A stretch of DNA of 64,000 bases from Ensifer sp. LC11 (GTDB lineage Bacteria > Pseudomonadota > Alphaproteobacteria > Rhizobiales > Rhizobiaceae), in the NCBI RefSeq assembly GCF_001695835.1, contig NZ_MBSO01000073.1, positions 124,001 to 188,000 of the forward strand, in the 5' to 3' direction. Of the stretch, positions 1 to 64,000 are shown in pieces. The position numbers and the translations under genes are program-made. The notes beneath the pieces are model-generated. The model saw only the letters and a list, made by a program, of their open reading frames with translations, searched no databases and was not told where the DNA came from. How positions within the stretch are numbered: the stretch's first letter is position 1; every line of letters begins with the position of its first letter.

Positions 1-1
1 G

Positions 2-262
2 TCCGCCCTTGCGCTTGCCGAACGCATCAGGGTCAATCTGGCACGCGAGCCCATCGTCGTCTCCGAGGGCCTGGGGCTGAGCGTGACCGCCAGCTTCGGC
101 GTGGCGGAGGGCCAGAGCGCCAATGGCGGCTGGAAGCGCCTTATCGAGAGTGCCGACACCGAACTCTACCGCGCCAAGTCCGAGGGCCGAAACCGCGTCT
201 GCGGCCACCCGGTGGCGGCGTACCACGGCCACGTCACACCGGCGAAATCCGCGCGCGCGTAG
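2..262 (+). CDS. C-terminal end of a GGDEF-domain protein (partial)
   Basis: The reading frame is open from base 2 to a TAG at 260-262 and gives 86 residues; the start lies outside the window. The residues match the last third of a diguanylate cyclase GGDEF domain: an ALAERIR-type helix, a 'VTASFGVAE' strand (the usual ITxSxGVA) and 'ADTELYRAKSEGRNRV' (the usual ADxALYxAKxxGRNxV), followed by a short tail. The catalytic GGDEF motif itself would lie upstream, so activity cannot be judged. Its end overlaps the end of the convergent LysR gene by 29 bp. Confidence 0.82.
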   Translation, partial: SALALAERIRVNLAREPIVVSEGLGLSVTASFGVAEGQSANGGWKRLIESADTELYRAKSEGRNRVCGHPVAAYHGHVTPAKSARA

Positions 263-1145
263 CGAGAAAATCGAGCACCACCCGGATACGAGCAGGCAAA
301 GCCCCGCCCTGGCCATGAAACACGGCGTGGAATGTTTCGGTGTCCCCGGGGTTTAGATGTTCGGCAACCGGCAGCAGCCGGCCGGCACGGATGTCCTCCC
401 TGATCGTGAACGTGGGAAGTCGTGCGAGCCCCACGCCCGCAAGCGCCAGCTGTCGCAAGCCCTCGCCATCGCTGACCCGCACCCGCTCCGTCGCCGGCAA
501 GCTGATCGGCGCGCCATTCAAGAGGACCGGCCAACCATCGACTGCGCGGGCATAGCTGTGGCTCAGCCGGTTCAGCGCCTCAATGGCCTCAAGGCTTTCG
601 GGCATGCCGAAACGGTCAAGATAGGAGGGGGCGCCGACGATCGTCATCGACGTCGTGCCGAGTTTACGTGCAATCAGGCTCGAGGTCTTGAGCGGTCCGG
701 CACGGACAGCGATATCGACACGCTCCGCCATCAGATCGACGACGGCATCGGTTTGCAGGATGTCGAGCGAAACGGATGGAAATGCCGATAGGAAATCCGG
801 CAGGACGGGCATTAGCACATGCGTCGCGTAGGAAGCGCTGGCGTTGAGGCGCACCCGGCCCTCGGGCGTCTCGCCGGCGCCCGCCGCGCGCTCTGCATCG
901 TCGATATCGGCCAGAATCCGCACGACGCGCTCGTAGAAGGCGCAGCCCTCTGCCGTCAGTTGCAAGCGCCGCGTCGAGCGGTTGACGAGCCGGACGCCAA
1001 GCCTTTCTTCAAGCCGCTGGACGAGCTTGCTGACCGCCGACGGCGTCATGCACGAGATCCGGGCCGCCGCCGAGAAGCCGCCAAGCTCAACCACCTTGGC
1101 GAAAACCGCCATTTCGCCCGAACGATTGACCGGGAAACGCGACAT
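234..1145 (-). CDS. LysR-family transcriptional regulator
   Basis: A 303-residue protein with the LysR layout: an N-terminal winged helix-turn-helix (about residues 8-67, with 'GGFSAAARISCMTPSAVSKLVQRLEERLG') and a substrate-binding domain from about residue 95 to the end. It is transcribed away from the aldo/keto reductase at 1279, and the 133-bp gap holds a repeat and a dyad that could be its operator, so control of that reductase and of itself is a reasonable inference. The effector is unknown. The length is normal for the family and the ATG start is the first in frame. Confidence 0.9.
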   Translation of the reverse strand: MSRFPVNRSGEMAVFAKVVELGGFSAAARISCMTPSAVSKLVQRLEERLGVRLVNRSTRRLQLTAEGCAFYERVVRILADIDDAERAAGAGETPEGRVRLNASASYATHVLMPVLPDFLSAFPSVSLDILQTDAVVDLMAERVDIAVRAGPLKTSSLIARKLGTTSMTIVGAPSYLDRFGMPESLEAIEALNRLSHSYARAVDGWPVLLNGAPISLPATERVRVSDGEGLRQLALAGVGLARLPTFTIREDIRAGRLLPVAEHLNPGDTETFHAVFHGQGGALPARIRVVLDFLATRARISPV

Positions 1146-1156
1146 GTGACTTCAAC

Positions 1157-1203
1157 TCACAAATGATGTTCCTTCGTAACGTCTACATCGCAAATGATTG
1201 CGA
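1157..1203. promoter_or_regulatory. Candidate LysR operator between lysR and aldo/keto reductase genes
   Basis: Two similar words lie 31 bp (three helical turns) apart: TCACAAATGATG at 1157-1168 and TCGCAAATGATT at 1188-1199. The second is part of a perfect dyad, TCGCAA-ATGA-TTGCGA, at 1188-1203. The position in the divergent gap between a LysR gene and its neighbour is where LysR proteins usually bind. Binding is inferred. Confidence 0.5.
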
Positions 1204-1278
1204 CACCACCTTCCTCGTGACAGCGGAGCACCGACAGCGGTTTCGTTTGACAGGAAATACCAACGAGGAGCGTGAGCA

Positions 1279-2313
1279 ATGGAATACAGACGGCTTGGAT
1301 CATCCGGACTGAAGGTGCCGGCCTTGAGCTTCGGTGCGGGAACCTTCGGCGGCAAAGGGCCGCTTTTCAGCGCCTGGGGCAACAGTGGCGAGGCCGAGGC
1401 GCGGCGGCTGATCGACATTTCGCTGGAAGCCGGTGTCAACCTCTTCGACACGGCCGACGTCTATTCGGACGGCGCCTCCGAGAGTGTGCTCGGTGCTGCG
1501 ATTAAGGGACGGCGCGATGCCGTATTGATCTCCACCAAGATCGCTCTGCCGATGGGAGATGGACCGAACGACGCAGGCACCTCGCGCTCTCGTCTGGTAA
1601 AGGGGGTCGACGAAGCCCTGAAACGGCTCGGCACCGACTACATCGACCTCCTGCAACTGCATGCCTTCGACGCCGGCACGCCGGTCGAGGAGGTGTTGTC
1701 GACGCTTGATCGCCTCGTCACGGCAGGCAAGCTGCGTTACATCGGCGCCTCGAACTTTGCAGGCTGGCAACTCATGAAATCGCTGGCGGCCTCGGAGAAG
1801 CACGGCCTCGTCCGCCATGTCGCCCACCAGGTCTACTACTCGCTGGTCGGCCGCGACTATGAGTGGGAACTGATGCCGCTTGGTGCCGACCAGGGCGTGG
1901 GTGCACTGGTCTGGAGCCCGCTCGGCTGGGGCCGCCTCACCGGCAAGATCCGGCGCGGCAAGCCGTGGCCGGAAGGCAGCCGCCTGCACGACACCGCAGC
2001 CTTCGGTCCGCCGGTTGATGACGAGAAGCTCTACGACGTCGTCGACGTGCTCGATCACCTCGCCGAGGAGACCGGCAGGACGGTCCCGCAGATCGCCATC
2101 AACTGGCTCTTGCAGCGCCCGACCGTATCGAGCGTCATCATCGGCGCACGCAACGAGGAGCAACTGCGCCAGAACCTCGGCGCCGTCGGCTGGTCGCTGT
2201 CTTCAGAACAGATCGCCCTGCTCGACGAGGCGAGCAAGACGACGCCTGCCTACCCCTACTTCCCCTATTATCGCCAGGAAGGCTTCACGCGGATCAATCC
2301 GCCGATCGTCTAA
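1279..2313 (+). CDS. Aldo/keto reductase
   Basis: A 344-residue TIM-barrel oxidoreductase of the aldo/keto reductase superfamily, expected to reduce aldehydes or ketones with NADPH in the cytoplasm. The start 'MEYRRLGSSGLKVPALSFG' is typical of the YajO/YghZ-like branch. The catalytic tetrad is visible as Asp57, Tyr62 (in 'FDTADVYSDG'), Lys87 ('ISTKIAL') and His128 ('LLQLHAFD'). 'YIGASNFAGWQL' and 'SSVIIGARNEEQL' are the usual family strands. A GAGGAG ribosome site precedes the ATG. It is divergent from the LysR gene. The physiological substrate is unknown. Confidence 0.93.
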   Translation: MEYRRLGSSGLKVPALSFGAGTFGGKGPLFSAWGNSGEAEARRLIDISLEAGVNLFDTADVYSDGASESVLGAAIKGRRDAVLISTKIALPMGDGPNDAGTSRSRLVKGVDEALKRLGTDYIDLLQLHAFDAGTPVEEVLSTLDRLVTAGKLRYIGASNFAGWQLMKSLAASEKHGLVRHVAHQVYYSLVGRDYEWELMPLGADQGVGALVWSPLGWGRLTGKIRRGKPWPEGSRLHDTAAFGPPVDDEKLYDVVDVLDHLAEETGRTVPQIAINWLLQRPTVSSVIIGARNEEQLRQNLGAVGWSLSSEQIALLDEASKTTPAYPYFPYYRQEGFTRINPPIV

Positions 2314-2473
2314 CGGACATGGATGCCGCCTTTCGCACGCCCGAACGGCGTGCGAGAGCGCTGCAGCGCCTTGATTTTCCTCAGACACTTTCGCGCTTGC
2401 ATTCTCACTTCGCATTGCACAAACTTCCCGACGATGGGGGCGCAGACCTACCACGAAGGGGACCAAATCCGGC

Positions 2474-5400
2474 ATGTCGATCAAGGCCAGCATTTATCAC
2501 CTGACCCACTACACCTATGACCGCCCGATCCGGCTGTCACCGCAGATCATCCGGCTGAAACCGGCGGCGCATTCAAAGACCAAGGTCATCAGCCATTCGC
2601 TGAAGGTTTCGCCCGCCAATCACTTCGTCAATCTTCAGCAGGATCCCTACGGCAACTACCTCGCCCGTTTCGTCTTTCCGGATCCGGTCCACGAGCTGAA
2701 GATCGAAGTCGATCTCGTCGCCGACATGACCGTCTACAACCCCTTCGACTTTTTCGTCGAAGAGGAAGCCGAGCACTGGCCCTTCGCCTATCCTGAAGAC
2801 CTCAGCGACGACCTCAGGATCTACATGACACCGGAACCGGTCGGTCCGGCGCTTGACGCTTTCATGGCAACGATCGACCGTTCCCGCCGGCGCACGATCG
2901 ATATGGTGGTCGGGCTCAACGCGCACCTGCAGCAGGAGATCGGCTACGTCATCCGCATGGAGCCCGGGGTCCAGACGCCGGAGCAGACGCTGACGTCGGC
3001 CCGCGGTTCCTGCCGCGATTCAAGCTGGCTGCTCGTACAAATCCTGCGCAATCTCGGTTTTGCCGCCCGCTTCGTTTCCGGTTACCTCATTCAGCTGACG
3101 CCCGATCTCAAGGCGCTCGACGGCCCTTCCGGCACCGATCACGACTTTACCGACCTGCATGCCTGGGCCGAGGTCTACCTGCCTGGCGCCGGTTGGGTCG
3201 GCCTCGACCCCACCTCCGGCTTGCTGACAGGCGAAAGCCACATCCCGCTTGCCGCAACGCCGCATTATCGCAACGCCGCGCCGATCTCCGGCGGCTTTTT
3301 CGGCGACCCCGAGACCCGAACCGACTTCGCCTTCGACATGAAGGTCACGCGCGTTGCCGAGCATCCGCGCATCACCAAGCCCTTCTCCGACGAGAGCTGG
3401 GAGGCGCTGAACGCGCTCGGTGAAGAGGTTGATCGGGTGCTCCAGGAGAATGACATCCGGCTGACGATGGGCGGCGAGCCGACCTTCGTCTCCATCGACG
3501 ACTTTGAGTCCGAAGAGTGGAACACTGACGCTGTCGGCCCGACCAAGCGCGAAAAGGCGGATACGCTGATCCGCCGGCTGCGCGAGCGCTTCGCTCCCGG
3601 CGGCTTCCTGCATTATGGCCAGGGCAAATGGTACCCTGGCGAAAGCCTGCCGCGCTGGACCTTCTCGCTCTACTGGCGCAAGGACGGCGTGCCGATCTGG
3701 CGCCGCGCCGATCTCATTGCCGAGGAGGCGAGCCGCCACGAGGTCACCGAGAAGGACGCCGAACGCCTGTTGCATCTGATCGCAAGCGAATTGAGCGTGC
3801 CGACCGAGATGGTCGTGCCGGCCTTCGAAGATCCTGCCGACTGGCTGCTGAAAGAGGCAAACCTTCCCGACAACGTCGATCCGGCCAATTCCAAGCTGAA
3901 GGACCCCGAAGAGCGCAGCCGCATGGCCCGCGTGTTCGAGCGCGGCCTGACGGCACCGACCGGCTACGTGCTGCCGGTGCAGGCCTGGAATGCGCGGGCC
4001 ACCGGCGTGCGGTGGATGAGCGAGAAATGGCAGACGCGCCGCGGCCGTCTCTTCCTCGTTCCCGGCGACAGCCCTGTCGGTTATCGTCTGCCGCTTGGCG
4101 CCCTGCCCTACGTCGCGCCCTCCGCCTATCCCTATATCCATCCGGTCGACCCGACCGTTCCACGGGACGATCTGCCTGATTTCGCTGAAAGCAGCGCCCG
4201 CCCGCAGCATTCGCGCTTTCAAGCCTCCGCAGTACCGGAAACCCCGCAGGCACAGCCGCGCGACGATATCGCAGGTCTGGTGCGCACCGCCATCAGCGTC
4301 GAGCCGCGCGACGGCCGGCTGTGCGTGTTCATGCCACCGACGGCGAGCATCGAGGAATATCTGGATCTGATCGCCTCGGCGGAACGCGCGGCGGCCGCCA
4401 TCGGCTTGCCCGTACACATCGAAGGCTACGCTCCGCCGCAGGACGAACGCATCAACGCGATCCGCGTTGCGCCCGATCCGGGCGTCATCGAGGTCAACAT
4501 CCACCCGGCAGCCCACTGGCGCGATTGTGTCGACATCACCACGGCGATCTACGAGGAGGCGCGCCAGAGCCGCCTTGGAGCCGACAAGTTCATGATCGAC
4601 GGGCGTCACACCGGCACCGGTGGCGGCAATCACGTGGTCGTTGGCGGCGCCAATCCCAACGACAGCCCGTTCCTGCGCCGCCCGGATCTCCTGAAGAGCG
4701 TCGTGCTGCACTGGCAGCGGCATCCCTCGCTCTCCTATCTGTTCTCCGGCCTGTTCATCGGCCCGACCTCTCAGGCGCCGCGCATCGACGAGGCCCGCCA
4801 CGACCAGCTCTACGAGCTTGAAATCGCGCTCGCCCAGGTGCCTATGCCGGGCACGGCGACGCCGCCGCCCCTACCCTGGCTCATCGACCGGCTTTTCCGA
4901 AACCTGCTCGTCGACGTCACCGGCAACACCCACCGGGCGGAAATCTGCATCGACAAGCTCTTCTCGCCCGATGGCCCGACGGGCCGGCTCGGCCTCGTGG
5001 AGTTCCGCGGCTTCGAGATGCCGCCGAACGCCCGCATGTCGCTCGCCCAGCAATTGCTGGTGCGTGCTCTGATCGCCCGCTTCTGGAAGCACCCAATCGA
5101 CGGCCGCTTCGTGCGCTGGGGCACGGCGCTGCACGATCGCTTCATGCTGCCGCACCATGTCTGGCAGGATTTTCTCGAAGTTCTCGCCGACCTCCGGGCC
5201 CATGGCTTCGATTTGAAGCCGGAATGGTTCGAAGCCCAGCTCGAATTCCGTTTCCCCTTCTGCGGCGAGGTCGAGTACGAAGGCGCCAGGCTTGAAATCC
5301 GCCAGGCGCTCGAGCCCTGGCACGTGATGGGCGAGCAGGGTGCAATCGGCGGCACTGTGCGCTACGTCGACAGTTCGGTCGAGCGCCTGCAGGTCAAGCT

Positions 5401-5800
5401 CGATACCGCCAATCCCGAGCGCTACGCGGTTGCCTGCAACGGCAGGCCGGTGCCGCTCATGCGCACCGGCCTGAACGGTACCGCGGTCGCCGGCGTCCGC
5501 TACAAGGCCTGGCAGCCGGCCTCGGGTCTCCACCCGGTCCTGCCGGTCAACACTCCCCTTACATTCGATATCTATGATACATGGTCGAATCGGGCGATTG
5601 GCGGATGCATCTACCACGTTGCCCATCCGGGTGGACGCAGCTACGACACGTTTCCGGTCAACGGCAACGAAGCGGAAGCGCGTCGCCTGTCGCGGTTCGA
5701 GCCCTGGGGCCACACGCCAGGCGGTTACCCGCTACGCCCGGAAAACCCGTCAATGGAATTCCCGATGACGCTTGATCTCAGGCGTCCGCCAGGAGCGTAA
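2474..5800 (+). CDS. Transglutaminase domain-DUF2126 fusion protein
   Basis: A 1108-residue protein. Residues 1-about 90 are the bacterial transglutaminase N-terminal region; residues about 150-260 are the transglutaminase-like core with the Cys-His-Asp triad visible at Cys180 ('[10 protein letters not shown]'), His229 ('DLHAWAEVY') and Asp245 ('GLDPTSG'). The rest, from about 330 to the end, is DUF2126 (COG4196). In the family literature this fusion is placed next to circularly permuted ATP-grasp and alpha-E genes and is predicted to belong to a peptide-bond-forming or peptide-trimming system; no reaction is proven. No signal peptide is visible, so it is probably cytoplasmic. The stop codon is immediately followed by the next ATG, so the two are probably coupled. 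Confidence 0.9.
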
Positions 5801-8209
5801 ATGGCGAAAAAGCAGACAGCGGCCGCCAACCATCGGGCTACCGATGACGATCCGGTCTTCGGCTACCGCGCCCTTCCGGGCATCGCAGACGAAATGCTTG
5901 ACCCGCAGGGCAATGTCCGCCCGGTCTGGCAGCGGCTGCTCGCGACTCTCGGGCGGCTGGACGAGACCGAGCTTGCCAATCGCTTCGCGCGCGCCGATCG
6001 CTATCTGCGCGACGCCGGCGTCTTCTATCGCGTCTACGGCGCCAAGGAGAGCTCTGAGCGAAGCTGGCCGCTGTCGCATATCCCGGTGCTGATCGACGAG
6101 AAAGAATGGGCGGTGGTCTCACAGGGGCTTGTCCAGCGCGCCGAGCTTCTGGAGAAAGTCGTCGCCGATATCTACGGCGAGAACCGGCTGGTGCGCGAAG
6201 GCCTGGTGCCACCGGCACTCGTCGCCTCCAATCCGGAATTCCTGCGCCCGCTCGTCGGCGTCAAGCCGGCCGATGGTCATTTCCTGCATTTTGTGTCCTT
6301 CGAGATCGGCCGCGGCCCCGACGGCAACTGGTGGGTCCTGTCCGATCGCACCGAAGCGCCCTCCGGCGCGGGCTTCGCGCTCGAAAACCGGGTCGCAACC
6401 ACCCGCGCCTTCTCCAATCTTTATGCGGAGACCCACGTCCATCGGCTGGCCGGCTTTTTCGGAGAATTCCGCGACACGCTTCAAGGCCGCAGGCTGCATC
6501 CGGACGACCGCATCGCCGTGTTGTCGCCGGGCATCGCCAATGAGACCTATTTCGAGCACGCCTATATCGCCCGTTATCTGGGTTTCATGCTGCTCGAAGG
6601 CGAGGACCTGACGGTTGTCGGTGGGCGGGTGATGGTGCGCACGGTCGCCGGTCTGAAGCCCATCGGCGTGCTATGGCGCCGCCTCGACGCCGCCTTCGCC
6701 GATCCGCTGGAACTCAATCAGTCCTCACATATCGGCACGCCCGGTATCGTCGAGGCGCTTCGCGCCGGGTCCGTTTCGATCGTCAACGCGCTTGGCACAG
6801 GCATCGTCGAGACGCGCGCCTTCCTGGCCTTCATGCCGGCGATCTGCCGACACCTGCTCGGTGAGGAACAGCAATTGCCCTCGATCGCCACCTGGTGGTG
6901 CGGCCAGAGCGCGGAACGGGAGCAGGTCGCCGCCAATCTCGAGCGCATGGTCATCGGCCCGGCCTACGCGACACGGCCCTTCTTTGATGACAATGGGCAG
7001 TCCGTGCTCGGCGCCGCACTCGACGATGAGGCCAGGGCCTCGATCGCCGATTGGCTTGGCGCCGAAGGCAGCAAGCTGGTCGGACAGGAGGTCGTCACGC
7101 TTTCGACCACGCCTGCCTGGGTGCGTGGCCGGCTGACGCCGCGCCCGATGAGCCTCAGGGTCTTCGCCGCCCGCACCCGCGACGGCTGGCAGATCATGCC
7201 TGGTGGTTTCGCCCGGATCGGCTCCGGCGACGACGTTGCCGCGATCGCGATGCAATCCGGCGGCACCGCCGCCGATGTCTGGATCGTCAGCGACCGCCCG
7301 GTGGAACGCACGACGCTGCTTCCGGCCGAAGAGAGCTTCACCCGCAACATGCCCGGCAGCCTGCCGAGCCGGGCGGCCGACAACCTCTTCTGGCTCGGCC
7401 GCTACATCGAGCGCGCCGAAGGCGCACTGCGCATCCTGCGCGCCTGGCATGGCCGTTTTGCCGAAACCGCCAATCCGGATCTGCCGCTCCTCAAGGACGT
7501 CAGCGACTATCTCAAAGCCCTCGACATCGACGCCCGACAGCCAGTACCCGATAGCCTGCTTGCCAATATTTCCAGCGCCCTCTTCAGCGCCGGCAACATT
7601 CGCGACCGGTTCTCGCCGGACGGCTGGCTGGCGCTGAACGACCTGTCGCAGACGGCGCGCAAGTTCCACGCGACGGTGCAGGCCGGCGACGACGCCACCC
7701 GCGCGATGACGGTGCTTTTGCGCAAGCTCGCCGGATTTGCCGGTCTTGTTCACGAAAACATGTACCGCTTCACCGGCTGGCGTTTTCTTTCGATCGGCCG
7801 CTATCTCGAGCGCGGCCTGCACATGACGCGGCTGCTTGGTCACATGTCGGGGCCGGATGCACCCGACGGGGCCTACGACATGCTGCTCGAAATCGGCGAC
7901 AGCGTCATGACCCACCGCCGCCGCTACAATGTGAGTACCGCCGCCGTGACCGTGACGGACCTGCTGGCGCTCGACCCGCTCAATCCGCGCTCGGTGCTCT
8001 ACCAATTGAACGAAATCAAGACGGAGGTGGAACTGCTGCCGAACGCCTTGGTCAACGGGCAGATGTCGCCCTTCTACCGCGAGGCCATGCGCGTGCATTC
8101 GAGCCTGGTGGTCATGACGCCGGAAGCCATGAATCTCGATGTCTACAATCGATTGGAACGGGATCTCGGAAGCCTGTCCGATCTGCTTGCGCGAACCTAT
8201 CTTGGCTAG
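5801..8209 (+). CDS. Circularly permuted ATP-grasp / alpha-E domain fusion protein
   Basis: An 802-residue fusion. Residues about 50-480 match the circularly permuted ATP-grasp module (DUF404/DUF407, COG2308), with 'HIPVLIDEKEWAVVSQGLVQRAELL', 'ADIYGENRLVREGLVP' and 'NALGTGIVETRAFLAFMP'. From about residue 520, beginning 'SRAADNLFWLGRYIERAEG', it is the all-helical alpha-E domain (DUF403, COG2307). In many genomes these are two adjacent genes; here they are fused. The ATP-grasp part is predicted to form an amide bond between a carboxylate and an amine. It starts on the base after the previous stop and is followed 17 bp later by a second transglutaminase gene, so the three form one operon. The substrate is unknown. 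Confidence 0.9.
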   Translation: MAKKQTAAANHRATDDDPVFGYRALPGIADEMLDPQGNVRPVWQRLLATLGRLDETELANRFARADRYLRDAGVFYRVYGAKESSERSWPLSHIPVLIDEKEWAVVSQGLVQRAELLEKVVADIYGENRLVREGLVPPALVASNPEFLRPLVGVKPADGHFLHFVSFEIGRGPDGNWWVLSDRTEAPSGAGFALENRVATTRAFSNLYAETHVHRLAGFFGEFRDTLQGRRLHPDDRIAVLSPGIANETYFEHAYIARYLGFMLLEGEDLTVVGGRVMVRTVAGLKPIGVLWRRLDAAFADPLELNQSSHIGTPGIVEALRAGSVSIVNALGTGIVETRAFLAFMPAICRHLLGEEQQLPSIATWWCGQSAEREQVAANLERMVIGPAYATRPFFDDNGQSVLGAALDDEARASIADWLGAEGSKLVGQEVVTLSTTPAWVRGRLTPRPMSLRVFAARTRDGWQIMPGGFARIGSGDDVAAIAMQSGGTAADVWIVSDRPVERTTLLPAEESFTRNMPGSLPSRAADNLFWLGRYIERAEGALRILRAWHGRFAETANPDLPLLKDVSDYLKALDIDARQPVPDSLLANISSALFSAGNIRDRFSPDGWLALNDLSQTARKFHATVQAGDDATRAMTVLLRKLAGFAGLVHENMYRFTGWRFLSIGRYLERGLHMTRLLGHMSGPDAPDGAYDMLLEIGDSVMTHRRRYNVSTAAVTVTDLLALDPLNPRSVLYQLNEIKTEVELLPNALVNGQMSPFYREAMRVHSSLVVMTPEAMNLDVYNRLERDLGSLSDLLARTYLG

Positions 8210-8226
8210 CGGGATAAGGGGCGGAC

Positions 8227-9105
8227 ATGCTTTACGACATCAGCCTGAAAATCACCTATGACTATGAAGTGCCGGTTTCCGGCGGCCGCCACCTGGTGCG
8301 CGTGATGCCGGCCAACCTTCCCGGTCGCCAGCGTCTCGTCGTCGGTTCGCTGAGCTGCCAGCCGCTGCCGGCCGAGCGCAGCGAAAGCACCGACTTCTTC
8401 GCCAATCCGTTTACATCGATCCTCTTTCGCACCTCCCATGCCGACCTGACGATACGGATGCAGGCGCGCGTGCAGGTGGAAGCGCAAGCCTTAACCGCAG
8501 ATTTTTCGCCGGGGCTAACAGGCCTGCCGGCCGAACTTGCCGCCTGCTGGTCCGTCGACGCCGAGGCGCCGCACCATTTCTCCGGTCCGAGCCCGCTTTT
8601 GCCTAACGTTGCCGAGATTGCGGCCTACGCGCGCGACACCATCACCGACACAATGACGGTCCGCCAGATTGCCACGGCACTTTGCGAACGCATTCATCGC
8701 GACTTTACCTATGACGGTGAGGCGACGACGGTGAACACGACGCCCGACGAGGCCTTCAAGTTGAAGCGTGGCGTCTGCCAGGATTTCGCCCATGTGATGA
8801 TCGTGGCGCTCAGAAGCCTTGGCATTCCCTCCGGTTACGTCAGCGGATTCCTAAGAACCATTCCGCCGCCGGGCAAGGAACGTCTGGAAGGCGCAGACGC
8901 CATGCACGCCTGGGTCCGCGTCTGGTGCGGCGCAACCGCTGGATGGTTCGAACTCGATCCGACCAACAATATTCCGGCCGGAACCGACCATATCGTCGTC
9001 GGCCATGGGCGCGACTATGGCGACGTTGCGCCCGTGATCGGGATCCTGAAAAGCTATGGCAGCCAGACGACGAAGCAGTCCGTCGACGTCATTCCGGTAC
9101 CGTGA
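8227..9105 (+). CDS. Transglutaminase family protein
   Basis: A 292-residue protein made of the bacterial transglutaminase N-terminal region (residues 1-about 90) and a transglutaminase-like core (about 150-250). The triad is visible at Cys184 ('GVCQDFAHVMI'), His227 ('AMHAWVRVW') and Asp244 ('ELDPTNN'). No signal peptide or membrane segment is seen. It is the third gene of the cluster that starts at 2474. In the predicted system such proteins act as peptidases or amide-bond-modifying partners of the ATP-grasp ligase. The proteasome-like peptidase gene often found next to this trio is not here; the next gene is unrelated. Confidence 0.9.
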   Translation: MLYDISLKITYDYEVPVSGGRHLVRVMPANLPGRQRLVVGSLSCQPLPAERSESTDFFANPFTSILFRTSHADLTIRMQARVQVEAQALTADFSPGLTGLPAELAACWSVDAEAPHHFSGPSPLLPNVAEIAAYARDTITDTMTVRQIATALCERIHRDFTYDGEATTVNTTPDEAFKLKRGVCQDFAHVMIVALRSLGIPSGYVSGFLRTIPPPGKERLEGADAMHAWVRVWCGATAGWFELDPTNNIPAGTDHIVVGHGRDYGDVAPVIGILKSYGSQTTKQSVDVIPVP

Positions 9106-9283
9106 CCCGATCTGGCACAACCCGATTCTCGTTTTCATACAAGGCAAAAGCCGCTGAACCTGCTGCAAGCACTGGTTTTCCTGAATTCCATTAAAATTGC
9201 AGCGATTGCAGGAACGATATCGTAAGCCATCGACGCTATTGATGCCCCCAAGCTTGCAACGTGTTCCTTTGGGGTGTGCAAAG

Positions 9284-10552
9284 ATGGGAAGACGAAACAC
9301 TGTAGGCCGGTCCTTCGTAGCTATGCTCAAGGACCGGGGTGGTAATTTTGGTATTATGGCAGCGCTCGCAACGCCGTTGATCTTGGCGGCTGGCGGCGTC
9401 GCCGTTGACCTCGCCAGCATGATGACGACCAAGAACCAGATGCAGGATGCCGCAGACGCCGCAGCGCTCGCGGCCGCATCGGCACTGGTTGCGAACAAGG
9501 ACGCGCTCTCGACCGAGAAGGCCAAGGAAATCGCCTTGAATTTCCTGAAGGCGCAGTCGGGAACGAGCTCGACGGATGTGCCCGGGGGCACCGGTGGAAG
9601 CGACGTGGGCACCGGCAGCCCCTCGCCGACGGATGCCCAGACCCAGCCGACGATCGACATAACCTCGACAACTGTCGGCAAGAGCGACAAGGCCTTCAAG
9701 GTCACCGTCGTCAACAAGCAGACGCTTCAGTTCAATCCGATGACGCAGCTGCTTGGGCAAAAATCCGTCAATCTCGAGACGGTCGCCATCGCCGAGAGCG
9801 CAACGGAAACGCAGAACGCGATCTCCATGTACCTCGTCCTCGATCGCTCGGGCTCGATGGCGTTCAAGACGGACGTGCAAGACACGACGCGGACCAAGTG
9901 CAAGAACTGGACGTCCGCGAACTGGGGAAAGAACATTTCGGAGACCAGCCCGTGCTACATCGATAAGATGACGACCTTGAAGTCAGCCGTCGAGAAACTG
10001 CTGAAGCCTCTGGCCGAAGCCGATCCCGACAAGAAATATGTTCGCGTCGGTGCGGTTTCCTACAGCAGTTCGGTCTTCAAGGAAGAGCCGCTTGCCTGGG
10101 GCACCGAAAAGGCCAGCACCTATGTTCAGAACTTGGTAGCGAACGGGGGAACCGATTCTAGCGACGCCTTCAAGAAGGCCGTCGACGATCTCACGCTCAC
10201 GACCGAGAACGATGCGCACGCGGCCGCGAACGGGCTCACACCGCAAAAGTACATCGTCTTCATGACCGACGGCGAGAACACACATTACCGGGGACAAAGC
10301 GTCTCGCCCGGCGCGGACGGCAAGTCCACCTCCGACCGGAAAACTCTCGAGTACTGCACAGATGCGAAGAAGGCCGGCATCAAGATCTTTACGATTGCCT
10401 TCATGGCGCCGGACCGAGGAAAGGTAATTCTGAACGAGTGCGCCACGTCCGAAGCCTACTACAAGGCGCCGGAAAAAGCCGAGGACCTGCTTGCGGTTTT
10501 CGGGGAGATCGGCGCCAAAACCTCCGGGAAAATGGCACGCCTGACGAAATAG
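9284..10552 (+). CDS. TadG-like von Willebrand factor A domain protein
   Basis: A 422-residue protein from the ATG at 9284; in-frame starts at 9197 and 9323 are alternatives. Residues about 20-48 ('GGNFGIMAALATPLILAAGG') form the single N-terminal membrane segment of TadE/TadG pseudopilin-like proteins, followed by the typical 'DAADAAALAAASAL' helix. A low-complexity Gly/Ser/Thr linker lies at about 95-130. A von Willebrand A domain follows with a complete MIDAS motif (Asp187, Ser189, Ser191 in 'LDRSGSM') and 'FMTDGENTH'. In Tad systems such proteins are cell-surface or pilus-associated. No other tad gene is nearby, so it is an orphan copy whose role (adhesion or cell-envelope) is inferred. 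Confidence 0.85.
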   Translation: MGRRNTVGRSFVAMLKDRGGNFGIMAALATPLILAAGGVAVDLASMMTTKNQMQDAADAAALAAASALVANKDALSTEKAKEIALNFLKAQSGTSSTDVPGGTGGSDVGTGSPSPTDAQTQPTIDITSTTVGKSDKAFKVTVVNKQTLQFNPMTQLLGQKSVNLETVAIAESATETQNAISMYLVLDRSGSMAFKTDVQDTTRTKCKNWTSANWGKNISETSPCYIDKMTTLKSAVEKLLKPLAEADPDKKYVRVGAVSYSSSVFKEEPLAWGTEKASTYVQNLVANGGTDSSDAFKKAVDDLTLTTENDAHAAANGLTPQKYIVFMTDGENTHYRGQSVSPGADGKSTSDRKTLEYCTDAKKAGIKIFTIAFMAPDRGKVILNECATSEAYYKAPEKAEDLLAVFGEIGAKTSGKMARLTK

Positions 10553-10575
10553 GAATTCGCTGCCCACATCTTTCA

Positions 10576-10605
10576 TGCCGCCCGGTTCCGCCGGGCGGCA
10601 TTTGC
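10576..10605 (+). terminator. Rho-independent terminator after the TadG-like gene
   Basis: A perfect 10-bp stem, TGCCGCCCGG-TTCCG-CCGGGCGGCA, lies 24 bp after the stop codon and is followed by TTT. It separates the TadG-like gene from the glycogen operon. Confidence 0.85.
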
Positions 10606-10775
10606 GTTCGGTGTCGAATTGCGGTCGGCCAGCCCGGCGACACCTGCCGTTTGAGACAAGTCTAATCCATTTAAAAACATCTGTTGCAAGCGCTTCGGAT
10701 CGATGCATAAATTGCCCTTATCCCCGGTCGGGTCCGGCCTGCGATCTCCCAACGCAAAAGGGTAAAGACAGTTTC

Positions 10776-13241
10776 ATGATGAACAGGCTCTCCACCAACG
10801 ACGTGCCGCAGCCCGCCCCAAGGTCGTCAGAACCCGGCCAGCTCGCCGTCGAAATCCTCGAACGTCTGAAGTACCGTATCGGCAAGGATCCGAAGGTCGC
10901 CAAGCCCCACGATTGGCTGACGGCGGCGATTCTCGTTGCACGCGACCGCATCACCGACAAGTGGATGGACTCCACCCGCAAGACCTACGCGACCGGCGCC
11001 AAGCGAGTCTATTATCTCTCGCTCGAATTCCTCATCGGCCGCCTGATGCGCGATGCCATGACCAATATCGGCCTGATGGACGAGATGCGCGATGCGCTCG
11101 CCTCCCTCGGCGTCGATATCGACGTCGTCGCCCAGCTCGAGCCGGACGCCGCACTCGGCAATGGCGGTCTCGGCCGGCTCGCCGCCTGCTTCATGGAATC
11201 GATGGCGACCGTCGACGTGCCCGCCTATGGCTACGGCATCCGCTACATGCACGGCCTCTTCCGCCAGCAGATGGCCGACGGCTGGCAGGTGGAACTGCCG
11301 GAAACCTGGCTCGCCCATGGCAACCCCTGGGAGTTCGAGCGGCGCGAAAGCTCCTATGAAATCGGCTTCGGCGGGGTCGTCGAAACCGCCAATATCGACG
11401 AGGAAATCCAGCGTTTCGTCTGGAAGCCGGCCGAGCGCGTCATCGCCACCGCCTTCGACACGCCCGCCGTCGGCTGGCGGGCAAAACGCGTCAATACGCT
11501 TCGCCTCTGGACGGCGCAGCCAATCGACCCGATCCTGCTTGCCGCCTTCAATGCCGGTGACCACATCGGCGCACTTCGGGAAAGCAACAAGGCGGAAAGC
11601 CTGACCCGCGTTCTCTATCCCGCCGACGCAACACCGGCCGGCCAGGAGCTGCGGCTGCGCCAGGAGTATTTCTTCTCGTCTGCCTCGCTGCAGGACATCC
11701 TGCGCCGTCACCTGCAGCAGTATCCGGACTTCACATCGCTGCCGGATGCCGTCGCCATTCAGTTGAACGACACCCACCCGGCCATCTCCATTGCCGAACT
11801 GGTGCGGCTCTTGACCGACCTGCACGGGCTCGATTTCGAACAGGCCTGGGACATCACCCGTCGCACGATTTCCTACACCAACCACACGCTTCTGCCGGAG
11901 GCACTCGAAAGCTGGCCGGTGCCGCTGATCGAGCGGCTGCTGCCGCGCCACATGCAGATCGTCTATGCGATCAACGCCAAGATTTTGATCGAGGCCCGCC
12001 GTCAGAAGGGCGCGACCGACGACGAGATCCGCAACATCTCGCTGATCGACGAAAGCGGTGAACGACGCGTGCGCATGGGCAACCTCGCCTTCGTCGGCTC
12101 GCACTCGATCAACGGCGTTTCGGCGCTGCATACGGAGCTGATGAAGGAAACGGTCTTCGCCGACCTCCACAAGCTCTACCCCGATCGCATCAACAACAAG
12201 ACCAACGGCATTACCCCGCGCCGCTGGCTGATGCAGTGCAATCCCGGTCTCTTCGGGCTGATCCGCGACGCGATCGGCGACGAGTTCATGGACAATACCG
12301 AGGCGCTGCAGGCGCTCGATGCCTTCGCCGACAAGGCGGATTTCCAGGAGCACTTCACGGCCGTCAAGCGCGCCAACAAGGTGCGCCTCGCCCAGCTCGT
12401 TCAAAGCCGGCTCGGCATCAGGCTCGATCCGTCGGCCATGTTCGACATCCAGATCAAACGCATCCACGAATACAAGCGCCAGCTGCTGAACATCGTCGAG
12501 GCGGTCGCACTCTACGACCAGATCCGCTCGCATCCGGAACTCGACTGGGTGCCGCGCGTCAAGCTCTTTGCCGGCAAGGCGGCGCCGAGCTACCACAATG
12601 CCAAGCTCATCATCAAACTCGCCAATGATGTCGCCCGCGTCGTCAACAACGACCCGGCGGTGCGTGGCCTGTTGAAGATCGTCTTCGTGCCGAACTACAA
12701 CGTCTCGCTGGCCGAAATCATGGTTCCGGCCGCCGATCTCTCCGAGCAGATCTCGACGGCCGGCATGGAAGCGTCCGGTACCGGCAACATGAAGTTCGCG
12801 CTGAACGGCGCGCTGACGATCGGCACGCTCGACGGCGCCAATGTCGAGATGCGCGACTGGATCGGCGAGGAAAACATCAAGATCTTCGGCATGACGGCCG
12901 AAGAGGTGACCATGGCAAGAGCCGAGGGCCACAATCCGCGCGCCATCATCGAAGGATCGCGCGAGCTGTCGCAGGCGCTCCAGGCGATCGCCTCGGGCGT
13001 GTTTTCGCCTGATGATCGCAACCGCTTCTCCGGCCTTATCGACGGTCTCTACAATCACGACTGGTTCATGGTCGCCGCCGATTTCGAGGCCTATGCCAAG
13101 GCGCAGCGCGAGATCGACCAGCTCTGGACGACCCCTTCTGACTGGAATGCGCAAGCGATCCGCAACACCGCACGGATGGGCTGGTTCTCGTCCGATCGCA
13201 CCATCCGGCAATATGCCGGGGAAATCTGGAGAGCTGGATGA
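10776..13241 (+). CDS. glgP: Glycogen (alpha-glucan) phosphorylase
   Basis: An 821-residue phosphorylase (glycosyltransferase family 35) that releases glucose-1-phosphate from glycogen, using pyridoxal phosphate. The cofactor lysine is Lys673 in 'EASGTGNMKFALNG'. Other family marks are 'AALGNGGLGRLAACFMES', 'QLNDTHPAISIAELVRLL', 'TNGITPRRWL' and 'IKRIHEYKRQLLNI'. I chose the ATG at 10776 (10779 is equally possible), which has an AAAGGGT ribosome site; the frame stays open upstream through the terminator but that part looks non-coding. It is the first gene of the glg cluster and overlaps glgB by ATGA, so the two are translationally coupled. Confidence 0.95.
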   Translation: MMNRLSTNDVPQPAPRSSEPGQLAVEILERLKYRIGKDPKVAKPHDWLTAAILVARDRITDKWMDSTRKTYATGAKRVYYLSLEFLIGRLMRDAMTNIGLMDEMRDALASLGVDIDVVAQLEPDAALGNGGLGRLAACFMESMATVDVPAYGYGIRYMHGLFRQQMADGWQVELPETWLAHGNPWEFERRESSYEIGFGGVVETANIDEEIQRFVWKPAERVIATAFDTPAVGWRAKRVNTLRLWTAQPIDPILLAAFNAGDHIGALRESNKAESLTRVLYPADATPAGQELRLRQEYFFSSASLQDILRRHLQQYPDFTSLPDAVAIQLNDTHPAISIAELVRLLTDLHGLDFEQAWDITRRTISYTNHTLLPEALESWPVPLIERLLPRHMQIVYAINAKILIEARRQKGATDDEIRNISLIDESGERRVRMGNLAFVGSHSINGVSALHTELMKETVFADLHKLYPDRINNKTNGITPRRWLMQCNPGLFGLIRDAIGDEFMDNTEALQALDAFADKADFQEHFTAVKRANKVRLAQLVQSRLGIRLDPSAMFDIQIKRIHEYKRQLLNIVEAVALYDQIRSHPELDWVPRVKLFAGKAAPSYHNAKLIIKLANDVARVVNNDPAVRGLLKIVFVPNYNVSLAEIMVPAADLSEQISTAGMEASGTGNMKFALNGALTIGTLDGANVEMRDWIGEENIKIFGMTAEEVTMARAEGHNPRAIIEGSRELSQALQAIASGVFSPDDRNRFSGLIDGLYNHDWFMVAADFEAYAKAQREIDQLWTTPSDWNAQAIRNTARMGWFSSDRTIRQYAGEIWRAG

Positions 13242-15448
13242 CGCCTTCGGCAGGCAAGGACCCGGAACCCGCAGCTTCAGGTCTGCTGTCAGCGCCGGAT
13301 ATCGCGGCCATCCTTTCGGGCACGCACGATGATCCCTTCGCGGTCCTCGGCGTACATCCTGCAGACAAGGGCATCCTTGCACGCTGCTTCATTCCCGACG
13401 CCGAGACCGTGGTGGTGGAAACGCTCTCGGGCAAGGAGCTCGGCGTGCTCGAACGGCGCGACGATGCCGGCTTCTTCGAAGGCCCCATATCGCTGAAGAA
13501 ACCTCAGCCGGTGCGCTACCGCGCCCGCAATCAGGGCGGCGAATGGGTCGTCGTCGATCCCTACAGCTTCGGTCCGGTGCTCGGGCCGATGGACGACTAT
13601 TACATCCGCGAGGGCTCGCATCTCCGCCTGTTCGACAAGATGGGCGCGCATCCGATCGAGCATGACGGCGCCCATGGCTACCACTTCGCCGTCTGGGCGC
13701 CGAACGCCAGGCGCGTTTCCGTCGTCGGGCAATTCAATGACTGGGATGGCCGACGGCATGTCATGCGGCTACGCACGGACACCGGCATATGGGAGATCTT
13801 CATTCCCGGCGTCGATGCAGGCCTTGCCTACAAATACGAGATCCTCGACCGCAGCGGCACGCTGCTGCCGCTGAAGGCTGACCCCTTTGCCCGGCGCTCC
13901 GAGCTTCGCCCCAACACCGCCTCGATGACGACGCCTGAAATCGCGCAGACCTGGGACGACGAGGCGCACCGCAAGCACTGGGCCTCGACCGACGCCAGGC
14001 GCCAGCCGATCTCGATCTACGAGGTGCATGCCGGCTCCTGGCAGCGCCGCGACAATGGCGACATGCTCTCCTGGGACGAGCTTGCCGACCGACTGATCCC
14101 CTACTGCGTCGACATGGGCTTTACCCATATCGAGTTCCTGCCGATCTCGGAGTTTCCGTTCGATCCGTCCTGGGGCTACCAGACGACCGGCCTCTATGCG
14201 CCGACTGCCCGCTTCGGCGAGCCGGAAGGCTTCGCCCGCTTCGTCAACGGCTGCCACAAGGTCGGCATCGGCGTCATCCTCGACTGGGTGCCGGCGCATT
14301 TCCCGACCGACGAGCACGGGCTGCGCTGGTTCGACGGCACAGCACTTTACGAGCACGCGGATCCCCGCCAGGGCTTCCATCCCGACTGGAACACGGCGAT
14401 CTACAATTTCGGCCGGCAGGAAGTGCTGTCGTTCCTCGTCAACAACGCCCTCTACTGGGCGGAGAAGTTCCATGTCGACGGGTTGCGCGTCGATGCGGTC
14501 GCCTCGATGCTCTATCTCGACTATTCGCGCAAACACGGCGAGTGGGTGCCGAACGAGTATGGCGGCAACGAGAACCTCGAGGCGGTTCGCTTCCTGCAGA
14601 CCCTGAACACCCAGATCTACGGCATCCACCAGGGCATCCTGACGATCGCCGAAGAATCGACCTCCTGGCCGAAGGTGTCCCATCCGGTTCATGCCGGGGG
14701 ACTCGGCTTCGGCTTCAAGTGGAACATGGGTTTCATGCACGACACGCTGCAATATCTGTCGCGCGAGCCGGTGCACCGCAAGTTCCACCATAACGACCTG
14801 ACCTTCGGCCTGCTCTACGCCTTCAGCGAGAACTTCGTGCTGCCGCTGTCCCACGACGAAGTCGTGCACGGCAAAGGGTCGCTGATCGCCAAGATGGCTG
14901 GCGACGACTGGCAGAAGTTCGCCAACCTCCGGGCCTATTACGCCTTCATGTGGGGTTATCCCGGCAAGAAGCTCCTGTTCATGGGCCAGGAGTTCGCGCA
15001 ATGGCGCGAATGGTCCGAGGAGCGCGCGCTCGACTGGAACCTGCTCGAGTACCACCTGCACGAGGGCATGCGGCGGCTCGTGCGTGACCTCAACGGCACC
15101 TACCGTGCCAAGCCCGCGCTGCACGCCCGCGATTGCGAGGGTGAGGGCTTCGAGTGGCTGCTCGCCGACGACCGCGACAACTCGGTTTTCGCCTGGCTGC
15201 GCAAGGCGCCCGGCGAAAAACTCGTCGCCGTCATCACCAACTTCACCCCGGTCTACCGCGAAAACTACGCCGTTCCGCTGCCGGTTGAAGGTCGCTGGAA
15301 GGAGATCCTCAACACCGACGCGGAAATCTATGGAGGAAGCGGCAAGGGCAACGGCGGCGCCGTGCACGCCAAGAAGAACACAACAGGAGCGATGATGGCC
15401 GGCATCACCCTGCCGCCTTTGGCGACACTGATGCTGGAACAAGAGTAA
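13238..15448 (+). CDS. glgB: 1,4-alpha-glucan branching enzyme
   Basis: A 736-residue family GH13 branching enzyme that makes alpha-1,6 branches in glycogen. An N-terminal carbohydrate-binding region (CBM48 type, about residues 125-210, 'FAVWAPNARRVSVVGQFNDW') precedes the barrel. The nucleophile is Asp419 ('DGLRVDAVAS') and the acid/base is Glu472 ('TIAEEST'), with the 53-residue spacing of the E. coli enzyme; 'LPLSHDEVVHGKGS' holds the transition-state stabilising Asp. An extra N-terminal module (residues 25-110) is present as in long-form GlgB. It overlaps glgP by 4 bp and is followed by glgC 78 bp later. Confidence 0.96.
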   Translation: MTPSAGKDPEPAASGLLSAPDIAAILSGTHDDPFAVLGVHPADKGILARCFIPDAETVVVETLSGKELGVLERRDDAGFFEGPISLKKPQPVRYRARNQGGEWVVVDPYSFGPVLGPMDDYYIREGSHLRLFDKMGAHPIEHDGAHGYHFAVWAPNARRVSVVGQFNDWDGRRHVMRLRTDTGIWEIFIPGVDAGLAYKYEILDRSGTLLPLKADPFARRSELRPNTASMTTPEIAQTWDDEAHRKHWASTDARRQPISIYEVHAGSWQRRDNGDMLSWDELADRLIPYCVDMGFTHIEFLPISEFPFDPSWGYQTTGLYAPTARFGEPEGFARFVNGCHKVGIGVILDWVPAHFPTDEHGLRWFDGTALYEHADPRQGFHPDWNTAIYNFGRQEVLSFLVNNALYWAEKFHVDGLRVDAVASMLYLDYSRKHGEWVPNEYGGNENLEAVRFLQTLNTQIYGIHQGILTIAEESTSWPKVSHPVHAGGLGFGFKWNMGFMHDTLQYLSREPVHRKFHHNDLTFGLLYAFSENFVLPLSHDEVVHGKGSLIAKMAGDDWQKFANLRAYYAFMWGYPGKKLLFMGQEFAQWREWSEERALDWNLLEYHLHEGMRRLVRDLNGTYRAKPALHARDCEGEGFEWLLADDRDNSVFAWLRKAPGEKLVAVITNFTPVYRENYAVPLPVEGRWKEILNTDAEIYGGSGKGNGGAVHAKKNTTGAMMAGITLPPLATLMLEQE

Positions 15449-15526
15449 GCAGCCAATTTCGAGGGCCGCGAGGCGTTGCCGAAAGCCGCCTTGACGACCC
15501 CGAGGTCAATGTTTTGGGGAGGACAA

Positions 15527-16789
15527 ATGGTGGAAAAGCGTACGCAACCTCTGGCACGTGATGCCATGGCCTATGTTCTCGCTGGCGGCCGCGGCAGTCG
15601 CCTGAAGGAGCTGACCGACCGGCGGGCGAAGCCGGCCGTCTATTTTGGCGGCAAGGCCCGCATCATCGACTTCGCACTTTCGAATGCGCTGAACTCCGGC
15701 ATCCGCCGCATCGGCGTCGCCACGCAGTACAAGGCGCATTCGCTGATCCGCCACCTGCAGCGCGGCTGGAACTTCTTCCGCCCCGAACGAAACGAAAGCT
15801 TCGACATCCTGCCGGCCAGCCAGCGCGTTTCCGAGACGCAGTGGTATGAGGGCACCGCCGACGCCGTCTATCAGAACATCGACATCATCGAGGATCACGG
15901 CGTCGAGTACATGGTGATCCTGGCGGGCGACCACATCTACAAGATGGACTACGAATTGATGCTGCAGCAGCACGTCGATTCGGGCGCGGACGTCACCATC
16001 GGCTGCCTCGAAGTGCCGCGCATGGAAGCAACCGGCTTCGGCGTCATGCATGTCGACGACAAGGACCGCATCATCGCCTTTGTCGAGAAACCCGCAGATC
16101 CGCCCGGCATTCCCGGCAATCCGGACATGGCGCTCGCCTCCATGGGCATCTATGTCTTTCACACGAAGTTCCTGATGGATCTTCTACGCCGCGATGCCGC
16201 CGATCCGAAATCGAGCCGCGACTTCGGCAAGGACATCATTCCCTACATCGTCGACAACGGCAAAGCCGTCGCCCACCGCTTTGCTCAGTCCTGCGTGCGG
16301 TCCGATTTCGAGCGTGAGGCCTATTGGCGCGACGTCGGCACGATCGATGCCTATTGGCAGGCCAATATCGATCTCACCCATGTGACGCCCGAGCTCGACA
16401 TCTACGACAGCACCTGGCCGATCTGGACCTTCGCCGAGATCAAGCCGCCGGCAAAGTTCGTGCATGACGACGAGAACCGTCGCGGCTCAGCGACGTCGTC
16501 GCTGATCTCAGGTGACTGCATCATCTCGGGTGCTGCGCTCAACCGCAGCCTGTTATTCACAGGCGTCCGGGTAAATTCATATTCCCGTCTGGAGAATGCC
16601 GTAGTTCTTCCCGATGTGAAGATCGGTCGCCATGCGACGCTGCGCAATGTGGTCATCGACAGCCGTGTCGTGATCCCGGAGGGCCTCGTGGTCGGCGACG
16701 ATCCGGAGCTCGATGCCAAGCGTTTCCGGCGCTCGGAAAACGGCGTCTGCCTGATCACGCAAACGATGATCGACAAGCTGGGAATGTAG
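15527..16789 (+). CDS. glgC: Glucose-1-phosphate adenylyltransferase (ADP-glucose pyrophosphorylase)
   Basis: A 420-residue enzyme that makes ADP-glucose from ATP and glucose-1-phosphate, the committed and allosterically controlled step of glycogen synthesis. '[26 protein letters not shown]' is the nucleotide-binding start with the regulatory Lys, '[10 protein letters not shown]' and '[14 protein letters not shown]' are the catalytic core, and a left-handed beta-helix forms the C-terminal 130 residues. The start 'MVEKR' at 15527 is chosen because GGGGAGGA lies just upstream; the frame is open 51 bp further upstream, but that start lacks such a site. It is followed by glgA after 7 bp. Confidence 0.96.
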
Positions 16790-16796
16790 GCACTCC

Positions 16797-18239
16797 ATGA
16801 ACGTCCTGTCCGTTGCGTCCGAAGTCTATCCGCTGATCAAGACCGGGGGGCTCGCCGACGTCGTCGGCGCGCTCCCGACAGCGCTTTTGCCGCACGGCGT
16901 CAAAACCCGCACGCTGGTGCCCGGCTATCCCGTCGTGCTGCAGAAGCTGAAGAAGAAAAAGAAGGTCGGCACTTTCGGCAACCTGTTTGGCAATCCGGCG
17001 ACAATTCTCGCCGCTGAGATCGACGGGCTGGATCTTCTGGTCCTCGACCAGGCCGCACTCTATCAACGCGACGGCGGCCCTTATGTCGATGCGACCGGCC
17101 TCGACTACGTCGACAACTTCCGCCGTTTTGCCGCACTTTCGCTGGCAGCGGCCGAGGTCGCCGGCGGCGACGTGGTGTCCGGCTGGAAACCCGATATCGT
17201 CCACGCCCATGACTGGCAGACGGCACTGACGCCGGTCTACATGCATTTCGGCCCTGCCGCCGCAACGCCGACAGTCATGACCATCCACAACATCGCCTTC
17301 CAGGGCCAGTTCGGCGCCTCGGTGTTCCCGGAGCTTGCGCTGCCGCCGGAAGCCTTCTCGATGCAGTTCGTCGAATATTACGGCGACGTCGGCTTCCTGA
17401 AGGGCGGCTTGCAGACCGCAGACGCCGTTACCACCGTCAGCCCGTCCTACGCGCAGGAGATCCTGACGCCGGAATTCGGCATGGGTCTCGAAGGCCTGTT
17501 GAAGAGCCGCGTCGCCGATCTCTCGGGCATCGTCAACGGCATCGACGCCGATATCTGGGATCCGCAGACCGACCCGCATATCGCCCAGCATTTCAGCGCG
17601 TCGAGCTTGAAGCAACGTGTTGGCAACCGGCGGGCGCTTGAAGAACGCTTCGGCCTTGAAAAGGGCAACGGTCCGATCTTCTGCGTCGTCAGCCGGCTCA
17701 CCTGGCAAAAAGGCATGGACCTCGTCGCGGAAGTGGCGGACGAACTCGTCGCTATGGGTGGCAAGCTCGTCGTGCTCGGTTCCGGCGATGCCGCGCTTGA
17801 AGGCGCGCTCTTGGCGGCCGCGTCCCGTCACCGCGGCCATATCGGCATGGTCACCGGCTACAACGAACCGCTGTCGCACCTGATGCAGGCGGGCTCCGAC
17901 GCAATTCTCATTCCGTCACGTTTCGAACCCTGCGGCCTGACCCAGCTCTATGGTCTGCGCTACGGTTGCGTGCCGGTCGTCGCCCGCACCGGCGGGCTTG
18001 CCGACACCATCATCGACGCCAACGAGGCCGGGCTTGCAGCCAAGGTTGCCACCGGCTTCCAGTTCACGCCTGTCACTGGCGACGGACTGCGGCTTGCGAT
18101 CCGGCGTGTGCTGCGTGCATACAGCGAACCCAAGGTCTGGGCGAAAATTCAGACCCAGGGCATGAAATCGGACGTTTCGTGGGCCACAAGTGCCGAGCGT
18201 TACGTCTCTCTATATTCCGGTCTTCTCGGGAAAGGTTAA
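16797..18239 (+). CDS. glgA: Glycogen synthase (ADP-glucose-dependent)
   Basis: A 480-residue family GT5 glycogen synthase that adds glucose from ADP-glucose to glycogen. The N-terminal ADP-glucose loop is '[13 protein letters not shown]' (Lys15); '[14 protein letters not shown]', 'TIHNIAFQG' and the C-terminal '[14 protein letters not shown]' with 'TGGLADTI' are characteristic. Length is as expected for bacterial GlgA. It sits between glgC (7-bp gap) and pgm (6-bp gap), matching the glgP-B-C-A-pgm order known in Agrobacterium and Sinorhizobium. Confidence 0.96.
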
Positions 18240-19874
<1,635 letters not shown>

Positions 19875-19890
19875 GATACAGCATTTTTCG

Positions 19891-19918
19891 GGGCCGCTTC
19901 ATGCGGCCCTTTCTTTCT
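19891..19918 (+). terminator. Rho-independent terminator between pgm and glgX
   Basis: A perfect 7-bp G/C stem, GGGCCGC-TTCAT-GCGGCCC, is followed by a T-rich tract (TTTCTTTCT). It lies 16 bp after the pgm stop, so glgX is either expressed by read-through or from its own promoter. Confidence 0.82.
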
Positions 19919-19982
19919 GTTGACCGAATACCCCCCTCTGCCCCAAGGACACGACTTCGACACCACGAAGAGGGCCGCCTTC

Positions 19983-21947
19983 ATGCCGACGATCGGAAAT
20001 CCACCTCTCGGTGCCACCATCACCTCCGAAGGCACGCGCTTTGCGGTCTGGTCGCGCAACGCCGCACGCGTCGATCTCTGCCTCTTCGACAAATCAGGTG
20101 CCAGGCAAGTGCGGCAGCTGCCGATGGTGCGCAATGGCGACGTGCATAGCCTGACGCTCGCCGATGCCCCGAAAGGAACGCGCTACGGATTTCGTGCCGA
20201 TGGCGTCTATTCACCCGACCATGGGCTCTGGTTCGACCCGTCCAAGCTGCTGGTCGACCCCTATGCCATCGAACTTGACCGGCCGTTCCGCCATGATCCG
20301 CGCCTGACGATCTTCGACGAAGACACCGCCGATCTCGTGCCAAAGGCAATCGTGACGGAAGTGAAGACAGTCAAGCCGAAGGCGCCACTGTTTCGCGCCG
20401 GTGGCCTCATCTACGAGATCGCCGTCAAGCCTTTCACCATCCAGCATCCGGATGTGCCTGAGGCCAAGCGCGGCACGGTGGCAGCACTGGCCGAGCCCGT
20501 GATCATCGAGCATCTCAAGCGCTTGGGTGTCTCGGCGATCGAACTGATGCCGATCGTCGCCTGGATCGACGAGCGCCATCTGCCGCCGCTCGGGCTCAAG
20601 AACGGCTGGGGCTACAATCCGATCGCGCCCATGGCGCTCGATCCGCGCCTGGTGCCCGGTGGCATCAAGGAACTACGCAAGACCGTCGAAACACTGCGCA
20701 AGGCCGGCATCGGCGTCATCCTCGATCTCGTCTTCAATCACTCCGGCGAAAGCGACCGCTTCGGCACGACGCTGTCGATGCGCGGACTCGACAATCTGAC
20801 CTATTATCGTCACGTGACCGACCGGCCGGGCGAACTGATCAACGATACCGGCTGCGGCAATACGATCGCCTGCGATCATCCGGTGGTCGAGGCGCTGATC
20901 CTCGACAGCCTCCACCATTTCGTGCATGCCGCCGGGGTCGATGGCTTCCGCTTCGACCTTGCCTCGATCCTCGGCCGCGACATGGGCGGCTTCCATCGCG
21001 ATGCCCGGCTCTTCCAGGCGATATCAGCCGATCCGCTGCTTGCCGACCGCGTGCTCGTCGCCGAGCCCTGGGATATCGGTCCTGGCGGCTACCAGCTCGG
21101 CAACTTCCCCTCCCCCTTCCTCGAATGGAACGACCGTGCCCGCGACGACATCCGCATCTACTGGCGGGGCGACCGTCATGCGATCGGCGCGCTGGCGACG
21201 GCCGTTGCCGGCTCGTCGAACAGTTTTTCCCGCTGGGGCGAGAGCGGGACGCGGACCGTCAACTTCATCGCCGCCCATGACGGCTTCACGCTTGCCGACC
21301 TCGTTTCCTATGCCGGCAAGCACAACGAGGCCAACGGCGAGGAGAACCGCGACGGCCACAACGAAAACCACTCCTGGAACAATGGTGCGGAAGGTCCGAC
21401 GACCGATCCGGAAATCCTCACCGCTCGCCGCCACGACGCGATGGCGCTGCTTGGCACGCTGTTTGCCACCCGCGGAACGATCATGCTGACGGCCGGCGAC
21501 GAAGGCGGACGCTGCCAGCAGGGCAACAACAACGCCTATTGTCAGGACAACGCCATCACCTGGCTCGACTGGAAAGCAATGGACGAAGAGATCGTTGCCC
21601 ACACTGCTGCCCTGTCAGCAATGCGCAGTCGCTTCAGTGTTTTTGATGAGAGCACGTTCCTGAGCGGAAACGGCGATGTCGATTGGCGGCGGCTGGACGG
21701 ACATCCCATGACGACAGGCGATTGGGAGCATCCGGCAACGGACAATCTGATGATGGTGCTCGCCACCCGTGACCGCGTGCAGAAGCGGGCGACGCGCCTT
21801 GCCGTCGTCATCAACCGCAGCCACGCACCCCACCCCGTCAGACTTCCTGACAGCATCGACGGAAAGTGGCAGGACGTGCTGGCAGGACCTGCCATTCCGG
21901 ACCATGTCGCGCCGCGGTCCGTCACCTTCGTTGTCGAATTTTTCTAA
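19983..21947 (+). CDS. glgX: Glycogen debranching enzyme GlgX
   Basis: A 654-residue GH13 isoamylase-type enzyme that hydrolyses alpha-1,6 branches of phosphorylase-limit glycogen. An N-terminal CBM48 region (about residues 5-100) precedes the barrel; the nucleophile is Asp325 ('DGFRFDLAS') and the acid Glu361 ('AEPWD'); 'NFIAAHDGFTLADLVSY' and 'NSFSRWGESGTRTVN' are further family marks. I chose the ATG at 19983, with GAAGAGGG upstream, over a TTG at 19920 that falls at the end of the upstream terminator's T tract. It acts with GlgP in glycogen breakdown. Confidence 0.93.
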   Translation: MPTIGNPPLGATITSEGTRFAVWSRNAARVDLCLFDKSGARQVRQLPMVRNGDVHSLTLADAPKGTRYGFRADGVYSPDHGLWFDPSKLLVDPYAIELDRPFRHDPRLTIFDEDTADLVPKAIVTEVKTVKPKAPLFRAGGLIYEIAVKPFTIQHPDVPEAKRGTVAALAEPVIIEHLKRLGVSAIELMPIVAWIDERHLPPLGLKNGWGYNPIAPMALDPRLVPGGIKELRKTVETLRKAGIGVILDLVFNHSGESDRFGTTLSMRGLDNLTYYRHVTDRPGELINDTGCGNTIACDHPVVEALILDSLHHFVHAAGVDGFRFDLASILGRDMGGFHRDARLFQAISADPLLADRVLVAEPWDIGPGGYQLGNFPSPFLEWNDRARDDIRIYWRGDRHAIGALATAVAGSSNSFSRWGESGTRTVNFIAAHDGFTLADLVSYAGKHNEANGEENRDGHNENHSWNNGAEGPTTDPEILTARRHDAMALLGTLFATRGTIMLTAGDEGGRCQQGNNNAYCQDNAITWLDWKAMDEEIVAHTAALSAMRSRFSVFDESTFLSGNGDVDWRRLDGHPMTTGDWEHPATDNLMMVLATRDRVQKRATRLAVVINRSHAPHPVRLPDSIDGKWQDVLAGPAIPDHVAPRSVTFVVEFF

Positions 21948-22021
21948 AGCTTTTCCACCACTTGCAGGTTGCACCGGGCCGGCCTATAGATCGTTCGGGG
22001 GGCTTGTTTTAGGGCGTTCAC

Positions 22022-22510
22022 ATGCTGCAGGACATTTCACTTTCTGAGATCAAGGTACTGGTCGGCAAGGAAGTCGGCGTTTCCGACTGGATCACGGTCA
22101 CACAGGAAACGATCGACAAGTTCGCCGAAGCGACCAGCGACTACCAGTACATCCACGTCGATCCGGTGCGCGCCGCCGCGGAAACGCCCTTTGGCGGCAC
22201 GATTGCGCATGGCTTCCTGTCGCTCTCGCTGCTTTCGGCCATGAACTACAATTGCCTGCCGAAGATCCGCGAACAGACCATGGGCATCAACTACGGCTTC
22301 GAGAAGGTACGCTTCATCGCGCCGGTGAAAAGCGGCGCCAAGGTGCGCGGCCATTTCGTGATGGCCGATGCGCGCTTCCGCGGAGCCAGCATGCTGATGA
22401 TCACTTACGACGTCAGCGTCGAGATCGAAGGCGAACGCAAGCCGGCGCTGACGGCCACGTGGCAGACGATCATCCAGTTCGACCCCAAGGACCGGCCGGC
22501 AGATGCGTGA
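22022..22510 (+). CDS. MaoC family (R)-specific enoyl-CoA hydratase-like protein
   Basis: A 162-residue hotdog-fold protein of the MaoC/NodN type. The hydratase motif is present, with Asp40 and His45 in 'SDYQYIHVDP', followed by 'GGTIAHGFLSLSL'. Such enzymes hydrate trans-2-enoyl-CoA to (R)-3-hydroxyacyl-CoA; rhizobial NodN is a relative. The 75-bp gap upstream and the unrelated neighbours give no pathway. The substrate is not determinable from sequence. Confidence 0.88.
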   Translation: MLQDISLSEIKVLVGKEVGVSDWITVTQETIDKFAEATSDYQYIHVDPVRAAAETPFGGTIAHGFLSLSLLSAMNYNCLPKIREQTMGINYGFEKVRFIAPVKSGAKVRGHFVMADARFRGASMLMITYDVSVEIEGERKPALTATWQTIIQFDPKDRPADA

Positions 22511-22534
22511 GCCTCGCGCCGCCGGGTGAACCCC

Positions 22535-23071
22535 ATGACCACTACCGTGACCATCGAGCCAGCCGACGACCGTTTTGCCGCTGATTTTGCCGGTTGCGAC
22601 TTTTCCTTCGACGTGACGTGCGAAGCGCTGCCGCCCTTCATCGGCCCCGGTCTTGGTGCCGTCGGGGCGGTCGAAGCCTACACCAAGACCTACGAAGCCG
22701 ATCCGCAAGAGCTGACGGACGCTGCCGCGGAGCCGGACGCTGCCCTGTTTGCCGCACGCGTTGACGGCAGGTTTGCCGGCTACATCGCGCTGTCGAAGGC
22801 GTGGAACGGGCTTGCCGAGGTCGACGATATCGCGGTCGACAGAGACGCTCGCCGCGCGGGCGTGGCCAAAGCACTCATGGACCGGGCGGTATCATGGGCG
22901 AAGGAGCACGACCTGCCGGGGATGCGACTTGAAACGCAGTCGAACAATGTCGCGGCCTGCCGGTTCTACGAGCGCTACGGTTTCGAGCTCGCCGGTTACG
23001 ATCGCCATCTCTATGCCGCCCTGACGCCTGGCACCCGCGAGATCGCGCTCTACTGGTACTTGCACTTCTGA
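22535..23071 (+). CDS. GNAT acetyltransferase resembling streptothricin acetyltransferase (SatA type)
   Basis: A 178-residue GNAT protein. The acetyl-CoA loop is around Arg106-Arg107-Ala-Gly-Val-Ala. The 'RLETQSNNVAACRFYERYGF' stretch and the C-terminal 'ALYWYLHF' closely recall Bacillus SatA (LETQxNNxxACxFY...GF and ...WYLRF), which acetylates streptothricin on its beta-lysine chain. This is from remembered family sequence, so resistance is an inference. The ATG at 22535 is preferred to a GTG at 22526. It lies 24 bp after the MaoC gene and may share its transcript; it ends convergently with soxG. Confidence 0.8.
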   Translation: MTTTVTIEPADDRFAADFAGCDFSFDVTCEALPPFIGPGLGAVGAVEAYTKTYEADPQELTDAAAEPDAALFAARVDGRFAGYIALSKAWNGLAEVDDIAVDRDARRAGVAKALMDRAVSWAKEHDLPGMRLETQSNNVAACRFYERYGFELAGYDRHLYAALTPGTREIALYWYLHF

Positions 23072-23077
23072 AGGACG

Positions 23078-23108
23078 TTGGGGAGACGCCTGCCTGGCAT
23101 CTCCCCAA
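23078..23108. terminator. Hairpin between the acetyltransferase gene and soxG
   Basis: TTGGGGAGA at 23078-23086 pairs perfectly with TCTCCCCAA at 23100-23108; the loop contains a further GCC/GGC pairing. It lies between two converging genes and could end both transcripts, though no strong T tract follows on either side. Confidence 0.55.
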
Positions 23109-23113
23109 TCTCA

Positions 23114-23665
23114 TCAATGGCCGGCGTCGGCCGCCCCTTCGGACAGCAGCCCGAAGACGAAGGGCGAGAACGACCGCCAGCATTCGACGCGGAACTGATC
23201 CTCAGCCATGCGCAACAGAACGATCTCCGCCTTGCCGAGGATCGTGCGCGAGCAGGCGCCAACCGGAAAGATCGGCAGCGACAGATCCTGCGGGCAGCCG
23301 CTGTTAACAGCCACGTCCGCGCCCGGACCGCTGACGATGACGGCAACGTTGCGATGCGAGATGTCGACCGCCGAATGCAGCGTGCCGCTCGAGGCAGCCG
23401 CCGCCATCAGGTCGGCCTCGCTCTCGTCGATCACCAGCCACTCGTCGGGACCGATCCACAGCGCATGGCGCTGGCCTGACGAGGCCGAGGTCTTCGGCCG
23501 CGTTGGCAGCGTGACGCCGAGCGCTGCCGAGAGCGCCGGCAGAGCATCGGCGCCCGCGCGCAACGACATGCGCGTTGCCGCCGGTGCCGGTGTCAGGATC
23601 GCCTCGGCCGAGCCGCCGCGCGAGGTGAGCGCCGCCCTGCGGCTTGCAGTAACCTGGTCAGCCAT
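23114..23665 (-). CDS. soxG: Sarcosine oxidase subunit gamma
   Basis: The gamma subunit (183 residues) of heterotetrameric sarcosine oxidase, which demethylates sarcosine to glycine with transfer of the methyl group to tetrahydrofolate. 'HALWIGPDEWLVID', 'DISHRNVAVIVSGP', 'CPQDLSLPIFPVGACSRTILGKAEIVLLR' and 'RVECWRSFSPFVFGLL' are typical. The start at 23665 ('MADQV') overlaps the end of soxA by 8 bp; an upstream start in the same frame is less likely. It is the last gene of soxBDAG. Confidence 0.92.
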   Translation of the reverse strand: MADQVTASRRAALTSRGGSAEAILTPAPAATRMSLRAGADALPALSAALGVTLPTRPKTSASSGQRHALWIGPDEWLVIDESEADLMAAAASSGTLHSAVDISHRNVAVIVSGPGADVAVNSGCPQDLSLPIFPVGACSRTILGKAEIVLLRMAEDQFRVECWRSFSPFVFGLLSEGAADAGH

Positions 23666-26651
23666 GGAGGCGGCCCCCTTCCTTGTCAAAGAACACCATG
23701 TCGCTCACTTCGACGGCGATGGTGCGATCGGTCATCGGCACGTAGAGCGTCTGTCCCAGGCGCTCGCGGCCACCGGCAACCGTGGCCAGCGCGATCGAGC
23801 GACCGCAGTTTTCCGACCAGTAGGACGACGTCACGTGTCCAAGCATGGTCATTGGCTTCGGCTGGTTCGGATCGGCGACGATCTGCGCGCCTTCCTCCAG
23901 CACCACCTTGGGATCCTTGGTCAAAAGACCGACGAGCTGCTTGCGGCCGTCCTTGACGAGATCCGGGCGCTTGAGGCCGCGGATGCCGACGAAGTCGGGC
24001 TTCTTCTTGGAGACCGCCCAGGAAAGGCCGGCGTCATCAGGCGTCAGCGTCCCATCGGTATCCTGACCGACGATGATGTAGCCCTTCTCGGCGCGCAACA
24101 CGTGCATGGTTTCCGTGCCATAGGCGCAGGCGCCCATCGGCTCGGCCCGTGCCCAGATTGCTTCCCAGACCGCCTGGCCATAATCGGCAGGCACGTTGAC
24201 TTCGAAGCCGAGTTCGCCGGTGAACGACATACGGAAGAGCCTTGTCGGCACGCCGCAGATCTTGCCCTCGGCAACGCTCATATGCGGGAAGGCCTCGTTG
24301 GAAAGGTCGATGCCTTCGACCAGCGGCGCGATGATCTCGCGCGCCTTCGGCCCCTGAACGGCGATGACGGCCCATTGTTCCGTCGTCGAGGTCAGCCACA
24401 CCTTCAGGTGCGGGAACTCGGTCTGCAGATAGTCTTCCATGTGGTTCATGACGCGCGGCGCACCGCCGGTCGTCGTCGTCACGTGGAAGCGGTCCTCTGC
24501 CAGGCGACCAACCACGCCATCGTCATAGACGAAGCCGTCGTCGCGCAGCATGATGCCGTAGCGGCAGCGGCCAGGCTTCAGGTTGTCCCAGGCGTTGGTG
24601 TACATGAGATTGAGGAACTGGGCCGCATCCGGGCCGACGACCTCGATCTTGCCGAGCGTCGAAGCATCAAAGACGCCCGCGACGTCACGCACCGTCTTGC
24701 ACTCGCGCCCAACCGCCTCGTGCATGCCTTCGCCCGCCTTCGGGTAGAACCAGGCGCGCTTCCAGTTGCCGACATCCTCGAACTCGGCGCCATGCGCCTC
24801 CTCCCAGGCATGGATAGGCGTCTTGCGCGCCGGATCGAAGAGCGCCCCACGCGAGTGGTTGACGATCGTGCCGAACGTCACCGGCGTATAGGGCTGGCGG
24901 AAGGTGGTAAGGCCCACCTGCGGGATGTCCTTGCCGAGCGCTTCCGCAGCGATGGCGAGGCCATGCATGTTGGAAAGCTTGCCCTGGTCGGACGCCATGC
25001 CGTTGGTGGTGAAGCGCTTGATATGCTCGATCGAGTGCATACCTTCGCGCACCGCCAGACGAATGTCCTTGGCGCAGACGTCGTGCTGGAAGTCGATGAA
25101 CGCCTTGACGGTCGTGTCCGGTCCAGCGCCTTCCGCAGCACCGATCATGCCGCCGGTCCAGCCGAAGCGGTTTTCGCCCGAAAGCGCCACCTGCGCTCCG
25201 CCTTCGGCACCGGCAGCGCGTGCCGTCAATTCGCCGGCGGCAAGCGCCTCGTCGATCGTTGCCTGCAGGTCGTCGGTGCCGTTGCAGGCGCCGATCGACA
25301 GGCAATCCTGCAGATAGGTGCCAGGCAGGAAGCGCTGGGTCGCCGCATCGAACTTCACCTTGCCGCGCGACTGCGAGAACAGGTGTACCGACGGCGTCCA
25401 GCCAGCCGAGACCAGCAGTGCGTCGACGGCGATCTTGCGCGCCGAACCGCCGCCGTTTCGGGCAACACTGATCGAATTGACCCGCAGCTTGCCGCCGGCC
25501 TTGATCACCGAGTGCCCGGTCAGCACCTCGATGCCGAGCTTGCGCGCTTCGGCAAGAACGGCCTCGCCCGGATTTTCGCGGCAGTCGACGATCGCAGCCA
25601 CCGACACGCCGGCGCGCTTCAGGTCGAAGGCGGCCTCATAGGCCGAGTCATGGGCGGTGTAGACGCCGACCTTCGAGCCGACCGAGACGCCGAAGTGGTT
25701 GAGATAGGTGCGGCCAGCCGAGGCGAGCATGATGCCCGGACGGTCGTTGTTGGCGAACACCATATGCCGCTCGATCTGGCCGTTGGCGAGGATCACCTTC
25801 TTGGCCCGCACCTGCCACAGCCGCTCGCGCGGCAGTGACTTGTCGAGCGCCGCGAGGTGATCGGTCACCCGTTCGACCAGGCCGACGAAATTGTGGTTGT
25901 AGTAACCGAAGCCGGTGGTGCGCGTCAGCAGCGTGACATTGTCCATGGCGGAGAGCGCCTTGGCGGTTTCCTGCGCCCAGTCCCAGCCGTCTTTGCCATC
26001 GATCGTCGTGCCGCTCTCATAGCGCAGCGCACCACCGACTTCCGGCTGCTCATCGCAGATGATCACCTTGGCGCCGGCCTTGGCCGCGGCAAGGGCCGCC
26101 GAGAGGCCAGCGACGCCGGCACCAATGACGAGGACGTCGCAATGGGCGTAGCGGCTGGCATAGTGGTCCGGATCGGCTTCCGTCGGGGCGACGCCGAGGC
26201 CGGCCGCACGACGGATGAACGGTTCATAGATCGCATGCCAGGCGGCCTTCGGCCACATGAAGGTTTTGTAGTAGAAGCCGGCGGCGAAGAACGGCGACAG
26301 GAGATCGTTGAAACCACCGACGTCGAAGGCGAGCGACGGCCAGCGGTTCTGCGATTCCACCTTCATGCCATCGAAGACTTCCTGCACCGTGGCGCGCACG
26401 TTCGGTTGGCGGCGGGCGGCATCGCGCGACACGTCCATAAGCGCGTTTGGCTCCTCCGCGCCGGCCGAGAGAATGCCGCGCGGGCGGTGATACTTGAATG
26501 AGCGACCGACGAGGTGAATGCCGTTGGCAAGCAGCGCCGAGGCGACGGTGTCGCCTTCAAGCGCCGTCAACGTGCGGCCGTCGAAGGTGAAGCGCGCGGT
26601 GCGGGCCGGTGTCAGGCGGCCGACACCTGGAATGCGATTGGCGCCCATCAT
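23658..26651 (-). CDS. soxA: Sarcosine oxidase subunit alpha
   Basis: A 997-residue subunit. The N-terminal 100 residues form a 2Fe-2S-ferredoxin-like fold that lacks the cluster in this family ('RSFKYHRPRGILSAGAEEPNAL'). An NAD-binding Rossmann motif follows at about 150 ('VLVIGAGVAGLSAALAAAKAG'), and the C-terminal 400 residues are an aminomethyltransferase (GcvT-like) folate-binding domain. NAD binds here; folate receives the methyl group. It overlaps soxD upstream by 4 bp and soxG downstream by 8 bp, so the operon is tightly coupled. Confidence 0.95.
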   Translation of the reverse strand: MMGANRIPGVGRLTPARTARFTFDGRTLTALEGDTVASALLANGIHLVGRSFKYHRPRGILSAGAEEPNALMDVSRDAARRQPNVRATVQEVFDGMKVESQNRWPSLAFDVGGFNDLLSPFFAAGFYYKTFMWPKAAWHAIYEPFIRRAAGLGVAPTEADPDHYASRYAHCDVLVIGAGVAGLSAALAAAKAGAKVIICDEQPEVGGALRYESGTTIDGKDGWDWAQETAKALSAMDNVTLLTRTTGFGYYNHNFVGLVERVTDHLAALDKSLPRERLWQVRAKKVILANGQIERHMVFANNDRPGIMLASAGRTYLNHFGVSVGSKVGVYTAHDSAYEAAFDLKRAGVSVAAIVDCRENPGEAVLAEARKLGIEVLTGHSVIKAGGKLRVNSISVARNGGGSARKIAVDALLVSAGWTPSVHLFSQSRGKVKFDAATQRFLPGTYLQDCLSIGACNGTDDLQATIDEALAAGELTARAAGAEGGAQVALSGENRFGWTGGMIGAAEGAGPDTTVKAFIDFQHDVCAKDIRLAVREGMHSIEHIKRFTTNGMASDQGKLSNMHGLAIAAEALGKDIPQVGLTTFRQPYTPVTFGTIVNHSRGALFDPARKTPIHAWEEAHGAEFEDVGNWKRAWFYPKAGEGMHEAVGRECKTVRDVAGVFDASTLGKIEVVGPDAAQFLNLMYTNAWDNLKPGRCRYGIMLRDDGFVYDDGVVGRLAEDRFHVTTTTGGAPRVMNHMEDYLQTEFPHLKVWLTSTTEQWAVIAVQGPKAREIIAPLVEGIDLSNEAFPHMSVAEGKICGVPTRLFRMSFTGELGFEVNVPADYGQAVWEAIWARAEPMGACAYGTETMHVLRAEKGYIIVGQDTDGTLTPDDAGLSWAVSKKKPDFVGIRGLKRPDLVKDGRKQLVGLLTKDPKVVLEEGAQIVADPNQPKPMTMLGHVTSSYWSENCGRSIALATVAGGRERLGQTLYVPMTDRTIAVEVSDMVFFDKEGGRLHG

Positions 26652-26968
26652 TTCGCGGCTCCCTTGTCCTGCTCGCTCTGAAGAATGGCGGCGATATCAG
26701 GCTTGGGCTCGCCGGCCTTGTAGGTGGTGTAGAAGCGGTCGCTGACCGTGTCGCGGGCGGCGTTGAAGAAACGGCCGCAGCCATGGATATGGCGCCAACG
26801 CTCGAAGATCAGACCTTTCGGGTTCTGACGGAGGAAGAAGTATTCCTCGAACTCTTCGTCGGTGATGTCGGCAATGTTCTCCGGACGGGCGATATGGGCG
26901 TCGCCGGCGCCGCGGAATTCGAGCTCGGAGCGCTCTTCCTCGCAATAGGGGCAATAGATCAGAAGCAT
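26648..26968 (-). CDS. soxD: Sarcosine oxidase subunit delta
   Basis: A 106-residue subunit that binds one zinc ion. The start at 26968 is chosen because GAGG lies 8 bases upstream and because it places the zinc cysteines at Cys6 and Cys9 ('LIYCPYCEEER'), the positions described for the family; the other ligands are His60 (or His62) and Cys64 in 'RHIHGCGRFF'. A start 21 bases upstream is also open. The soxB stop codon lies 10 bp before this ATG. Confidence 0.92.
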   Translation of the reverse strand: MLLIYCPYCEEERSELEFRGAGDAHIARPENIADITDEEFEEYFFLRQNPKGLIFERWRHIHGCGRFFNAARDTVSDRFYTTYKAGEPKPDIAAILQSEQDKGAAK

Positions 26969-26978
26969 CTCGAAATCC

Positions 26979-28232
26979 TCAGTGCGCAACGGCGGCGGCA
27001 GCCGCCTCGTCGATGAGCCGGCCGGTACGGAAGCGCTCCAGCGTCAGCCCTGCGGCCAGACGATGCGGCTCGCCCTTGGCGATCAGATGGGCGAACAGGT
27101 TGGCCGAACCCGGCGTCGCCTTGAAGCCGCCCGTACCCCAGCCGGCATTCAGGAACAGGCCGGGCACCGGCGTGACGCCCTGGATCGGCGAGCGGTCCTG
27201 GGTGACATCGACGATGCCGCCCCACTGGCGCATCATCTTGACGCGGCGGAACATCGGGAAGAGCTCGCAGATCGCATCAAGCGTATGGGTGATGATCTGC
27301 AGGCCGCCGGTCTGCGAATAGGAATTGTACTGGTCGGTGCCGGCCCCGATGACGAACTCGCCCTTGTCGGACTGAGAGATATAGGCATGCACGGAGTTCG
27401 ACATGACGACGCAGGGGAAGATCGGCTTCAACGGCTCGGAAACCAGCGCCTGCAGCGGCTGGCTCTGCAGCGGCACGCGCACGTCGGCCATCTGCATCAG
27501 CACCGAGGTGTGGCCGGCGGCGGAGATGCCGACCTTCTTGGCGCCGATATGACCGCGGTTGGTGTCGACGCCGACGACCCGGCCGGTCTCGTCGCGGCGA
27601 ATACCGGTGACTTCGCAGTTCTGGATGATATGTACGCCGCGGTCGGAAGCGGCGCGTGCGTAACCCCAGGCAACCGCGTCGTGGCGCGCCGTACCGCCAC
27701 GGCGTTGAAGGGCTGCGCCATTGATCGGGTAGCGCGCTGTCTTGGCGATATCGAGCGGCGGACAATAGGCCTTGGCCTGTTCCGGGGTCAGCCATTCATT
27801 GTCGATGCCGTAGAGACGGTTGGCATTGATATGGCGCTTGAACGACTGCTGGTCATGGATGTTGTGCGACAGCATCATGACGCCGCGCGGCGAGTACATG
27901 ACGTTGTAGTTCAGATCCTGCGACAGGTTTTCCCAGAGCTTCAGCGAATGCTCGTAGATGTCCATGCTCTCTTCATAGAGATAGTTGGACCGGATGATCG
28001 TTGTGTTGCGGCCGGTATTACCGCCGCCGATCCAGCCCTTTTCGAGCACGGCGACGTTGGTCATGCCATGCTCCTTGGCGAGGTAATAGGCTGCACCCAG
28101 GCCGTGGCCGCCGCCACCGATGATGATCACGTCGTATTCCTTGCGCGGCTCCGGCGACGCCCAGTGCGGGCCCCATCCCTTGTGGCCGCGCAGCGCCTCG
28201 CGCGCCACGGCGAAAACTGAGTATTTGCGCAT
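26979..28232 (-). CDS. soxB: Sarcosine oxidase subunit beta
   Basis: A 417-residue flavin subunit of the DadA-type fold. 'DVIIIGGGGHGLGAAYYLAKEHG' (residues 34-56) binds FAD. The conserved 'RRGGTARHDAVAWGY' holds His184, the probable site of covalent FMN attachment. 'NAGWGTGGFKATPGSAN' near the C-terminus is also typical. First gene of the soxBDAG operon; no glyA or folate gene accompanies it here. In rhizobia this enzyme completes glycine-betaine and choline breakdown, a role I infer from the family. Confidence 0.95.
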   Translation of the reverse strand: MRKYSVFAVAREALRGHKGWGPHWASPEPRKEYDVIIIGGGGHGLGAAYYLAKEHGMTNVAVLEKGWIGGGNTGRNTTIIRSNYLYEESMDIYEHSLKLWENLSQDLNYNVMYSPRGVMMLSHNIHDQQSFKRHINANRLYGIDNEWLTPEQAKAYCPPLDIAKTARYPINGAALQRRGGTARHDAVAWGYARAASDRGVHIIQNCEVTGIRRDETGRVVGVDTNRGHIGAKKVGISAAGHTSVLMQMADVRVPLQSQPLQALVSEPLKPIFPCVVMSNSVHAYISQSDKGEFVIGAGTDQYNSYSQTGGLQIITHTLDAICELFPMFRRVKMMRQWGGIVDVTQDRSPIQGVTPVPGLFLNAGWGTGGFKATPGSANLFAHLIAKGEPHRLAAGLTLERFRTGRLIDEAAAAAVAH

Positions 28233-28564
28233 TGGCCTTAAACTCCATGAACCCCGGTGATCATTCTCGTTGGCGTTAGAAATCGCAAATCCGACGCCCG
28301 CGCAACGTTTCTTTTGCGACGCAATTGCGTGGACTTGCGCGCAGTTGCGACATGGCTACGGATCGGTTACCCGGCAAGGCGGAACCGCCGCAGCGCCCGC
28401 AACTGAGGATTTTTCAGCGCCTCCTCATGTCGTCGCTGGACTTTCATTGAGCGATCTGGTATCCGCTCGTCTAATCGTAAAGCTTCCAGCTTAGCGAATG
28501 TTATTCTTTTGCCTCCGGCACCTGACGGAGATGCAAACAACTCGAACCAAGGAACGGGATTCAC
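28233..28564. promoter_or_regulatory. soxB/rpsU divergent intergenic region with four phased TTGCG repeats
   Basis: This 332-bp gap holds the promoters of soxBDAG (minus strand) and rpsU (plus strand). TTGCG occurs at 28314, 28325, 28335 and 28345, that is every 10-11 bp on one face of the helix, 82-117 bp upstream of the soxB start; inverted copies (CGCAA) lie at 28284 and 28301. This spacing suggests a cooperative activator site, for example an AraC-type regulator of betaine catabolism; no regulator gene is adjacent. I see no protein gene in the gap. Confidence 0.5.
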
Positions 28565-28777
28565 GTGCAGGTACTTGTCCGCGATAACAATGTCGATCAG
28601 GCGCTCCGCGCTCTCAAGAAGAAGATGCAGCGCGAAGGCATTTTCCGCGAAATGAAGATGCGTGATTACTACGAAAAGCCGTCCCAGAAGCGCGCCCGCG
28701 AAAAGGCCGAAGCCGTTCGCCGCGTCCGCAAGCTGGCACGCAAGCGTGCACAGCGCGAAGGCCTCCTGGCCCGCTGA
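28565..28777 (+). CDS. rpsU: 30S ribosomal protein bS21
   Basis: A 70-residue basic protein that is the alphaproteobacterial form of bS21: '[23 protein letters not shown]', '[26 protein letters not shown]' and a basic tail. It binds the platform of the small ribosomal subunit near the anti-Shine-Dalgarno region. The start codon is GTG. It stands alone and is followed by a strong terminator. Rhizobia often carry two rpsU genes, so another copy may lie elsewhere. Confidence 0.96.
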
Positions 28778-28813
28778 TTTGTCGTTTTTTCGACGCTATT
28801 CGATGTAAGTCGT

Positions 28814-28847
28814 GGCGGGGGCGAAATATCGCCACCGCCTTTTTTTG
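28814..28847 (+). terminator. Rho-independent terminator after rpsU
   Basis: An 11-position G/C-rich stem with one mismatch (GGCGGGGGCGA / TCGCCACCGCC, loop AATA) is followed by seven or more T residues. It lies 36 bp after the rpsU stop. Confidence 0.88.
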
Positions 28848-29053
28848 GTATGGACATCTTTTCCGCCGACAGGCTAGCGTGCTCGACGCTGCCACCGGCG
28901 GACGACCGACCGGAGTGTTTGGCCGGTGGTCTGCTGGAGCCTGAACAGGCCCGGCTGCGGAGCCCGCGGGGAGTTTCGGGGTTCCGGGAACGGAAAGCCA
29001 ACGGCTTTCGAGACCTTGTCGATTTGAGGGATCAACCTTTGACACTTGCTGCC

Positions 29054-29926
29054 ATGACTGCGGACGTCTCCGGTTTCACTGCCCATGAGGCGTCTCGCCG
29101 CCACCAGCGCAAGCCGAGGCTTGCCGCAATGCTGATCCTCGGCTCGGCCCTTCTTCTGGCGGGCTGCACGACCGACGGCCCCGACTCCGTGACCAATAGG
29201 GTCGAGCGCGAACAGGGTTCGCAGGAGAACATCGCCTCGCTCTCGAGCGTCATCGCCTCCAACCCGAGCGATCCCGAAGGTTACAATGTCCGCGGCTCGG
29301 CCTACGGCCGCGCCGGAGAATATCGCCGCGCCATTGCCGACTTCGATCAGGCGATCCAGCTGAACCCGCGTTTCTATCAGGCCTATGCCAACCGGGCGCT
29401 CGTTCATCGCAACATGGGCAACACCCAGGCAGCCCTTGCCGATTACAACATGGCGCTGCAGCTCAACGCCAACTATGACGTCGCCTATATCGGCCGCGGC
29501 AATCTCTATCGCCAGGCCGGCCAGCTCGATTCCGCCTTCAATGACTTCAACAAGGCGATCCAGCTCGACACGACCGATCCGCGCGCCTACCACAATCGTG
29601 GCCTGATCTATCAGGCGCGCAATCAGCACGGCCAGGCGATCGAAGACTTCTCGACCGCGATCTCGCTGTCGCCGAGCTCACCGGAGCCCTACAACGGCCG
29701 CGGCATCTCCTATGTCGCCCAGGGCGACGACGACAACGCCTTCTCGGACTTCAACACCGCGATCAACCTCAACGGCAAGGTCGCTGAATCCTGGGCCAAC
29801 CAGGCGCTGATCTACGAGCGCAAGGGCGACAAGGCCAAGGCATCGAAGTCCTATTCGCATGCGCTGCAGCTCGATCCGAAATACGAGCCGGCGCGCGCCG
29901 GTCTTGCCCGCGTCAAGGCGTCGTAA
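29054..29926 (+). CDS. TPR-repeat lipoprotein
   Basis: A 290-residue protein. A hydrophobic stretch at residues 24-37 ends in a lipobox 'LLAGC' with Cys38, so it is predicted to be a lipoprotein anchored in the outer or inner membrane, facing the periplasm. From about residue 75 to the end there are about six tetratricopeptide repeats ('RGSAYGRAGEYRRAIADFDQAIQLNP' type), a protein-protein interaction scaffold. The ATG at 29054 is preferred over an upstream frame extension to 28850, which begins just after the rpsU terminator and has no family-like sequence. A strong terminator follows. Partner unknown. Confidence 0.85.
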   Translation: MTADVSGFTAHEASRRHQRKPRLAAMLILGSALLLAGCTTDGPDSVTNRVEREQGSQENIASLSSVIASNPSDPEGYNVRGSAYGRAGEYRRAIADFDQAIQLNPRFYQAYANRALVHRNMGNTQAALADYNMALQLNANYDVAYIGRGNLYRQAGQLDSAFNDFNKAIQLDTTDPRAYHNRGLIYQARNQHGQAIEDFSTAISLSPSSPEPYNGRGISYVAQGDDDNAFSDFNTAINLNGKVAESWANQALIYERKGDKAKASKSYSHALQLDPKYEPARAGLARVKAS

Positions 29927-29948
29927 GGCTCCCCAATCCTATTTTCCG

Positions 29949-29982
29949 AACGCCCGCGAACACTTCGCGGGCGTTTTCGTTT
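29949..29982 (+). terminator. Rho-independent terminator after the TPR lipoprotein gene
   Basis: A perfect 12-bp stem, AACGCCCGCGAA-CAC-TTCGCGGGCGTT, is followed by a T-rich tract (TTCGTTT). It lies about 23 bp after the stop codon. Confidence 0.88.
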
Positions 29983-30071
29983 GCGTGTGCCCGCGCCTAA
30001 TCACTCCGCAACGGCGGAACCTTCCTGGCGTCCGTTCGTTTGCCTGAAGCGTTAAGAACGGAGACTGAGCC

Positions 30072-30548
30072 ATGATCAAACGAACCCTCGTCACGGCACT
30101 GGCGCTTGCCGCGCTCGCCACCGGCCCCACCGCTGCGCAGAATTACGTAGCCCTCGGTCGCCTCGTCTGTGGTTCGGAAGGCGGCACCGGCATGATTGTC
30201 ACCTCGACGAAAAATCTGATGTGCACCTTCACGCCCACCAACGGTGGACCGAAGGCCGTCTACGCCGGCACGATCCGCAAGATCGGCATCGACATCGGCA
30301 AGACCGGCAAGAGCACGATGGTCTGGGACGTTTTTGCCAAGACAGGAACGCCGATCAGCGAGTTTGCGCTTGCAGGCGAATACTACGGCGTTGGCGCCGA
30401 TGCGAGCCTGGCTGTCGGCGGTGGCGCCAAGGTGATCGGTGGTGGCACCAACAAGGCCTTCATGCTGCAGCCGGTCAATGTCCAGGTGCAGGAAGGCCTG
30501 AACGTCGCCGTCGGTATCGATCAGTTGACGCTGGCTCCGGCCGGCTAA
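30072..30548 (+). CDS. Exported DUF992 domain protein
   Basis: A 158-residue protein with a clear signal peptide (residues 1-22, cleavage near 'PTAAQ'). The rest is the DUF992 domain ('LGRLVCGSEGGTGMIVTSTKNLMCTF', two cysteines likely to form a disulphide), repeated as glycine-rich beta strands ('SLAVGGGAKVIGGGTNKAFMLQPV'). This family is nearly confined to Rhizobiales and is thought to be periplasmic; its function is unknown. It converges on the transhydrogenase operon. Confidence 0.88.
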   Translation: MIKRTLVTALALAALATGPTAAQNYVALGRLVCGSEGGTGMIVTSTKNLMCTFTPTNGGPKAVYAGTIRKIGIDIGKTGKSTMVWDVFAKTGTPISEFALAGEYYGVGADASLAVGGGAKVIGGGTNKAFMLQPVNVQVQEGLNVAVGIDQLTLAPAG

Positions 30549-30627
30549 TCAATTCCGGGAGAACACAGAGCTTCTTCCGGGATGCGTAGCGTAAGCGTAC
30601 ATAGCGTGCGTAAATGCCTTCCAACGC

Positions 30628-30660
30628 AAAACGCCCGCCGAAAGGCGGGCGTTTTCGATC
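30628..30660. terminator. Bidirectional terminator between DUF992 gene and pntB
   Basis: A perfect 12-bp stem, AAAACGCCCGCC-GAAA-GGCGGGCGTTTT, has T runs on both strands and a GNRA tetraloop. It sits between convergent genes and should stop both. Confidence 0.9.
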
Positions 30661-30677
30661 GGATTATGGCCTGAGCC

Positions 30678-32078
30678 TTAGGCGTGCAGCGCCTTGACAA
30701 TGTCTTCCGTCACCTTCTTGGCATCGCCGAGCAGCATCATCGTGCCGTCCTTGTAGAACAGCGTGTTGTCGATGCCGGCGTAACCCGAGCCGAGCGAGCG
30801 CTTGACGAACAGGCAGGTCTTGGCCTTGTCGACATCGAGGATCGGCATGCCATAGATCGGCGACGACGGGTCGTCGCGGGCTGCCGGGTTGGTGACGTCG
30901 TTGGCGCCGATGACATAGGCGACATCCGCCTGGGCGAACTCCGAGTTGATGTCCTCGAGTTCGAACACTTCGTCGTAGGGCACGTTCGCTTCCGCGAGCA
31001 GCACGTTCATGTGACCGGGCATACGGCCGGCGACCGGGTGGATCGCGTATTTCACGTCGACGCCTGCCGCCTTCAGCTGGTCGCCAAGCTCGCGCAGGGC
31101 ATGCTGTGCCTGGGCGACGGCCATGCCGTAGCCCGGAACGATGATCACCTTGGAGGCATTCGACATCAGGAACGCCGCATCGTCGGCAGCGCCCTGCTTG
31201 ACCGTGCGCTGGACGCCGTCGTCGCCGCCGGCCACCGCAGTCTCGCCGCCAAAGCCGCCGAGGATGACCGAGATGAACGAGCGATTCATGCCCTTGCACA
31301 TGATGTAGGAGAGGATCGCACCGGAAGAGCCGACGAGCGCACCGGTGATGATCAGCGCGAGGTTGCCAAGCGTGAAGCCGATGCCGGCTGCGGCCCAACC
31401 CGAGTAGGAGTTGAGCATCGACACGACCACCGGCATGTCGGCGCCGCCGATCGGGATGATGATCAGCACGCCGAGCGCCAGCGACAGAGCAACGATCAGC
31501 CAGAACACGGTCGTGCTCTGGGTGAAGACAAGCATGATCACCAACGCGATCAGCGCCGCTGCGAGACCGGCATTGATGACGTGGCGCCCCGCAAGCAGGA
31601 TCGGCTTGCCGGACATGCGGCCGTCGAGCTTGAGGAAGGCGATGACCGAACCGGTGAAGGTGACGGCGCCGATGGCGACGCCAAGCGACATTTCGACCAG
31701 CGCCTGGGCGTGGATGTCACCGACGGCGCCAATGCCGAAGCTCTCCGGCGCATACATCGCCGCGGCCGCGACCATCACCGCCGCCAGACCGACGAGCGAG
31801 TGGAAGGCGGCGACAAGCTGCGGCATCGAGGTCATGGCGATGCGCCGGGCGATAACGGCACCTGCGCCGCCGCCGATGGCGAGGCCAAGCACGATCAGCA
31901 TCAGCCCGCCGAAGCTTGGCTTGGCAAGCAGCAGCGTCGTGACGATGGCGATGCCCATGCCGACCATGCCGTAGGTGTTACCCTTGCGGCTGGTGGTTGG
32001 ATGCGACAGGCCACGCAGCGCCATGACAAACAGGACGCCGGAGACGAGATAGAGGAAGGCTGCGAAGTTAGCGTTCAT
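30678..32078 (-). CDS. pntB: NAD(P) transhydrogenase beta subunit
   Basis: A 466-residue inner-membrane protein: about nine membrane helices followed by the soluble NADP(H)-binding domain III at the C-terminus ('VIIVPGYGMAVAQAQHALRELGD', 'GRMPGHMNVLLAEANVPYDEV', 'ADVAYVIGANDVTNPAA'). Proton entry drives hydride transfer from NADH to NADP+, supplying NADPH. The ATG at 32078 ('MNANFAAFLYLVSG') is the family start; the frame is open further upstream but overlaps pntAB. Last gene of the operon. Confidence 0.95.
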   Translation of the reverse strand: MNANFAAFLYLVSGVLFVMALRGLSHPTTSRKGNTYGMVGMGIAIVTTLLLAKPSFGGLMLIVLGLAIGGGAGAVIARRIAMTSMPQLVAAFHSLVGLAAVMVAAAAMYAPESFGIGAVGDIHAQALVEMSLGVAIGAVTFTGSVIAFLKLDGRMSGKPILLAGRHVINAGLAAALIALVIMLVFTQSTTVFWLIVALSLALGVLIIIPIGGADMPVVVSMLNSYSGWAAAGIGFTLGNLALIITGALVGSSGAILSYIMCKGMNRSFISVILGGFGGETAVAGGDDGVQRTVKQGAADDAAFLMSNASKVIIVPGYGMAVAQAQHALRELGDQLKAAGVDVKYAIHPVAGRMPGHMNVLLAEANVPYDEVFELEDINSEFAQADVAYVIGANDVTNPAARDDPSSPIYGMPILDVDKAKTCLFVKRSLGSGYAGIDNTLFYKDGTMMLLGDAKKVTEDIVKALHA

Positions 32079-32088
32079 CAGGCCGGCC

Positions 32089-32499
32089 TCACTTGTCTTT
32101 TTTCTTGTACATGGCGAGCATGCGCTGGGTGACGAGGAAGCCGCCGAAGATGTTGACGGCGGCCAGCACCAGCGCGACGAAACCGAAACCGGTCGCAAGC
32201 CCTGAAGCCGAAATGCCGACGGCGAGCAGCGCGCCGACGACGATGACCGAGGAGATCGCGTTGGTGACCGCCATCAGCGGCGTGTGCAGCGCCGGCGTCA
32301 CCGACCAGACCACGTAGTAGCCGACGAAGATCGCCAGCACGAAGATCGCCAGGCGGAAAACGAAGGGGTCGATCGCGCCACCGGTGGCACCATGGGCGAC
32401 GGCACCGGCCGCGTCCGGCACGTATTCGGCAGCGGTTCGGACCGCTTCTACCGCCCGGTCGAGATCGGCGAGCGCCTTGTCGAGAAGTTCATTCGCCAT
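32089..32499 (-). CDS. pntAB: NAD(P) transhydrogenase alpha-2 subunit (membrane part)
   Basis: A 136-residue protein with three or four membrane helices ('FVFRLAIFVLAIFVGYYVVW', 'ISSVIVVGALLAVGI', 'FVALVLAAVNIFGGFLV'), corresponding to the C-terminal membrane part of E. coli PntA. In Rhodospirillum and rhizobia the alpha subunit is split like this. The ATG overlaps the pntAA stop (TGATG), and pntB starts 10 bp after its stop. Confidence 0.94.
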   Translation of the reverse strand: MANELLDKALADLDRAVEAVRTAAEYVPDAAGAVAHGATGGAIDPFVFRLAIFVLAIFVGYYVVWSVTPALHTPLMAVTNAISSVIVVGALLAVGISASGLATGFGFVALVLAAVNIFGGFLVTQRMLAMYKKKDK

Positions 32500-33644
32500 C
32501 ACTTGTCCCCCTTGCTGGCGCCGAAGTTCGGATGCACCACTTGACCGCCATGGGTGAGCGCCGTCGCCTTGACGAGTTCGTCCTCCATGTTGAGCGCAAG
32601 CGCCTTGGTTTCCTTGGACACCATGGTCTCGAGGAAGGTGACGAGGTTCTTGGCATAGAGACCGGAGGCGGAAGCGGCGATGCGGCCCGGAACGTTCAGA
32701 TGGCCAATGACCTTGACGCCCTCGACCTCGGCAACCTTGCCGGGCTCTGCACCCTCGACGTTGCCGCCACGTTCGACCGCGAGATCGACCGCAATCGAAC
32801 CGGGCTTCATGTTTTTCAGCATGTCACGGGTGACGAGCCGCGGCGCCGGACGGCCGGGGATGAGCGCCGTGGTGATGACGATGTCCTGTTTGGCGATGTG
32901 CTCGGCGACGAGTGCCGCTTGCTTGGCCTGATACTCCTTGGACATTTCCTTGGCGTAGCCGCCAGCTGTTTCGGCCGCCTTGAACTCCTCGTCCTCGACG
33001 GCGATGAACTTGGCGCCGAGCGAGGCGACCTGTTCCTTGGCGGCCGGCCGCACATCGGTTGCCGAAACAACGGCGCCGAGACGACGGGCGGTCGCAATCG
33101 CCTGGAGACCAGCAACACCCGCACCCATGACGAAAACCTTGGCGGCCGGAACCGTACCGGCCGCGGTCATCATCATCGGCAGCGCCCGGTCATATTCGCA
33201 GGCCGCATCGATCACCGCCTGGTAGCCGGCGAGGTTCGCCTGGCTCGACAGCACGTCCATCGATTGCGCGCGGGTGATGCGCGGCATCAGTTCCATCGCA
33301 AAGGCGGTGAGCCCGGCATTCGCCATTTCGGCGATCGCCGCCTCGTTGCCGTAGGGATCCATGATGGCGATGACGATCGCCCCGGATTTGTAACCGGCAA
33401 TCTCGGCGCTCGTCGGCCGGCGGACCTTCAGGACGACATCCGCCGTCTTGGCGTCGGCAATCGTGCCGATGCGGGCTCCCGCCTTCTCGAATTCTGCGTC
33501 CGGAATGCGCGACAGAAACCCGGCGCCTGCCTCGATGACGACATCGAAGCCGAGACCTTTTAGTTTTTTCACGGTATCCGGTGATGCGGCAACGCGACCC
33601 TCGTTCGGGTCCGTTTCCTTGGCGACAAAGACAATCTCGCTCAC
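32499..33644 (-). CDS. pntAA: NAD(P) transhydrogenase alpha-1 subunit (NAD-binding)
   Basis: A 381-residue soluble domain I that binds NAD(H), related to alanine dehydrogenase. 'VFVMGAGVAGLQAIATARRLGAVVSATDVRP' is the Rossmann fold and 'YQAVIDAACEYDRALPMMMTAAG' is typical; the mobile loop is near 'MSKEYQAKQAALVAEHI'. I chose the GTG at 33644 because a strong AAGGAGGGGG ribosome site lies just upstream and the protein then begins in the family way ('VSEIVFVAKETDPNEGRVAAS'); the frame runs 96 bases further upstream without one. Confidence 0.94.
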   Translation of the reverse strand: MSEIVFVAKETDPNEGRVAASPDTVKKLKGLGFDVVIEAGAGFLSRIPDAEFEKAGARIGTIADAKTADVVLKVRRPTSAEIAGYKSGAIVIAIMDPYGNEAAIAEMANAGLTAFAMELMPRITRAQSMDVLSSQANLAGYQAVIDAACEYDRALPMMMTAAGTVPAAKVFVMGAGVAGLQAIATARRLGAVVSATDVRPAAKEQVASLGAKFIAVEDEEFKAAETAGGYAKEMSKEYQAKQAALVAEHIAKQDIVITTALIPGRPAPRLVTRDMLKNMKPGSIAVDLAVERGGNVEGAEPGKVAEVEGVKVIGHLNVPGRIAASASGLYAKNLVTFLETMVSKETKALALNMEDELVKATALTHGGQVVHPNFGASKGDK

Positions 33645-34087
33645 AAATCCCCCTCCTTGGCCGCAATCGAGCCAAGGCCGGAATGCGGGCATTCTCTCCG
33701 ACTGCAAAGCGCGCGGCCCATCGAGCCTGCACACCCCCATATGCGTGGCACCGGGGTGCCAGGCACATATATTCTGGAAACAGACACCCCAGGCTATTCG
33801 AACCGCAGGCTATTCGACGCCGGTTCTCACTCGGCATCGCGGGTCTGTTTTCCACTCCCCCTCACGCAGTGAGGAAACACGTCCCGATGCATAGAATGCC
33901 CGGGGCATGGAGATCTCTAGGCTCTACAGCGCCGGGCGCCCAATTGGATGCACAATGGTTGCTGTAGCATATTGAAGTGCTGCGCAGCGTCGACGCCTCC
34001 AGTCGACAGCATGCCACTTCGTCCGGGCTCGCGCCCGGTCGCCGAGGAAGCGTCGAAGCTCCTCGGCAATCAGTCCGATGACGCTGA
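33645..34087. other. 443-bp intergenic region with consecutive hairpins; possible structured RNA or promoter region
   Basis: No convincing protein gene is seen. Three hairpins follow one another: GAAGTG/CACTTC at 33974-33979 and 34015-34020 enclosing GTCGAC/GTCGAC; CCGGGC-TCGC-GCCCGG at 34023-34038; and GCCGAGGA/TCCTCGGC at 34041-34067. Nearer pntAA are a direct repeat AGGCTATTCGA (33791 and 33807) and a small stem CCTCAC-GCA-GTGAGG (33860-33874). The region holds the end of the upstream minus-strand gene and the promoter of pntAA-pntAB-pntB. A small RNA is possible but unproven. Confidence 0.4.
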
Positions 34088-34312
34088 TTAGCGCAGGAAG
34101 AAGAAACCCGCGACGTTGAGCAGAATGAAAAGGATGATCGAGGAGAACAAGCCCATCGTGGTGAAGAAGCCGGCAGCCATGGCGATCAGCAGGGCGACGC
34201 AGAAAAGCGTGCCGTACTTCGATGCGCTCAGGAACATGAGGTAGGTCTTCTCGTGTTCCGGATAGTCCATCGGAGCGCCCACATCGACCGGTCCAGAATG
34301 ATGCTCAGCCAT
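34088..34312 (-). CDS. aa3-type cytochrome c oxidase subunit IV
   Basis: A 74-residue protein of the bacterial aa3-oxidase subunit IV family: a short polar N-terminus ('MDYPEHEKTYLMFLSASKYGTL') followed by hydrophobic segments to the C-terminus. In Paracoccus the equivalent subunit is one helix at the periphery of the complex and is not needed for activity. It is far from any other cox gene here, lying upstream of the transhydrogenase operon on the same strand. Confidence 0.88.
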   Translation of the reverse strand: MAEHHSGPVDVGAPMDYPEHEKTYLMFLSASKYGTLFCVALLIAMAAGFFTTMGLFSSIILFILLNVAGFFFLR

Positions 34313-34544
34313 CGTTCAAATTCTCCCTGAATGCCACGGCGCGACCTCTGGTCATCACCGCCCCTATCGAAGCATGGTCCCGCGAAAAGCCGCGAAAACC
34401 CTTGTAGCTGCCCTTACACAATGCTTGGGCCGGGCGCAACGAAAACCCGTCCTTTAGCAGTACCTGATGGGGCGATATGTCGCGCCTGGCCGCAAGGGCG
34501 GCGCGCACGAGCGCGCCCGCCTCAGGCGAGGTTACTGCAGGCGC

Positions 34545-35318
34545 CTATCGGAACACGGAGGTGCGGTAGGAACGGCCGTAGCCGGTCTGCGCCATGCGCG
34601 CGGTCGGGAGAATCGTCAGCGGTGCGAACGGCACCTCGCTGCGGTCAGCAAACATCATGCGGCGCTCGAAGGGTTCGGAATCAAAGATCGGGTATCGATC
34701 AAGGATCGACGGCCGCTGCCCCCTCACCTGGGCGACGAGCAGAGCACCATCGGCGTTGTAGACGCCAAGGTTCTCGCGCTTGGCGACAACAGTCTCGGAA
34801 GCGAAGATGCGCTTGTAGAAGGCGGTGTGCCGGGGCCGGCAGGCCGTCAGGCAACGGTCGGCGGAGAAATATTCGCAGGCCATCGCCACCGGGCGCAGCG
34901 TCAGGTAGGGGAGCGCCCGCATCTCGTCGCCGATAACGTCAGGATCGACCGCCAGCCGACCCGGGTCGACCAGCACCATGCCGGCATCGAGGAACGCGTC
35001 GATCTCAGGACCGAAGATCATGCCCGAGGTGCTTGCACGGTGTTCCGGCGTGACGTGATGGACGCGCACCGTGCTGACAAGGCTCTCATCGAGGTAAATG
35101 CCGAAGACGTAAGCGTGGCTGTCGAAGTCGAGATCGTCGATCAGCGTCGAGCCGGTCAGCTCCATCAGATTGACGGACTTGTAGGACTTATAGCGCAGCC
35201 GCGCGATGTCCTCCATATCCTCGCCGGTCTCGACCCGCCGGTATTCGACACGATCGAGCAACTGCATCAGTTTTTCAGAAAAACGCCCAGGCTCCGCCTG
35301 GTGACTCATCTCACCCAT
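34545..35318 (-). CDS. FeeM-like N-acyl amino acid synthase / autoinducer-synthase-fold protein
   Basis: A 257-residue protein with the GNAT-like fold of N-acyl amino acid synthases and acyl-homoserine-lactone synthases: 'IARLRYKSYKSVNLM', 'DDLDFDSHAYVFGIYLDESLVSTVRVH', 'DPGRLAVDPDVIGDEMRALPYLTLRPVAMACEYF'. It would join a fatty acyl group from acyl carrier protein to an amino acid or related amine. The ATG at 35318 has GAGG eight bases upstream; a GTG at 35327 is an alternative. It stands alone, and two CtrA-type boxes lie just upstream, so cell-cycle control is likely. The product is unknown. Confidence 0.83.
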   Translation of the reverse strand: MGEMSHQAEPGRFSEKLMQLLDRVEYRRVETGEDMEDIARLRYKSYKSVNLMELTGSTLIDDLDFDSHAYVFGIYLDESLVSTVRVHHVTPEHRASTSGMIFGPEIDAFLDAGMVLVDPGRLAVDPDVIGDEMRALPYLTLRPVAMACEYFSADRCLTACRPRHTAFYKRIFASETVVAKRENLGVYNADGALLVAQVRGQRPSILDRYPIFDSEPFERRMMFADRSEVPFAPLTILPTARMAQTGYGRSYRTSVFR

Positions 35319-35333
35319 ACTCAACACCTCATG

Positions 35334-35350
35334 GTTAACAAATCGTTAAC
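35334..35350. promoter_or_regulatory. CtrA-type box 1 (TTAA-N7-TTAA)
   Basis: GTTAACAAATCGTTAACC contains TTAA-N7-TTAA, the full consensus for the cell-cycle regulator CtrA, within the dyad GGTTAAC-AAATC-GTTAACC. It is 16 bp upstream of the start of the FeeM-like gene, so binding there might repress or, with box 2, modulate it. Confidence 0.75.
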
Positions 35351-35397
35351 CTATTGAGTGCGCAGGGTGCGGCAACCGCAAAACGCAACTGTTCACC

Positions 35398-35416
35398 GTT
35401 AACTTTTCGTTAACCA
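35398..35416. promoter_or_regulatory. CtrA-type box 2 (TTAA-N7-TTAACCAT)
   Basis: GTTAACTTTTCGTTAACCAT again has TTAA-N7-TTAA and ends in TTAACCAT, the extended rhizobial CtrA word. It lies 80 bp upstream of the FeeM-like start, in inverted orientation to box 1, in a gap with no other gene start. Confidence 0.75.
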
Positions 35417-35548
35417 TGAAAATTGGCCAATTATTCGGCCGATGCGTGGACAGGCGCGTCGTTTCTGGACGAATTTAAGCTGAAGCTACAATGTGTTACG
35501 CTGAACGTGACAGTAGCAAAATGGGACGAAAACAGCGCCCGAGAGAGT

Positions 35549-37858
35549 TCAAGCGATGCGCTTGCTCGATGGTTTTGTGCTCCGTTTCGGCACACCATTC
35601 TTGCAGAGAGCCACAATCGCCGAGGCCGGCATGGGAGCGGCAAAGACGAAGCCTTGTATCAAATCAGCACAATTGTGCTCGTTGATGAGCTGCAACTGAT
35701 CTGCCGTCTCAACGCCTTCGACGACGATGCGCAGGCCGAGGGCCCGGGCAAGGTTGGCCGTTCCACGCAGGAGCTTGAAGCGTCGCGAATCCTCGCGGAT
35801 ATTGCGTACGAAGGAGCGATCGATCTTGATGATGTCGACCGGCAATGCATCGAGATAGCTAAGGCTGGAATAGCCGGTGCCGAAATCGTCGATGGCAATG
35901 GTGATGCCAAGGCCGCGCAGCTCGCGCAGGATTGCCTGCACCTTGAGCGGCTCGTCCATCAGGCAGCTTTCAGTCACTTCCAGATGCAACCGCGCGGCAT
36001 CAAGGCCGGTTGCCTGAAGCGCATCGGTCACCATCGTCACGATCTCGGTGCTGCGAAGGTCGAGCACGGACAGATTGACCGAGACGGACACGTCGTTCGG
36101 CCAGTCCATGCAATCGCGGCACGCCTGGTCGAGGACGAAGCGTGTGATTTCCGTGACCAGTCCAAGCTCTTCGGCGAGCTGAATGAACACGTTCGGCGGC
36201 ACCGGACCGCGCTCCGGATGGGTCCAGCGCGCCAACGCCTCGCAGCACTCGACCCGGCCACCGCTCGGCGCAAACATCGGCTGGTAGGAAAGCGTCAGGC
36301 TGCGGGCATTGATTGCCTCGCGCAGATCCGCTTTCAGCTTCTGGCGATCGACGTAGCGGGCATCCATCTCGATTTCGAAGGCCGTGCAGCCACCCCGGTT
36401 GCGCAGCTTGGTTTCCGAAAGCGCCAGGTCCGCCTTGATCTGCAGATCTTCCAGGCGCAGGTCGGCGCTCGGAGTGATGACGAAGCCCGTACTCATCGTC
36501 ATGTTGAAAGTAAAGCCACTGGCTTCATAGGTACCGCGCAGATCGGCGTGAAGCCCTCGCATCCGTTCTTCCAGGTCGACCAGGTCAGCCCTGTTCGGGA
36601 AGAACACCACGAACTCGTCGCCCATCAGCCGCGCAGCGATCGCCTCATCCCCGGCGAGCGCCTTCAGCCGGCCGGCGATCGCCTGCAAGAGCTTGTCGCC
36701 GACGATGTGGCCACGCATGTCATTGACGTGTTTGAACTCGGTGACGTCGAGGACCATCAGACCGACGAGCCGGTCCTCCTTGTCATCAGCACTCACCGTC
36801 GCCAGAACCAGTTCGCCGAAGTAGTCGCGGCTCGGCAGTTCCGTTAGCTTGTCGAAGCGCACCATATGCAGGATCTGCTTTTCCGCCTGCACCCGTGCTG
36901 TGACATCTTCGAAGATCAGCACCGTCTCGCCGTTATCGCGGCGGCTCGCGGAGAACTCGAGATGCAGTTCCTCACTGACCGGGATCAGCACCTGCGGACG
37001 CTTGCCCTTGAGCAGGAGATCGAGCTGGCGCGAAATCGCCCGGGTTTTCTCCGTGTCGAGCCGCATGCGCCGCGCGCCGCGGCGGAGCACGTCCTCGAGC
37101 AGCCAATCCTTCAGTTCTGTCCGGTCGCCAAGCGCCAGCAATTCGCAGGCACGCTCATTGGCAACGACGACCCGGCCGTCGCCATCGAGCATGAACAGCC
37201 CATGCGTCATGTTGTTGAGCGCCGTATCGAACTGGCCGGCGATGGTTGTGATCTCGCGCGCCGCCAGCACGTTCTCATAGAGAAAGGCGCGCACGTTGTT
37301 GGCCATCATCCAGGTGGAGAGGATGAAGGGCAGAATCAGGACGGCAAGCGCCAGCATGAACGCGTCCTGCAGCGTGATCAGGCCAAAGACGATTGGCAGG
37401 CATGCCGACGATGACAACAGCAGCACGGCTCGCTCCGAGCCGTAGTTTCGCCCGACGAGCGAAATCATCGACGCGAGCGTTACCGATATGGTGGCGAGCT
37501 CGGAAAAGGAATCTTTGCTGACCGCAATCGCATAGCCGCAGGCAATGCCACAGGTGAGCGTGACGCTGACGCCGCCGACGATGTAGCGGTTTTCCCATCG
37601 GCGCACCATCGCCCGATCGGCATTCGAGAAATCCTGCCGGTCGAACCGCGCCATGTCGAGATTGCGCAGTGCCCAGAGCACAAAGATCGCACCGGAGCAG
37701 ATGAGATAGAGCGGGTCACTGGTTTTCAGGTAGACGAGCAGGAACGTCACGACATGCGACAGCATGCCGATCACCAGCGTTTTGCGATGTTCGTAGAGCG
37801 AGCTCACGGATGACAGATACACGTCAGTCGGAAGAGCGCTCTGTCCAAGTCGCATCAT
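35549..37858 (-). CDS. Membrane GGDEF-EAL protein with altered GGDEF motif (MGDEF)
   Basis: A 769-residue protein. Residues about 25-195 contain six or seven membrane segments, followed by a PAS-like region (about 205-320), a GGDEF domain (about 330-490) and an EAL domain (about 505-755). The GGDEF signature is Met412-Gly-Asp-Glu-Phe, so the first Gly is Met; the EAL domain keeps Glu540 ('CEALARW'), 'VNLSVLDL', 'EVTES', 'DDFGTGYSS', 'KIDRSF' and 'VVEGVET'. It is therefore probably a cyclic-di-GMP phosphodiesterase with a weak or regulatory GGDEF part. It is the only gene in its transcript. Confidence 0.9.
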   Translation of the reverse strand: MMRLGQSALPTDVYLSSVSSLYEHRKTLVIGMLSHVVTFLLVYLKTSDPLYLICSGAIFVLWALRNLDMARFDRQDFSNADRAMVRRWENRYIVGGVSVTLTCGIACGYAIAVSKDSFSELATISVTLASMISLVGRNYGSERAVLLLSSSACLPIVFGLITLQDAFMLALAVLILPFILSTWMMANNVRAFLYENVLAAREITTIAGQFDTALNNMTHGLFMLDGDGRVVVANERACELLALGDRTELKDWLLEDVLRRGARRMRLDTEKTRAISRQLDLLLKGKRPQVLIPVSEELHLEFSASRRDNGETVLIFEDVTARVQAEKQILHMVRFDKLTELPSRDYFGELVLATVSADDKEDRLVGLMVLDVTEFKHVNDMRGHIVGDKLLQAIAGRLKALAGDEAIAARLMGDEFVVFFPNRADLVDLEERMRGLHADLRGTYEASGFTFNMTMSTGFVITPSADLRLEDLQIKADLALSETKLRNRGGCTAFEIEMDARYVDRQKLKADLREAINARSLTLSYQPMFAPSGGRVECCEALARWTHPERGPVPPNVFIQLAEELGLVTEITRFVLDQACRDCMDWPNDVSVSVNLSVLDLRSTEIVTMVTDALQATGLDAARLHLEVTESCLMDEPLKVQAILRELRGLGITIAIDDFGTGYSSLSYLDALPVDIIKIDRSFVRNIREDSRRFKLLRGTANLARALGLRIVVEGVETADQLQLINEHNCADLIQGFVFAAPMPASAIVALCKNGVPKRSTKPSSKRIA

Positions 37859-38285
37859 GAACCAAGCTCCGGTTTACCGGATTGTTAGGGGTGATGACTT
37901 AACGAAATATTTCGTCTAACGCCCCGAAAAAAGTATCGAATTGCAGAAAAATCACGGGCCGGGCGCGGTATCGCCCAAGAGTTCAACTCAGTAGTGCGAA
38001 CCGCGCGGAACAATACTCGGTTTCCGCAACCAAGCATAGGTATCCGCACACTCAATGGGCTCAACCACAACTTCGGCAATTCTGCGATGCCCGCAAGCGA
38101 TCCCAAACTTGCGCTTCAGATGGTTACCCGTTCTTGAAGAATTACCTGCGATTTCCTGCTGTTTCTGGATCGTGCCTGCCGCTCCTCCATCCCGGATCGA
38201 CGCAGCATTCGCCGTCACCACCTTCTCAGTTGACTTTCATCCACATCTGAAGGCAAGGCTTTTCTCAAGCGTTTTACGGAGCTTG
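37859..38285. promoter_or_regulatory. Divergent intergenic region with a perfect 14-bp palindrome
   Basis: The 427-bp gap separates the GGDEF-EAL gene (minus) from the peptidase C26 gene (plus). ACGAAATATTTCGT at 37903-37916 is a perfect palindrome, about 45-58 bp upstream of the GGDEF-EAL start, in an AT-rich stretch suited to a promoter or operator. I see no gene in the rest. Confidence 0.45.
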
Positions 38286-39047
38286 ATGATGTCGAAACCT
38301 GTCGTTGCCATCCCCTGCGATTTCCGCGAATTCGACGGCAATGTCTGGCATGTCGTTGCTCATCAATATGTCCGCGCCGCTGTCGAAGGCGCAGGCGTCA
38401 TGCCTTTTCTGATACCCGCGCTCGAAACCGGCAACGACATCGATGAGATCCTCGATCGCGTCGACGGCGTGCTCGCGAGCGGTGCCCGCTCCAACGTCCA
38501 CCCGTCGCTTTACGGCCGTGAAGCCAGGGAGAGCGATGGTCCCTTCGATCCCGGTCGCGACGCAACCAGCCTGCCGCTCATCACCCGAGCGCTGGAGCGC
38601 GGCGTGCCGCTGCTCGCCATCTGTCGCGGCATCCAGGAACTGAACGTCGCGCTCGGCGGTACGCTCGCCACAGAGATCCAGGACCAGCCGGGTATATGGG
38701 ATCACCGCAAGCCTGACGTAAAGGAACTCGACGTCGCCTATGGGATCCGTCAGGACGTCATCGTCAAGGAAGGAAGCTGCCTCGCGCCGGTGCTCGGCGC
38801 TGGGCGCATCCGCGTCAACTCGCTGCATCGCCAGGCAATCGCCGCCACTGCGCCGCGTCTGGCGATCGAAGCGGTGGCCGACGACGGCACGATCGAGGCG
38901 GTCTCGGTGATCGGCGCCAAGGCCTTCGCCGTCGGCGTACAATGGCATCCGGAATATTGGGTGCGCACCGACACGCCCTCGGCCAGCCTCTTCAAGGCAT
39001 TCGGCGATGCGGTTCGAACCTATGCCGCCGCACGGCTGGCAGCCTGA
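38286..39047 (+). CDS. Gamma-glutamyl-gamma-aminobutyrate hydrolase family protein (peptidase C26)
   Basis: A 253-residue class-I glutamine-amidotransferase-like hydrolase, related to PuuD, which frees GABA from gamma-glutamyl-GABA in putrescine breakdown. The nucleophile is Cys113 ('LAICRGIQELNVALGG') and the His-Glu pair is His221/Glu223 ('VQWHPEYW'). Two ATGs (38286 and 38289) follow a CGGAG site; the frame is open upstream to 38055 but this part is in the intergenic region. The neighbours give no putrescine pathway, so the true substrate could be another gamma-glutamyl compound. Confidence 0.9.
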   Translation: MMSKPVVAIPCDFREFDGNVWHVVAHQYVRAAVEGAGVMPFLIPALETGNDIDEILDRVDGVLASGARSNVHPSLYGREARESDGPFDPGRDATSLPLITRALERGVPLLAICRGIQELNVALGGTLATEIQDQPGIWDHRKPDVKELDVAYGIRQDVIVKEGSCLAPVLGAGRIRVNSLHRQAIAATAPRLAIEAVADDGTIEAVSVIGAKAFAVGVQWHPEYWVRTDTPSASLFKAFGDAVRTYAAARLAA

Positions 39048-39089
39048 CAATCTTCGTTACTTCGCGTACCAGCGCTGCGGTGTCCCGTG

Positions 39090-40058
39090 TCAGACCGCGC
39101 GCCGCGTGAACGGCGTTTCCGGCACCGGCGTCAGCGCCTTGCCGGTCGCAAACCAGGCCTCGATATTGTCGACGACGAGATCGGCCATGGCATTGCGTGT
39201 GACCACGGACGCCGAGGCCACATGCGGCAGCAGCGAGACGTTCGCAAACGCCATCAGCGCATCTGGCACCTGCGGCTCGTTCTCGAAAACGTCGAGCCCT
39301 GCACCGGCAATCACGCCGCTCTGAAGCGCCTCGATCAGCGCCGCCTCGTCGACTGTCGAGCCGCGCCCGACATTGATCAGCACCCCGTTGCCGCCAAGTG
39401 CCGCAAGCACTTCCGCATTGACCGTATGCTTCGTCGCCTCGGTGCCAGGCACGATGACGACAAGCGTATCGACGGCCGCGGCCAGCCCGACGAGCGTCGG
39501 ATGAAAGGCGTAGGGCAAGCCTTCGCGCGGGCTGCGCGTGTGATAGGCGATCGAGACGCCGAAGGCTTCAAGCCGTTTGGCGATCGCAAGCCCGATGCGA
39601 CCGAGACCGTAGAGGCCAACAGTACGCCCGCGTAGGGACAGCGGCGAGAGCGGAAACGCACCCTCGCGCTTCCAGCGCCCCTGACGCAGCCATTGCTCTG
39701 CTTGCGGGAGCTGACGAACCGTATTGAGCAGCAGGCCGATGGCCGTGTCGGCCACTTCCTCGGTCAACACATCGGGCGTATTGCTGACGACGATGCCCTT
39801 AGCCACCGCATGACCGATCTCGACGCCGTCGTAACCGACGCCGAAATTGGCGATGACCTCAAGCTGCGGCAGGGCATCCATCAGCGTTCCAGGGAACCGC
39901 CCTGCAACGGCCACGGCCCGCACATCCCGCATCTCAGGCAACACTTGCGCCGGATCCGCACTGTCGATCCTGACGATCTCAAACTGCTCCGCCAACCGGT
40001 CGAGAACCCGTTGATTGATCCTTCCGGGCACGAGAACGCGAATGCGGGAGGCAGACAT
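39090..40058 (-). CDS. D-2-hydroxyacid dehydrogenase (glyoxylate/hydroxypyruvate reductase-like)
   Basis: A 322-residue NAD(P)-dependent dehydrogenase. The nucleotide-binding loop is 'GLGRIG' (residues 151-156), and the catalytic residues are Arg232 ('INVGRGS'), Glu261 ('VFENEP') and His279 ('LLPHVAS'). The start at 40058 follows the LacI-type gene by 23 bp on the same strand, so the two are probably one operon and the LacI protein probably controls it. The family reduces glyoxylate, hydroxypyruvate or similar 2-oxoacids; which one is unclear. Confidence 0.9.
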   Translation of the reverse strand: MSASRIRVLVPGRINQRVLDRLAEQFEIVRIDSADPAQVLPEMRDVRAVAVAGRFPGTLMDALPQLEVIANFGVGYDGVEIGHAVAKGIVVSNTPDVLTEEVADTAIGLLLNTVRQLPQAEQWLRQGRWKREGAFPLSPLSLRGRTVGLYGLGRIGLAIAKRLEAFGVSIAYHTRSPREGLPYAFHPTLVGLAAAVDTLVVIVPGTEATKHTVNAEVLAALGGNGVLINVGRGSTVDEAALIEALQSGVIAGAGLDVFENEPQVPDALMAFANVSLLPHVASASVVTRNAMADLVVDNIEAWFATGKALTPVPETPFTRRAV

Positions 40059-40081
40059 GTGGAATTCCCTGTTGCAGGACC

Positions 40082-41104
40082 TCAGGCGATGACCCGCAAG
40101 GGACCGGTTGATTGCCGGATACGCATTTCCGGCTTGATCAAATGGATGCCGTCCGGTTCGTGGCTGCCGGAGAGCTTGTCGAGAAGCGCGCGGGCCGCAC
40201 TTCGGCCGACGTCGGCCTGGCCGTTCCAGACAGTCGTGAGCGCCGGTGTCGCGATCGAAGCCTCTTCCAGATCGTCGTATCCCGTGACGGAAATGTCGAC
40301 GCCGGGAACGAGACCGGCACGGGCGATGCCGTTCATCATGCCGATCGCCACCAGGTCGTTCCAACAGACGACTGCCGTCGGCTTTTGCGGCAGGGAGAGC
40401 AGATGCACCGCGGCTTCGAAGCCGCCCTGTTTCGTGCGGGGACCGGGAATGCGCAACTCCGGATCGACCTCGATATTGGCCTTGCGCAGCGCGTTGACAT
40501 AGCCCTGATAGCGGTCGCGGCCGGTGGACGTCTGGTCGGTGCCCCCGACCATGGCGATACAGCGGTGACCAAGGCCGATCAGATGATTGGTCGCAAGCGA
40601 AATGCCGTAGGCGTCGTCACCGCGGAAGATCGGCACATCCACGCCCTCGATCGAGCGGGCGATCAGGATCGCCGGCATGCCGTTGTCCTCGGCAAGCTGG
40701 ATGTCCTCCAGCGGCGTACCGATGGCCGGCGACATGATGACGCCATCGCCACCGAGCTGCAGCAGCGTCTCGATGAAATCGCGCTGCTTGTCGACGGAAT
40801 CGTAGTGGTTGGAAAGAATGAAGGTCTGCTTGTCGCGGTCGAGCTCGGCTTCGATCGCTTTCAGGATTTCGCCGTAGAACGGGTTCATGATGTCGTGCAC
40901 GACGACGCCGATGATGCCGGAACGGGAGGTTCTGAGGCTGGCAGCGCGGCGGTTGTAGATGTAGCCGAGCGCGCGGGCCTGCTCCTTGATCTTGTCGCGG
41001 GTGACGGTCGCCACCAAGGGACTGTCACGCAGGGCCAGAGATACTGTTGCCGTCGAAAGACCGAGCGTTTCCGCGATCGTCGATAGCTTGACCTTTTGCG
41101 CCAC
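40082..41104 (-). CDS. LacI-family transcriptional regulator
   Basis: A 340-residue repressor: helix-turn-helix with hinge at residues 4-60 ('KLSTIAETLGLSTATVSLALRDSPLV'), then a periplasmic-binding-protein-like effector domain ('SGIIGVVVHDIMNPFYGEILKAIEAELD'). It is in the same direction as the hydroxyacid dehydrogenase gene 23 bp downstream. A perfect dyad at 41240-41256 upstream of its start is the likely operator. Confidence 0.92.
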   Translation of the reverse strand: MAQKVKLSTIAETLGLSTATVSLALRDSPLVATVTRDKIKEQARALGYIYNRRAASLRTSRSGIIGVVVHDIMNPFYGEILKAIEAELDRDKQTFILSNHYDSVDKQRDFIETLLQLGGDGVIMSPAIGTPLEDIQLAEDNGMPAILIARSIEGVDVPIFRGDDAYGISLATNHLIGLGHRCIAMVGGTDQTSTGRDRYQGYVNALRKANIEVDPELRIPGPRTKQGGFEAAVHLLSLPQKPTAVVCWNDLVAIGMMNGIARAGLVPGVDISVTGYDDLEEASIATPALTTVWNGQADVGRSAARALLDKLSGSHEPDGIHLIKPEMRIRQSTGPLRVIA

Positions 41105-41228
41105 GATGCCCCCTGTAAGCCCTGTTTCGCCCCCTCACCGCATCAATCCCGCGATCAGATCCGCTCGAGACAATGCAGCAAACTCCCGGCGACCTTCATG
41201 CGTCACGACGGACACGCGGGTACCGGAA

Positions 41229-41256
41229 TTTAAACACCTATTTAAACTGTTTAAAT
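41229..41256. promoter_or_regulatory. Dyad operator upstream of the LacI-family gene
   Basis: ATTTAAACTGTTTAAAT (41240-41256) is a perfect palindrome with 8-base arms around one central base; a further TTTAAA lies at 41229-41234. It is about 135 bp upstream of the LacI-family start and downstream of the marR gene on the same strand. Autoregulation is inferred. Confidence 0.5.
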
Positions 41257-41283
41257 CGCCGCTGCAATATGCGGGAACGAAGG

Positions 41284-41784
41284 TCAGTCAGCCGCCCGCG
41301 CTGCCTGAAGATTGCTGTCGACGGCGCGCAGCAGCTTCATCAGCGTGCGCACCTGCTTGTCGGTCAGGCCGCGGGTGGCGAGCGCTTCCGAGTGCTGGCC
41401 AGCTTCGGCGATGATCTGCAGCCGGTTGCGACCGGGCTCGGTGAGGTAGACCTTGGTGAGCCGCGCATCGTCCTCGTCCGGGCGACGCTCGAGAAACCCT
41501 TGCGCCTCCATGCGGCCGATCGTGCGGGTCATGGTCGGCGCCTTGACCCCGAGCCTCGTGGCAAGCCCGCCTGCGGTCATGCCGTCGGTTTCGGCGAGCG
41601 CCAGCATCACGCCGTCCTGACCGGCATAGAGGCCGCTTTCGAGCAGATTGCGGGAGAGCACCGTGCGCATGGAGCGCGCGGCTTGAACGAGGATGGCGGC
41701 CAGATCGTGCGGCTCATCGGCCAGGAACTCGTCCTTCTTCTTGCCGTTCTTGCCCTTCTTTTCGGCCTTGTTCTTCTTGCCCAT
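41284..41784 (-). CDS. MarR-family transcriptional regulator
   Basis: A 166-residue winged-helix regulator. After a Lys-rich start (residues 1-20, 'MGKKNKAEKKGKNGKKK'), residues 30-140 follow the MarR plan: 'LAETDGMTAGGLATRLGVKAPTMTRTIGRMEAQGFLERRPDEDDARLTKVYLT'. The start at 41784 has an AGGAGG site directly upstream. It is divergent from the creatininase-family gene and the 113-bp gap holds a 26-bp dyad, so control of that gene and itself is likely. Confidence 0.9.
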   Translation of the reverse strand: MGKKNKAEKKGKNGKKKDEFLADEPHDLAAILVQAARSMRTVLSRNLLESGLYAGQDGVMLALAETDGMTAGGLATRLGVKAPTMTRTIGRMEAQGFLERRPDEDDARLTKVYLTEPGRNRLQIIAEAGQHSEALATRGLTDKQVRTLMKLLRAVDSNLQAARAAD

Positions 41785-41823
41785 TGGACCTCCTGCCGAA
41801 TCCCGTCTCGCACACTTATAACA

Positions 41824-41849
41824 ATACAGCTTGCGATTACGAACTGTAT
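41824..41849. promoter_or_regulatory. Dyad between marR and creatininase-family genes
   Basis: ATACAG at 41824-41829 and CTGTAT at 41844-41849 are perfect inverted arms separated by 14 bases, with partial symmetry inside. They lie in the shared promoter region of the divergent genes, a usual place for MarR binding. Confidence 0.5.
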
Positions 41850-41897
41850 GACTCAAATAACAATTTTACGACAATTGACGTGGAGGATCGAAGAGAA

Positions 41898-42689
41898 ATG
41901 TCGATGCCCAGGCCGCGATGGCAGGACAATCCGACCGATCTTCCAGCCGCCGCCCGGCGCGACTGGATCGCGGTGCTGCCGCTCGGCGCGCATGAACAGC
42001 ACGGGCCCCACCTGCCCTTCGAAACCGACACGCTGATTGCCGGCGGCATCGTCGAGCGAACAATCGCCGCCCTGCCCACGGACCTCCCCGCCACCTTCCT
42101 GCCGGTCGAGCCGGTCGGTTACTCGATCGAGCACATGGACGTTGCCGGCAGCCGCTCGCTTGCCTACGGCGAGGCGGTCGAGCGCTGGCTCGGCATCGCC
42201 GCCAGTCTCCATGAGCAGGGCATCCGCAAGTTCGTAATGCTCAACGCCCATGGCGGCAACTCGCCGTTGATGACGATCGTCGCCACAGAGGCGCGCGTGC
42301 GCTTCGACATCCTGGCGGTTGCGACAAGCTGGACCCGCTTCGGCCAGCCGGACGGCTGGATTTCGCCCGAGGACAAGGCTCTCGACATTCATGGCGGCGA
42401 CATCGAGACCTCGGTGATGCTGGCGCTCAATCCCGATAAGGTCGACATGACGAAGGCGGGCCATTTCCCCTCCAGGCAGCGCGAATTTGCTGCGCGCTTC
42501 AAGCACCTGCGCGCCTACGGTCCCCACGCCTTCGGCTGGAAGATGCGTGATCTCAACGCCGACGGCGTCGCCGGCGACGCCTCGGTTGCGACCGCGGCGC
42601 GCGGCGAGATGCTGATCGCCCATGCCGTGAAAGGCTTTCTCGAATTGCTGGAAGATGTCAGGGATTTCGATCCGGCCGAACTCGGCTGA
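41898..42689 (+). CDS. Creatininase family protein
   Basis: A 263-residue protein with the creatininase fold, a metal-dependent amidohydrolase. Metal ligands are visible: Glu33 and His35 ('PLGAHEQHG'), Asp44 ('ETDTLIA'), with 'NAHGGN' and 'GGDIETS' completing the site. Relatives cleave creatinine or act as formamide hydrolases in riboflavin and mycofactocin pathways; neighbours give no assignment. The ATG at 41898 follows a GGAGGATCGAAGAG site. Divergent from the marR gene. Confidence 0.88.
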   Translation: MSMPRPRWQDNPTDLPAAARRDWIAVLPLGAHEQHGPHLPFETDTLIAGGIVERTIAALPTDLPATFLPVEPVGYSIEHMDVAGSRSLAYGEAVERWLGIAASLHEQGIRKFVMLNAHGGNSPLMTIVATEARVRFDILAVATSWTRFGQPDGWISPEDKALDIHGGDIETSVMLALNPDKVDMTKAGHFPSRQREFAARFKHLRAYGPHAFGWKMRDLNADGVAGDASVATAARGEMLIAHAVKGFLELLEDVRDFDPAELG

Positions 42690-42775
42690 CAACGGATACG
42701 GCGGCCCCGGCAAACACTTTCTTTGCGCTTTTGCGCTATCAGATGCGCGAACGGAAAGCGTAGGGCAGAGAACCC

Positions 42776-44179
42776 ATGGCGAAGATCATTGCGCTCGGCG
42801 CCTATTTCTACCAGGCCGTCATCGCCTTCGGCCTGCTGATCGTCGTCGCCCACTGGCTGGCGCCGGCCGACTATGCCAGCTACTCGCTGTTCATCTCCAT
42901 CTGCCAGTTCGCGGCGATCGCCGCCTTCGAGTGGGTCCGGTTTGCCTGCACGCGCTTTTATCCGGGGCCGGACGCGGCAAGCGAGGCGGCAGAACGGCGC
43001 ACGATCCTGGTCGAGACCGTGGCCTGCGCCGCCCTCTGCCTGGTCGCGGCAGGCGCGTCCTTGCTCTTCGGCGTGCCGCCTGTCGTGGCGCTCGTCGGCG
43101 GTCTGGTCTCGATCGCTCAGGGCGGCAGCGACCTGCATCTGACGATGTTGCGGTTCCGCCAGGATTTCCGGGCCTTCTCCGTGCTGCAGGGTTCGCGCGC
43201 GACCATCCTTGCCACCGGCACGCTTGCCGGCGCGCTGGTGTCGCCAGGCTTTCTCCCGACGGTCACGGGCCTTCTCGCCGGCTATGCCGCCTACGGGCTT
43301 CTGGCATATTTTCTCTCGCACCGCACCGCCACAAGCCCCGCCGTGGCGCTCGACAGAGCCCGGGTGCGCAAGCATCTCGTCTATGGCAGCGTCTCGGCCG
43401 GCGCCGCGACGGCCGCGATGTTCGCACCTTTGGCGCTGAAAGCGATCCTGACATCGGCGCTCGGAACGACGGGCGCTGCGGGCGCGCTTCTCGCGCTTGA
43501 CCTCCTGCAACGCCCGTTCGTGCTCATCGTTTCTGCGCTGCAGGCGATCCAGTATCCGGAGATCGTCGCCGCACACGACCGGGGTGAAGATCGCGCAAGC
43601 CTGCGGCGTCAGCTCGGCCAATATTACGCACTGCTGACGAGCTTCGCGCTGATGATGGCCGCCGGCATTTTCGCCGTCCTCCTGCCGGCCACGTGGCTCG
43701 TCATCAGCCCGGAGCTGCAGGAGGGATTCCTCGCGACCGCGCCCGCCATCATCGTGCTTTCGCTTGTGCGCACGCTGACGCAGATCATGTCGCCGACGCC
43801 GCTGCACTTAAAGCAGCGCCTTGCGCTGATCCTGCTGCTCGCCGTCGTCGATTGCGTGCTGTTAAGTCTCGGCGCCCTCATTGCCCTTGAGCTGCTTGGC
43901 GCGAATGATGCGGCTCTCGCTGGCGGTGGCGCCATCGGAGCCATCCTTGCGGCCCTTGTCGGCCTGCGACTGATGGCCTCGCTTGCCTTCGACCTCACCT
44001 GGCCACCGGTACTCCTGGCCGCTGCCGGGCTCTGCGCCGCCGCCCTTGCCTTTTCCCTGTCCCGCGAGGCGAGCTATGTCACGATCGGTGCCGGCATCGT
44101 CGTTGGCGGCCTTCTCTGCCTGCTGGCACTCAACCAGTTGCGATTGATGACGCGGGCTCCGCGAACCGACGCCGCCTAG
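42776..44179 (+). CDS. Polysaccharide flippase / oligosaccharide-exporter-like membrane protein
   Basis: A 467-residue protein with about 12 to 14 membrane helices, for example 'AKIIALGAYFYQAVIAFGLLIVVAHWL' at the N-terminus, which is the Wzx/MATE start. It is expected to flip a lipid-linked sugar across the inner membrane. It begins a small surface-polysaccharide block with the two glycosyltransferases that follow; no polymerase is present here, so it may supply a larger system elsewhere. Confidence 0.82.
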   Translation: MAKIIALGAYFYQAVIAFGLLIVVAHWLAPADYASYSLFISICQFAAIAAFEWVRFACTRFYPGPDAASEAAERRTILVETVACAALCLVAAGASLLFGVPPVVALVGGLVSIAQGGSDLHLTMLRFRQDFRAFSVLQGSRATILATGTLAGALVSPGFLPTVTGLLAGYAAYGLLAYFLSHRTATSPAVALDRARVRKHLVYGSVSAGAATAAMFAPLALKAILTSALGTTGAAGALLALDLLQRPFVLIVSALQAIQYPEIVAAHDRGEDRASLRRQLGQYYALLTSFALMMAAGIFAVLLPATWLVISPELQEGFLATAPAIIVLSLVRTLTQIMSPTPLHLKQRLALILLLAVVDCVLLSLGALIALELLGANDAALAGGGAIGAILAALVGLRLMASLAFDLTWPPVLLAAAGLCAAALAFSLSREASYVTIGAGIVVGGLLCLLALNQLRLMTRAPRTDAA

Positions 44180-44242
44180 CTGCTAAGAAAAACTGCACGA
44201 ATTTCCGGTTAGATCGCCGCCGAAACAAGCGGGGAGCACCTC

Positions 44243-45121
44243 ATGAACATCGTCGTCGGCATAGCCACCGCGGGCCGCCGCGAGGTCCTTTCCGAAACCC
44301 TGCTGCACCTGACGCTGCAGGAGCGCCGGCCGGACGCGATCTTTGTCTGCCCGAGCGCGCCCGACGATGTCGACGAGGCCTTCACTCGGACGCTGCCCAT
44401 CCCGGTCACCATCGTCAAGGGTGAGCGCGGGCTGACGAAACAGCGAAACGCCATTCTCGCATCCATCGGGGATGCCGACCTTCTTGTCTTTCTCGACGAC
44501 GACTTCCTACTGCGTGGAGATTTTCTCCGGCAGGCCTTGAAGCTGTTCGAGGCGGCGCCCGATATCGTCGTCGCAACGGGGCTTGTTCTTGCCGACGGTA
44601 TTCACGGCCCGGGCATAGCGGTTAAGGACGGCCTGGAAATCCTGAGGCGAGACGGCTCGACAGTCGCAGACGGCCTGCCGACACCGGTCTACAACGCCTA
44701 TGGCTGCAACATGGTCTTCCGCTTTTCGGCCATTGCGGCGGCCGGCACCCGCTTCGACGAGCGCCTGCCGCTCTACGGCTGGCAGGAAGACGTCGATTTC
44801 TGCCGCCGCCTCGCGCGCTACGGCCGCATCGTCAAATCGTCGGCGCTGCGCGGCGTGCATCTCGGCAACAAGCGCGGCCGGACCTCGGGGCTTCGGTTCG
44901 GATACTCGCAGGTTGCCAACCCGCTCTATCTCTTCCGCAAGGGCACGGTCAGCCTGAAATGGGCGCTGCGCCTGATGGGCGGCAACATCGCCGCTAATCT
45001 CGCCGGCAGCCTCAAGCCGCAAGGCCTTGTCGACCGGCGTGGCCGTCTCAAGGGCAACACCATCGCGTTTCTCGATCTGCTGCGCGGCCGGATGGATCCG
45101 CTTCGCATGCTGGACCTTTGA
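44243..45121 (+). CDS. Glycosyltransferase family 2
   Basis: A 292-residue GT-A fold enzyme. 'IVVGIATAGRREVLSETLLHLTLQERRPDAI' begins the fold; 'DADLLVFLDDDFLLRGDFL' holds the DxD metal/nucleotide-binding motif; 'LPLYGWQEDVDFCRRLARYG' holds the probable catalytic ED motif. It has a good GGGGAG ribosome site. The donor and acceptor are unknown. It is convergent with the family 4 enzyme. Confidence 0.88.
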   Translation: MNIVVGIATAGRREVLSETLLHLTLQERRPDAIFVCPSAPDDVDEAFTRTLPIPVTIVKGERGLTKQRNAILASIGDADLLVFLDDDFLLRGDFLRQALKLFEAAPDIVVATGLVLADGIHGPGIAVKDGLEILRRDGSTVADGLPTPVYNAYGCNMVFRFSAIAAAGTRFDERLPLYGWQEDVDFCRRLARYGRIVKSSALRGVHLGNKRGRTSGLRFGYSQVANPLYLFRKGTVSLKWALRLMGGNIAANLAGSLKPQGLVDRRGRLKGNTIAFLDLLRGRMDPLRMLDL

Positions 45122-45149
45122 TGGCTTCCGCCGCCGTCGCGGCCACGGG

Positions 45150-46244
45150 CTAAGCCGGCCGGCCGGCTGCCAGCAGGTTCAGCAGCACGACAGCGCTTCC
45201 ATCCCAGGAAAAGCGCTTCGCGTTGTCTGTACCGGCGCGCGTCAACTCGGCACGCAGGCCCCCGTCGGCAGATATCATCCGCATCGCCTCGACCAGGGCC
45301 TCCGTCTTCAACGGGTCGAAATAGCGGACCGCGTCGCCACAGGCCTCCCGGACCGGCGGGATATCGGCGGCGAGCACCGGACACCCTTGGGTCATCGCTT
45401 CGAGCGGCGGAATGCCGAAGCCTTCGTAGAGGCTGGGAAAAACGAAGGCGACGGCTTGACGCTGCAGCCCGGCAATCTCCTCGTCCGTCAAGCGACCGGG
45501 AAAGATCAGGTTGCCCTTCGATGTCGGGGCGATGTCGCGAAACACCGACGGATCGGTGCCGCCGACAACGACGAGCTTGTGGTCGCCGCCACCAAACGCC
45601 TCGAAGGCTTTGACCGCGAACTCGACGTTCTTGTTGGGCTTCAGCGTGCCGACCAACAGGAAGAACGGCGTATCGCTGAGCCCCAATCGCGCGATGATCC
45701 CTTCATCCGGCCGAAGTGCTGCGAAATGATCGGTCGCATTGTAGATGACGTCGATGCCGGCAGCCGGCACGCGAAAGACCTCTGCCAGTTCCCGGCGCGA
45801 AAAGTTCGAGACGGTGCCGATCTTTGCCCGCCGGGAAAGCACATATCCGAGCGCCCCATGAAACAGCCGGTAGCCGCGGCCGAAGGAGGCTGGATGGCGA
45901 AAGAGGGTGACGTCGTGGATCACCACCACCTGATTGCCGTGCAGCACCGGGCCGCTGCCGCCGAAGCCGATAAGCGTGTCGCGGCGCGCCCGCCAGTAGA
46001 GCGGTCCCTGCTCCCAGACATGGCCGGGTCCGGTACCGAAGCGTTCGACCGAAATTGCCTTGAGATCCAGATCGTCAGCCGCCTTCCCCGGAGCAAGCAG
46101 CCGCCAGCGCACGTCTTTCAGCGCATGCGGCACGGCACCGCACGCGATGCGCGCGTCGAGCGCCCGGGTCATCTCGCGGGCGAAGCGCTGCACGCCGGTA
46201 AGCGGCTGGGTCAGGAACCGGCCGTTGATGGAAATCGTCTTCAC
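45150..46244 (-). CDS. Glycosyltransferase family 4
   Basis: A 364-residue GT-B fold enzyme. 'GRFLTQPLTGVQRFAREM' is a typical N-terminus, 'FFLLVGTLKPNKNVEFAVKAF' begins the second half, and 'FPSLYEGFGIPPLEAMTQGCPV' has the E-x7-E nucleotide-sugar motif. The GTG at 46244 is chosen because AAGGGG lies upstream and because it gives the family start. It is probably a surface-sugar enzyme with the flippase and family 2 enzyme. Confidence 0.9.
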   Translation of the reverse strand: MKTISINGRFLTQPLTGVQRFAREMTRALDARIACGAVPHALKDVRWRLLAPGKAADDLDLKAISVERFGTGPGHVWEQGPLYWRARRDTLIGFGGSGPVLHGNQVVVIHDVTLFRHPASFGRGYRLFHGALGYVLSRRAKIGTVSNFSRRELAEVFRVPAAGIDVIYNATDHFAALRPDEGIIARLGLSDTPFFLLVGTLKPNKNVEFAVKAFEAFGGGDHKLVVVGGTDPSVFRDIAPTSKGNLIFPGRLTDEEIAGLQRQAVAFVFPSLYEGFGIPPLEAMTQGCPVLAADIPPVREACGDAVRYFDPLKTEALVEAMRMISADGGLRAELTRAGTDNAKRFSWDGSAVVLLNLLAAGRPA

Positions 46245-46428
46245 GCTGGAACCCCTTCGATGTGCCCGCACTCTCGCCGATTTTCATGAAAGGACGGTTA
46301 TCGGGCCGGCAGTGGTCATGGCCCCGCTACCGGCAAATTCGCCGGCGCCATTTGCGCATCGTCGCCGCATCTCCTATATGAAACGCGACTAGGGTGCCCG
46401 CCCGCATCCGGAAATCCCAGAGGTTCCC

Positions 46429-47535
46429 ATGACCGAAACATCCCCGCAGAAGCCGATCCCCGTCACCGTGCTCACCGGCTATCTCGGCGCCGGCAAGACA
46501 ACGCTTTTGAACCGCATCCTCAGCGAGAACCATGGCCGCAAATACGCGGTCATCGTCAACGAGTTCGGCGAGATCGGCATCGACAACGACCTGATCGTGG
46601 AATCCGACGAGGAAATCTACGAGATGAACAACGGCTGCGTCTGCTGCACCGTGCGCGGCGACCTGATCCGCGTTGTGGAGGGCCTGATGCGCCGCCCCGG
46701 CCGCTTCGATGCGATCATCGTCGAGACCACCGGCCTTGCCGATCCGGTGCCGGTCGCCCAGACCTTCTTCATGGACGACGACGTGCGCGCCAAGACCGAG
46801 CTCGATGCCGTCGTTGCGCTGGTCGACGCCAAGCATCTGCCGCTGCGCCTGAAAGACAGCCGCGAGGCCGAAGACCAGATCGCCTTTGCCGATGTCGTGC
46901 TGCTCAACAAGACCGACCTCGTCACGCCCGAGGAGCTGGAGCGCATCGAAGCGACCGTGCGCGTCATCAATCCGTCGGCCCGCATCTACCGTACGCAGCG
47001 CTCGGACATCGATCTCGCCAAGGTTCTAGACCAGGGTGCCTTCAACCTCGAAAGGGCGCTCGAAAACGATCCGCATTTCCTCGACCAGGACGATCACGAC
47101 CATGATCACGTCTGCGGCCCGGACTGCGGTCACGACCATCACCACCACCATGATCACGATCATCATGACCACGATCACGATCACGATCACGACCATCATC
47201 ATCACCACGATGCCCCCTCGCCGATCCACGATGTGACGGTGCAGTCGATCTCGCTGCGCGGCGGCGAGATGAACCCGGACCGCTTCTTCCCCTGGATCCA
47301 GAAGATCACCCAGACGGACGGCCCGAACATCCTGCGCCTGAAGGGCATCATCGCCTTTGCGGGTGACGCTGAGCGCTACGTCGTCCAGGGCGTGCACATG
47401 ATCATCGAAGGCGATCACCAGCGCGCCTGGAAGGACGGCGAGAAGCGCGAGAGCCGTCTCGTCTTCATCGGCCGCGATCTCGACCGCGAGAAGCTCGAGC
47501 GTACGTTCAAAGCCTGCGAGGCGCAGCCGAACTGA
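46429..47535 (+). CDS. COG0523/CobW-type GTPase metallochaperone with His-rich loop
   Basis: A 368-residue GTPase. The P-loop is 'GYLGAGKTTLLNR' (residues 17-29), the metal-binding CxCC motif is at Cys70-Val-Cys72-Cys73 ('NNGCVCCT'), Walker B is 'ETTGLADP', and 'NKTDL' gives guanine specificity. Residues about 220-263 are a long Asp/His-rich stretch, then the CobW C-terminal domain. Such proteins insert or deliver zinc (or cobalt) to target enzymes. It overlaps the next gene by one base (TGATG). No clear Zur box is seen upstream. Confidence 0.92.
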   Translation: MTETSPQKPIPVTVLTGYLGAGKTTLLNRILSENHGRKYAVIVNEFGEIGIDNDLIVESDEEIYEMNNGCVCCTVRGDLIRVVEGLMRRPGRFDAIIVETTGLADPVPVAQTFFMDDDVRAKTELDAVVALVDAKHLPLRLKDSREAEDQIAFADVVLLNKTDLVTPEELERIEATVRVINPSARIYRTQRSDIDLAKVLDQGAFNLERALENDPHFLDQDDHDHDHVCGPDCGHDHHHHHDHDHHDHDHDHDHDHHHHHDAPSPIHDVTVQSISLRGGEMNPDRFFPWIQKITQTDGPNILRLKGIIAFAGDAERYVVQGVHMIIEGDHQRAWKDGEKRESRLVFIGRDLDREKLERTFKACEAQPN

Positions 47536-48524
47536 TGCCGACTGTCGCTCCCCTCGATCTCGAAGGTCACGTCGTCGGCGTGGCCTTTCTCAAAGGTGTC
47601 CCCTTCTTCGCTGAAGCCACCGGTGCCATCCACCGCCTCGACCTTGGCCACAAGACGACGGAGGTCCATGAGGGCCTCTTGTCGCTCGTCGTCGACGACG
47701 CGAACGACACGCTGCTGACCGGCGGCGAAGACGGCAAGGTCATGCGCACGTCCGCGGACGGGACCACCGTGCTGGTGGCCGAAGCGCCGCGCAAGTGGAT
47801 TGCCCAGGTTGCCGCCGGTCCGCAAGGGTCTGTTGGTTATGCCTATGGCAAGACCACCCATGTGCGGCTCGCCGACGGCACCACAAAGGAATTCGCCGAG
47901 GAACGTACGGTCGAGGGCCTCGCCTTTGCGCCGAAAGGCCTTCGCGTCGCTGCAGCGCGCTACAACGGCGTGTCGATGCATTGGGTCGGCACATCCGGTC
48001 AGCCGATCGATCTTGATTGGAAGGGTGCCCACACCGGCGTCACCTTCTCGCCCGATGGCCGATTCCTCGTCACCACGATGCAGGAAAACGCGCTGCATGG
48101 CTGGAAGCTCGATGCCAAGCCCGGCGCCGAAGCGCGCCACATGCGCATGACCGGCTACCCGGCGAAGGTGAAGTCGCTCTCCTGGTCGGCCAAGGGCAAG
48201 TGGCTTGCCTCGTCAGGCGCACCGGCCGCCATCGTCTGGCCCTTCCAGGGCAAGGACGGGCCGATGGGCAAGGCGCCGCTCGAACTCGGCACCCGCGCCG
48301 ACATCATGGTGACCGCCGTCTGCTGCCACCCGGCCGAAGACATCGTCGCCATCGGCTATCAGGACGGCATGATCCTCGGTGCGCGCTTTGCCGACAGCAA
48401 GGAGGTGCTTTTGCGCCGCCCCGGCAAGGGCGCGATCACCGCCATGGCATGGAACAAGGATGGCCGCCAGCTCGCCTTCGGCTCGGCCGCGGGCGACTGC
48501 GGCGTCGTCGATATCGCCGGATAA
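47535..48524 (+). CDS. WD40-repeat protein coupled to the GTPase gene
   Basis: A 329-residue protein with about seven WD40-like blades ('LLSLVVDDANDTLLTGGEDGKVMRTSADG', 'GVTFSPDGRFLVTTMQENALHGWKLD', 'ITAMAWNKDGRQLAFGSAAGDCGVVD'). It has no signal peptide. Its ATG overlaps the stop of the COG0523 gene, and it lies 10 bp before the cysE-type gene, so all three are co-translated. WD40 proteins serve as scaffolds; a link to metal delivery is inferred from this coupling. Confidence 0.87.
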   Translation: MPTVAPLDLEGHVVGVAFLKGVPFFAEATGAIHRLDLGHKTTEVHEGLLSLVVDDANDTLLTGGEDGKVMRTSADGTTVLVAEAPRKWIAQVAAGPQGSVGYAYGKTTHVRLADGTTKEFAEERTVEGLAFAPKGLRVAAARYNGVSMHWVGTSGQPIDLDWKGAHTGVTFSPDGRFLVTTMQENALHGWKLDAKPGAEARHMRMTGYPAKVKSLSWSAKGKWLASSGAPAAIVWPFQGKDGPMGKAPLELGTRADIMVTAVCCHPAEDIVAIGYQDGMILGARFADSKEVLLRRPGKGAITAMAWNKDGRQLAFGSAAGDCGVVDIAG

Positions 48525-48534
48525 CAGGTGCGCC

Positions 48535-49362
48535 ATGACCGCATTGAATGAGACGCAACGGTACGCGAGTGCCCTCGCCGAGCCGCTTGCCGATGGCGAG
48601 GTCTGGAGCCTTGTCCGGGCGGAAGCACGCGCGCTTGCGGCAAGAGAACCGGTCATGGCACCGGCGCTTACGCTGGTCACCGATGCCGGGTCCAATGCCG
48701 AGCTGCTGGCAGGCGTTCTCGCCGCCCCGCTCTCGGTAGCACGCGTCGAGGAACGATCGCTTGCGGCACTGCTGTCGGAGATTTTCGCTGCGAACCCTGA
48801 CATCATGCTTGCCGCTGAAGCAGACCTTCAGGCGGTGCTGGAGCGTGATCCTGCCTGCCCAGGCCTCTTGCACGTGCTCGTCAATCTCAAGGGTTTCCAG
48901 GCGCTGCAGATCTATCGCGCCGCCCACCAGCTCTGGTTCGACGGCCGCAGAGAGGTCGCCAACTGGCTCTCGAACCTCGCGTCGCTCGTCTTTGGCCCTG
49001 ACATTCATCCGGCCGCCTGCATCGGCCAGGCCGTGATGCTCGACCATGGCTCGGGCATCGTCATCGGCGAGACTTCGGTCATCGAAGACCAGGTCTCGAT
49101 CCTGCAGGATGTCACGCTCGGCGGCACCGGCAAGGAAACCGGAGACCGGCACCCGAAGATCCGCCGTGGCGTGATGATCGGCGCAGGCGCCAAGATCCTC
49201 GGCAACATCGAGGTCGGCGCCTTCAGCAAGGTCGCGGCCGGCAGCGTCGTGTTGAAGCCGATCCCGCCGCGCACCACGGTCGCGGGCGTGCCGGCAACGG
49301 TCGTGCGTATACACCGCGTCGACGAGGTGCCGGCGGCCGAGATGGACCAGACGATCGTCTGA
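48535..49362 (+). CDS. cysE: Serine O-acetyltransferase
   Basis: A 275-residue CysE-type enzyme that makes O-acetylserine for cysteine synthesis. It has the helical N-terminal domain and the left-handed beta-helix C-terminal domain: 'FGPDIHPAACIGQAVMLDHGSGIVIGETSVIEDQVSILQDVTLGGTGKE' includes the catalytic 'LDHG' His and 'DIHP' Asp. The ATG at 48535 is 10 bp after the WD40 stop. Placement in a metallochaperone operon suggests a metal- or stress-linked copy rather than the main housekeeping one. Confidence 0.92.
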   Translation: MTALNETQRYASALAEPLADGEVWSLVRAEARALAAREPVMAPALTLVTDAGSNAELLAGVLAAPLSVARVEERSLAALLSEIFAANPDIMLAAEADLQAVLERDPACPGLLHVLVNLKGFQALQIYRAAHQLWFDGRREVANWLSNLASLVFGPDIHPAACIGQAVMLDHGSGIVIGETSVIEDQVSILQDVTLGGTGKETGDRHPKIRRGVMIGAGAKILGNIEVGAFSKVAAGSVVLKPIPPRTTVAGVPATVVRIHRVDEVPAAEMDQTIV

Positions 49363-49471
49363 TCCTTGTGCTTGGAGGCGCCGCTTAGGATCGGCACTTT
49401 CGGTTCTGCGCACCATGAGATAACGGGAGTAGTCTACACCAGAAATCTCAACCGCCTCGATCCGGACACCC

Positions 49472-50686
49472 ATGACCATCGCTCCCTCACCCTGGCGCCC
49501 GGCAACTTCCATTCCGGGCACCGTTTGGCTTCTGGGTTTCGTCAGCATGCTCATGGATATCTCCTCGGAGATGGTCCAGACCTTGCTGCCGCTCTACCTG
49601 GTCAGCGGTCTCGGCGCATCCGCCGCCCTGGTCGGATTGATCGAGGGCCTGTCCGTTGCCGTCGCCACCGTGACGAAGTTCTTCTCTGGCGCCTTCTCCG
49701 ACATCATCCGCAACCGCAAGCACCTGGCAACCGTCGGTTATGGCCTTGCAGCGCTATCGAAGCTGCTCATTCCACTTGCGGACTCGCTCACCATGGTCGC
49801 CGGCGCCAAGTTTCTCGACCGGGTCGGCAAGGGCATTCGCGGCGCCCCACGCGACGCGCTAATCGCCGACGTCACGCCGCCGGAGATCCGCGGTGCGAGC
49901 TTCGGACTCAGGAAATCGCTCGACACCGTCGGCGGCTTCGTCGGCCCCCTGGTGGCGATCGGCCTGATGCTGGCCACCGGCGGCAGCTTCACCACCGTGT
50001 TCTGGATTGCCGTCGTGCCGGCCTTCCTCGCGGTCTTCCTGCTCGTGGCCGCCGTGCGCGAACCGAAGACGCCGGCGGACGACAAACGCAAGGCCACTCC
50101 GAGCCTCAAGGACATCACCCTACTCACGCCGGCCGTCTGGCTCGTCATCGCGGTCGCCTCGGTGCTGACCCTTGCCCGGTTCAGCGAGGCGTTCCTGCTC
50201 TTGCTCGCCGGTGAGGTTGGTTTTTCGATCGCCTGGATCCCGATCACCATGGTCGTCATGCACCTGGTCTATGGCCTCGCCGCCTATCCGGTCGGCGTGC
50301 TCTCCGACCGCGTCGGGCGGCGCGGTCTGCTTGCCGTGAGCCTCGTCTTCCTCGTCGCCGCCGATCTCCTGCTGGCAACGACCGACGGCATCGGTTTCTT
50401 CCTTGCGGCGATCGTGCTCTGGGGCCTGCATATGGGCTTTTCGCAGGGCATTCTTGCGACGCTCGTCGCCGACACTGCCCCCTCCCATCTGCGCGGCAGC
50501 GCGTTTGGCGTGTTCAACCTGGCGACCGGAGCGGCCGTGGTCGCCGCCAATCTTGCGGCCGGCCTGCTCTGGGACGGATATGGCGCGGCTGCGACCTTCG
50601 TCATGGGTGCGATTTTCAGCGTTGTCGCCCTGCTTGCCCTTCCGTTTCTGCCGACGAGCGATCGAAAGTTCAGCACTCGTAGGTAG
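49472..50686 (+). CDS. Major facilitator superfamily transporter
   Basis: A 404-residue inner-membrane protein with 12 predicted membrane helices. The loop between helices 2 and 3 resembles the MFS signature ('GAFSDIIRNRKHLATVGYG'). Further marks are 'LDRVGKGIRGAPRDALIADVTP' and a C-terminal half with 'VLSDRVGRRGLLAVS'. The substrate is unknown. It lies alone after cysE and is convergent with the ZIP gene. Confidence 0.88.
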   Translation: MTIAPSPWRPATSIPGTVWLLGFVSMLMDISSEMVQTLLPLYLVSGLGASAALVGLIEGLSVAVATVTKFFSGAFSDIIRNRKHLATVGYGLAALSKLLIPLADSLTMVAGAKFLDRVGKGIRGAPRDALIADVTPPEIRGASFGLRKSLDTVGGFVGPLVAIGLMLATGGSFTTVFWIAVVPAFLAVFLLVAAVREPKTPADDKRKATPSLKDITLLTPAVWLVIAVASVLTLARFSEAFLLLLAGEVGFSIAWIPITMVVMHLVYGLAAYPVGVLSDRVGRRGLLAVSLVFLVAADLLLATTDGIGFFLAAIVLWGLHMGFSQGILATLVADTAPSHLRGSAFGVFNLATGAAVVAANLAAGLLWDGYGAAATFVMGAIFSVVALLALPFLPTSDRKFSTRR

Positions 50687-50697
50687 GCCGGAAAGGC

Positions 50698-51885
50698 TCA
50701 GATCTTCACCAGCGCGGCGGTCAGATACATGAAGGCGGCGCCCGCGGCGAGCCCGGCCATGACGGGAGGCGTCAGGAAGACATCACCCCGCCGGTCGCTC
50801 TGGCGCATCAGGTAGGCACCCACCTCGACGATCACCTGCAGGATCGCGCCCGCCCCGACGGCAAGCGCCAGCGCCGACCATTGCGCCGAGGTCGCGAGAC
50901 TGCCGAGCCACATGCCGATCACGGCAGGCCCGCCGGCAAGCAGTGTGAGCCCGACGAAGACCCACAGCGGCGGCCGCTTTTTCAGGATCGGAGCGGCAAT
51001 GCCGATGCCTTCGGTGACATTGTGGAGCGCAAAGCCGAGCACGAGAAAGGTGCCGAGCCCCGCCGAGCCGGCCGCAAAGGCCGCGCCGATCGCCAGCCCC
51101 TCGCCGAGATTGTGCAGGCCGATCCCGAACGCGATATAGGTGGACAGCGCCAGACCCGTCGGCGCACCGCTTCGCCGGCCAATTGCCATCAGCATCAGGA
51201 AGCTGCCGAGTCCCGCCAACACCACCATGACCGGCCCCTGGAAGATCGCCGCCGCCTCTCCGGCAAGCTCGAGCGCCTCGCCGCTCGCATCGACCAGCAG
51301 AAAACCGAGCAGGCCGATCGTCAGCGATAGCAGGAAGGCCATGCCGTCGCGACCGACGCCGCGCAGCACCGGGTAGAACATCAGCCCCACGGCCACCGGC
51401 AGAACGCCGACGATGACGCCGACCAGAGCCTGCAGCAGCAATTGCCCTGATGTCGCCTGCGGCGTCGGTACGGCAACGGCAATGTCATGGGCGAAGGTCG
51501 CGCCGGTGTTCGTGACAATCTTCAGGGCATGCGCCTCGCCGAGCATCCACGGGAAGGGCAGGTTCAGCCATGCCGCCTTGCCCCGCGCGATCGGACCCGG
51601 CGGATCCTGGGTGAACTGCCAGTAGGCATCATCCACCTGAACCTGCGCCACGGTCATCGGTTCCGAACCGCCGGCGCGAACCAGCAGACGAAGGCCGCCG
51701 TCGTCAAGCACGGTTCGCTCGAAGGTCAGATTTTCGATCGGTGGCGCACCGTTGCGGAAACCTGAAAGCGGATCAGTCGACAGGATCCAGGTAACGGCGA
51801 TACCAAAGGCCAGCAGCGGTAGCGCCAGCCATACCAGATTGGTCCTTGCCGCGCGGATCGCGGTCCTCGGCAGCATCTCGTTCAT
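50698..51885 (-). CDS. ZIP-family metal transporter with an N-terminal extracytoplasmic domain
   Basis: A 395-residue protein. One membrane helix (residues 17-34) is followed by about 110 residues of soluble beta-type sequence (about 40-150), then the eight-helix ZIP core. ZIP metal-binding motifs are visible as 'GIGLHNLGEGLAIGAAFAAG' and 'ALHNVTEGIGIA'. ZIP proteins import Zn, Fe or Mn. The extra N-terminal domain, predicted to face the periplasm, is unusual. The ATG overlaps the stop of the multicopper oxidase gene (ATGA), so the two are translationally coupled and likely work together. Confidence 0.9.
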   Translation of the reverse strand: MNEMLPRTAIRAARTNLVWLALPLLAFGIAVTWILSTDPLSGFRNGAPPIENLTFERTVLDDGGLRLLVRAGGSEPMTVAQVQVDDAYWQFTQDPPGPIARGKAAWLNLPFPWMLGEAHALKIVTNTGATFAHDIAVAVPTPQATSGQLLLQALVGVIVGVLPVAVGLMFYPVLRGVGRDGMAFLLSLTIGLLGFLLVDASGEALELAGEAAAIFQGPVMVVLAGLGSFLMLMAIGRRSGAPTGLALSTYIAFGIGLHNLGEGLAIGAAFAAGSAGLGTFLVLGFALHNVTEGIGIAAPILKKRPPLWVFVGLTLLAGGPAVIGMWLGSLATSAQWSALALAVGAGAILQVIVEVGAYLMRQSDRRGDVFLTPPVMAGLAAGAAFMYLTAALVKI

Positions 51886-53009
51886 GCCAGCGCCTCCACA
51901 ACGTCGAACATGCCGACCCATCCCAGTTCGGTAAACTCGGTCTGGTGCGGATGGAACATGTAAAGGCCGGGTTCATGCTCAGCGAAGGTGAACTCCAGAA
52001 TGCCGCGTTGCGCCTGGCATTGGGTGATGAGATCGACGGTCTTCAGCGTTGGCGTCAGCGTCGTTCCCTGGTCGTAGTAGTCGAAGAAATTGGCGTGCAG
52101 ATGGAAGGAGTTGATCGGGTCGAACTCGATGACGTTGATCAGGTAGACACGCACCGGCTTGTCGCGCACGATCCGGATCGGCCGCTTCATGAAGGCATGC
52201 GCGACGGTGTTGACCGCGTAGATCTCGTTTTCGGCATCGAAGTTGGTGTCGAAGGCGTTCATCACCATCACAAGCTCCTGCCAACCGGCATTTTCGGGCG
52301 AGCCGAGCAGCCTGGAACGGGCGACGTCGGCATGTTCCGGCCGACGCTCCGGGTCGGGGTCGATGACGAAGGCGCCGTACATGCCCTTGTGGATGTGCCG
52401 GCGCAGCGGCATGGCGTGGCAATGATAGAGGTGACAGCCGAAGGGCTTGGCATCGAACTCGTAGACGAACTCGTCGCCCGGGTCGACCATGCCGGCGCCG
52501 GGCACGCCATCCATGCGCGCTGCGTGAATGCCATGGAAATGGATCGAATGCGGGTGTGACGCGTAGTTGCGGAATACGATCCTGAGCCGCTCGCCTTCCT
52601 TGGCTCTCAGAGCCGGCCCCGGTACCCGACCATTGTAGGTCCAGGCGGGAAACTTGATGCCGGGCGCAATCTCGATCTCGCGATCCTCGGCCGTTATTTC
52701 GAAGGTCCGCAGCGTCCGCCCATCGGGGAGCGTCGACACTGTCCCCGTATCCCAGTCGGTCAGCATGTCCGTCGGGTCGAAGCCGTTGACGGCGCTGTCG
52801 ACATCGCCAACGGTCATCATCGCGCCATGCCCCATCGCGGGCATCGGGTCTGCAGCAGCCGCCCCCGCCTGCGCGCCGTGGCCGCCATGGGGCGCCGGCT
52901 GCTGCCCGAGCGCGCCGCTGGTGCAGATGGCCGTTCCACCCGCCGCCGCCAGCCCGCCCATCAGGAGACTGCGCCGTCGCAGCAGGTCCTGTCCTGTCCC
53001 CTTACTCAT
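51882..53009 (-). CDS. Two-domain multicopper oxidase, Tat-exported
   Basis: A 375-residue oxidase with a twin-arginine signal ('RRRSLLMGGLAAAGG', residues 11-25). All eight trinuclear-copper histidines can be seen as four pairs: His157/159, His196/198 (HCH), His303/305 and His353/355. The only type 1 copper site is in domain 1, with Cys197 between the HCH histidines, His205 and Met210; domain 2 lacks one, which fits the type C two-domain class. It oxidises a metal or phenol with O2 in the periplasm. It is the first gene of the MCO-ZIP operon, behind two Fur/Mur-type boxes. An in-frame start at 53060 is less likely. Confidence 0.92.
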   Translation of the reverse strand: MSKGTGQDLLRRRSLLMGGLAAAGGTAICTSGALGQQPAPHGGHGAQAGAAAADPMPAMGHGAMMTVGDVDSAVNGFDPTDMLTDWDTGTVSTLPDGRTLRTFEITAEDREIEIAPGIKFPAWTYNGRVPGPALRAKEGERLRIVFRNYASHPHSIHFHGIHAARMDGVPGAGMVDPGDEFVYEFDAKPFGCHLYHCHAMPLRRHIHKGMYGAFVIDPDPERRPEHADVARSRLLGSPENAGWQELVMVMNAFDTNFDAENEIYAVNTVAHAFMKRPIRIVRDKPVRVYLINVIEFDPINSFHLHANFFDYYDQGTTLTPTLKTVDLITQCQAQRGILEFTFAEHEPGLYMFHPHQTEFTELGWVGMFDVVEALA

Positions 53010-53092
53010 CCTCGACCCTTTGCTCGATCGGCTTTTCGCGATCGGGTAACGCCCGCGCACGCGATTGCGCGCGACCGGTCACGTATCGTTTT

Positions 53093-53107
53093 TGCAAATC
53101 ATTCGCA
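53093..53107. promoter_or_regulatory. Fur/Mur-type box 1 upstream of the multicopper oxidase gene
   Basis: TGCAAATCATTCGCA is a 7-1-7 dyad with one mismatch, the pattern of Fur-family boxes. It is 84 bp upstream of the oxidase start. In rhizobia the Fur homologue is often the manganese regulator Mur, so the inducing metal is uncertain. Confidence 0.7.
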
Positions 53108-53126
53108 TCTACATGAATAATGCAAA

Positions 53127-53141
53127 TGCAACTCATTCGCA
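53127..53141. promoter_or_regulatory. Fur/Mur-type box 2 upstream of the multicopper oxidase gene
   Basis: TGCAACTCATTCGCA repeats the 7-1-7 dyad of box 1, 34 bp further upstream. The two copies match each other at 14 of 15 positions, which supports a real regulatory pair. Confidence 0.65.
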
Positions 53142-53227
53142 ACTAGGTCGAAAATCAAGGGATCCGCCACGAGCAGCACGCAAAACCACACGGTGTGTTG
53201 ACGCCTATGGCTTCGGTTCCAGAACGC

Positions 53228-53262
53228 AAAACGTCCCCGAAGCTTCTCGCTTCGAGGACGTT
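53228..53262 (-). terminator. Terminator of the glyoxalase-related gene
   Basis: On the minus strand a 14-position stem with one mismatch (AACGTCC...GGACGTT outer arms, CGAAGC/GCTTCG inner arms, five-base loop) is followed by TTTTG. It lies about 60 bp after the stop of the minus-strand gene at 53325. Confidence 0.85.
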
Positions 53263-53324
53263 GATCGGGAGCCAGTGCCTGGGTCGAAAGCGGGATCCCC
53301 GCATGATCGCCGGCGCCGGCGGCA

Positions 53325-53771
53325 CTACCATTCGAGTTCGAGCTGCGGGCGCCCGTTCGAGGTTTTCTCGACGGTTCTCCCGGTCTCGTCTACGGTCGCG
53401 ATCACCCTCTGGCGAAAGGCCGAGAAGCTCTCGAAGGTGACAACGTCCACCGGCTCATCGAACTTCATCGTCAGGCGATAGCGTCCTGGATGCGTCGCCA
53501 GCGCCTGGGCACCCAGGATCTCGCCTTCGAAGGGCTGGCCGAGATAGTGGCCCTTCACCCGTGAACCGAGCATCCAGGGGTTAAACGGCGGCCGGTTGCC
53601 GACGGCGGCGTGAAGCGTGTTCCAGTCGCGCTGGCCGTATTGGGCAGCGATCAGTTCGAGTGAACGGGAATGGCTGATGGTTTCGCCTTCGGATGCAAGA
53701 CGGGCGCGCAGGCGTTTGGCCTGGTCTTTCAGGGCGTCGAGCGAGGGAAGCGTGGTTGATCCGCGCGTCAT
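53325..53771 (-). CDS. Glyoxalase-superfamily-related small protein
   Basis: A 148-residue protein. The N-terminal half ('LPSLDALKDQAKRLRARLASEGETISHSRSLELIAAQYGQRDWNTLHAA') is the small domain found in glyoxalase-related proteins; the C-terminal half ('GHYLGQPFEGEILGAQAL') looks like a beta domain. No catalytic residues of classical glyoxalase I are visible and the biological role is unknown. It stands alone and is followed by its own terminator. Confidence 0.75.
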   Translation of the reverse strand: MTRGSTTLPSLDALKDQAKRLRARLASEGETISHSRSLELIAAQYGQRDWNTLHAAVGNRPPFNPWMLGSRVKGHYLGQPFEGEILGAQALATHPGRYRLTMKFDEPVDVVTFESFSAFRQRVIATVDETGRTVEKTSNGRPQLELEW

Positions 53772-54044
53772 GAGATGGTCTCCACAAGCGGCATGCTATC
53801 ACTGAAGATGGGAGCCCGCATTGCCACCGATCGCATGCCGTTTCGGCTGACCGTGTCTCAAAGAAGGGACTTCACCAAAGCATGACGCTCGCGGACGGCA
53901 GGGGCCCTTGCCCTGCCCTTCCATAGGAGATGCCATCCGCGCTGTCAAATTCGACCCGAAATGCAGCGATCGCACGCGCACCAGAAGGTCATTGCACACG
54001 CGCAAAAGCTGTGGGACGACTAGGCAACGGAGAAGGAGGACATC

Positions 54045-54677
54045 ATGACCGAGATGACGATACTCGCGTTCGCACTGGTTGCCTTCATCGGCATCGCGAC
54101 ACCGGGCCCGACCGTCCTGCTTGCACTCACCAACGGCTCGCGCTATGGCGTCAAGCGGGCGATAGCCGGCATGATCGGCGCTGTGCTCTCCGATTTCGTG
54201 CTTATCGGCGCAGTCGCCCTCGGGCTCGGGGCGCTCCTGGCGGCGTCCGAATTCTGGTTCACCGTCGTCAAGTGGCTGGGCGCCGCCTATCTTGCCTTCC
54301 TCGGCATCATGCTTCTGCGTTCGAAAGGGACGATCCAGGTCGCAAATGATGCGGAAGGCGCCGCCCCCGCTTCCGTTCTTGCCATCTTTCTCAAGAGCTT
54401 TCTCGTCGCCGTCACCAATCCCAAAGGCTACCTCTTCTTCAGCGCCTTCCTGCCGCAGTTCATCGATCCGACCCTGCCGCAGGCGCCGCAATACGCCATT
54501 CTTGCGCTCGTCTTCGCCACCGTCGATCTCTCAGTGATGTTTGGCTACGCGCTGCTCGGCTCAAAGGCCGCCGCCTTTCTCAAGCGCTCCAGCGCGGTCT
54601 GGCTTGACCGGCTGTGCGGTGGCGCCCTGTTGGCGCTTGCGGGTTCGCTTGCCCTCTATCGCCGCGCGACCGCCTGA
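54045..54677 (+). CDS. LysE/RhtB-family amino-acid exporter
   Basis: A 210-residue membrane protein with six predicted helices. The N-terminal 'FIGIATPGPTVLLALTNGSRYGVKRAIAGMIGA' is the LysE/RhtB signature and 'LFFSAFLPQFIDP' is also typical. It probably exports an amino acid or an analogue. It has a GGAGGACATC ribosome site and ends one base before the next gene. Confidence 0.9.
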   Translation: MTEMTILAFALVAFIGIATPGPTVLLALTNGSRYGVKRAIAGMIGAVLSDFVLIGAVALGLGALLAASEFWFTVVKWLGAAYLAFLGIMLLRSKGTIQVANDAEGAAPASVLAIFLKSFLVAVTNPKGYLFFSAFLPQFIDPTLPQAPQYAILALVFATVDLSVMFGYALLGSKAAAFLKRSSAVWLDRLCGGALLALAGSLALYRRATA

Positions 54678-54678
54678 G

Positions 54679-55320
54679 ATGTTGTTTCGCGAAAAGGTTC
54701 TCGCCGGCATCGCCGATGGCAGCGTGACCCTGGCTTTTCGGCGCTGGACGAGGCCCACCGTTAAAACCGGCGGCACGCTGCGCACTCCGATCGGCGTTCT
54801 TGCCATCGATGCCGTCGAGGAAATCAATGAAGACGCGGTCTCGGACAACGAAGCCCGTCAGGCGGGCCATGCCGATCGCAGCGCGCTTTTGAAGGAGCTT
54901 GCCACACGACCGGACGGCCTTTGCTATCGCGTCCGCTTCCACCTTGCCGGCGAAGATCCGCGCATCGCGCTCAGGGAAGCGACAGACCTTCACAGCGAGG
55001 GTCGCGCGAAAATCGAACGCCAGCTCGCCGCCCTTGACCAAAGCGCGGGCATGACCTGGACGCTTCCGGTGCTGCAACTGATCGCCGCCCGCGACGGAAC
55101 GACGGCCGCCGAACTGGGTGCCGCGATCGGCGTAGAGAAGCAGAAGCTCAAGACCCGCATCCGCAAACTGAAGGAACTCGGGCTCACGGAAAGTCTGACC
55201 GTCGGGTATCGTCTGTCGGCGCGGGGCCGCGCCTTTCTCGATGGTATGTCGCTGAGCAAGGATCGGCCTCGGCACGCAAAGGCGGATGGCGCCGAGGACA
55301 CCATCCGCTCTTCGTCTTGA
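54679..55320 (+). CDS. ASCH-like domain protein with a winged-helix C-terminus
   Basis: A 213-residue protein. The first 110 residues ('MLFREKVLAGIADGSVTLAFRRWTRP...TPIGVLAIDAVEEI') have the look of an ASCH/PUA-like beta-barrel, a predicted RNA- or nucleotide-binding domain. Residues about 130-195 look like a winged helix ('DGTTAAELGAAIGVEKQKLKTRIRKLKELGL'). It starts one base after the LysE-type stop, so the two are co-expressed. No experimental function is known to me. Confidence 0.7.
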   Translation: MLFREKVLAGIADGSVTLAFRRWTRPTVKTGGTLRTPIGVLAIDAVEEINEDAVSDNEARQAGHADRSALLKELATRPDGLCYRVRFHLAGEDPRIALREATDLHSEGRAKIERQLAALDQSAGMTWTLPVLQLIAARDGTTAAELGAAIGVEKQKLKTRIRKLKELGLTESLTVGYRLSARGRAFLDGMSLSKDRPRHAKADGAEDTIRSSS

Positions 55321-55497
55321 GGCACATGCGAGCCGCGGCGGAGAAGAACACCTTGAAGGTTCTTCCCTACATCCCTGCGTCACGGATCACGGTGCAAGTT
55401 GGAACAGGTTATCGGTTCCGAACGCGTTTCGGAGCGACCCTTGGCAGCTGATGCGGGATGCCGGCGGAAAACGATGCCAGCTTTTCCCCGCTGGCCC

Positions 55498-55785
55498 TTA
55501 GTGGCGGCGCTGCTTGCCACCACCGTTGTTCGACAGGATGCCGAGACCAAGATCGACGTCGTTGCCGGAGAGAATTCCGTTCAGCGACTTGTTGAGGATG
55601 TTGTTGTCGGAAAGCACGTTACCGACATCGACGCTTGGTGCGACGACGATGCCGTTGGCGATACCGCCGTTGAGGACGTTGACTTTCTTGCCGGACAGGA
55701 TTCCGAGGTTCAGACCACCGGCCGACGCCTGCGAAACGGTGGCGGCCACAACTGCGATTGCGATGCAAACTGTCTTGATCGTCAT
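55498..55785 (-). CDS. Small exported Gly/Asn/Leu-rich protein of unknown function
   Basis: A 95-residue protein. Residues 1-22 are a signal peptide ('TIKTVCIAIAVVAATVSQASA'). The rest is rich in Gly, Asn, Leu and Ile and contains two copies of a 'GILSG' unit (residues 28-32 and 70-74), with Asn/Val/Asp between them. An AGGAGGTAAACCC site precedes the ATG. No domain is recognised. It is divergent from the barrel gene at 56048, across an AT-rich gap. Confidence 0.72.
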   Translation of the reverse strand: MTIKTVCIAIAVVAATVSQASAGGLNLGILSGKKVNVLNGGIANGIVVAPSVDVGNVLSDNNILNKSLNGILSGNDVDLGLGILSNNGGGKQRRH

Positions 55786-56047
55786 GGGTTTACCTCCTGT
55801 TTGACGTGTACCTGCTGTACACAACTCAGAGGATAAAATTAGCATTTCATTAATCAAGTAAGAAAGCGAGTTATAATAAACAGTTAAGCATAACATCTGC
55901 AATTTTAGCGATTGTACCACAATCCTCCGCCCGGGACTCCCGTCGCGAAATCGAGCACATATTCGGCAACGCTAATTACAACATAAAGTTTTATTAACCA
56001 CGTAACTCCATCATATCCTTATAAAGGCATCGATTGAGGAATTGGGG
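55786..56047. promoter_or_regulatory. AT-rich divergent promoter region
   Basis: The 262-bp gap between the small exported protein and the outer-membrane barrel gene is far richer in A+T than its surroundings, mainly in 55820-55920 and 55965-56040. It contains TTATAATAAAC (with TATAAT-like hexamers on both strands) and TTATTAACCACG. It probably holds both promoters; no gene is seen. Confidence 0.5.
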
Positions 56048-57214
56048 ATGCGATCATTCCCGGCCGCCGTAGTCACTCTCGCTTTCCTCACGACGACCTC
56101 CCCGGCGGCGAGCGAAACCACGCTCGACTACTCGGCCGGTTACGGCCACAGCAGCAACATTTTCGAGGATCCGCAGGTCCTGTCCGGACCATTTTGGGAA
56201 GGCAAGCTCGGCCTGCGCGGCAGCCTTGAGCTCGGCGAAGGCAAGCTCAGTTATGGTATCCGGCAGTTCGAGCGGCGGATCACCGACTTTCGTTTCGCAG
56301 ACACGCATCTCACCGGCGGCACGCTCGGCTATTCGCTTCCGCTCGGAAAGGGTCTGCTGGTGGAGATCGAGGCGGCCGCGGTCCGCAACGATTCCGGCGA
56401 TCTGTTCCTCAAGCTGCCCAACAATATCATCGGCTACCGCACCGTCGACTACTCGACGCAAACCGCTGCGAAGGTCACGGCCGAAGGCTTCGGCGGCAAA
56501 ACCGCCTTTTCGGCGAAATACGACGAGCGGCGGCGCGGCATCGCCGAATTCACCACCGACCTCATTCGCCCGACCAAGCTCGATCCGGACGTGGCGCTCG
56601 CAACCTTCGGCATCAGCCACTTCCGCCCTGTTGCCGGTGGTGAGCTGTGTCTGTGCGTCGAGTACAACCGTTCGATCATTCCCGGCAACGAGCAGGACAG
56701 CTTCACTCGCTTTCCGGCAACGACACTACGCGGCTCGCTTGCCTATGCCCGCCGCTTCGACGTCGGCCTCACCCTCATCGGCGAAGCCGGCATGATCACG
56801 CTGATGAGCGACGACCTCGGCAGCACCAGCCGCTACACCGAGCCCTACCTGCGCGCAGAGGCCAGGTGGGAAACATCCGGTGGCTTCGAGATCGGCAGCG
56901 GCTTTCGTCAGGACATCGTTATCGACGATATCGACGACGCGGTTGCCGAACTCACCCGCACCGTCTCCGCATCGGTTGCCCAGCGTTTCAATCCCTGGGT
57001 CAAGGCGAGCCTCGGCTATGAGGTAAGCCGCGCCTCCTATTATTACTATCTCTACGAACGGAAGACTGAGACCGTCACGGCCAAGCTGCTGCTCGGTCCG
57101 GAAAAGAAGCCGCAGCTCGAAATCGAGTATGCCCACGCGCTGCAGCGAGAGACCGATCCGACGCAGGACTACAGCGCCAACACCATCGTCGCCCGCATTG
57201 GCGGCTCCTTCTGA
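56048..57214 (+). CDS. Outer-membrane beta-barrel protein
   Basis: A 388-residue protein. Residues 1-about 23 are a signal peptide ('SFPAAVVTLAFLTTTSPAASE'). The mature part is made of alternating strands ('TLDYSAGYGHSSNIFEDP', 'ARRFDVGLTLIGEAGMITL') and ends in 'VARIGGSF', with the C-terminal Phe needed for outer-membrane assembly. The pattern recalls polysaccharide-secretion barrels, though no signature is decisive. The ATG at 56048 is preferred to a TTG at 56042. No export partner is adjacent. Confidence 0.83.
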   Translation: MRSFPAAVVTLAFLTTTSPAASETTLDYSAGYGHSSNIFEDPQVLSGPFWEGKLGLRGSLELGEGKLSYGIRQFERRITDFRFADTHLTGGTLGYSLPLGKGLLVEIEAAAVRNDSGDLFLKLPNNIIGYRTVDYSTQTAAKVTAEGFGGKTAFSAKYDERRRGIAEFTTDLIRPTKLDPDVALATFGISHFRPVAGGELCLCVEYNRSIIPGNEQDSFTRFPATTLRGSLAYARRFDVGLTLIGEAGMITLMSDDLGSTSRYTEPYLRAEARWETSGGFEIGSGFRQDIVIDDIDDAVAELTRTVSASVAQRFNPWVKASLGYEVSRASYYYYLYERKTETVTAKLLLGPEKKPQLEIEYAHALQRETDPTQDYSANTIVARIGGSF

Positions 57215-57319
57215 TCCCGATTACCGCTGTTGCATGGCCAATGGAGGTGTGAGACGACTTGCCACCGAAAGCGGGCCAGCTAAACGGGCCACCGCAATGG
57301 GCAAGACGAGGAGACAAGC

Positions 57320-57727
57320 ATGATCGGCTATACGATGGTCGGAACGACGGACCTGAGGCGGGCGGAGCGCTTCTACGATCCGATAATGGCGTTGATCGGC
57401 CAGGAGCGCTGCTATTGCGACGAACAGGTTTCCTCGTGGGGCCGGAAGGACGACGGCAAGGCGCCGCGCTTCTTCGCCTGCTACCCGTTCGACTCCAAGC
57501 CCGCATCGGTCGGCAACGGCGCCATGACCGCCTTCCTGGTGGAAAGCGCCGGCATCATCGATCGCCTGTTTGAAACCGCCATGGAGCGCGGCGGCAGCGA
57601 AGAGGGAAAACCGGGCTTCCGCCCGCAATACGGCGAAGGCTTCTACGCCGCCTATGTGCGTGATCCGGATGGCAACAAGCTTGCCTTCGTGTGCTACGAC
57701 GCGCACGCCACCGCCGACGTGGCCTAA
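57320..57727 (+). CDS. VOC (glyoxalase/bleomycin-resistance) family protein
   Basis: A 135-residue protein with the vicinal-oxygen-chelate fold: 'MIGYTMVGTTDLRRAERFYDPIMALIG' at the N-terminus and 'GFYAAYVRDPDGNKLAFVCYD' at the C-terminus. It is a likely metal-dependent lyase, dioxygenase or drug-binding protein; substrate unknown. It is convergent with the acetyltransferase gene and separated from it by a hairpin. Confidence 0.87.
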   Translation: MIGYTMVGTTDLRRAERFYDPIMALIGQERCYCDEQVSSWGRKDDGKAPRFFACYPFDSKPASVGNGAMTAFLVESAGIIDRLFETAMERGGSEEGKPGFRPQYGEGFYAAYVRDPDGNKLAFVCYDAHATADVA

Positions 57728-57763
57728 GTCCGCAATATCGCGGTCGTGAAATGAGCGGAGTGT

Positions 57764-57803
57764 CTGCTCCCTCACTGATCGCTTTGGACCGGAGAGGGAG
57801 CAG
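57764..57803. terminator. Hairpin between the VOC and acetyltransferase genes
   Basis: CTGCTCCCTC at 57764-57773 pairs perfectly with GAGGGAGCAG at 57794-57803 across a 20-base loop. It lies in the gap between convergent genes. No long T tract follows, so it may be a weak or bidirectional terminator. Confidence 0.5.
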
Positions 57804-57842
57804 CCAAGAAACCGCCCCCGCAGGGTTGGAGACGGAAAGGCG

Positions 57843-58433
57843 TCAGGCCGCGCGGCGGACCGGCGGCATCGCCAGTTTGCGGCCGCTGGCGACGATCATG
57901 CCGGCGGAGCCCTCAAGCCAGTTGTCCCTAAGCTCGAGCGCCAGGAACCGGTCGCGCTCGAACGGCCCGGGCATCACCAGATGCTGGGTGCGGCTCGCAA
58001 AGAAGCCGAAGCGCTCGTAATAGGCGGCGTCGCCGACGAGCAGGATCGCGCCGTGGCCGCGGTTCTTGGCCTCTTCGATCGCCGCGCGCATCAGCATGCC
58101 GCCGATGCCCTTGCCCTCGTGCTCAGGATCGACCGCGAGCGGACCGAGCAGCAGCGCCGGCACGGCATGGCCCTCGCGGCTGACGCCGGCCTCGACGTTC
58201 CAGAGCCGGACGGTGGCGATCACATGGCCATCGGCGTCCCGTGCGACGAAGGCGAGGCCTTCGGCCGGCAGACGGCCGCTGCGCAGCTTCTCCGACGACT
58301 TGCGCCGGCGCTCCGGCCCCATGGCACGGTCGAGCAGGGTCTCGCGCGCGACGACATCGCCCGGATTTTCGGCATCGATTACAAATGTGGTGGGCGCAAA
58401 GAATGCGCGCAGGGCGTCAACAACAGCGGCCAT
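57843..58433 (-). CDS. GNAT family N-acetyltransferase
   Basis: A 196-residue GNAT protein. The fold is seen in 'LAFVARDADGHVIATVRLWNV', the acetyl-CoA-binding 'LGPLAVDPEHEGKGIGGMLMRAAIEEA' (R/Q-x-x-G-x-G/A loop as EGKGIG) and 'ILLVGDAAYYERFGF', as in YhbS-type enzymes. The substrate is unknown. It lies downstream of the ornithine decarboxylase gene on the same strand, separated by a hairpin at 58492-58513. Confidence 0.87.
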   Translation of the reverse strand: MAAVVDALRAFFAPTTFVIDAENPGDVVARETLLDRAMGPERRRKSSEKLRSGRLPAEGLAFVARDADGHVIATVRLWNVEAGVSREGHAVPALLLGPLAVDPEHEGKGIGGMLMRAAIEEAKNRGHGAILLVGDAAYYERFGFFASRTQHLVMPGPFERDRFLALELRDNWLEGSAGMIVASGRKLAMPPVRRAA

Positions 58434-58491
58434 CGGGGCCTCCCGTCATCAAAACCGCTTCAGGCGGACCGAACAAGAATTGTGAAATGGC

Positions 58492-58513
58492 GCTCCCGCC
58501 CAAGGGCGGGAGC
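58492..58513 (-). terminator. Terminator after ornithine decarboxylase gene
   Basis: A perfect 9-bp stem, GCTCCCGCC-CAAG-GGCGGGAGC, lies 9 bp after the decarboxylase stop on the minus strand and is followed by a short T run (GCCATTT). Read-through into the acetyltransferase is possible. Confidence 0.65.
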
Positions 58514-58521
58514 AGACCGGA

Positions 58522-59655
58522 TCAGATCACATAGGCCTTCAGCGGCTCGAAGCCGTTGAAGGCGACGGCCGAATAGGTCGTCGTGTAGGCGCCGGTGCCT
58601 TCGATCAGAACCTCGTCGCCGATCGAGAGCGTGATCGGCAGCGGATACATGTTCTTCTCATAGAGCACGTCGGCCGAATCGCAGGTCGGCCCGGCAAGCA
58701 CGCAAGGCTCCATGTCGTCGGCATCGCGCGCCGTGCGGATCGGGTAGCGGATCGCCTCGTCCATGGTTTCGGCGAGACCGCCGAACTTGCCGATGTCGAG
58801 GAACACCCAGCGATGGGCGTCGTTGTCCGACTTCTTCGACACGAGCACGACTTCCGCCTTGATCACGCCGGCATTGCCGACCATGCCACGACCGGGCTCG
58901 ATGATGGTCTCGGGGATGTTGTTGCCGAAGTGCTTCTTCAGCGCACCGAAGATCGCCTGGCCGTAGGCTTCCGCCGTGGGCACGTCCTTCAGGTACTTCG
59001 TCGGGAAGCCACCGCCCATGTTGACCATCTTCAGCTCGATGCCGCGCTTGGCAAGCTGTACGAAGACGCGCTTGGCATCCGAGAGAGCCGCATCCCAGGC
59101 GTCGAGCTTCGTCATCTGCGAACCGACATGGAACGAGACGCCGTAAGAAACGAGGCCGTGCTGATGGGCGTAGACGAGCACGTCGACAGCCATCTGCGGA
59201 ACGCAGCCGAACTTGCGCGACAGCGGCCACTCAGCACCTTCGCCATCGGTGAGCACGCGGCAGAACACGCGAGCGCCGGGGGCCGCACGGGCGACCTTCT
59301 CGACTTCCTCGTGGCTGTCGACCGCGAACAGATTGACGCCAAGCGCGAAGGCGCGGGCAATGTCGCGCTCCTTCTTGATGGTGTTGCCATAAGAGATGCG
59401 GCTCGGGGTCGCACCGGCATCGAGCGCCATTTCGATTTCAGCGACGGACGCGCAATCGAAGGAGGAGCCGAGACCGGCGAGAAGACGCAGGACTTCCGGC
59501 GCCGGGTTGGCCTTGACGGCGTAGTAGATCGAGCTGTCGGGCAACGCGTGGCGGAATGCCTTGAAGTTGTCGCGCACGACGTCGAGGTCGACAACGAGGC
59601 ACGGACCTTCGGGTCGTCGGGTGTTGAGGAAGTCGATAATGCGTGCGGTGGTCAT
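58522..59655 (-). CDS. odc2: Lysine/ornithine decarboxylase (Odc2-type)
   Basis: A 377-residue PLP-dependent decarboxylase of the alanine-racemase-fold type, which makes putrescine from ornithine (and may use lysine). The cofactor lysine is Lys48 ('YYAVKANPAPEV'); 'VSFHVGSQ', 'EPGRGMVG' and 'GPTCDSADVLY' (active-site Cys-Asp) are conserved. It is nearly identical in pattern to the Sinorhizobium Odc2 protein I recall. The start at 59655 is chosen for its 'MTTARI' beginning; an ATG six bases upstream is open. The long leader resembles a speF RNA element. Confidence 0.93.
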   Translation of the reverse strand: MTTARIIDFLNTRRPEGPCLVVDLDVVRDNFKAFRHALPDSSIYYAVKANPAPEVLRLLAGLGSSFDCASVAEIEMALDAGATPSRISYGNTIKKERDIARAFALGVNLFAVDSHEEVEKVARAAPGARVFCRVLTDGEGAEWPLSRKFGCVPQMAVDVLVYAHQHGLVSYGVSFHVGSQMTKLDAWDAALSDAKRVFVQLAKRGIELKMVNMGGGFPTKYLKDVPTAEAYGQAIFGALKKHFGNNIPETIIEPGRGMVGNAGVIKAEVVLVSKKSDNDAHRWVFLDIGKFGGLAETMDEAIRYPIRTARDADDMEPCVLAGPTCDSADVLYEKNMYPLPITLSIGDEVLIEGTGAYTTTYSAVAFNGFEPLKAYVI

Positions 59656-60070
59656 GGCCATATTCCCCTGATCCAAAATGCTCCGCTTTCACGGAGGACA
59701 AAGGGCATACGCGCACATGCGCTGGAACCAGCCGGTGGAGACCCCGGAACCATGCATGCGCTCGATGCGCGAACGGTGAATCAAAGCCCGCCTAGGCTTC
59801 AATTCGGCTTTGTCTGCCATGGATTGGAGGGGATAACCCAACCGCACTTCCGGCAATGAAGGTGTGCCTCTTCAGTAACCCCGGCTGTTGGAAAGCCGGC
59901 AGACACCAGAAAGGCCCGCACCGTCGTTGCTTCAAGATGTCCTCGCATTTCCCGGTTGGCCGGAATAGCGACTGGAGGGGTTAGTTCCAGGTACCTTACC
60001 GATACCCTCACCTAATCGAGGGTCGGCGGACACCCACAGGCACGTGCGACTTTGGGCAAGGGCGTAGGTA
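59656..60070 (-). ncRNA. Probable speF RNA element in the ornithine decarboxylase leader
   Basis: The gene is preceded by about 400 bases with no convincing protein gene, whereas most intergenic gaps here are much shorter. Alphaproteobacterial ornithine decarboxylase genes are known to carry a conserved structured leader of about this size, the speF motif (Rfam), in the same position. The stretch contains hairpins such as CCGGCT/AGCCGG at 59881-59899. I recognise it from position and size, not from base-by-base matching, and the effector is unknown. Confidence 0.5.
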
Positions 60071-60356
60071 AGAAAAAAGCCTGTCGTAATCAAGAGTTTT
60101 TTCGCGACGGCAGTTGAATTTTTTTCCAGCCGGGCAAAACTGGCGGTGTTCACAAACATTGAACGATCTGCACAGGATCGGTCACTGCCGTAAATTATTG
60201 AAAAGGCGTCGTTATTTTCGAAATACGGCCGCATCCGCCGAAACCGGTGCGACAGGCGCAAGCGACGGACAATCTGTCGTCGGCATCATCGGCGCAAAAA
60301 GGGGCGTTCGCATCGAATCGGCGCAATGCGATTGAGAGCACGAAAGAAAGATTGCC
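60071..60356. promoter_or_regulatory. Divergent promoter region of the LysR gene and ornithine decarboxylase leader
   Basis: Apart from the leader described on the minus strand, this 286-bp gap shows only AT-rich tracts (around 60100-60125 and 60195-60215) suited to promoters. No gene or clear dyad is seen. Confidence 0.35.
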
Positions 60357-61289
60357 ATGGACACACTGACCCGCATCCGCGCCTTTATCGATGTCGTGGA
60401 CGCCGAGGGGTTCTCGGCCGCTGCCAGGCGTGTCGGCAAGTCGAAGGCGCTGCTGTCGAAATATGTGCGTGAACTCGAAGACGAGCTCGGCGCACTCTTG
60501 CTCAACCGCACCACCCGGCAGTTCTCGCTGACCGAGGCCGGCCACACCTATTACCGCACCGCATCTGAAATCCTCAAGGAGATCGACAACCTCGCCGATC
60601 TCGTGCGCGCCAACAATTCCGATCTCAAGGGACGGCTGCGCATCACCGCTCCGCGCACCTTCGTCGATGCCGAGATCGGCCAGTCGCTCGTCGACTTCGG
60701 CAAGCAGCATCCGGAACTCTCGCTCGAAATCATTTCCGACGACCGCTTCGTTGATCTCGTAGAAGAAGGCTTCGACGTCGCAATCCGCATCACCCGGCTT
60801 GAGGATTCGACGCTGATTGCGCGCAAGCTCGACGATTTCCAGGTGCTGATCTGCGCGGCGCCGGAGTTCCTGGAAAAGGTTGGCCCGATCGGCCACCCAA
60901 CCGACCTTTCCAAGATCCCCTGCATTCTCGACACCAATGGTCGCTCCTATTCCAACTGGCGCTTCGTCGAGCCCGATGGCTCTGCCTTCACCGTTCCCGT
61001 CAGCGGTCCGATCGAGGTCAACAGCCCGCTTGCGGCACTCAGGGCTGCCGTCTCCGGCATCGGGATCTCGATCATTCCGGATTTCATCGCCCGCCCGAAG
61101 ATCGCGAGCGGCGAGCTCGTGACCCTCTTTGACGATTTCCTGCCGCGCGACCGCGGCATCTATGCGATCTATCCGCACCGGCGCTATCTGCCGGCCAAGG
61201 TCAGAACGCTGGTCGACTTCCTGCACGCCTGGTTCCGCAAGCCGCGCGGGCTGCCTGAGACGGCCAGCCGAGGCGACCAGCTGATGTGA
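60357..61289 (+). CDS. LysR-family transcriptional regulator
   Basis: A 310-residue LysR protein. The helix-turn-helix is at residues 3-62 ('RIRAFIDVVDAEGFSAAARRVGKSKALLSKYVRELEDELG'), and the effector domain starts near 92 ('GRLRITAPRTFVDAEIGQSLVDFGKQHPELSLEI'). It is divergent from the ornithine decarboxylase gene, at a distance of about 700 bp; control of that gene is possible but not shown. Confidence 0.92.
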   Translation: MDTLTRIRAFIDVVDAEGFSAAARRVGKSKALLSKYVRELEDELGALLLNRTTRQFSLTEAGHTYYRTASEILKEIDNLADLVRANNSDLKGRLRITAPRTFVDAEIGQSLVDFGKQHPELSLEIISDDRFVDLVEEGFDVAIRITRLEDSTLIARKLDDFQVLICAAPEFLEKVGPIGHPTDLSKIPCILDTNGRSYSNWRFVEPDGSAFTVPVSGPIEVNSPLAALRAAVSGIGISIIPDFIARPKIASGELVTLFDDFLPRDRGIYAIYPHRRYLPAKVRTLVDFLHAWFRKPRGLPETASRGDQLM

Positions 61290-61409
61290 TCGGCAAAGTC
61301 CCAATTCCGTCCCATTTCCGGTACATTGCGGAAACGAATCGAAGGCGTCCCTGTGCGCCACATCTGATGCGCGGCGCTGTGCTGCCGCGGCCGAAAGGAT
61401 CGCCGCTTC

Positions 61410-62054
61410 ATGAGAACCAAGCGCCTCATCATGGCCGGCCTCGCCACTCTGCTTGCGCCGTCGCTGGTCTTTGCCCATCCGCATATCTTTGCAGAAGCCC
61501 GCCTTGAAGTCGTCTCGGACGACAAGGATGAAGTCAGCGAACTCAGAAATGTCTGGCGGTTCGACGAGCTGTTTTCCTCGAGCGTCGTGCTCGATTTCGA
61601 CAAGAACTCGAATGCGACGCTGGATCCGGACGAACTGGCGGAAGTCGGCCAGACGGTGCTGGAGTCGCTGTCGGAGTACAATTACTACACGACGATCCTC
61701 GACAACGGCAAAACCATCAAGGTCAACAAGCCGGCGAGCATTACGGTCGACTACAAGGACGGCCAGCTCCTGATGATGTTTGCCGTCAAGCCGGCCGAGC
61801 CGATGCCGCTCAAGGGCAAGCTCTCCTTCGGCGTCTACGATCCGACCATGTATACGGCGATGGATTTTGCGACCGACGGCGATCTGACTGTTGTCGGCGA
61901 CAAGATCAATGCCTGTGAACACAAGGTGGTTCGCCCGGATCCGGACGAGGTACTCGCTGAAAACAAGAACACCTTGACCGATGCCTTCTGGAACGATCCG
62001 ACGGGCACGGACATGTCGAAGCTCTTCGCAACCAGGATCGAGATCACATGCTGA
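61410..62054 (+). CDS. DUF1007 family exported protein
   Basis: A 214-residue protein with a signal peptide (residues 1-22, 'GLATLLAPSLVFA') followed by 'HPHIFAEARLEV', the start of the mature DUF1007 domain. DUF1007 proteins are usually encoded next to NicO nickel/cobalt exporters and are thought to be periplasmic metal-binding partners. The last codon overlaps the start of the NicO gene (62048) by 7 bases. Confidence 0.9.
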   Translation: MRTKRLIMAGLATLLAPSLVFAHPHIFAEARLEVVSDDKDEVSELRNVWRFDELFSSSVVLDFDKNSNATLDPDELAEVGQTVLESLSEYNYYTTILDNGKTIKVNKPASITVDYKDGQLLMMFAVKPAEPMPLKGKLSFGVYDPTMYTAMDFATDGDLTVVGDKINACEHKVVRPDPDEVLAENKNTLTDAFWNDPTGTDMSKLFATRIEITC

Positions 62055-63109
62055 ACAGCCGCAGGATCGGACGTCTGGTCGCCGCGACGCTGATTGTCAC
62101 GGCCCTCTCCGCGACGCTCGCAGCCGCCCAGTCGCCGCTCGGCATCGGCACGGCCGAGCCCGCGTTCAAGACCACCGGCCTCCTCGGCGGCTTTTTCGCC
62201 TGGGTCAACATGGAGCAGCAGGGCTTCTACCGCCTGATGACCAATGCGCTGAAAGGCATGCGCGAAAACCCCTGGCAGCTCTGGTCGCTGGTCGGGCTCT
62301 CCTTCACCTATGGCGTCCTTCACGCGGCGGGCCCCGGTCATGGCAAGGCGGTCATCTCCTCCTACATGATCGCCAATGAAACGGAGCTGAAGCGCGGCGT
62401 GCTGCTCTCGTTCCTCTCCTCGATCCTGCAGGGCGTGGTCGCGATCCTTTTGATCGGTGCGGTCTACCTGCTGCTGCGCGGGTCATCGATCAGCATGACC
62501 GATGCCACCCGGTCTCTAGAAATCGCAAGCTACGCGCTGATCGTGGCTTTCGGCGGCTGGCTGCTCCTGCGCAAGCTGCGCTCGATGCTGCGCCCGTCGG
62601 TCGCGCTGGCGGCGGCTGGCGATGCGCCGGTGCATGCGCACCACGCCCATGACCATCATCACCACGATCACGATCATGCGCACCACCGTCATGGTCAAGG
62701 ACATGACGGCCATCACCACGGTCCCGGCGAAGTCTGCGCCAGCTGCGGCCATGCCCACGCCCCTGACCCGTCGATGCTTGGGGGCGATCGTTTCGCGCTA
62801 CGCGAGGCGTGGTCGGCTGTGATCGCCGTTGGCCTGCGCCCCTGCTCCGGCGCGCTGATCGTGCTCTCCTTCGCGCTTTTGAACGGGCTTTATCTCGGCG
62901 GCGTTCTTTCGGTCTTTGCCATGTCGATCGGCACGGCGATCACCGTCTCGATCCTCGCGACCATGGCGGTCACCGCCAAGGGCGTCGCGCTGCGTTACGC
63001 GTCGAGCACGGCATCAGCGGCCCGCATCTCGAACGGCATCGAGATTGCCGGCGCTTTGCTCGTTCTCATTCTTGGATTGATCCTGCTCGGCGCGGCTCTG
63101 CAGAGCTGA
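62048..63109 (+). CDS. NicO/RcnA-type nickel/cobalt transporter
   Basis: A 353-residue membrane protein with six membrane helices. 'FTYGVLHAAGPGHGKAVISSYMIA' is the metal-binding HxxGPGHG-type signature, 'AVIAVGLRPCSGALIVLSFAL' is the second conserved site, and an Asp/His-rich loop lies between at about residues 197-237, probably a cytoplasmic metal sensor. It would efflux nickel, cobalt or zinc. It follows the DUF1007 gene with a 7-base overlap. Confidence 0.92.
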   Translation: MLNSRRIGRLVAATLIVTALSATLAAAQSPLGIGTAEPAFKTTGLLGGFFAWVNMEQQGFYRLMTNALKGMRENPWQLWSLVGLSFTYGVLHAAGPGHGKAVISSYMIANETELKRGVLLSFLSSILQGVVAILLIGAVYLLLRGSSISMTDATRSLEIASYALIVAFGGWLLLRKLRSMLRPSVALAAAGDAPVHAHHAHDHHHHDHDHAHHRHGQGHDGHHHGPGEVCASCGHAHAPDPSMLGGDRFALREAWSAVIAVGLRPCSGALIVLSFALLNGLYLGGVLSVFAMSIGTAITVSILATMAVTAKGVALRYASSTASAARISNGIEIAGALLVLILGLILLGAALQS

Positions 63110-63124
63110 CACCGGCACGCTGGC

Positions 63125-63331
63125 TCAAAGCCCGCGCTTGCGCTGGTAGCGCGCTCTCAGCCAGAACAGCAGGAAGAAGCCGAGCACGAAGATCACGCCG
63201 AAGACCGCCGCAAGCCAGGGCGAAATGTCGCCGAGCTTCAGCATGATCGACGGCAGCACGAAGAAGCCGAGGCCGGCGACGACGAGAATGATCGCAGCTG
63301 CGATCGCCGGTGACTTTTCCTTGTTCTGCAT
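63125..63331 (-). CDS. Small two-helix membrane protein
   Basis: A 68-residue protein with two hydrophobic segments ('AIAAAIILVVAGLGFFVLPSIML' and 'WLAAVFGVIFVLGFFLLFWL') and a basic C-terminus ('RARYQRKRGL'). No family is recognised. It converges on the NicO gene and is downstream of the acetyltransferase gene on the same strand. Confidence 0.65.
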   Translation of the reverse strand: MQNKEKSPAIAAAIILVVAGLGFFVLPSIMLKLGDISPWLAAVFGVIFVLGFFLLFWLRARYQRKRGL

Positions 63332-63373
63332 GTCTTCCTTGCCGTTGTCTGGTGCAGGGGCGGGCTTCAGGCG

Positions 63374-64000
63374 CTATTTTGACGCCTGCCGCTCCAGATC
63401 TGCGCGAATATCTTCCAGCCGACGTATCTGCCGGCCGTCCACATCGAAGTTAGCAGGTGCAAGCCAGCTTTCGAATGCGGCATTGAGCAGCGGCCACTCG
63501 CCGTCGACCATCGAGAACCAGGCCGTGTCGCGGTTGCCGCCCTTCGATATCATGTGCTGACGGAAAACGCCTTCGAAGGTGAAGCCGAGGCGCGCGGCCG
63601 TTTTGCGACTCGCCTCGTTCTCGTTGTGGCATTTCCATTCGTAGCGGCGATAGCCAAGGTCCTCGAAGACGTGCTTTGCCATCAGGTAGTGAACTTCGGT
63701 CGAGAGCGGCGAACGCGCCATGGCGGCGCCATGGGCAACAGCGCCCACCTCAACGACACCATTGGCCGGATCGGCACGCATGTAGTTGGCCATGCCGACG
63801 ATGATGCCGGTCGCCTTGTCGCGGAAGACCTCCGTGACCCAGCCGGACTTCTCCTGTGCGGCCGTCAGCCAGGCATCGAAATCCTCGATCCCCTTGAAAT
63901 CCGGCTGTGTGAAATACTTCAGCAGCGGATTGATCGCCAGGCCGCCGAACCCGTCCCAGAGATCCTGCAGATGCCGTTCACGCTCGTAAGGTTCGAGCTT
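63374..64000 (-). CDS. GNAT N-acetyltransferase, RimJ/RimL type (5' end outside window)
   Basis: The frame is open from 64000 down to the stop at 63374, giving 208 residues without a start in view. The sequence is a RimJ/RimL-type GNAT: 'WVTEVFRDKATGIIVGMANYMRAD', 'GAAMARSPLSTEVHYLMAKHVFEDLGYRRYEWKCHNENEASRKTAARLGFTFEGVFRQHM'. It acetylates an N-terminal or side-chain amine; the substrate is unknown. An internal ATG at 63793 would give a shortened and probably non-functional protein. Confidence 0.9.
   Translation of the reverse strand, partial: KLEPYERERHLQDLWDGFGGLAINPLLKYFTQPDFKGIEDFDAWLTAAQEKSGWVTEVFRDKATGIIVGMANYMRADPANGVVEVGAVAHGAAMARSPLSTEVHYLMAKHVFEDLGYRRYEWKCHNENEASRKTAARLGFTFEGVFRQHMISKGGNRDTAWFSMVDGEWPLLNAAFESWLAPANFDVDGRQIRRLEDIRADLERQASK

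Follow-up and report, generated by a model that had tools for sequence, protein, structure and literature searches.

Which metal would a soil bacterium handle with an exported copper enzyme and a ZIP transporter made from one operon, and which regulator would switch the two genes on? The window, by which we mean the whole stretch of 64,000 nt analysed here, comes from Ensifer sp. LC11 (GCF_001695835.1, contig NZ_MBSO01000073.1, positions 124,001-188,000 of the forward strand). Its span 50698-53141 holds a two-gene operon on the minus strand, in which a multicopper oxidase (MCO) gene is followed by a ZIP gene and preceded by two dyads; the neighbours, identified via ORFs and Pfam, are one MFS gene and one Glyoxalase_8 gene. 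Since the pair stands with switches for manganese shortage, it probably represents a little-known manganese uptake route, and we consider it probable that the operon serves metal acquisition and is induced by manganese starvation, the ZIP carrying Mn(II) and the oxidase assisting. At the level of sequence, this reading is carried by the two genes with their intact copper ligands, by boxes like those at mur-sit and at an MntE-like gene, by the close pairing and by regulator signals exchanged among relatives.

The multicopper oxidase

The oxidase gene runs from an ATG at 53009, an alternative in-frame GTG at 53060 giving a product of 392 aa (Table 1). The protein displays twin arginines at its N-terminus (RRRSLLMGG) and the Pfam domains Cu-oxidase_3 and Cu-oxidase_2. 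An alignment of the window protein with 76 homologues revealed that the eight T2/T3 histidines (H157, 159, 196, 198, 303, 305, 353 and 355) and the T1 ligands H152, C197 and H205 of domain 1 are identical in 77/77 sequences, the axial T1 ligand M210 being Met in 73/77 and Leu in 4/77; the ligand roles were assigned from the order of the motifs, no structure being used. Twenty MCOs sampled across phyla all carry the eight histidines, Cys197 and His205 (20/20), with His152 in 19/20 and an axial position divided between Met (10) and Leu (10). Judged by these features, the enzyme is of the two-domain type, with the T1 copper in domain 1 alone and a trinuclear site spanning both domains, an arrangement which we take to be "type C".

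The nearest entries in the PDB are 7rab/7rac and 3gdc. In Foldseek alignments, the two-domain MCOs 7rab (M. hydrothermalis) and 3gdc are about 74% and about 51% identical to ours, respectively, and their domain plan is alike; both are solved structures, and the records examined name no substrate. The predicted model of our MCO is poor (mean pLDDT 59.6) and was used solely for naming these relatives. A copper nitrite reductase identity was rejected, as the protein reached 83.3 bits against a cut-off of 296.3 for the NCBIfam model Cu_nitrite_red.

The ZIP transporter

The Pfam scores of the transporter, 35.2 bits in one scan and 33.2 in another, straddle the cut-off of 35.1, so that this is a divergent ZIP. 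Its AlphaFold2 model (mean pLDDT 84) displays an N-terminal helix, a beta domain and eight membrane helices, and the ten best Foldseek matches of this model are all solved BbZIP structures. The predicted eight-helix fold and the HNxxEG-type motifs on TM4 and TM5 place the protein in the ZIP (SLC39) family. With BbZIP it has the core fold and these motifs in common at an identity of about 22-26%; it differs in Gly/Thr at the positions of the motif prolines, in the absence of the TM6 glutamate and in the added helix and beta domain. The missing residue, in BbZIP part of the second (binuclear) metal site, was looked for by profile alignment, and its absence from our ZIP was counted against the manganese reading. 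To our knowledge, this second site is not universal among ZIPs, and the family assignment therefore stands. Across the 20 cross-phylum sequences, H258, N259 and E262 of TM4, N289 and E292 of TM5 and Trp113 of the beta domain are present in 20/20, and H288 in 18/20. The beta domain revealed only weak fold matches, namely to archaellum FlaF/FlaG, the DsbD N-terminal domain, PCuAC and CopC, and no function was therefore assigned from its fold.

Taken together, the architecture described in the sequence-only reading is borne out: a Tat-exported two-domain MCO with all eight T2/T3 histidines and one T1 site in domain 1 (by motif, Pfam and the 77/77 alignment), an ATGA overlap of the two genes, a ZIP with an extra extracytoplasmic domain, found as the beta domain of the AlphaFold2 model, and two near-identical upstream dyads, whose starts lie 34 bp apart.

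Table 1. Positions of the operon features in the window
Feature	Positions	Strand	Basis
Tat-type exported two-domain MCO, 375 aa	51882..53009	-	ORF, Pfam, conserved ligands, PDB relatives
HCH...H....M motif, MCO residues 196-210 (T3 His, T1 Cys, T3 His, T1 His, T1 Met)	52380..52424	-	Alignment; roles by motif
Stop/start overlap ATGA of MCO and ZIP genes	51882..51885	-	Read from sequence
ZIP-family transporter, 395 aa, extended by an N-terminal helix and an extracytoplasmic beta domain	50698..51885	-	Pfam (borderline), AlphaFold2, Foldseek to BbZIP
Extra N-terminal ZIP helix, residues 8-36, probably transmembrane	51778..51864	-	AlphaFold2, low to middling confidence there
Extracytoplasmic beta domain of ZIP, residues 53-135	51481..51729	-	AlphaFold2 and alignment
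ZIP TM4 metal motif HNLGEG, residues 258-263	51097..51114	-	Aligned to BbZIP HNLPEG
ZIP TM5 metal motif HNVTEG, residues 288-293	51007..51024	-	Aligned to BbZIP QDVPEG
Putative Mur box 1, TGCAAATCATTCGCA	53093..53107	.	Pattern and matrix scans, relatives
Putative Mur box 2, TGCAACTCATTCGCA	53127..53141	.	Pattern and matrix scans, relatives

Promoter boxes in the Ensifer genome

In the 6.2-Mb genome, the exact pattern TGCRAMTNATTYGCA occurs only at the two sites of the MCO promoter, and allowing one mismatch adds three; with two mismatches, the count in the 64-kb window was matched in 23 of 100 shuffles and so did not exceed chance. A matrix made from six sites outside the MCO-ZIP operon, which had been collected using a pattern modelled on MCO promoters, gave the two dyads the two highest scores in the window. 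Three close relatives (L129, L130 and L157) carry an identical box 2 and a box 1 that is still a dyad, with substitutions, amid diverged flanks.

The motif was also found at the promoter of a CDF gene whose best NCBIfam model is MntE, with a score below the cut-off, and in the interval that separates a SitA-like gene from a divergently transcribed FUR-family gene, which we take to be mur. The genome's own sit-mur site scores lower in the matrix (18.4) than the two MCO-promoter sites (23.0 and 22.2). Among relatives, five (G007, G031, G064, G067 and G068) have the motif ahead of the FUR-family gene, and a sixth, G143, has it ahead of sitA in the vicinity of mur. By their likeness to these sit/mur boxes, the boxes of the MCO promoter appear to be of Mur type. 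The finding of the motif at mur-sit in the window genome and in relatives led us to drop an iron-Fur reading of the boxes and to prefer Mur.

The genome contains a Mur homologue and no MntR above the cut-off. Its FUR-family gene reaches 101.5 bits for iron Fur, below the cut-off of 146; the NCBIfam models listed include none for Mur, and the gene was called Mur from its place beside the sit genes and from the rhizobial literature. The Mur homologue of non-rhizobial relatives could sense iron. As described in the accessible part of PMC5575495, Mur represses manganese uptake genes in Rhizobium and is manganese-responsive in R. leguminosarum; that part of the text makes no mention of multicopper oxidase (term count zero). 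Of the control by Fur or Mur suggested earlier, two conserved Fur-superfamily boxes have thus held up and iron Fur has not, the signals pointing to manganese, through what is probably Mur here and MntR in many relatives. Repression of the operon by Mur in vivo is very likely. Since a Mur box also precedes the exporter-like, MntE-like gene, such a box alone is no proof of import.

Two regulator signals among relatives

From at least 572 loci, 80 named loci were sampled, and 78 of their promoters were scored, leaving aside L167 and L178, whose MCO was found by tblastn (L167 being partial, at a contig end). These comprise 29 promoters of Mur type, including that of L129, labelled by hand from a box comparison with relatives, 43 of MntR type, defined by an MntR box and/or an adjacent mntR, and six with neither box nor adjacent mntR, three of which have a Mur homologue close by. 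With the same promoter-modelled Mur matrix, 28/78 promoters exceeded the 99% shuffle threshold, about 0.8 being expected. The MntR core ATAGC-N4-GCTAT, picked after inspection of such promoters, was present with at most one mismatch in 26/78, compared with 0.5% of shuffles, and a single promoter of the 78 displayed both boxes.

An mntR homologue lies upstream of the MCO gene at 33/80 named loci, and a Mur homologue within the fetched flanks at 10/80, two of them partial (L163 and L171); the one mntR neighbour scanned in the first locus set is an MntR equivalog (245.6 bits, cut-off 153). Across 50 genomes of relatives, MntR above the cut-off was found in 22/22 of MntR type versus 2/23 of Mur type (Fisher p 7e-11, kinship ignored), and a Mur homologue in 23/23 of Mur type and 12/22 of MntR type. 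The tree of MCO and ZIP requires five changes between Mur and MntR. Two observations were counted against the manganese reading: among eight DtxR-family neighbours scanned, the six from outside Alphaproteobacteria are all below the curated MntR cut-offs, and for two Bacillaceae and Leptolyngbya, the closest regulator annotated belongs to the ArsR family and is not MntR.

Distribution and pairing

At all 80 named loci, the MCO gene lies 5' of the ZIP gene, and the pairing is found in 18/18 ZIP-bearing genomes of the family, fragments excluded. The pair is also present in cyanobacteria, Deinococcus, Actinomycetota, Bacillota and haloarchaea, so that the conserved MCO-ZIP pairs for which a search had been proposed do exist in many bacteria and some archaea, well beyond Ensifer. 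In a phylum-wide search of 398 genomes, with at most four candidates scored in each, ZIP was found in 5/398, one match (G321) having 178 residues and coming from a genome without a listed MCO match; MCO was found in 56/398, and the four that share more than 60% identity along almost their entire length all lie beside a ZIP gene. Pseudaminobacter manganicus carries a copy of the pair, and Sinorhizobium fredii NGR234 is among the strains that gave a ZIP match.

Plasmids carry the genes as well: 74/147 plasmid records with the ZIP were typed as conjugative, and several plasmid copies lie within heavy-metal islands (P-type ATPases, PCuAC, CadD, ArsR), a setting that a copper or toxic-metal role fits too. 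A role of the pair as replacement of Nramp/MntH was also considered and rejected, no association being found (Nramp in 8/18 pair-bearing versus 67/133 other family genomes, p 0.80).

Proposed mechanism and alternatives

We propose that at sufficient Mn(II), Mur, or MntR in many relatives, would act on the promoter boxes and keep the operon off, and that at low Mn(II) the Tat-exported two-domain MCO and the ZIP would be produced together, the latter bringing in Mn(II). That Mn(II) is the ion transported seems to us fairly likely. The metals that ZIP carriers are known to move are divalent, and the family includes importers of Fe, Mn and Zn; the oxidised ion, therefore, need not be the transported one, and the hand-over of metal from oxidase to importer put forward in the sequence-only reading is hypothetical. 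Fe(II) and Cu(I) are far easier to oxidise than Mn(II), and the periplasmic MCO would help the ZIP most likely through oxidation of the competitors Fe(II) and perhaps Cu(I), whereby Mn(II) would be left for a modestly selective ZIP. This selectivity role of the oxidase is suggested tentatively. The beta domain of the ZIP may dock the oxidase, or capture the oxidase or its product. In a wider form, which we put forward with reserve, bacteria and haloarchaea might share a redox-gated manganese importer, in which the MCO docks on the extracytoplasmic domain of the ZIP and confers Mn(II) selectivity by oxidation of Fe(II)/Cu(I), or drives manganese capture, and which was rewired repeatedly to the manganese sensor of its host, Mur or MntR.

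Alternatively, the MCO could oxidise manganese itself, making periplasmic Mn(III) that the beta domain and the ZIP capture and import, as a manganese analogue of Fet3-Ftr1. We regard this as unlikely, given that Mn(III) needs a chelator to be stable and that ZIPs are known as divalent carriers. The manganese-type control signals would suit it, as would the copy in Pseudaminobacter manganicus, for which the species name is the sole basis, and the existence of Mn(II)-oxidising MCOs, such as a three-domain one in Georhizobium described in the available text of PMC11708043.

Also improbable is that stress tolerance is the main role, with manganese import and periplasmic oxidation protecting against Cu, Cd or peroxide. 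The conjugative plasmid records and metal-resistance neighbours speak for it; the window operon, however, is flanked by the MFS and Glyoxalase_8 genes mentioned above, and its promoter signals are of the manganese-sensor type.

Copper uptake, with the MCO oxidising Cu(I) to Cu(II) for import by the ZIP as proposed in ammonia-oxidising archaea, would make an odd use of an enzyme that itself requires copper under copper starvation, and the promoter signals in Alphaproteobacteria are those of manganese regulators from two unrelated families. Copper-related neighbours in some plasmid regions favour it, as does, beside the published proposal itself, a mild induction under copper limitation (log2 0.81 for MCO1, 1.33 for the permease) given in the accessible parts of PMC7785015 and repeated in PMC7819960, although the former also contains conflicting MCO1 patterns in N. 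maritimus; we hold copper uptake to be rather unlikely.

Least probable is an iron importer of the Fet3-Ftr1 kind under Fur, whose ferroxidase would supply the ZIP with iron: the boxes do resemble Fur boxes, FUR is the nearest regulator family, and MCOs and ZIPs generally include ferroxidases and iron carriers, but in the window genome the box-linked FUR-family gene is transcribed divergently from sit genes, which matches Mur, manganese-responsive in R. leguminosarum, both in arrangement and in target, many relatives display MntR-type signals instead, and the permease is a ZIP, not an FTR1.

Comparison with known systems

If the manganese reading is true, many genomes (80 loci examined, probably several hundred) encode a route for manganese uptake in addition to those of the Nramp and ABC types, behind genes that tend to carry the bare labels "multicopper oxidase" and "metal transporter". 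Such a route would couple oxidation to divalent-metal import, and could account for manganese uptake by a ZIP in iron-rich, oxic soil.

Fet3-Ftr1 of yeast couples a ferroxidase to an iron permease, and both this system and ours consist of an MCO and a metal permease. Fet3 has three domains and is anchored in the membrane, and Ftr1 is no member of the ZIP family; the window permease, in contrast, is identified as a ZIP by both its fold and its motifs, and the promoter signals of the pair are for manganese. The rhizobial Mur regulon (sitABCD, mntH) has a box and repressor of like kind to those of our operon, but the targets known for it are importers of the ABC and Nramp types, unlike an MCO-ZIP pair.

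The combination of the two genes, which the sequence-only reading had taken to be undescribed, is already in print: as far as the accessible parts of PMC7785015 and PMC7819960 go, MCO1 adjoins a zinc/iron permease in ammonia-oxidising archaea, and a copper-uptake route was proposed by analogy to Fet3 and its permease. A manganese-regulated MCO-ZIP operon was not found in our searches of literature outside subscription, which included the available text of these two papers and of PMC2631029, PMC9240420, PMC11708043 and PMC5575495. Like Nitrososphaera viennensis, whose two-domain MCO gene lies beside a ZIP permease gene (NVIE_000600/NVIE_000590, in the same partial sources), the window displays a two-domain MCO gene adjoining a ZIP gene. 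This likeness is one of gene arrangement, the only thaumarchaeal sequence compared being 9cck (N. maritimus MCO with cupredoxin), with about 31% identity to our MCO. The archaeal pair was, in the text available, proposed for copper in a setting of copper limitation and without mention of a regulator, whereas the signals here are of Mur/MntR type. If the manganese reading is true, the question of copper versus manganese for the archaeal pair could be put to a direct test.

The oxidase and transporter genes

The genes of the multicopper oxidase (MCO) and the ZIP metal transporter overlap by ATGA (51885/51882), as the sequence-only reading had described. The MCO reveals a twin-arginine stretch at its N-terminus, followed by two cupredoxin domains with the complete set of eight T2/T3 histidines and a single T1 site in domain 1; this earlier assignment was confirmed, its copper ligands being identical in 77 of 77 aligned sequences apart from the axial Met, replaced by Leu in four. 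Its closest solved structures are 7rab, titled as a dodecameric MCO from M. hydrothermalis (PDB), and 3gdc.

Coordinates of the MCO-ZIP pair and its upstream boxes in the window
Feature	Position	Strand	Description
MCO	53009-51882	minus	ORF, 375 aa
ZIP transporter	51885-50698	minus	ORF, 395 aa
Box 1	53093-53107		dyad upstream of MCO
Box 2	53127-53141		dyad upstream of MCO

The ZIP is divergent: two scans gave 35.2 and 33.2 bits, with the cut-off at 35.1. In its predicted structure (mean pLDDT 84), eight membrane helices are accompanied by an N-terminal helix and by a beta domain spanning residues 53-135, in line with the extra domain noted earlier; the ten best fold matches of this model are BbZIP structures. 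Compared with BbZIP, HNLPEG is changed to HNLGEG and QDVPEG to HNVTEG, and the TM6 glutamate is missing. The closest named ZIPs, among the best 80 of at least 572 stretches, come from Ensifer (92 and 89% identity). Another metal-related pair lies about 2 kb away at 46429-48524, where the gene of a CobW-family GTPase containing a long stretch of histidines, whose NCBIfam matches, including the zinc chaperone ZigA, stay below cut-off, overlaps a WD40-repeat gene.

Boxes at the MCO promoter

In the 6.2-Mb genome, TGCRAMTNATTYGCA is matched exactly only by TGCAAATCATTCGCA and TGCAACTCATTCGCA; three further sites carry one mismatch, one being the promoter of a CDF gene and the other two looking like chance. 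Since the five matches in the window at up to two mismatches are not above chance (23/100 shuffles), the weight of the boxes rests on exactness, pairing and conservation and not on the window count. The two near-identical dyads reported earlier were borne out. Three close relatives keep box 2 unchanged between diverged flanks, and their box 1 has substitutions but is still a dyad; a matrix from six sites outside the MCO-ZIP operon ranks both boxes as the top two sites in the window.

In the same genome, one copy of the motif falls between a FUR-family gene and the SitA-like gene divergent from it, for which the best NCBIfam match, below cut-off, is the model of a Mn/Fe binding protein. A further copy precedes the CDF gene, where the manganese exporter MntE is the top NCBIfam model, again below cut-off. 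Of the remaining two FUR-family genes, one is Irr, scoring above cut-off, and the other is Zur-like, scoring below it. Among relatives, an extended box lies 118-138 bp ahead of a FUR domain in G007, G031, G064, G067, and G068, and precedes sitA near mur in G143. In G090, a Mur-like double box (L113:3656-3715) stands before the gene of a ZnuA-family binding protein (Pfam) in a metal ABC operon. Because of these sit- and FUR-linked copies, and because Mur of R. leguminosarum is described as a Mn-responsive repressor of sitABCD and mntH (PMC5575495), we read boxes 1 and 2 as putative Mur boxes; of the Fur or Mur control proposed earlier, it is the Mur side that is favoured.

A Mur-type box before the MntE-like exporter gene (L047:4154-4178, contig C12 of the window's genome, G000) suggests that Mur may act on efflux too, perhaps not as a simple repressor. 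In G031, the same ZIP family is represented a second time by a broken copy that follows a P-type ATPase gene (L112:6949-7717), and a Mur homologue lies some 2.5 kb upstream of this copy (L112:3922-4389). In G128, an additional FUR-family gene (L036:8127-8555; the region is also L188) follows mntR at the MCO-ZIP operon, its best NCBIfam model being iron Fur (68 bits, below cut-off).

Conservation and promoter types

Conserved MCO-ZIP pairs were found elsewhere, as the sequence-only reading had proposed to look for: of 151 family genomes, 18 have a complete ZIP homologue, with an MCO directly 5' in 18/18, and one scan of named genomes gave at least 572 stretches encoding a relative, the best 80 of which all have an MCO 5' of the ZIP (one partial, at a contig end). 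Of 78 promoters, 28 exceed the threshold set for the Mur matrix, where about 0.8 would be expected; this test is not fully blind, as the six matrix sites were collected by a pattern modelled on MCO promoters. A MntR core with no more than one mismatch is present in 26, against 0.5% of shuffles, again not a fully blind test, as the core was set after such promoters were seen. Only one promoter shows both signals. Within the best 80 of at least 572, an mntR homologue lies upstream of the MCO in 33 loci and a Mur homologue within the fetched flanks in 10, two partial. The 78 promoters (one locus labelled by hand) comprise 29 Mur-type, 43 MntR-type (25 labelled from the core and 18 only from the adjacent gene), and six with neither, requiring five Mur/MntR changes on an MCO+ZIP tree, a quick tree with some long branches.

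As a test open to failure, regulators were searched in the window's genome and in 50 genomes of the 78 labelled loci, picked for spread. MntR above the curated cut-off is present in 22/22 MntR-type versus 2/23 Mur-type genomes (Fisher p 7e-11, kinship ignored; 5 of the 22 MntR labels rest on the adjacent gene alone), and in one of five genomes without type, being absent from the other four. A homologue of the window genome's own Mur (E <=1e-18) occurs in 23/23 Mur-type and 12/22 MntR-type genomes; in the window's genome Mur is present and no MntR reaches the cut-off. This regulator content indicates that the predicted box type tracks the manganese sensor of the host, and the regulatory signals of the pair are well supported at sequence level.

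Plasmid copies

ZIP is found in 147 and MCO in 144 plasmid records, with the same leading genera; hosts include Alphaproteobacteria, cyanobacteria, Deinococcus, Rhodococcus, Nocardia, Arthrobacter, Bacillaceae, and haloarchaea. We inspected 23 regions chosen for spread, not at random, 22 of them annotated. ZIP and MCO are immediate neighbours in 21/22, the exception being the Paroceanicella profunda plasmid (L266), where TniQ, TniB, and Mu-type transposase genes separate the MCO from the metal-transporter gene; the similar Pseudosulfitobacter region (L265) has an intact pair. In 12/22, a gene of the DtxR/MntR family stands beside the MCO or is separated from it by a single gene, and all eight such neighbours scanned have a MntR model as best match, just the two alphaproteobacterial ones above cut-off.

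A Rieske (2Fe-2S) gene lies 3' of the ZIP in 2/4 cyanobacterial and 3/4 Nocardiaceae regions (L245, L246, L250, L251, L264) and a plastocyanin-like gene in 4/5 haloarchaeal ones (L252, L255, L261, L262), possible redox partners of the oxidase. Both Bacillaceae plasmids (L258, L259) have a TatA-family gene directly 3' of the ZIP, as if the cassette brought its own export help for the Tat-dependent oxidase. Across the window pair and 19 of the 22 annotated plasmid pairs, the MCO T2/T3 histidines and T1 Cys, as well as ZIP H258, N259, E262, N289, E292, and beta-domain Trp113, are constant (20/20), while the axial T1 position is split evenly between Met and Leu (10 each).

Possible function and comparison with known systems

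If the boxes are used, Mur would repress the operon and Mn starvation would relieve the repression. The most economical purpose of such control would be Mn(II) import by the ZIP; in mammals, ZIP8 and ZIP14 carry Mn. For the oxidase, the role favoured, as an inference, would be to oxidise competing Fe(II) or Cu(I), because Mn(II) is much harder to oxidise than either; channelling of Mn(III) is one rival. Against the Mn-import reading stand ArsR-family neighbours in Bacillaceae and Leptolyngbya regions, the six of 78 promoters with neither signal, and Nramp in 8/18 pair-bearing versus 67/133 other family genomes, which gives no inverse link. A rival metal-stress role is suggested by the heavy-metal islands surrounding several plasmid copies. 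Copper uptake would follow the archaeal proposal, and iron uptake is a further rival to Mn(II) import.

The combination, which the sequence-only reading took to be undescribed, is in print: MCO plus ZIP was proposed as a copper route in ammonia-oxidising archaea (PMC7785015, PMC7819960). A literature search of partial coverage found no publication linking the pair to Mur, MntR, or manganese. Whereas the archaeal pair was proposed for copper, the pair of the window carries putative Mur boxes, and most of its scored relatives Mur- or MntR-type signals.
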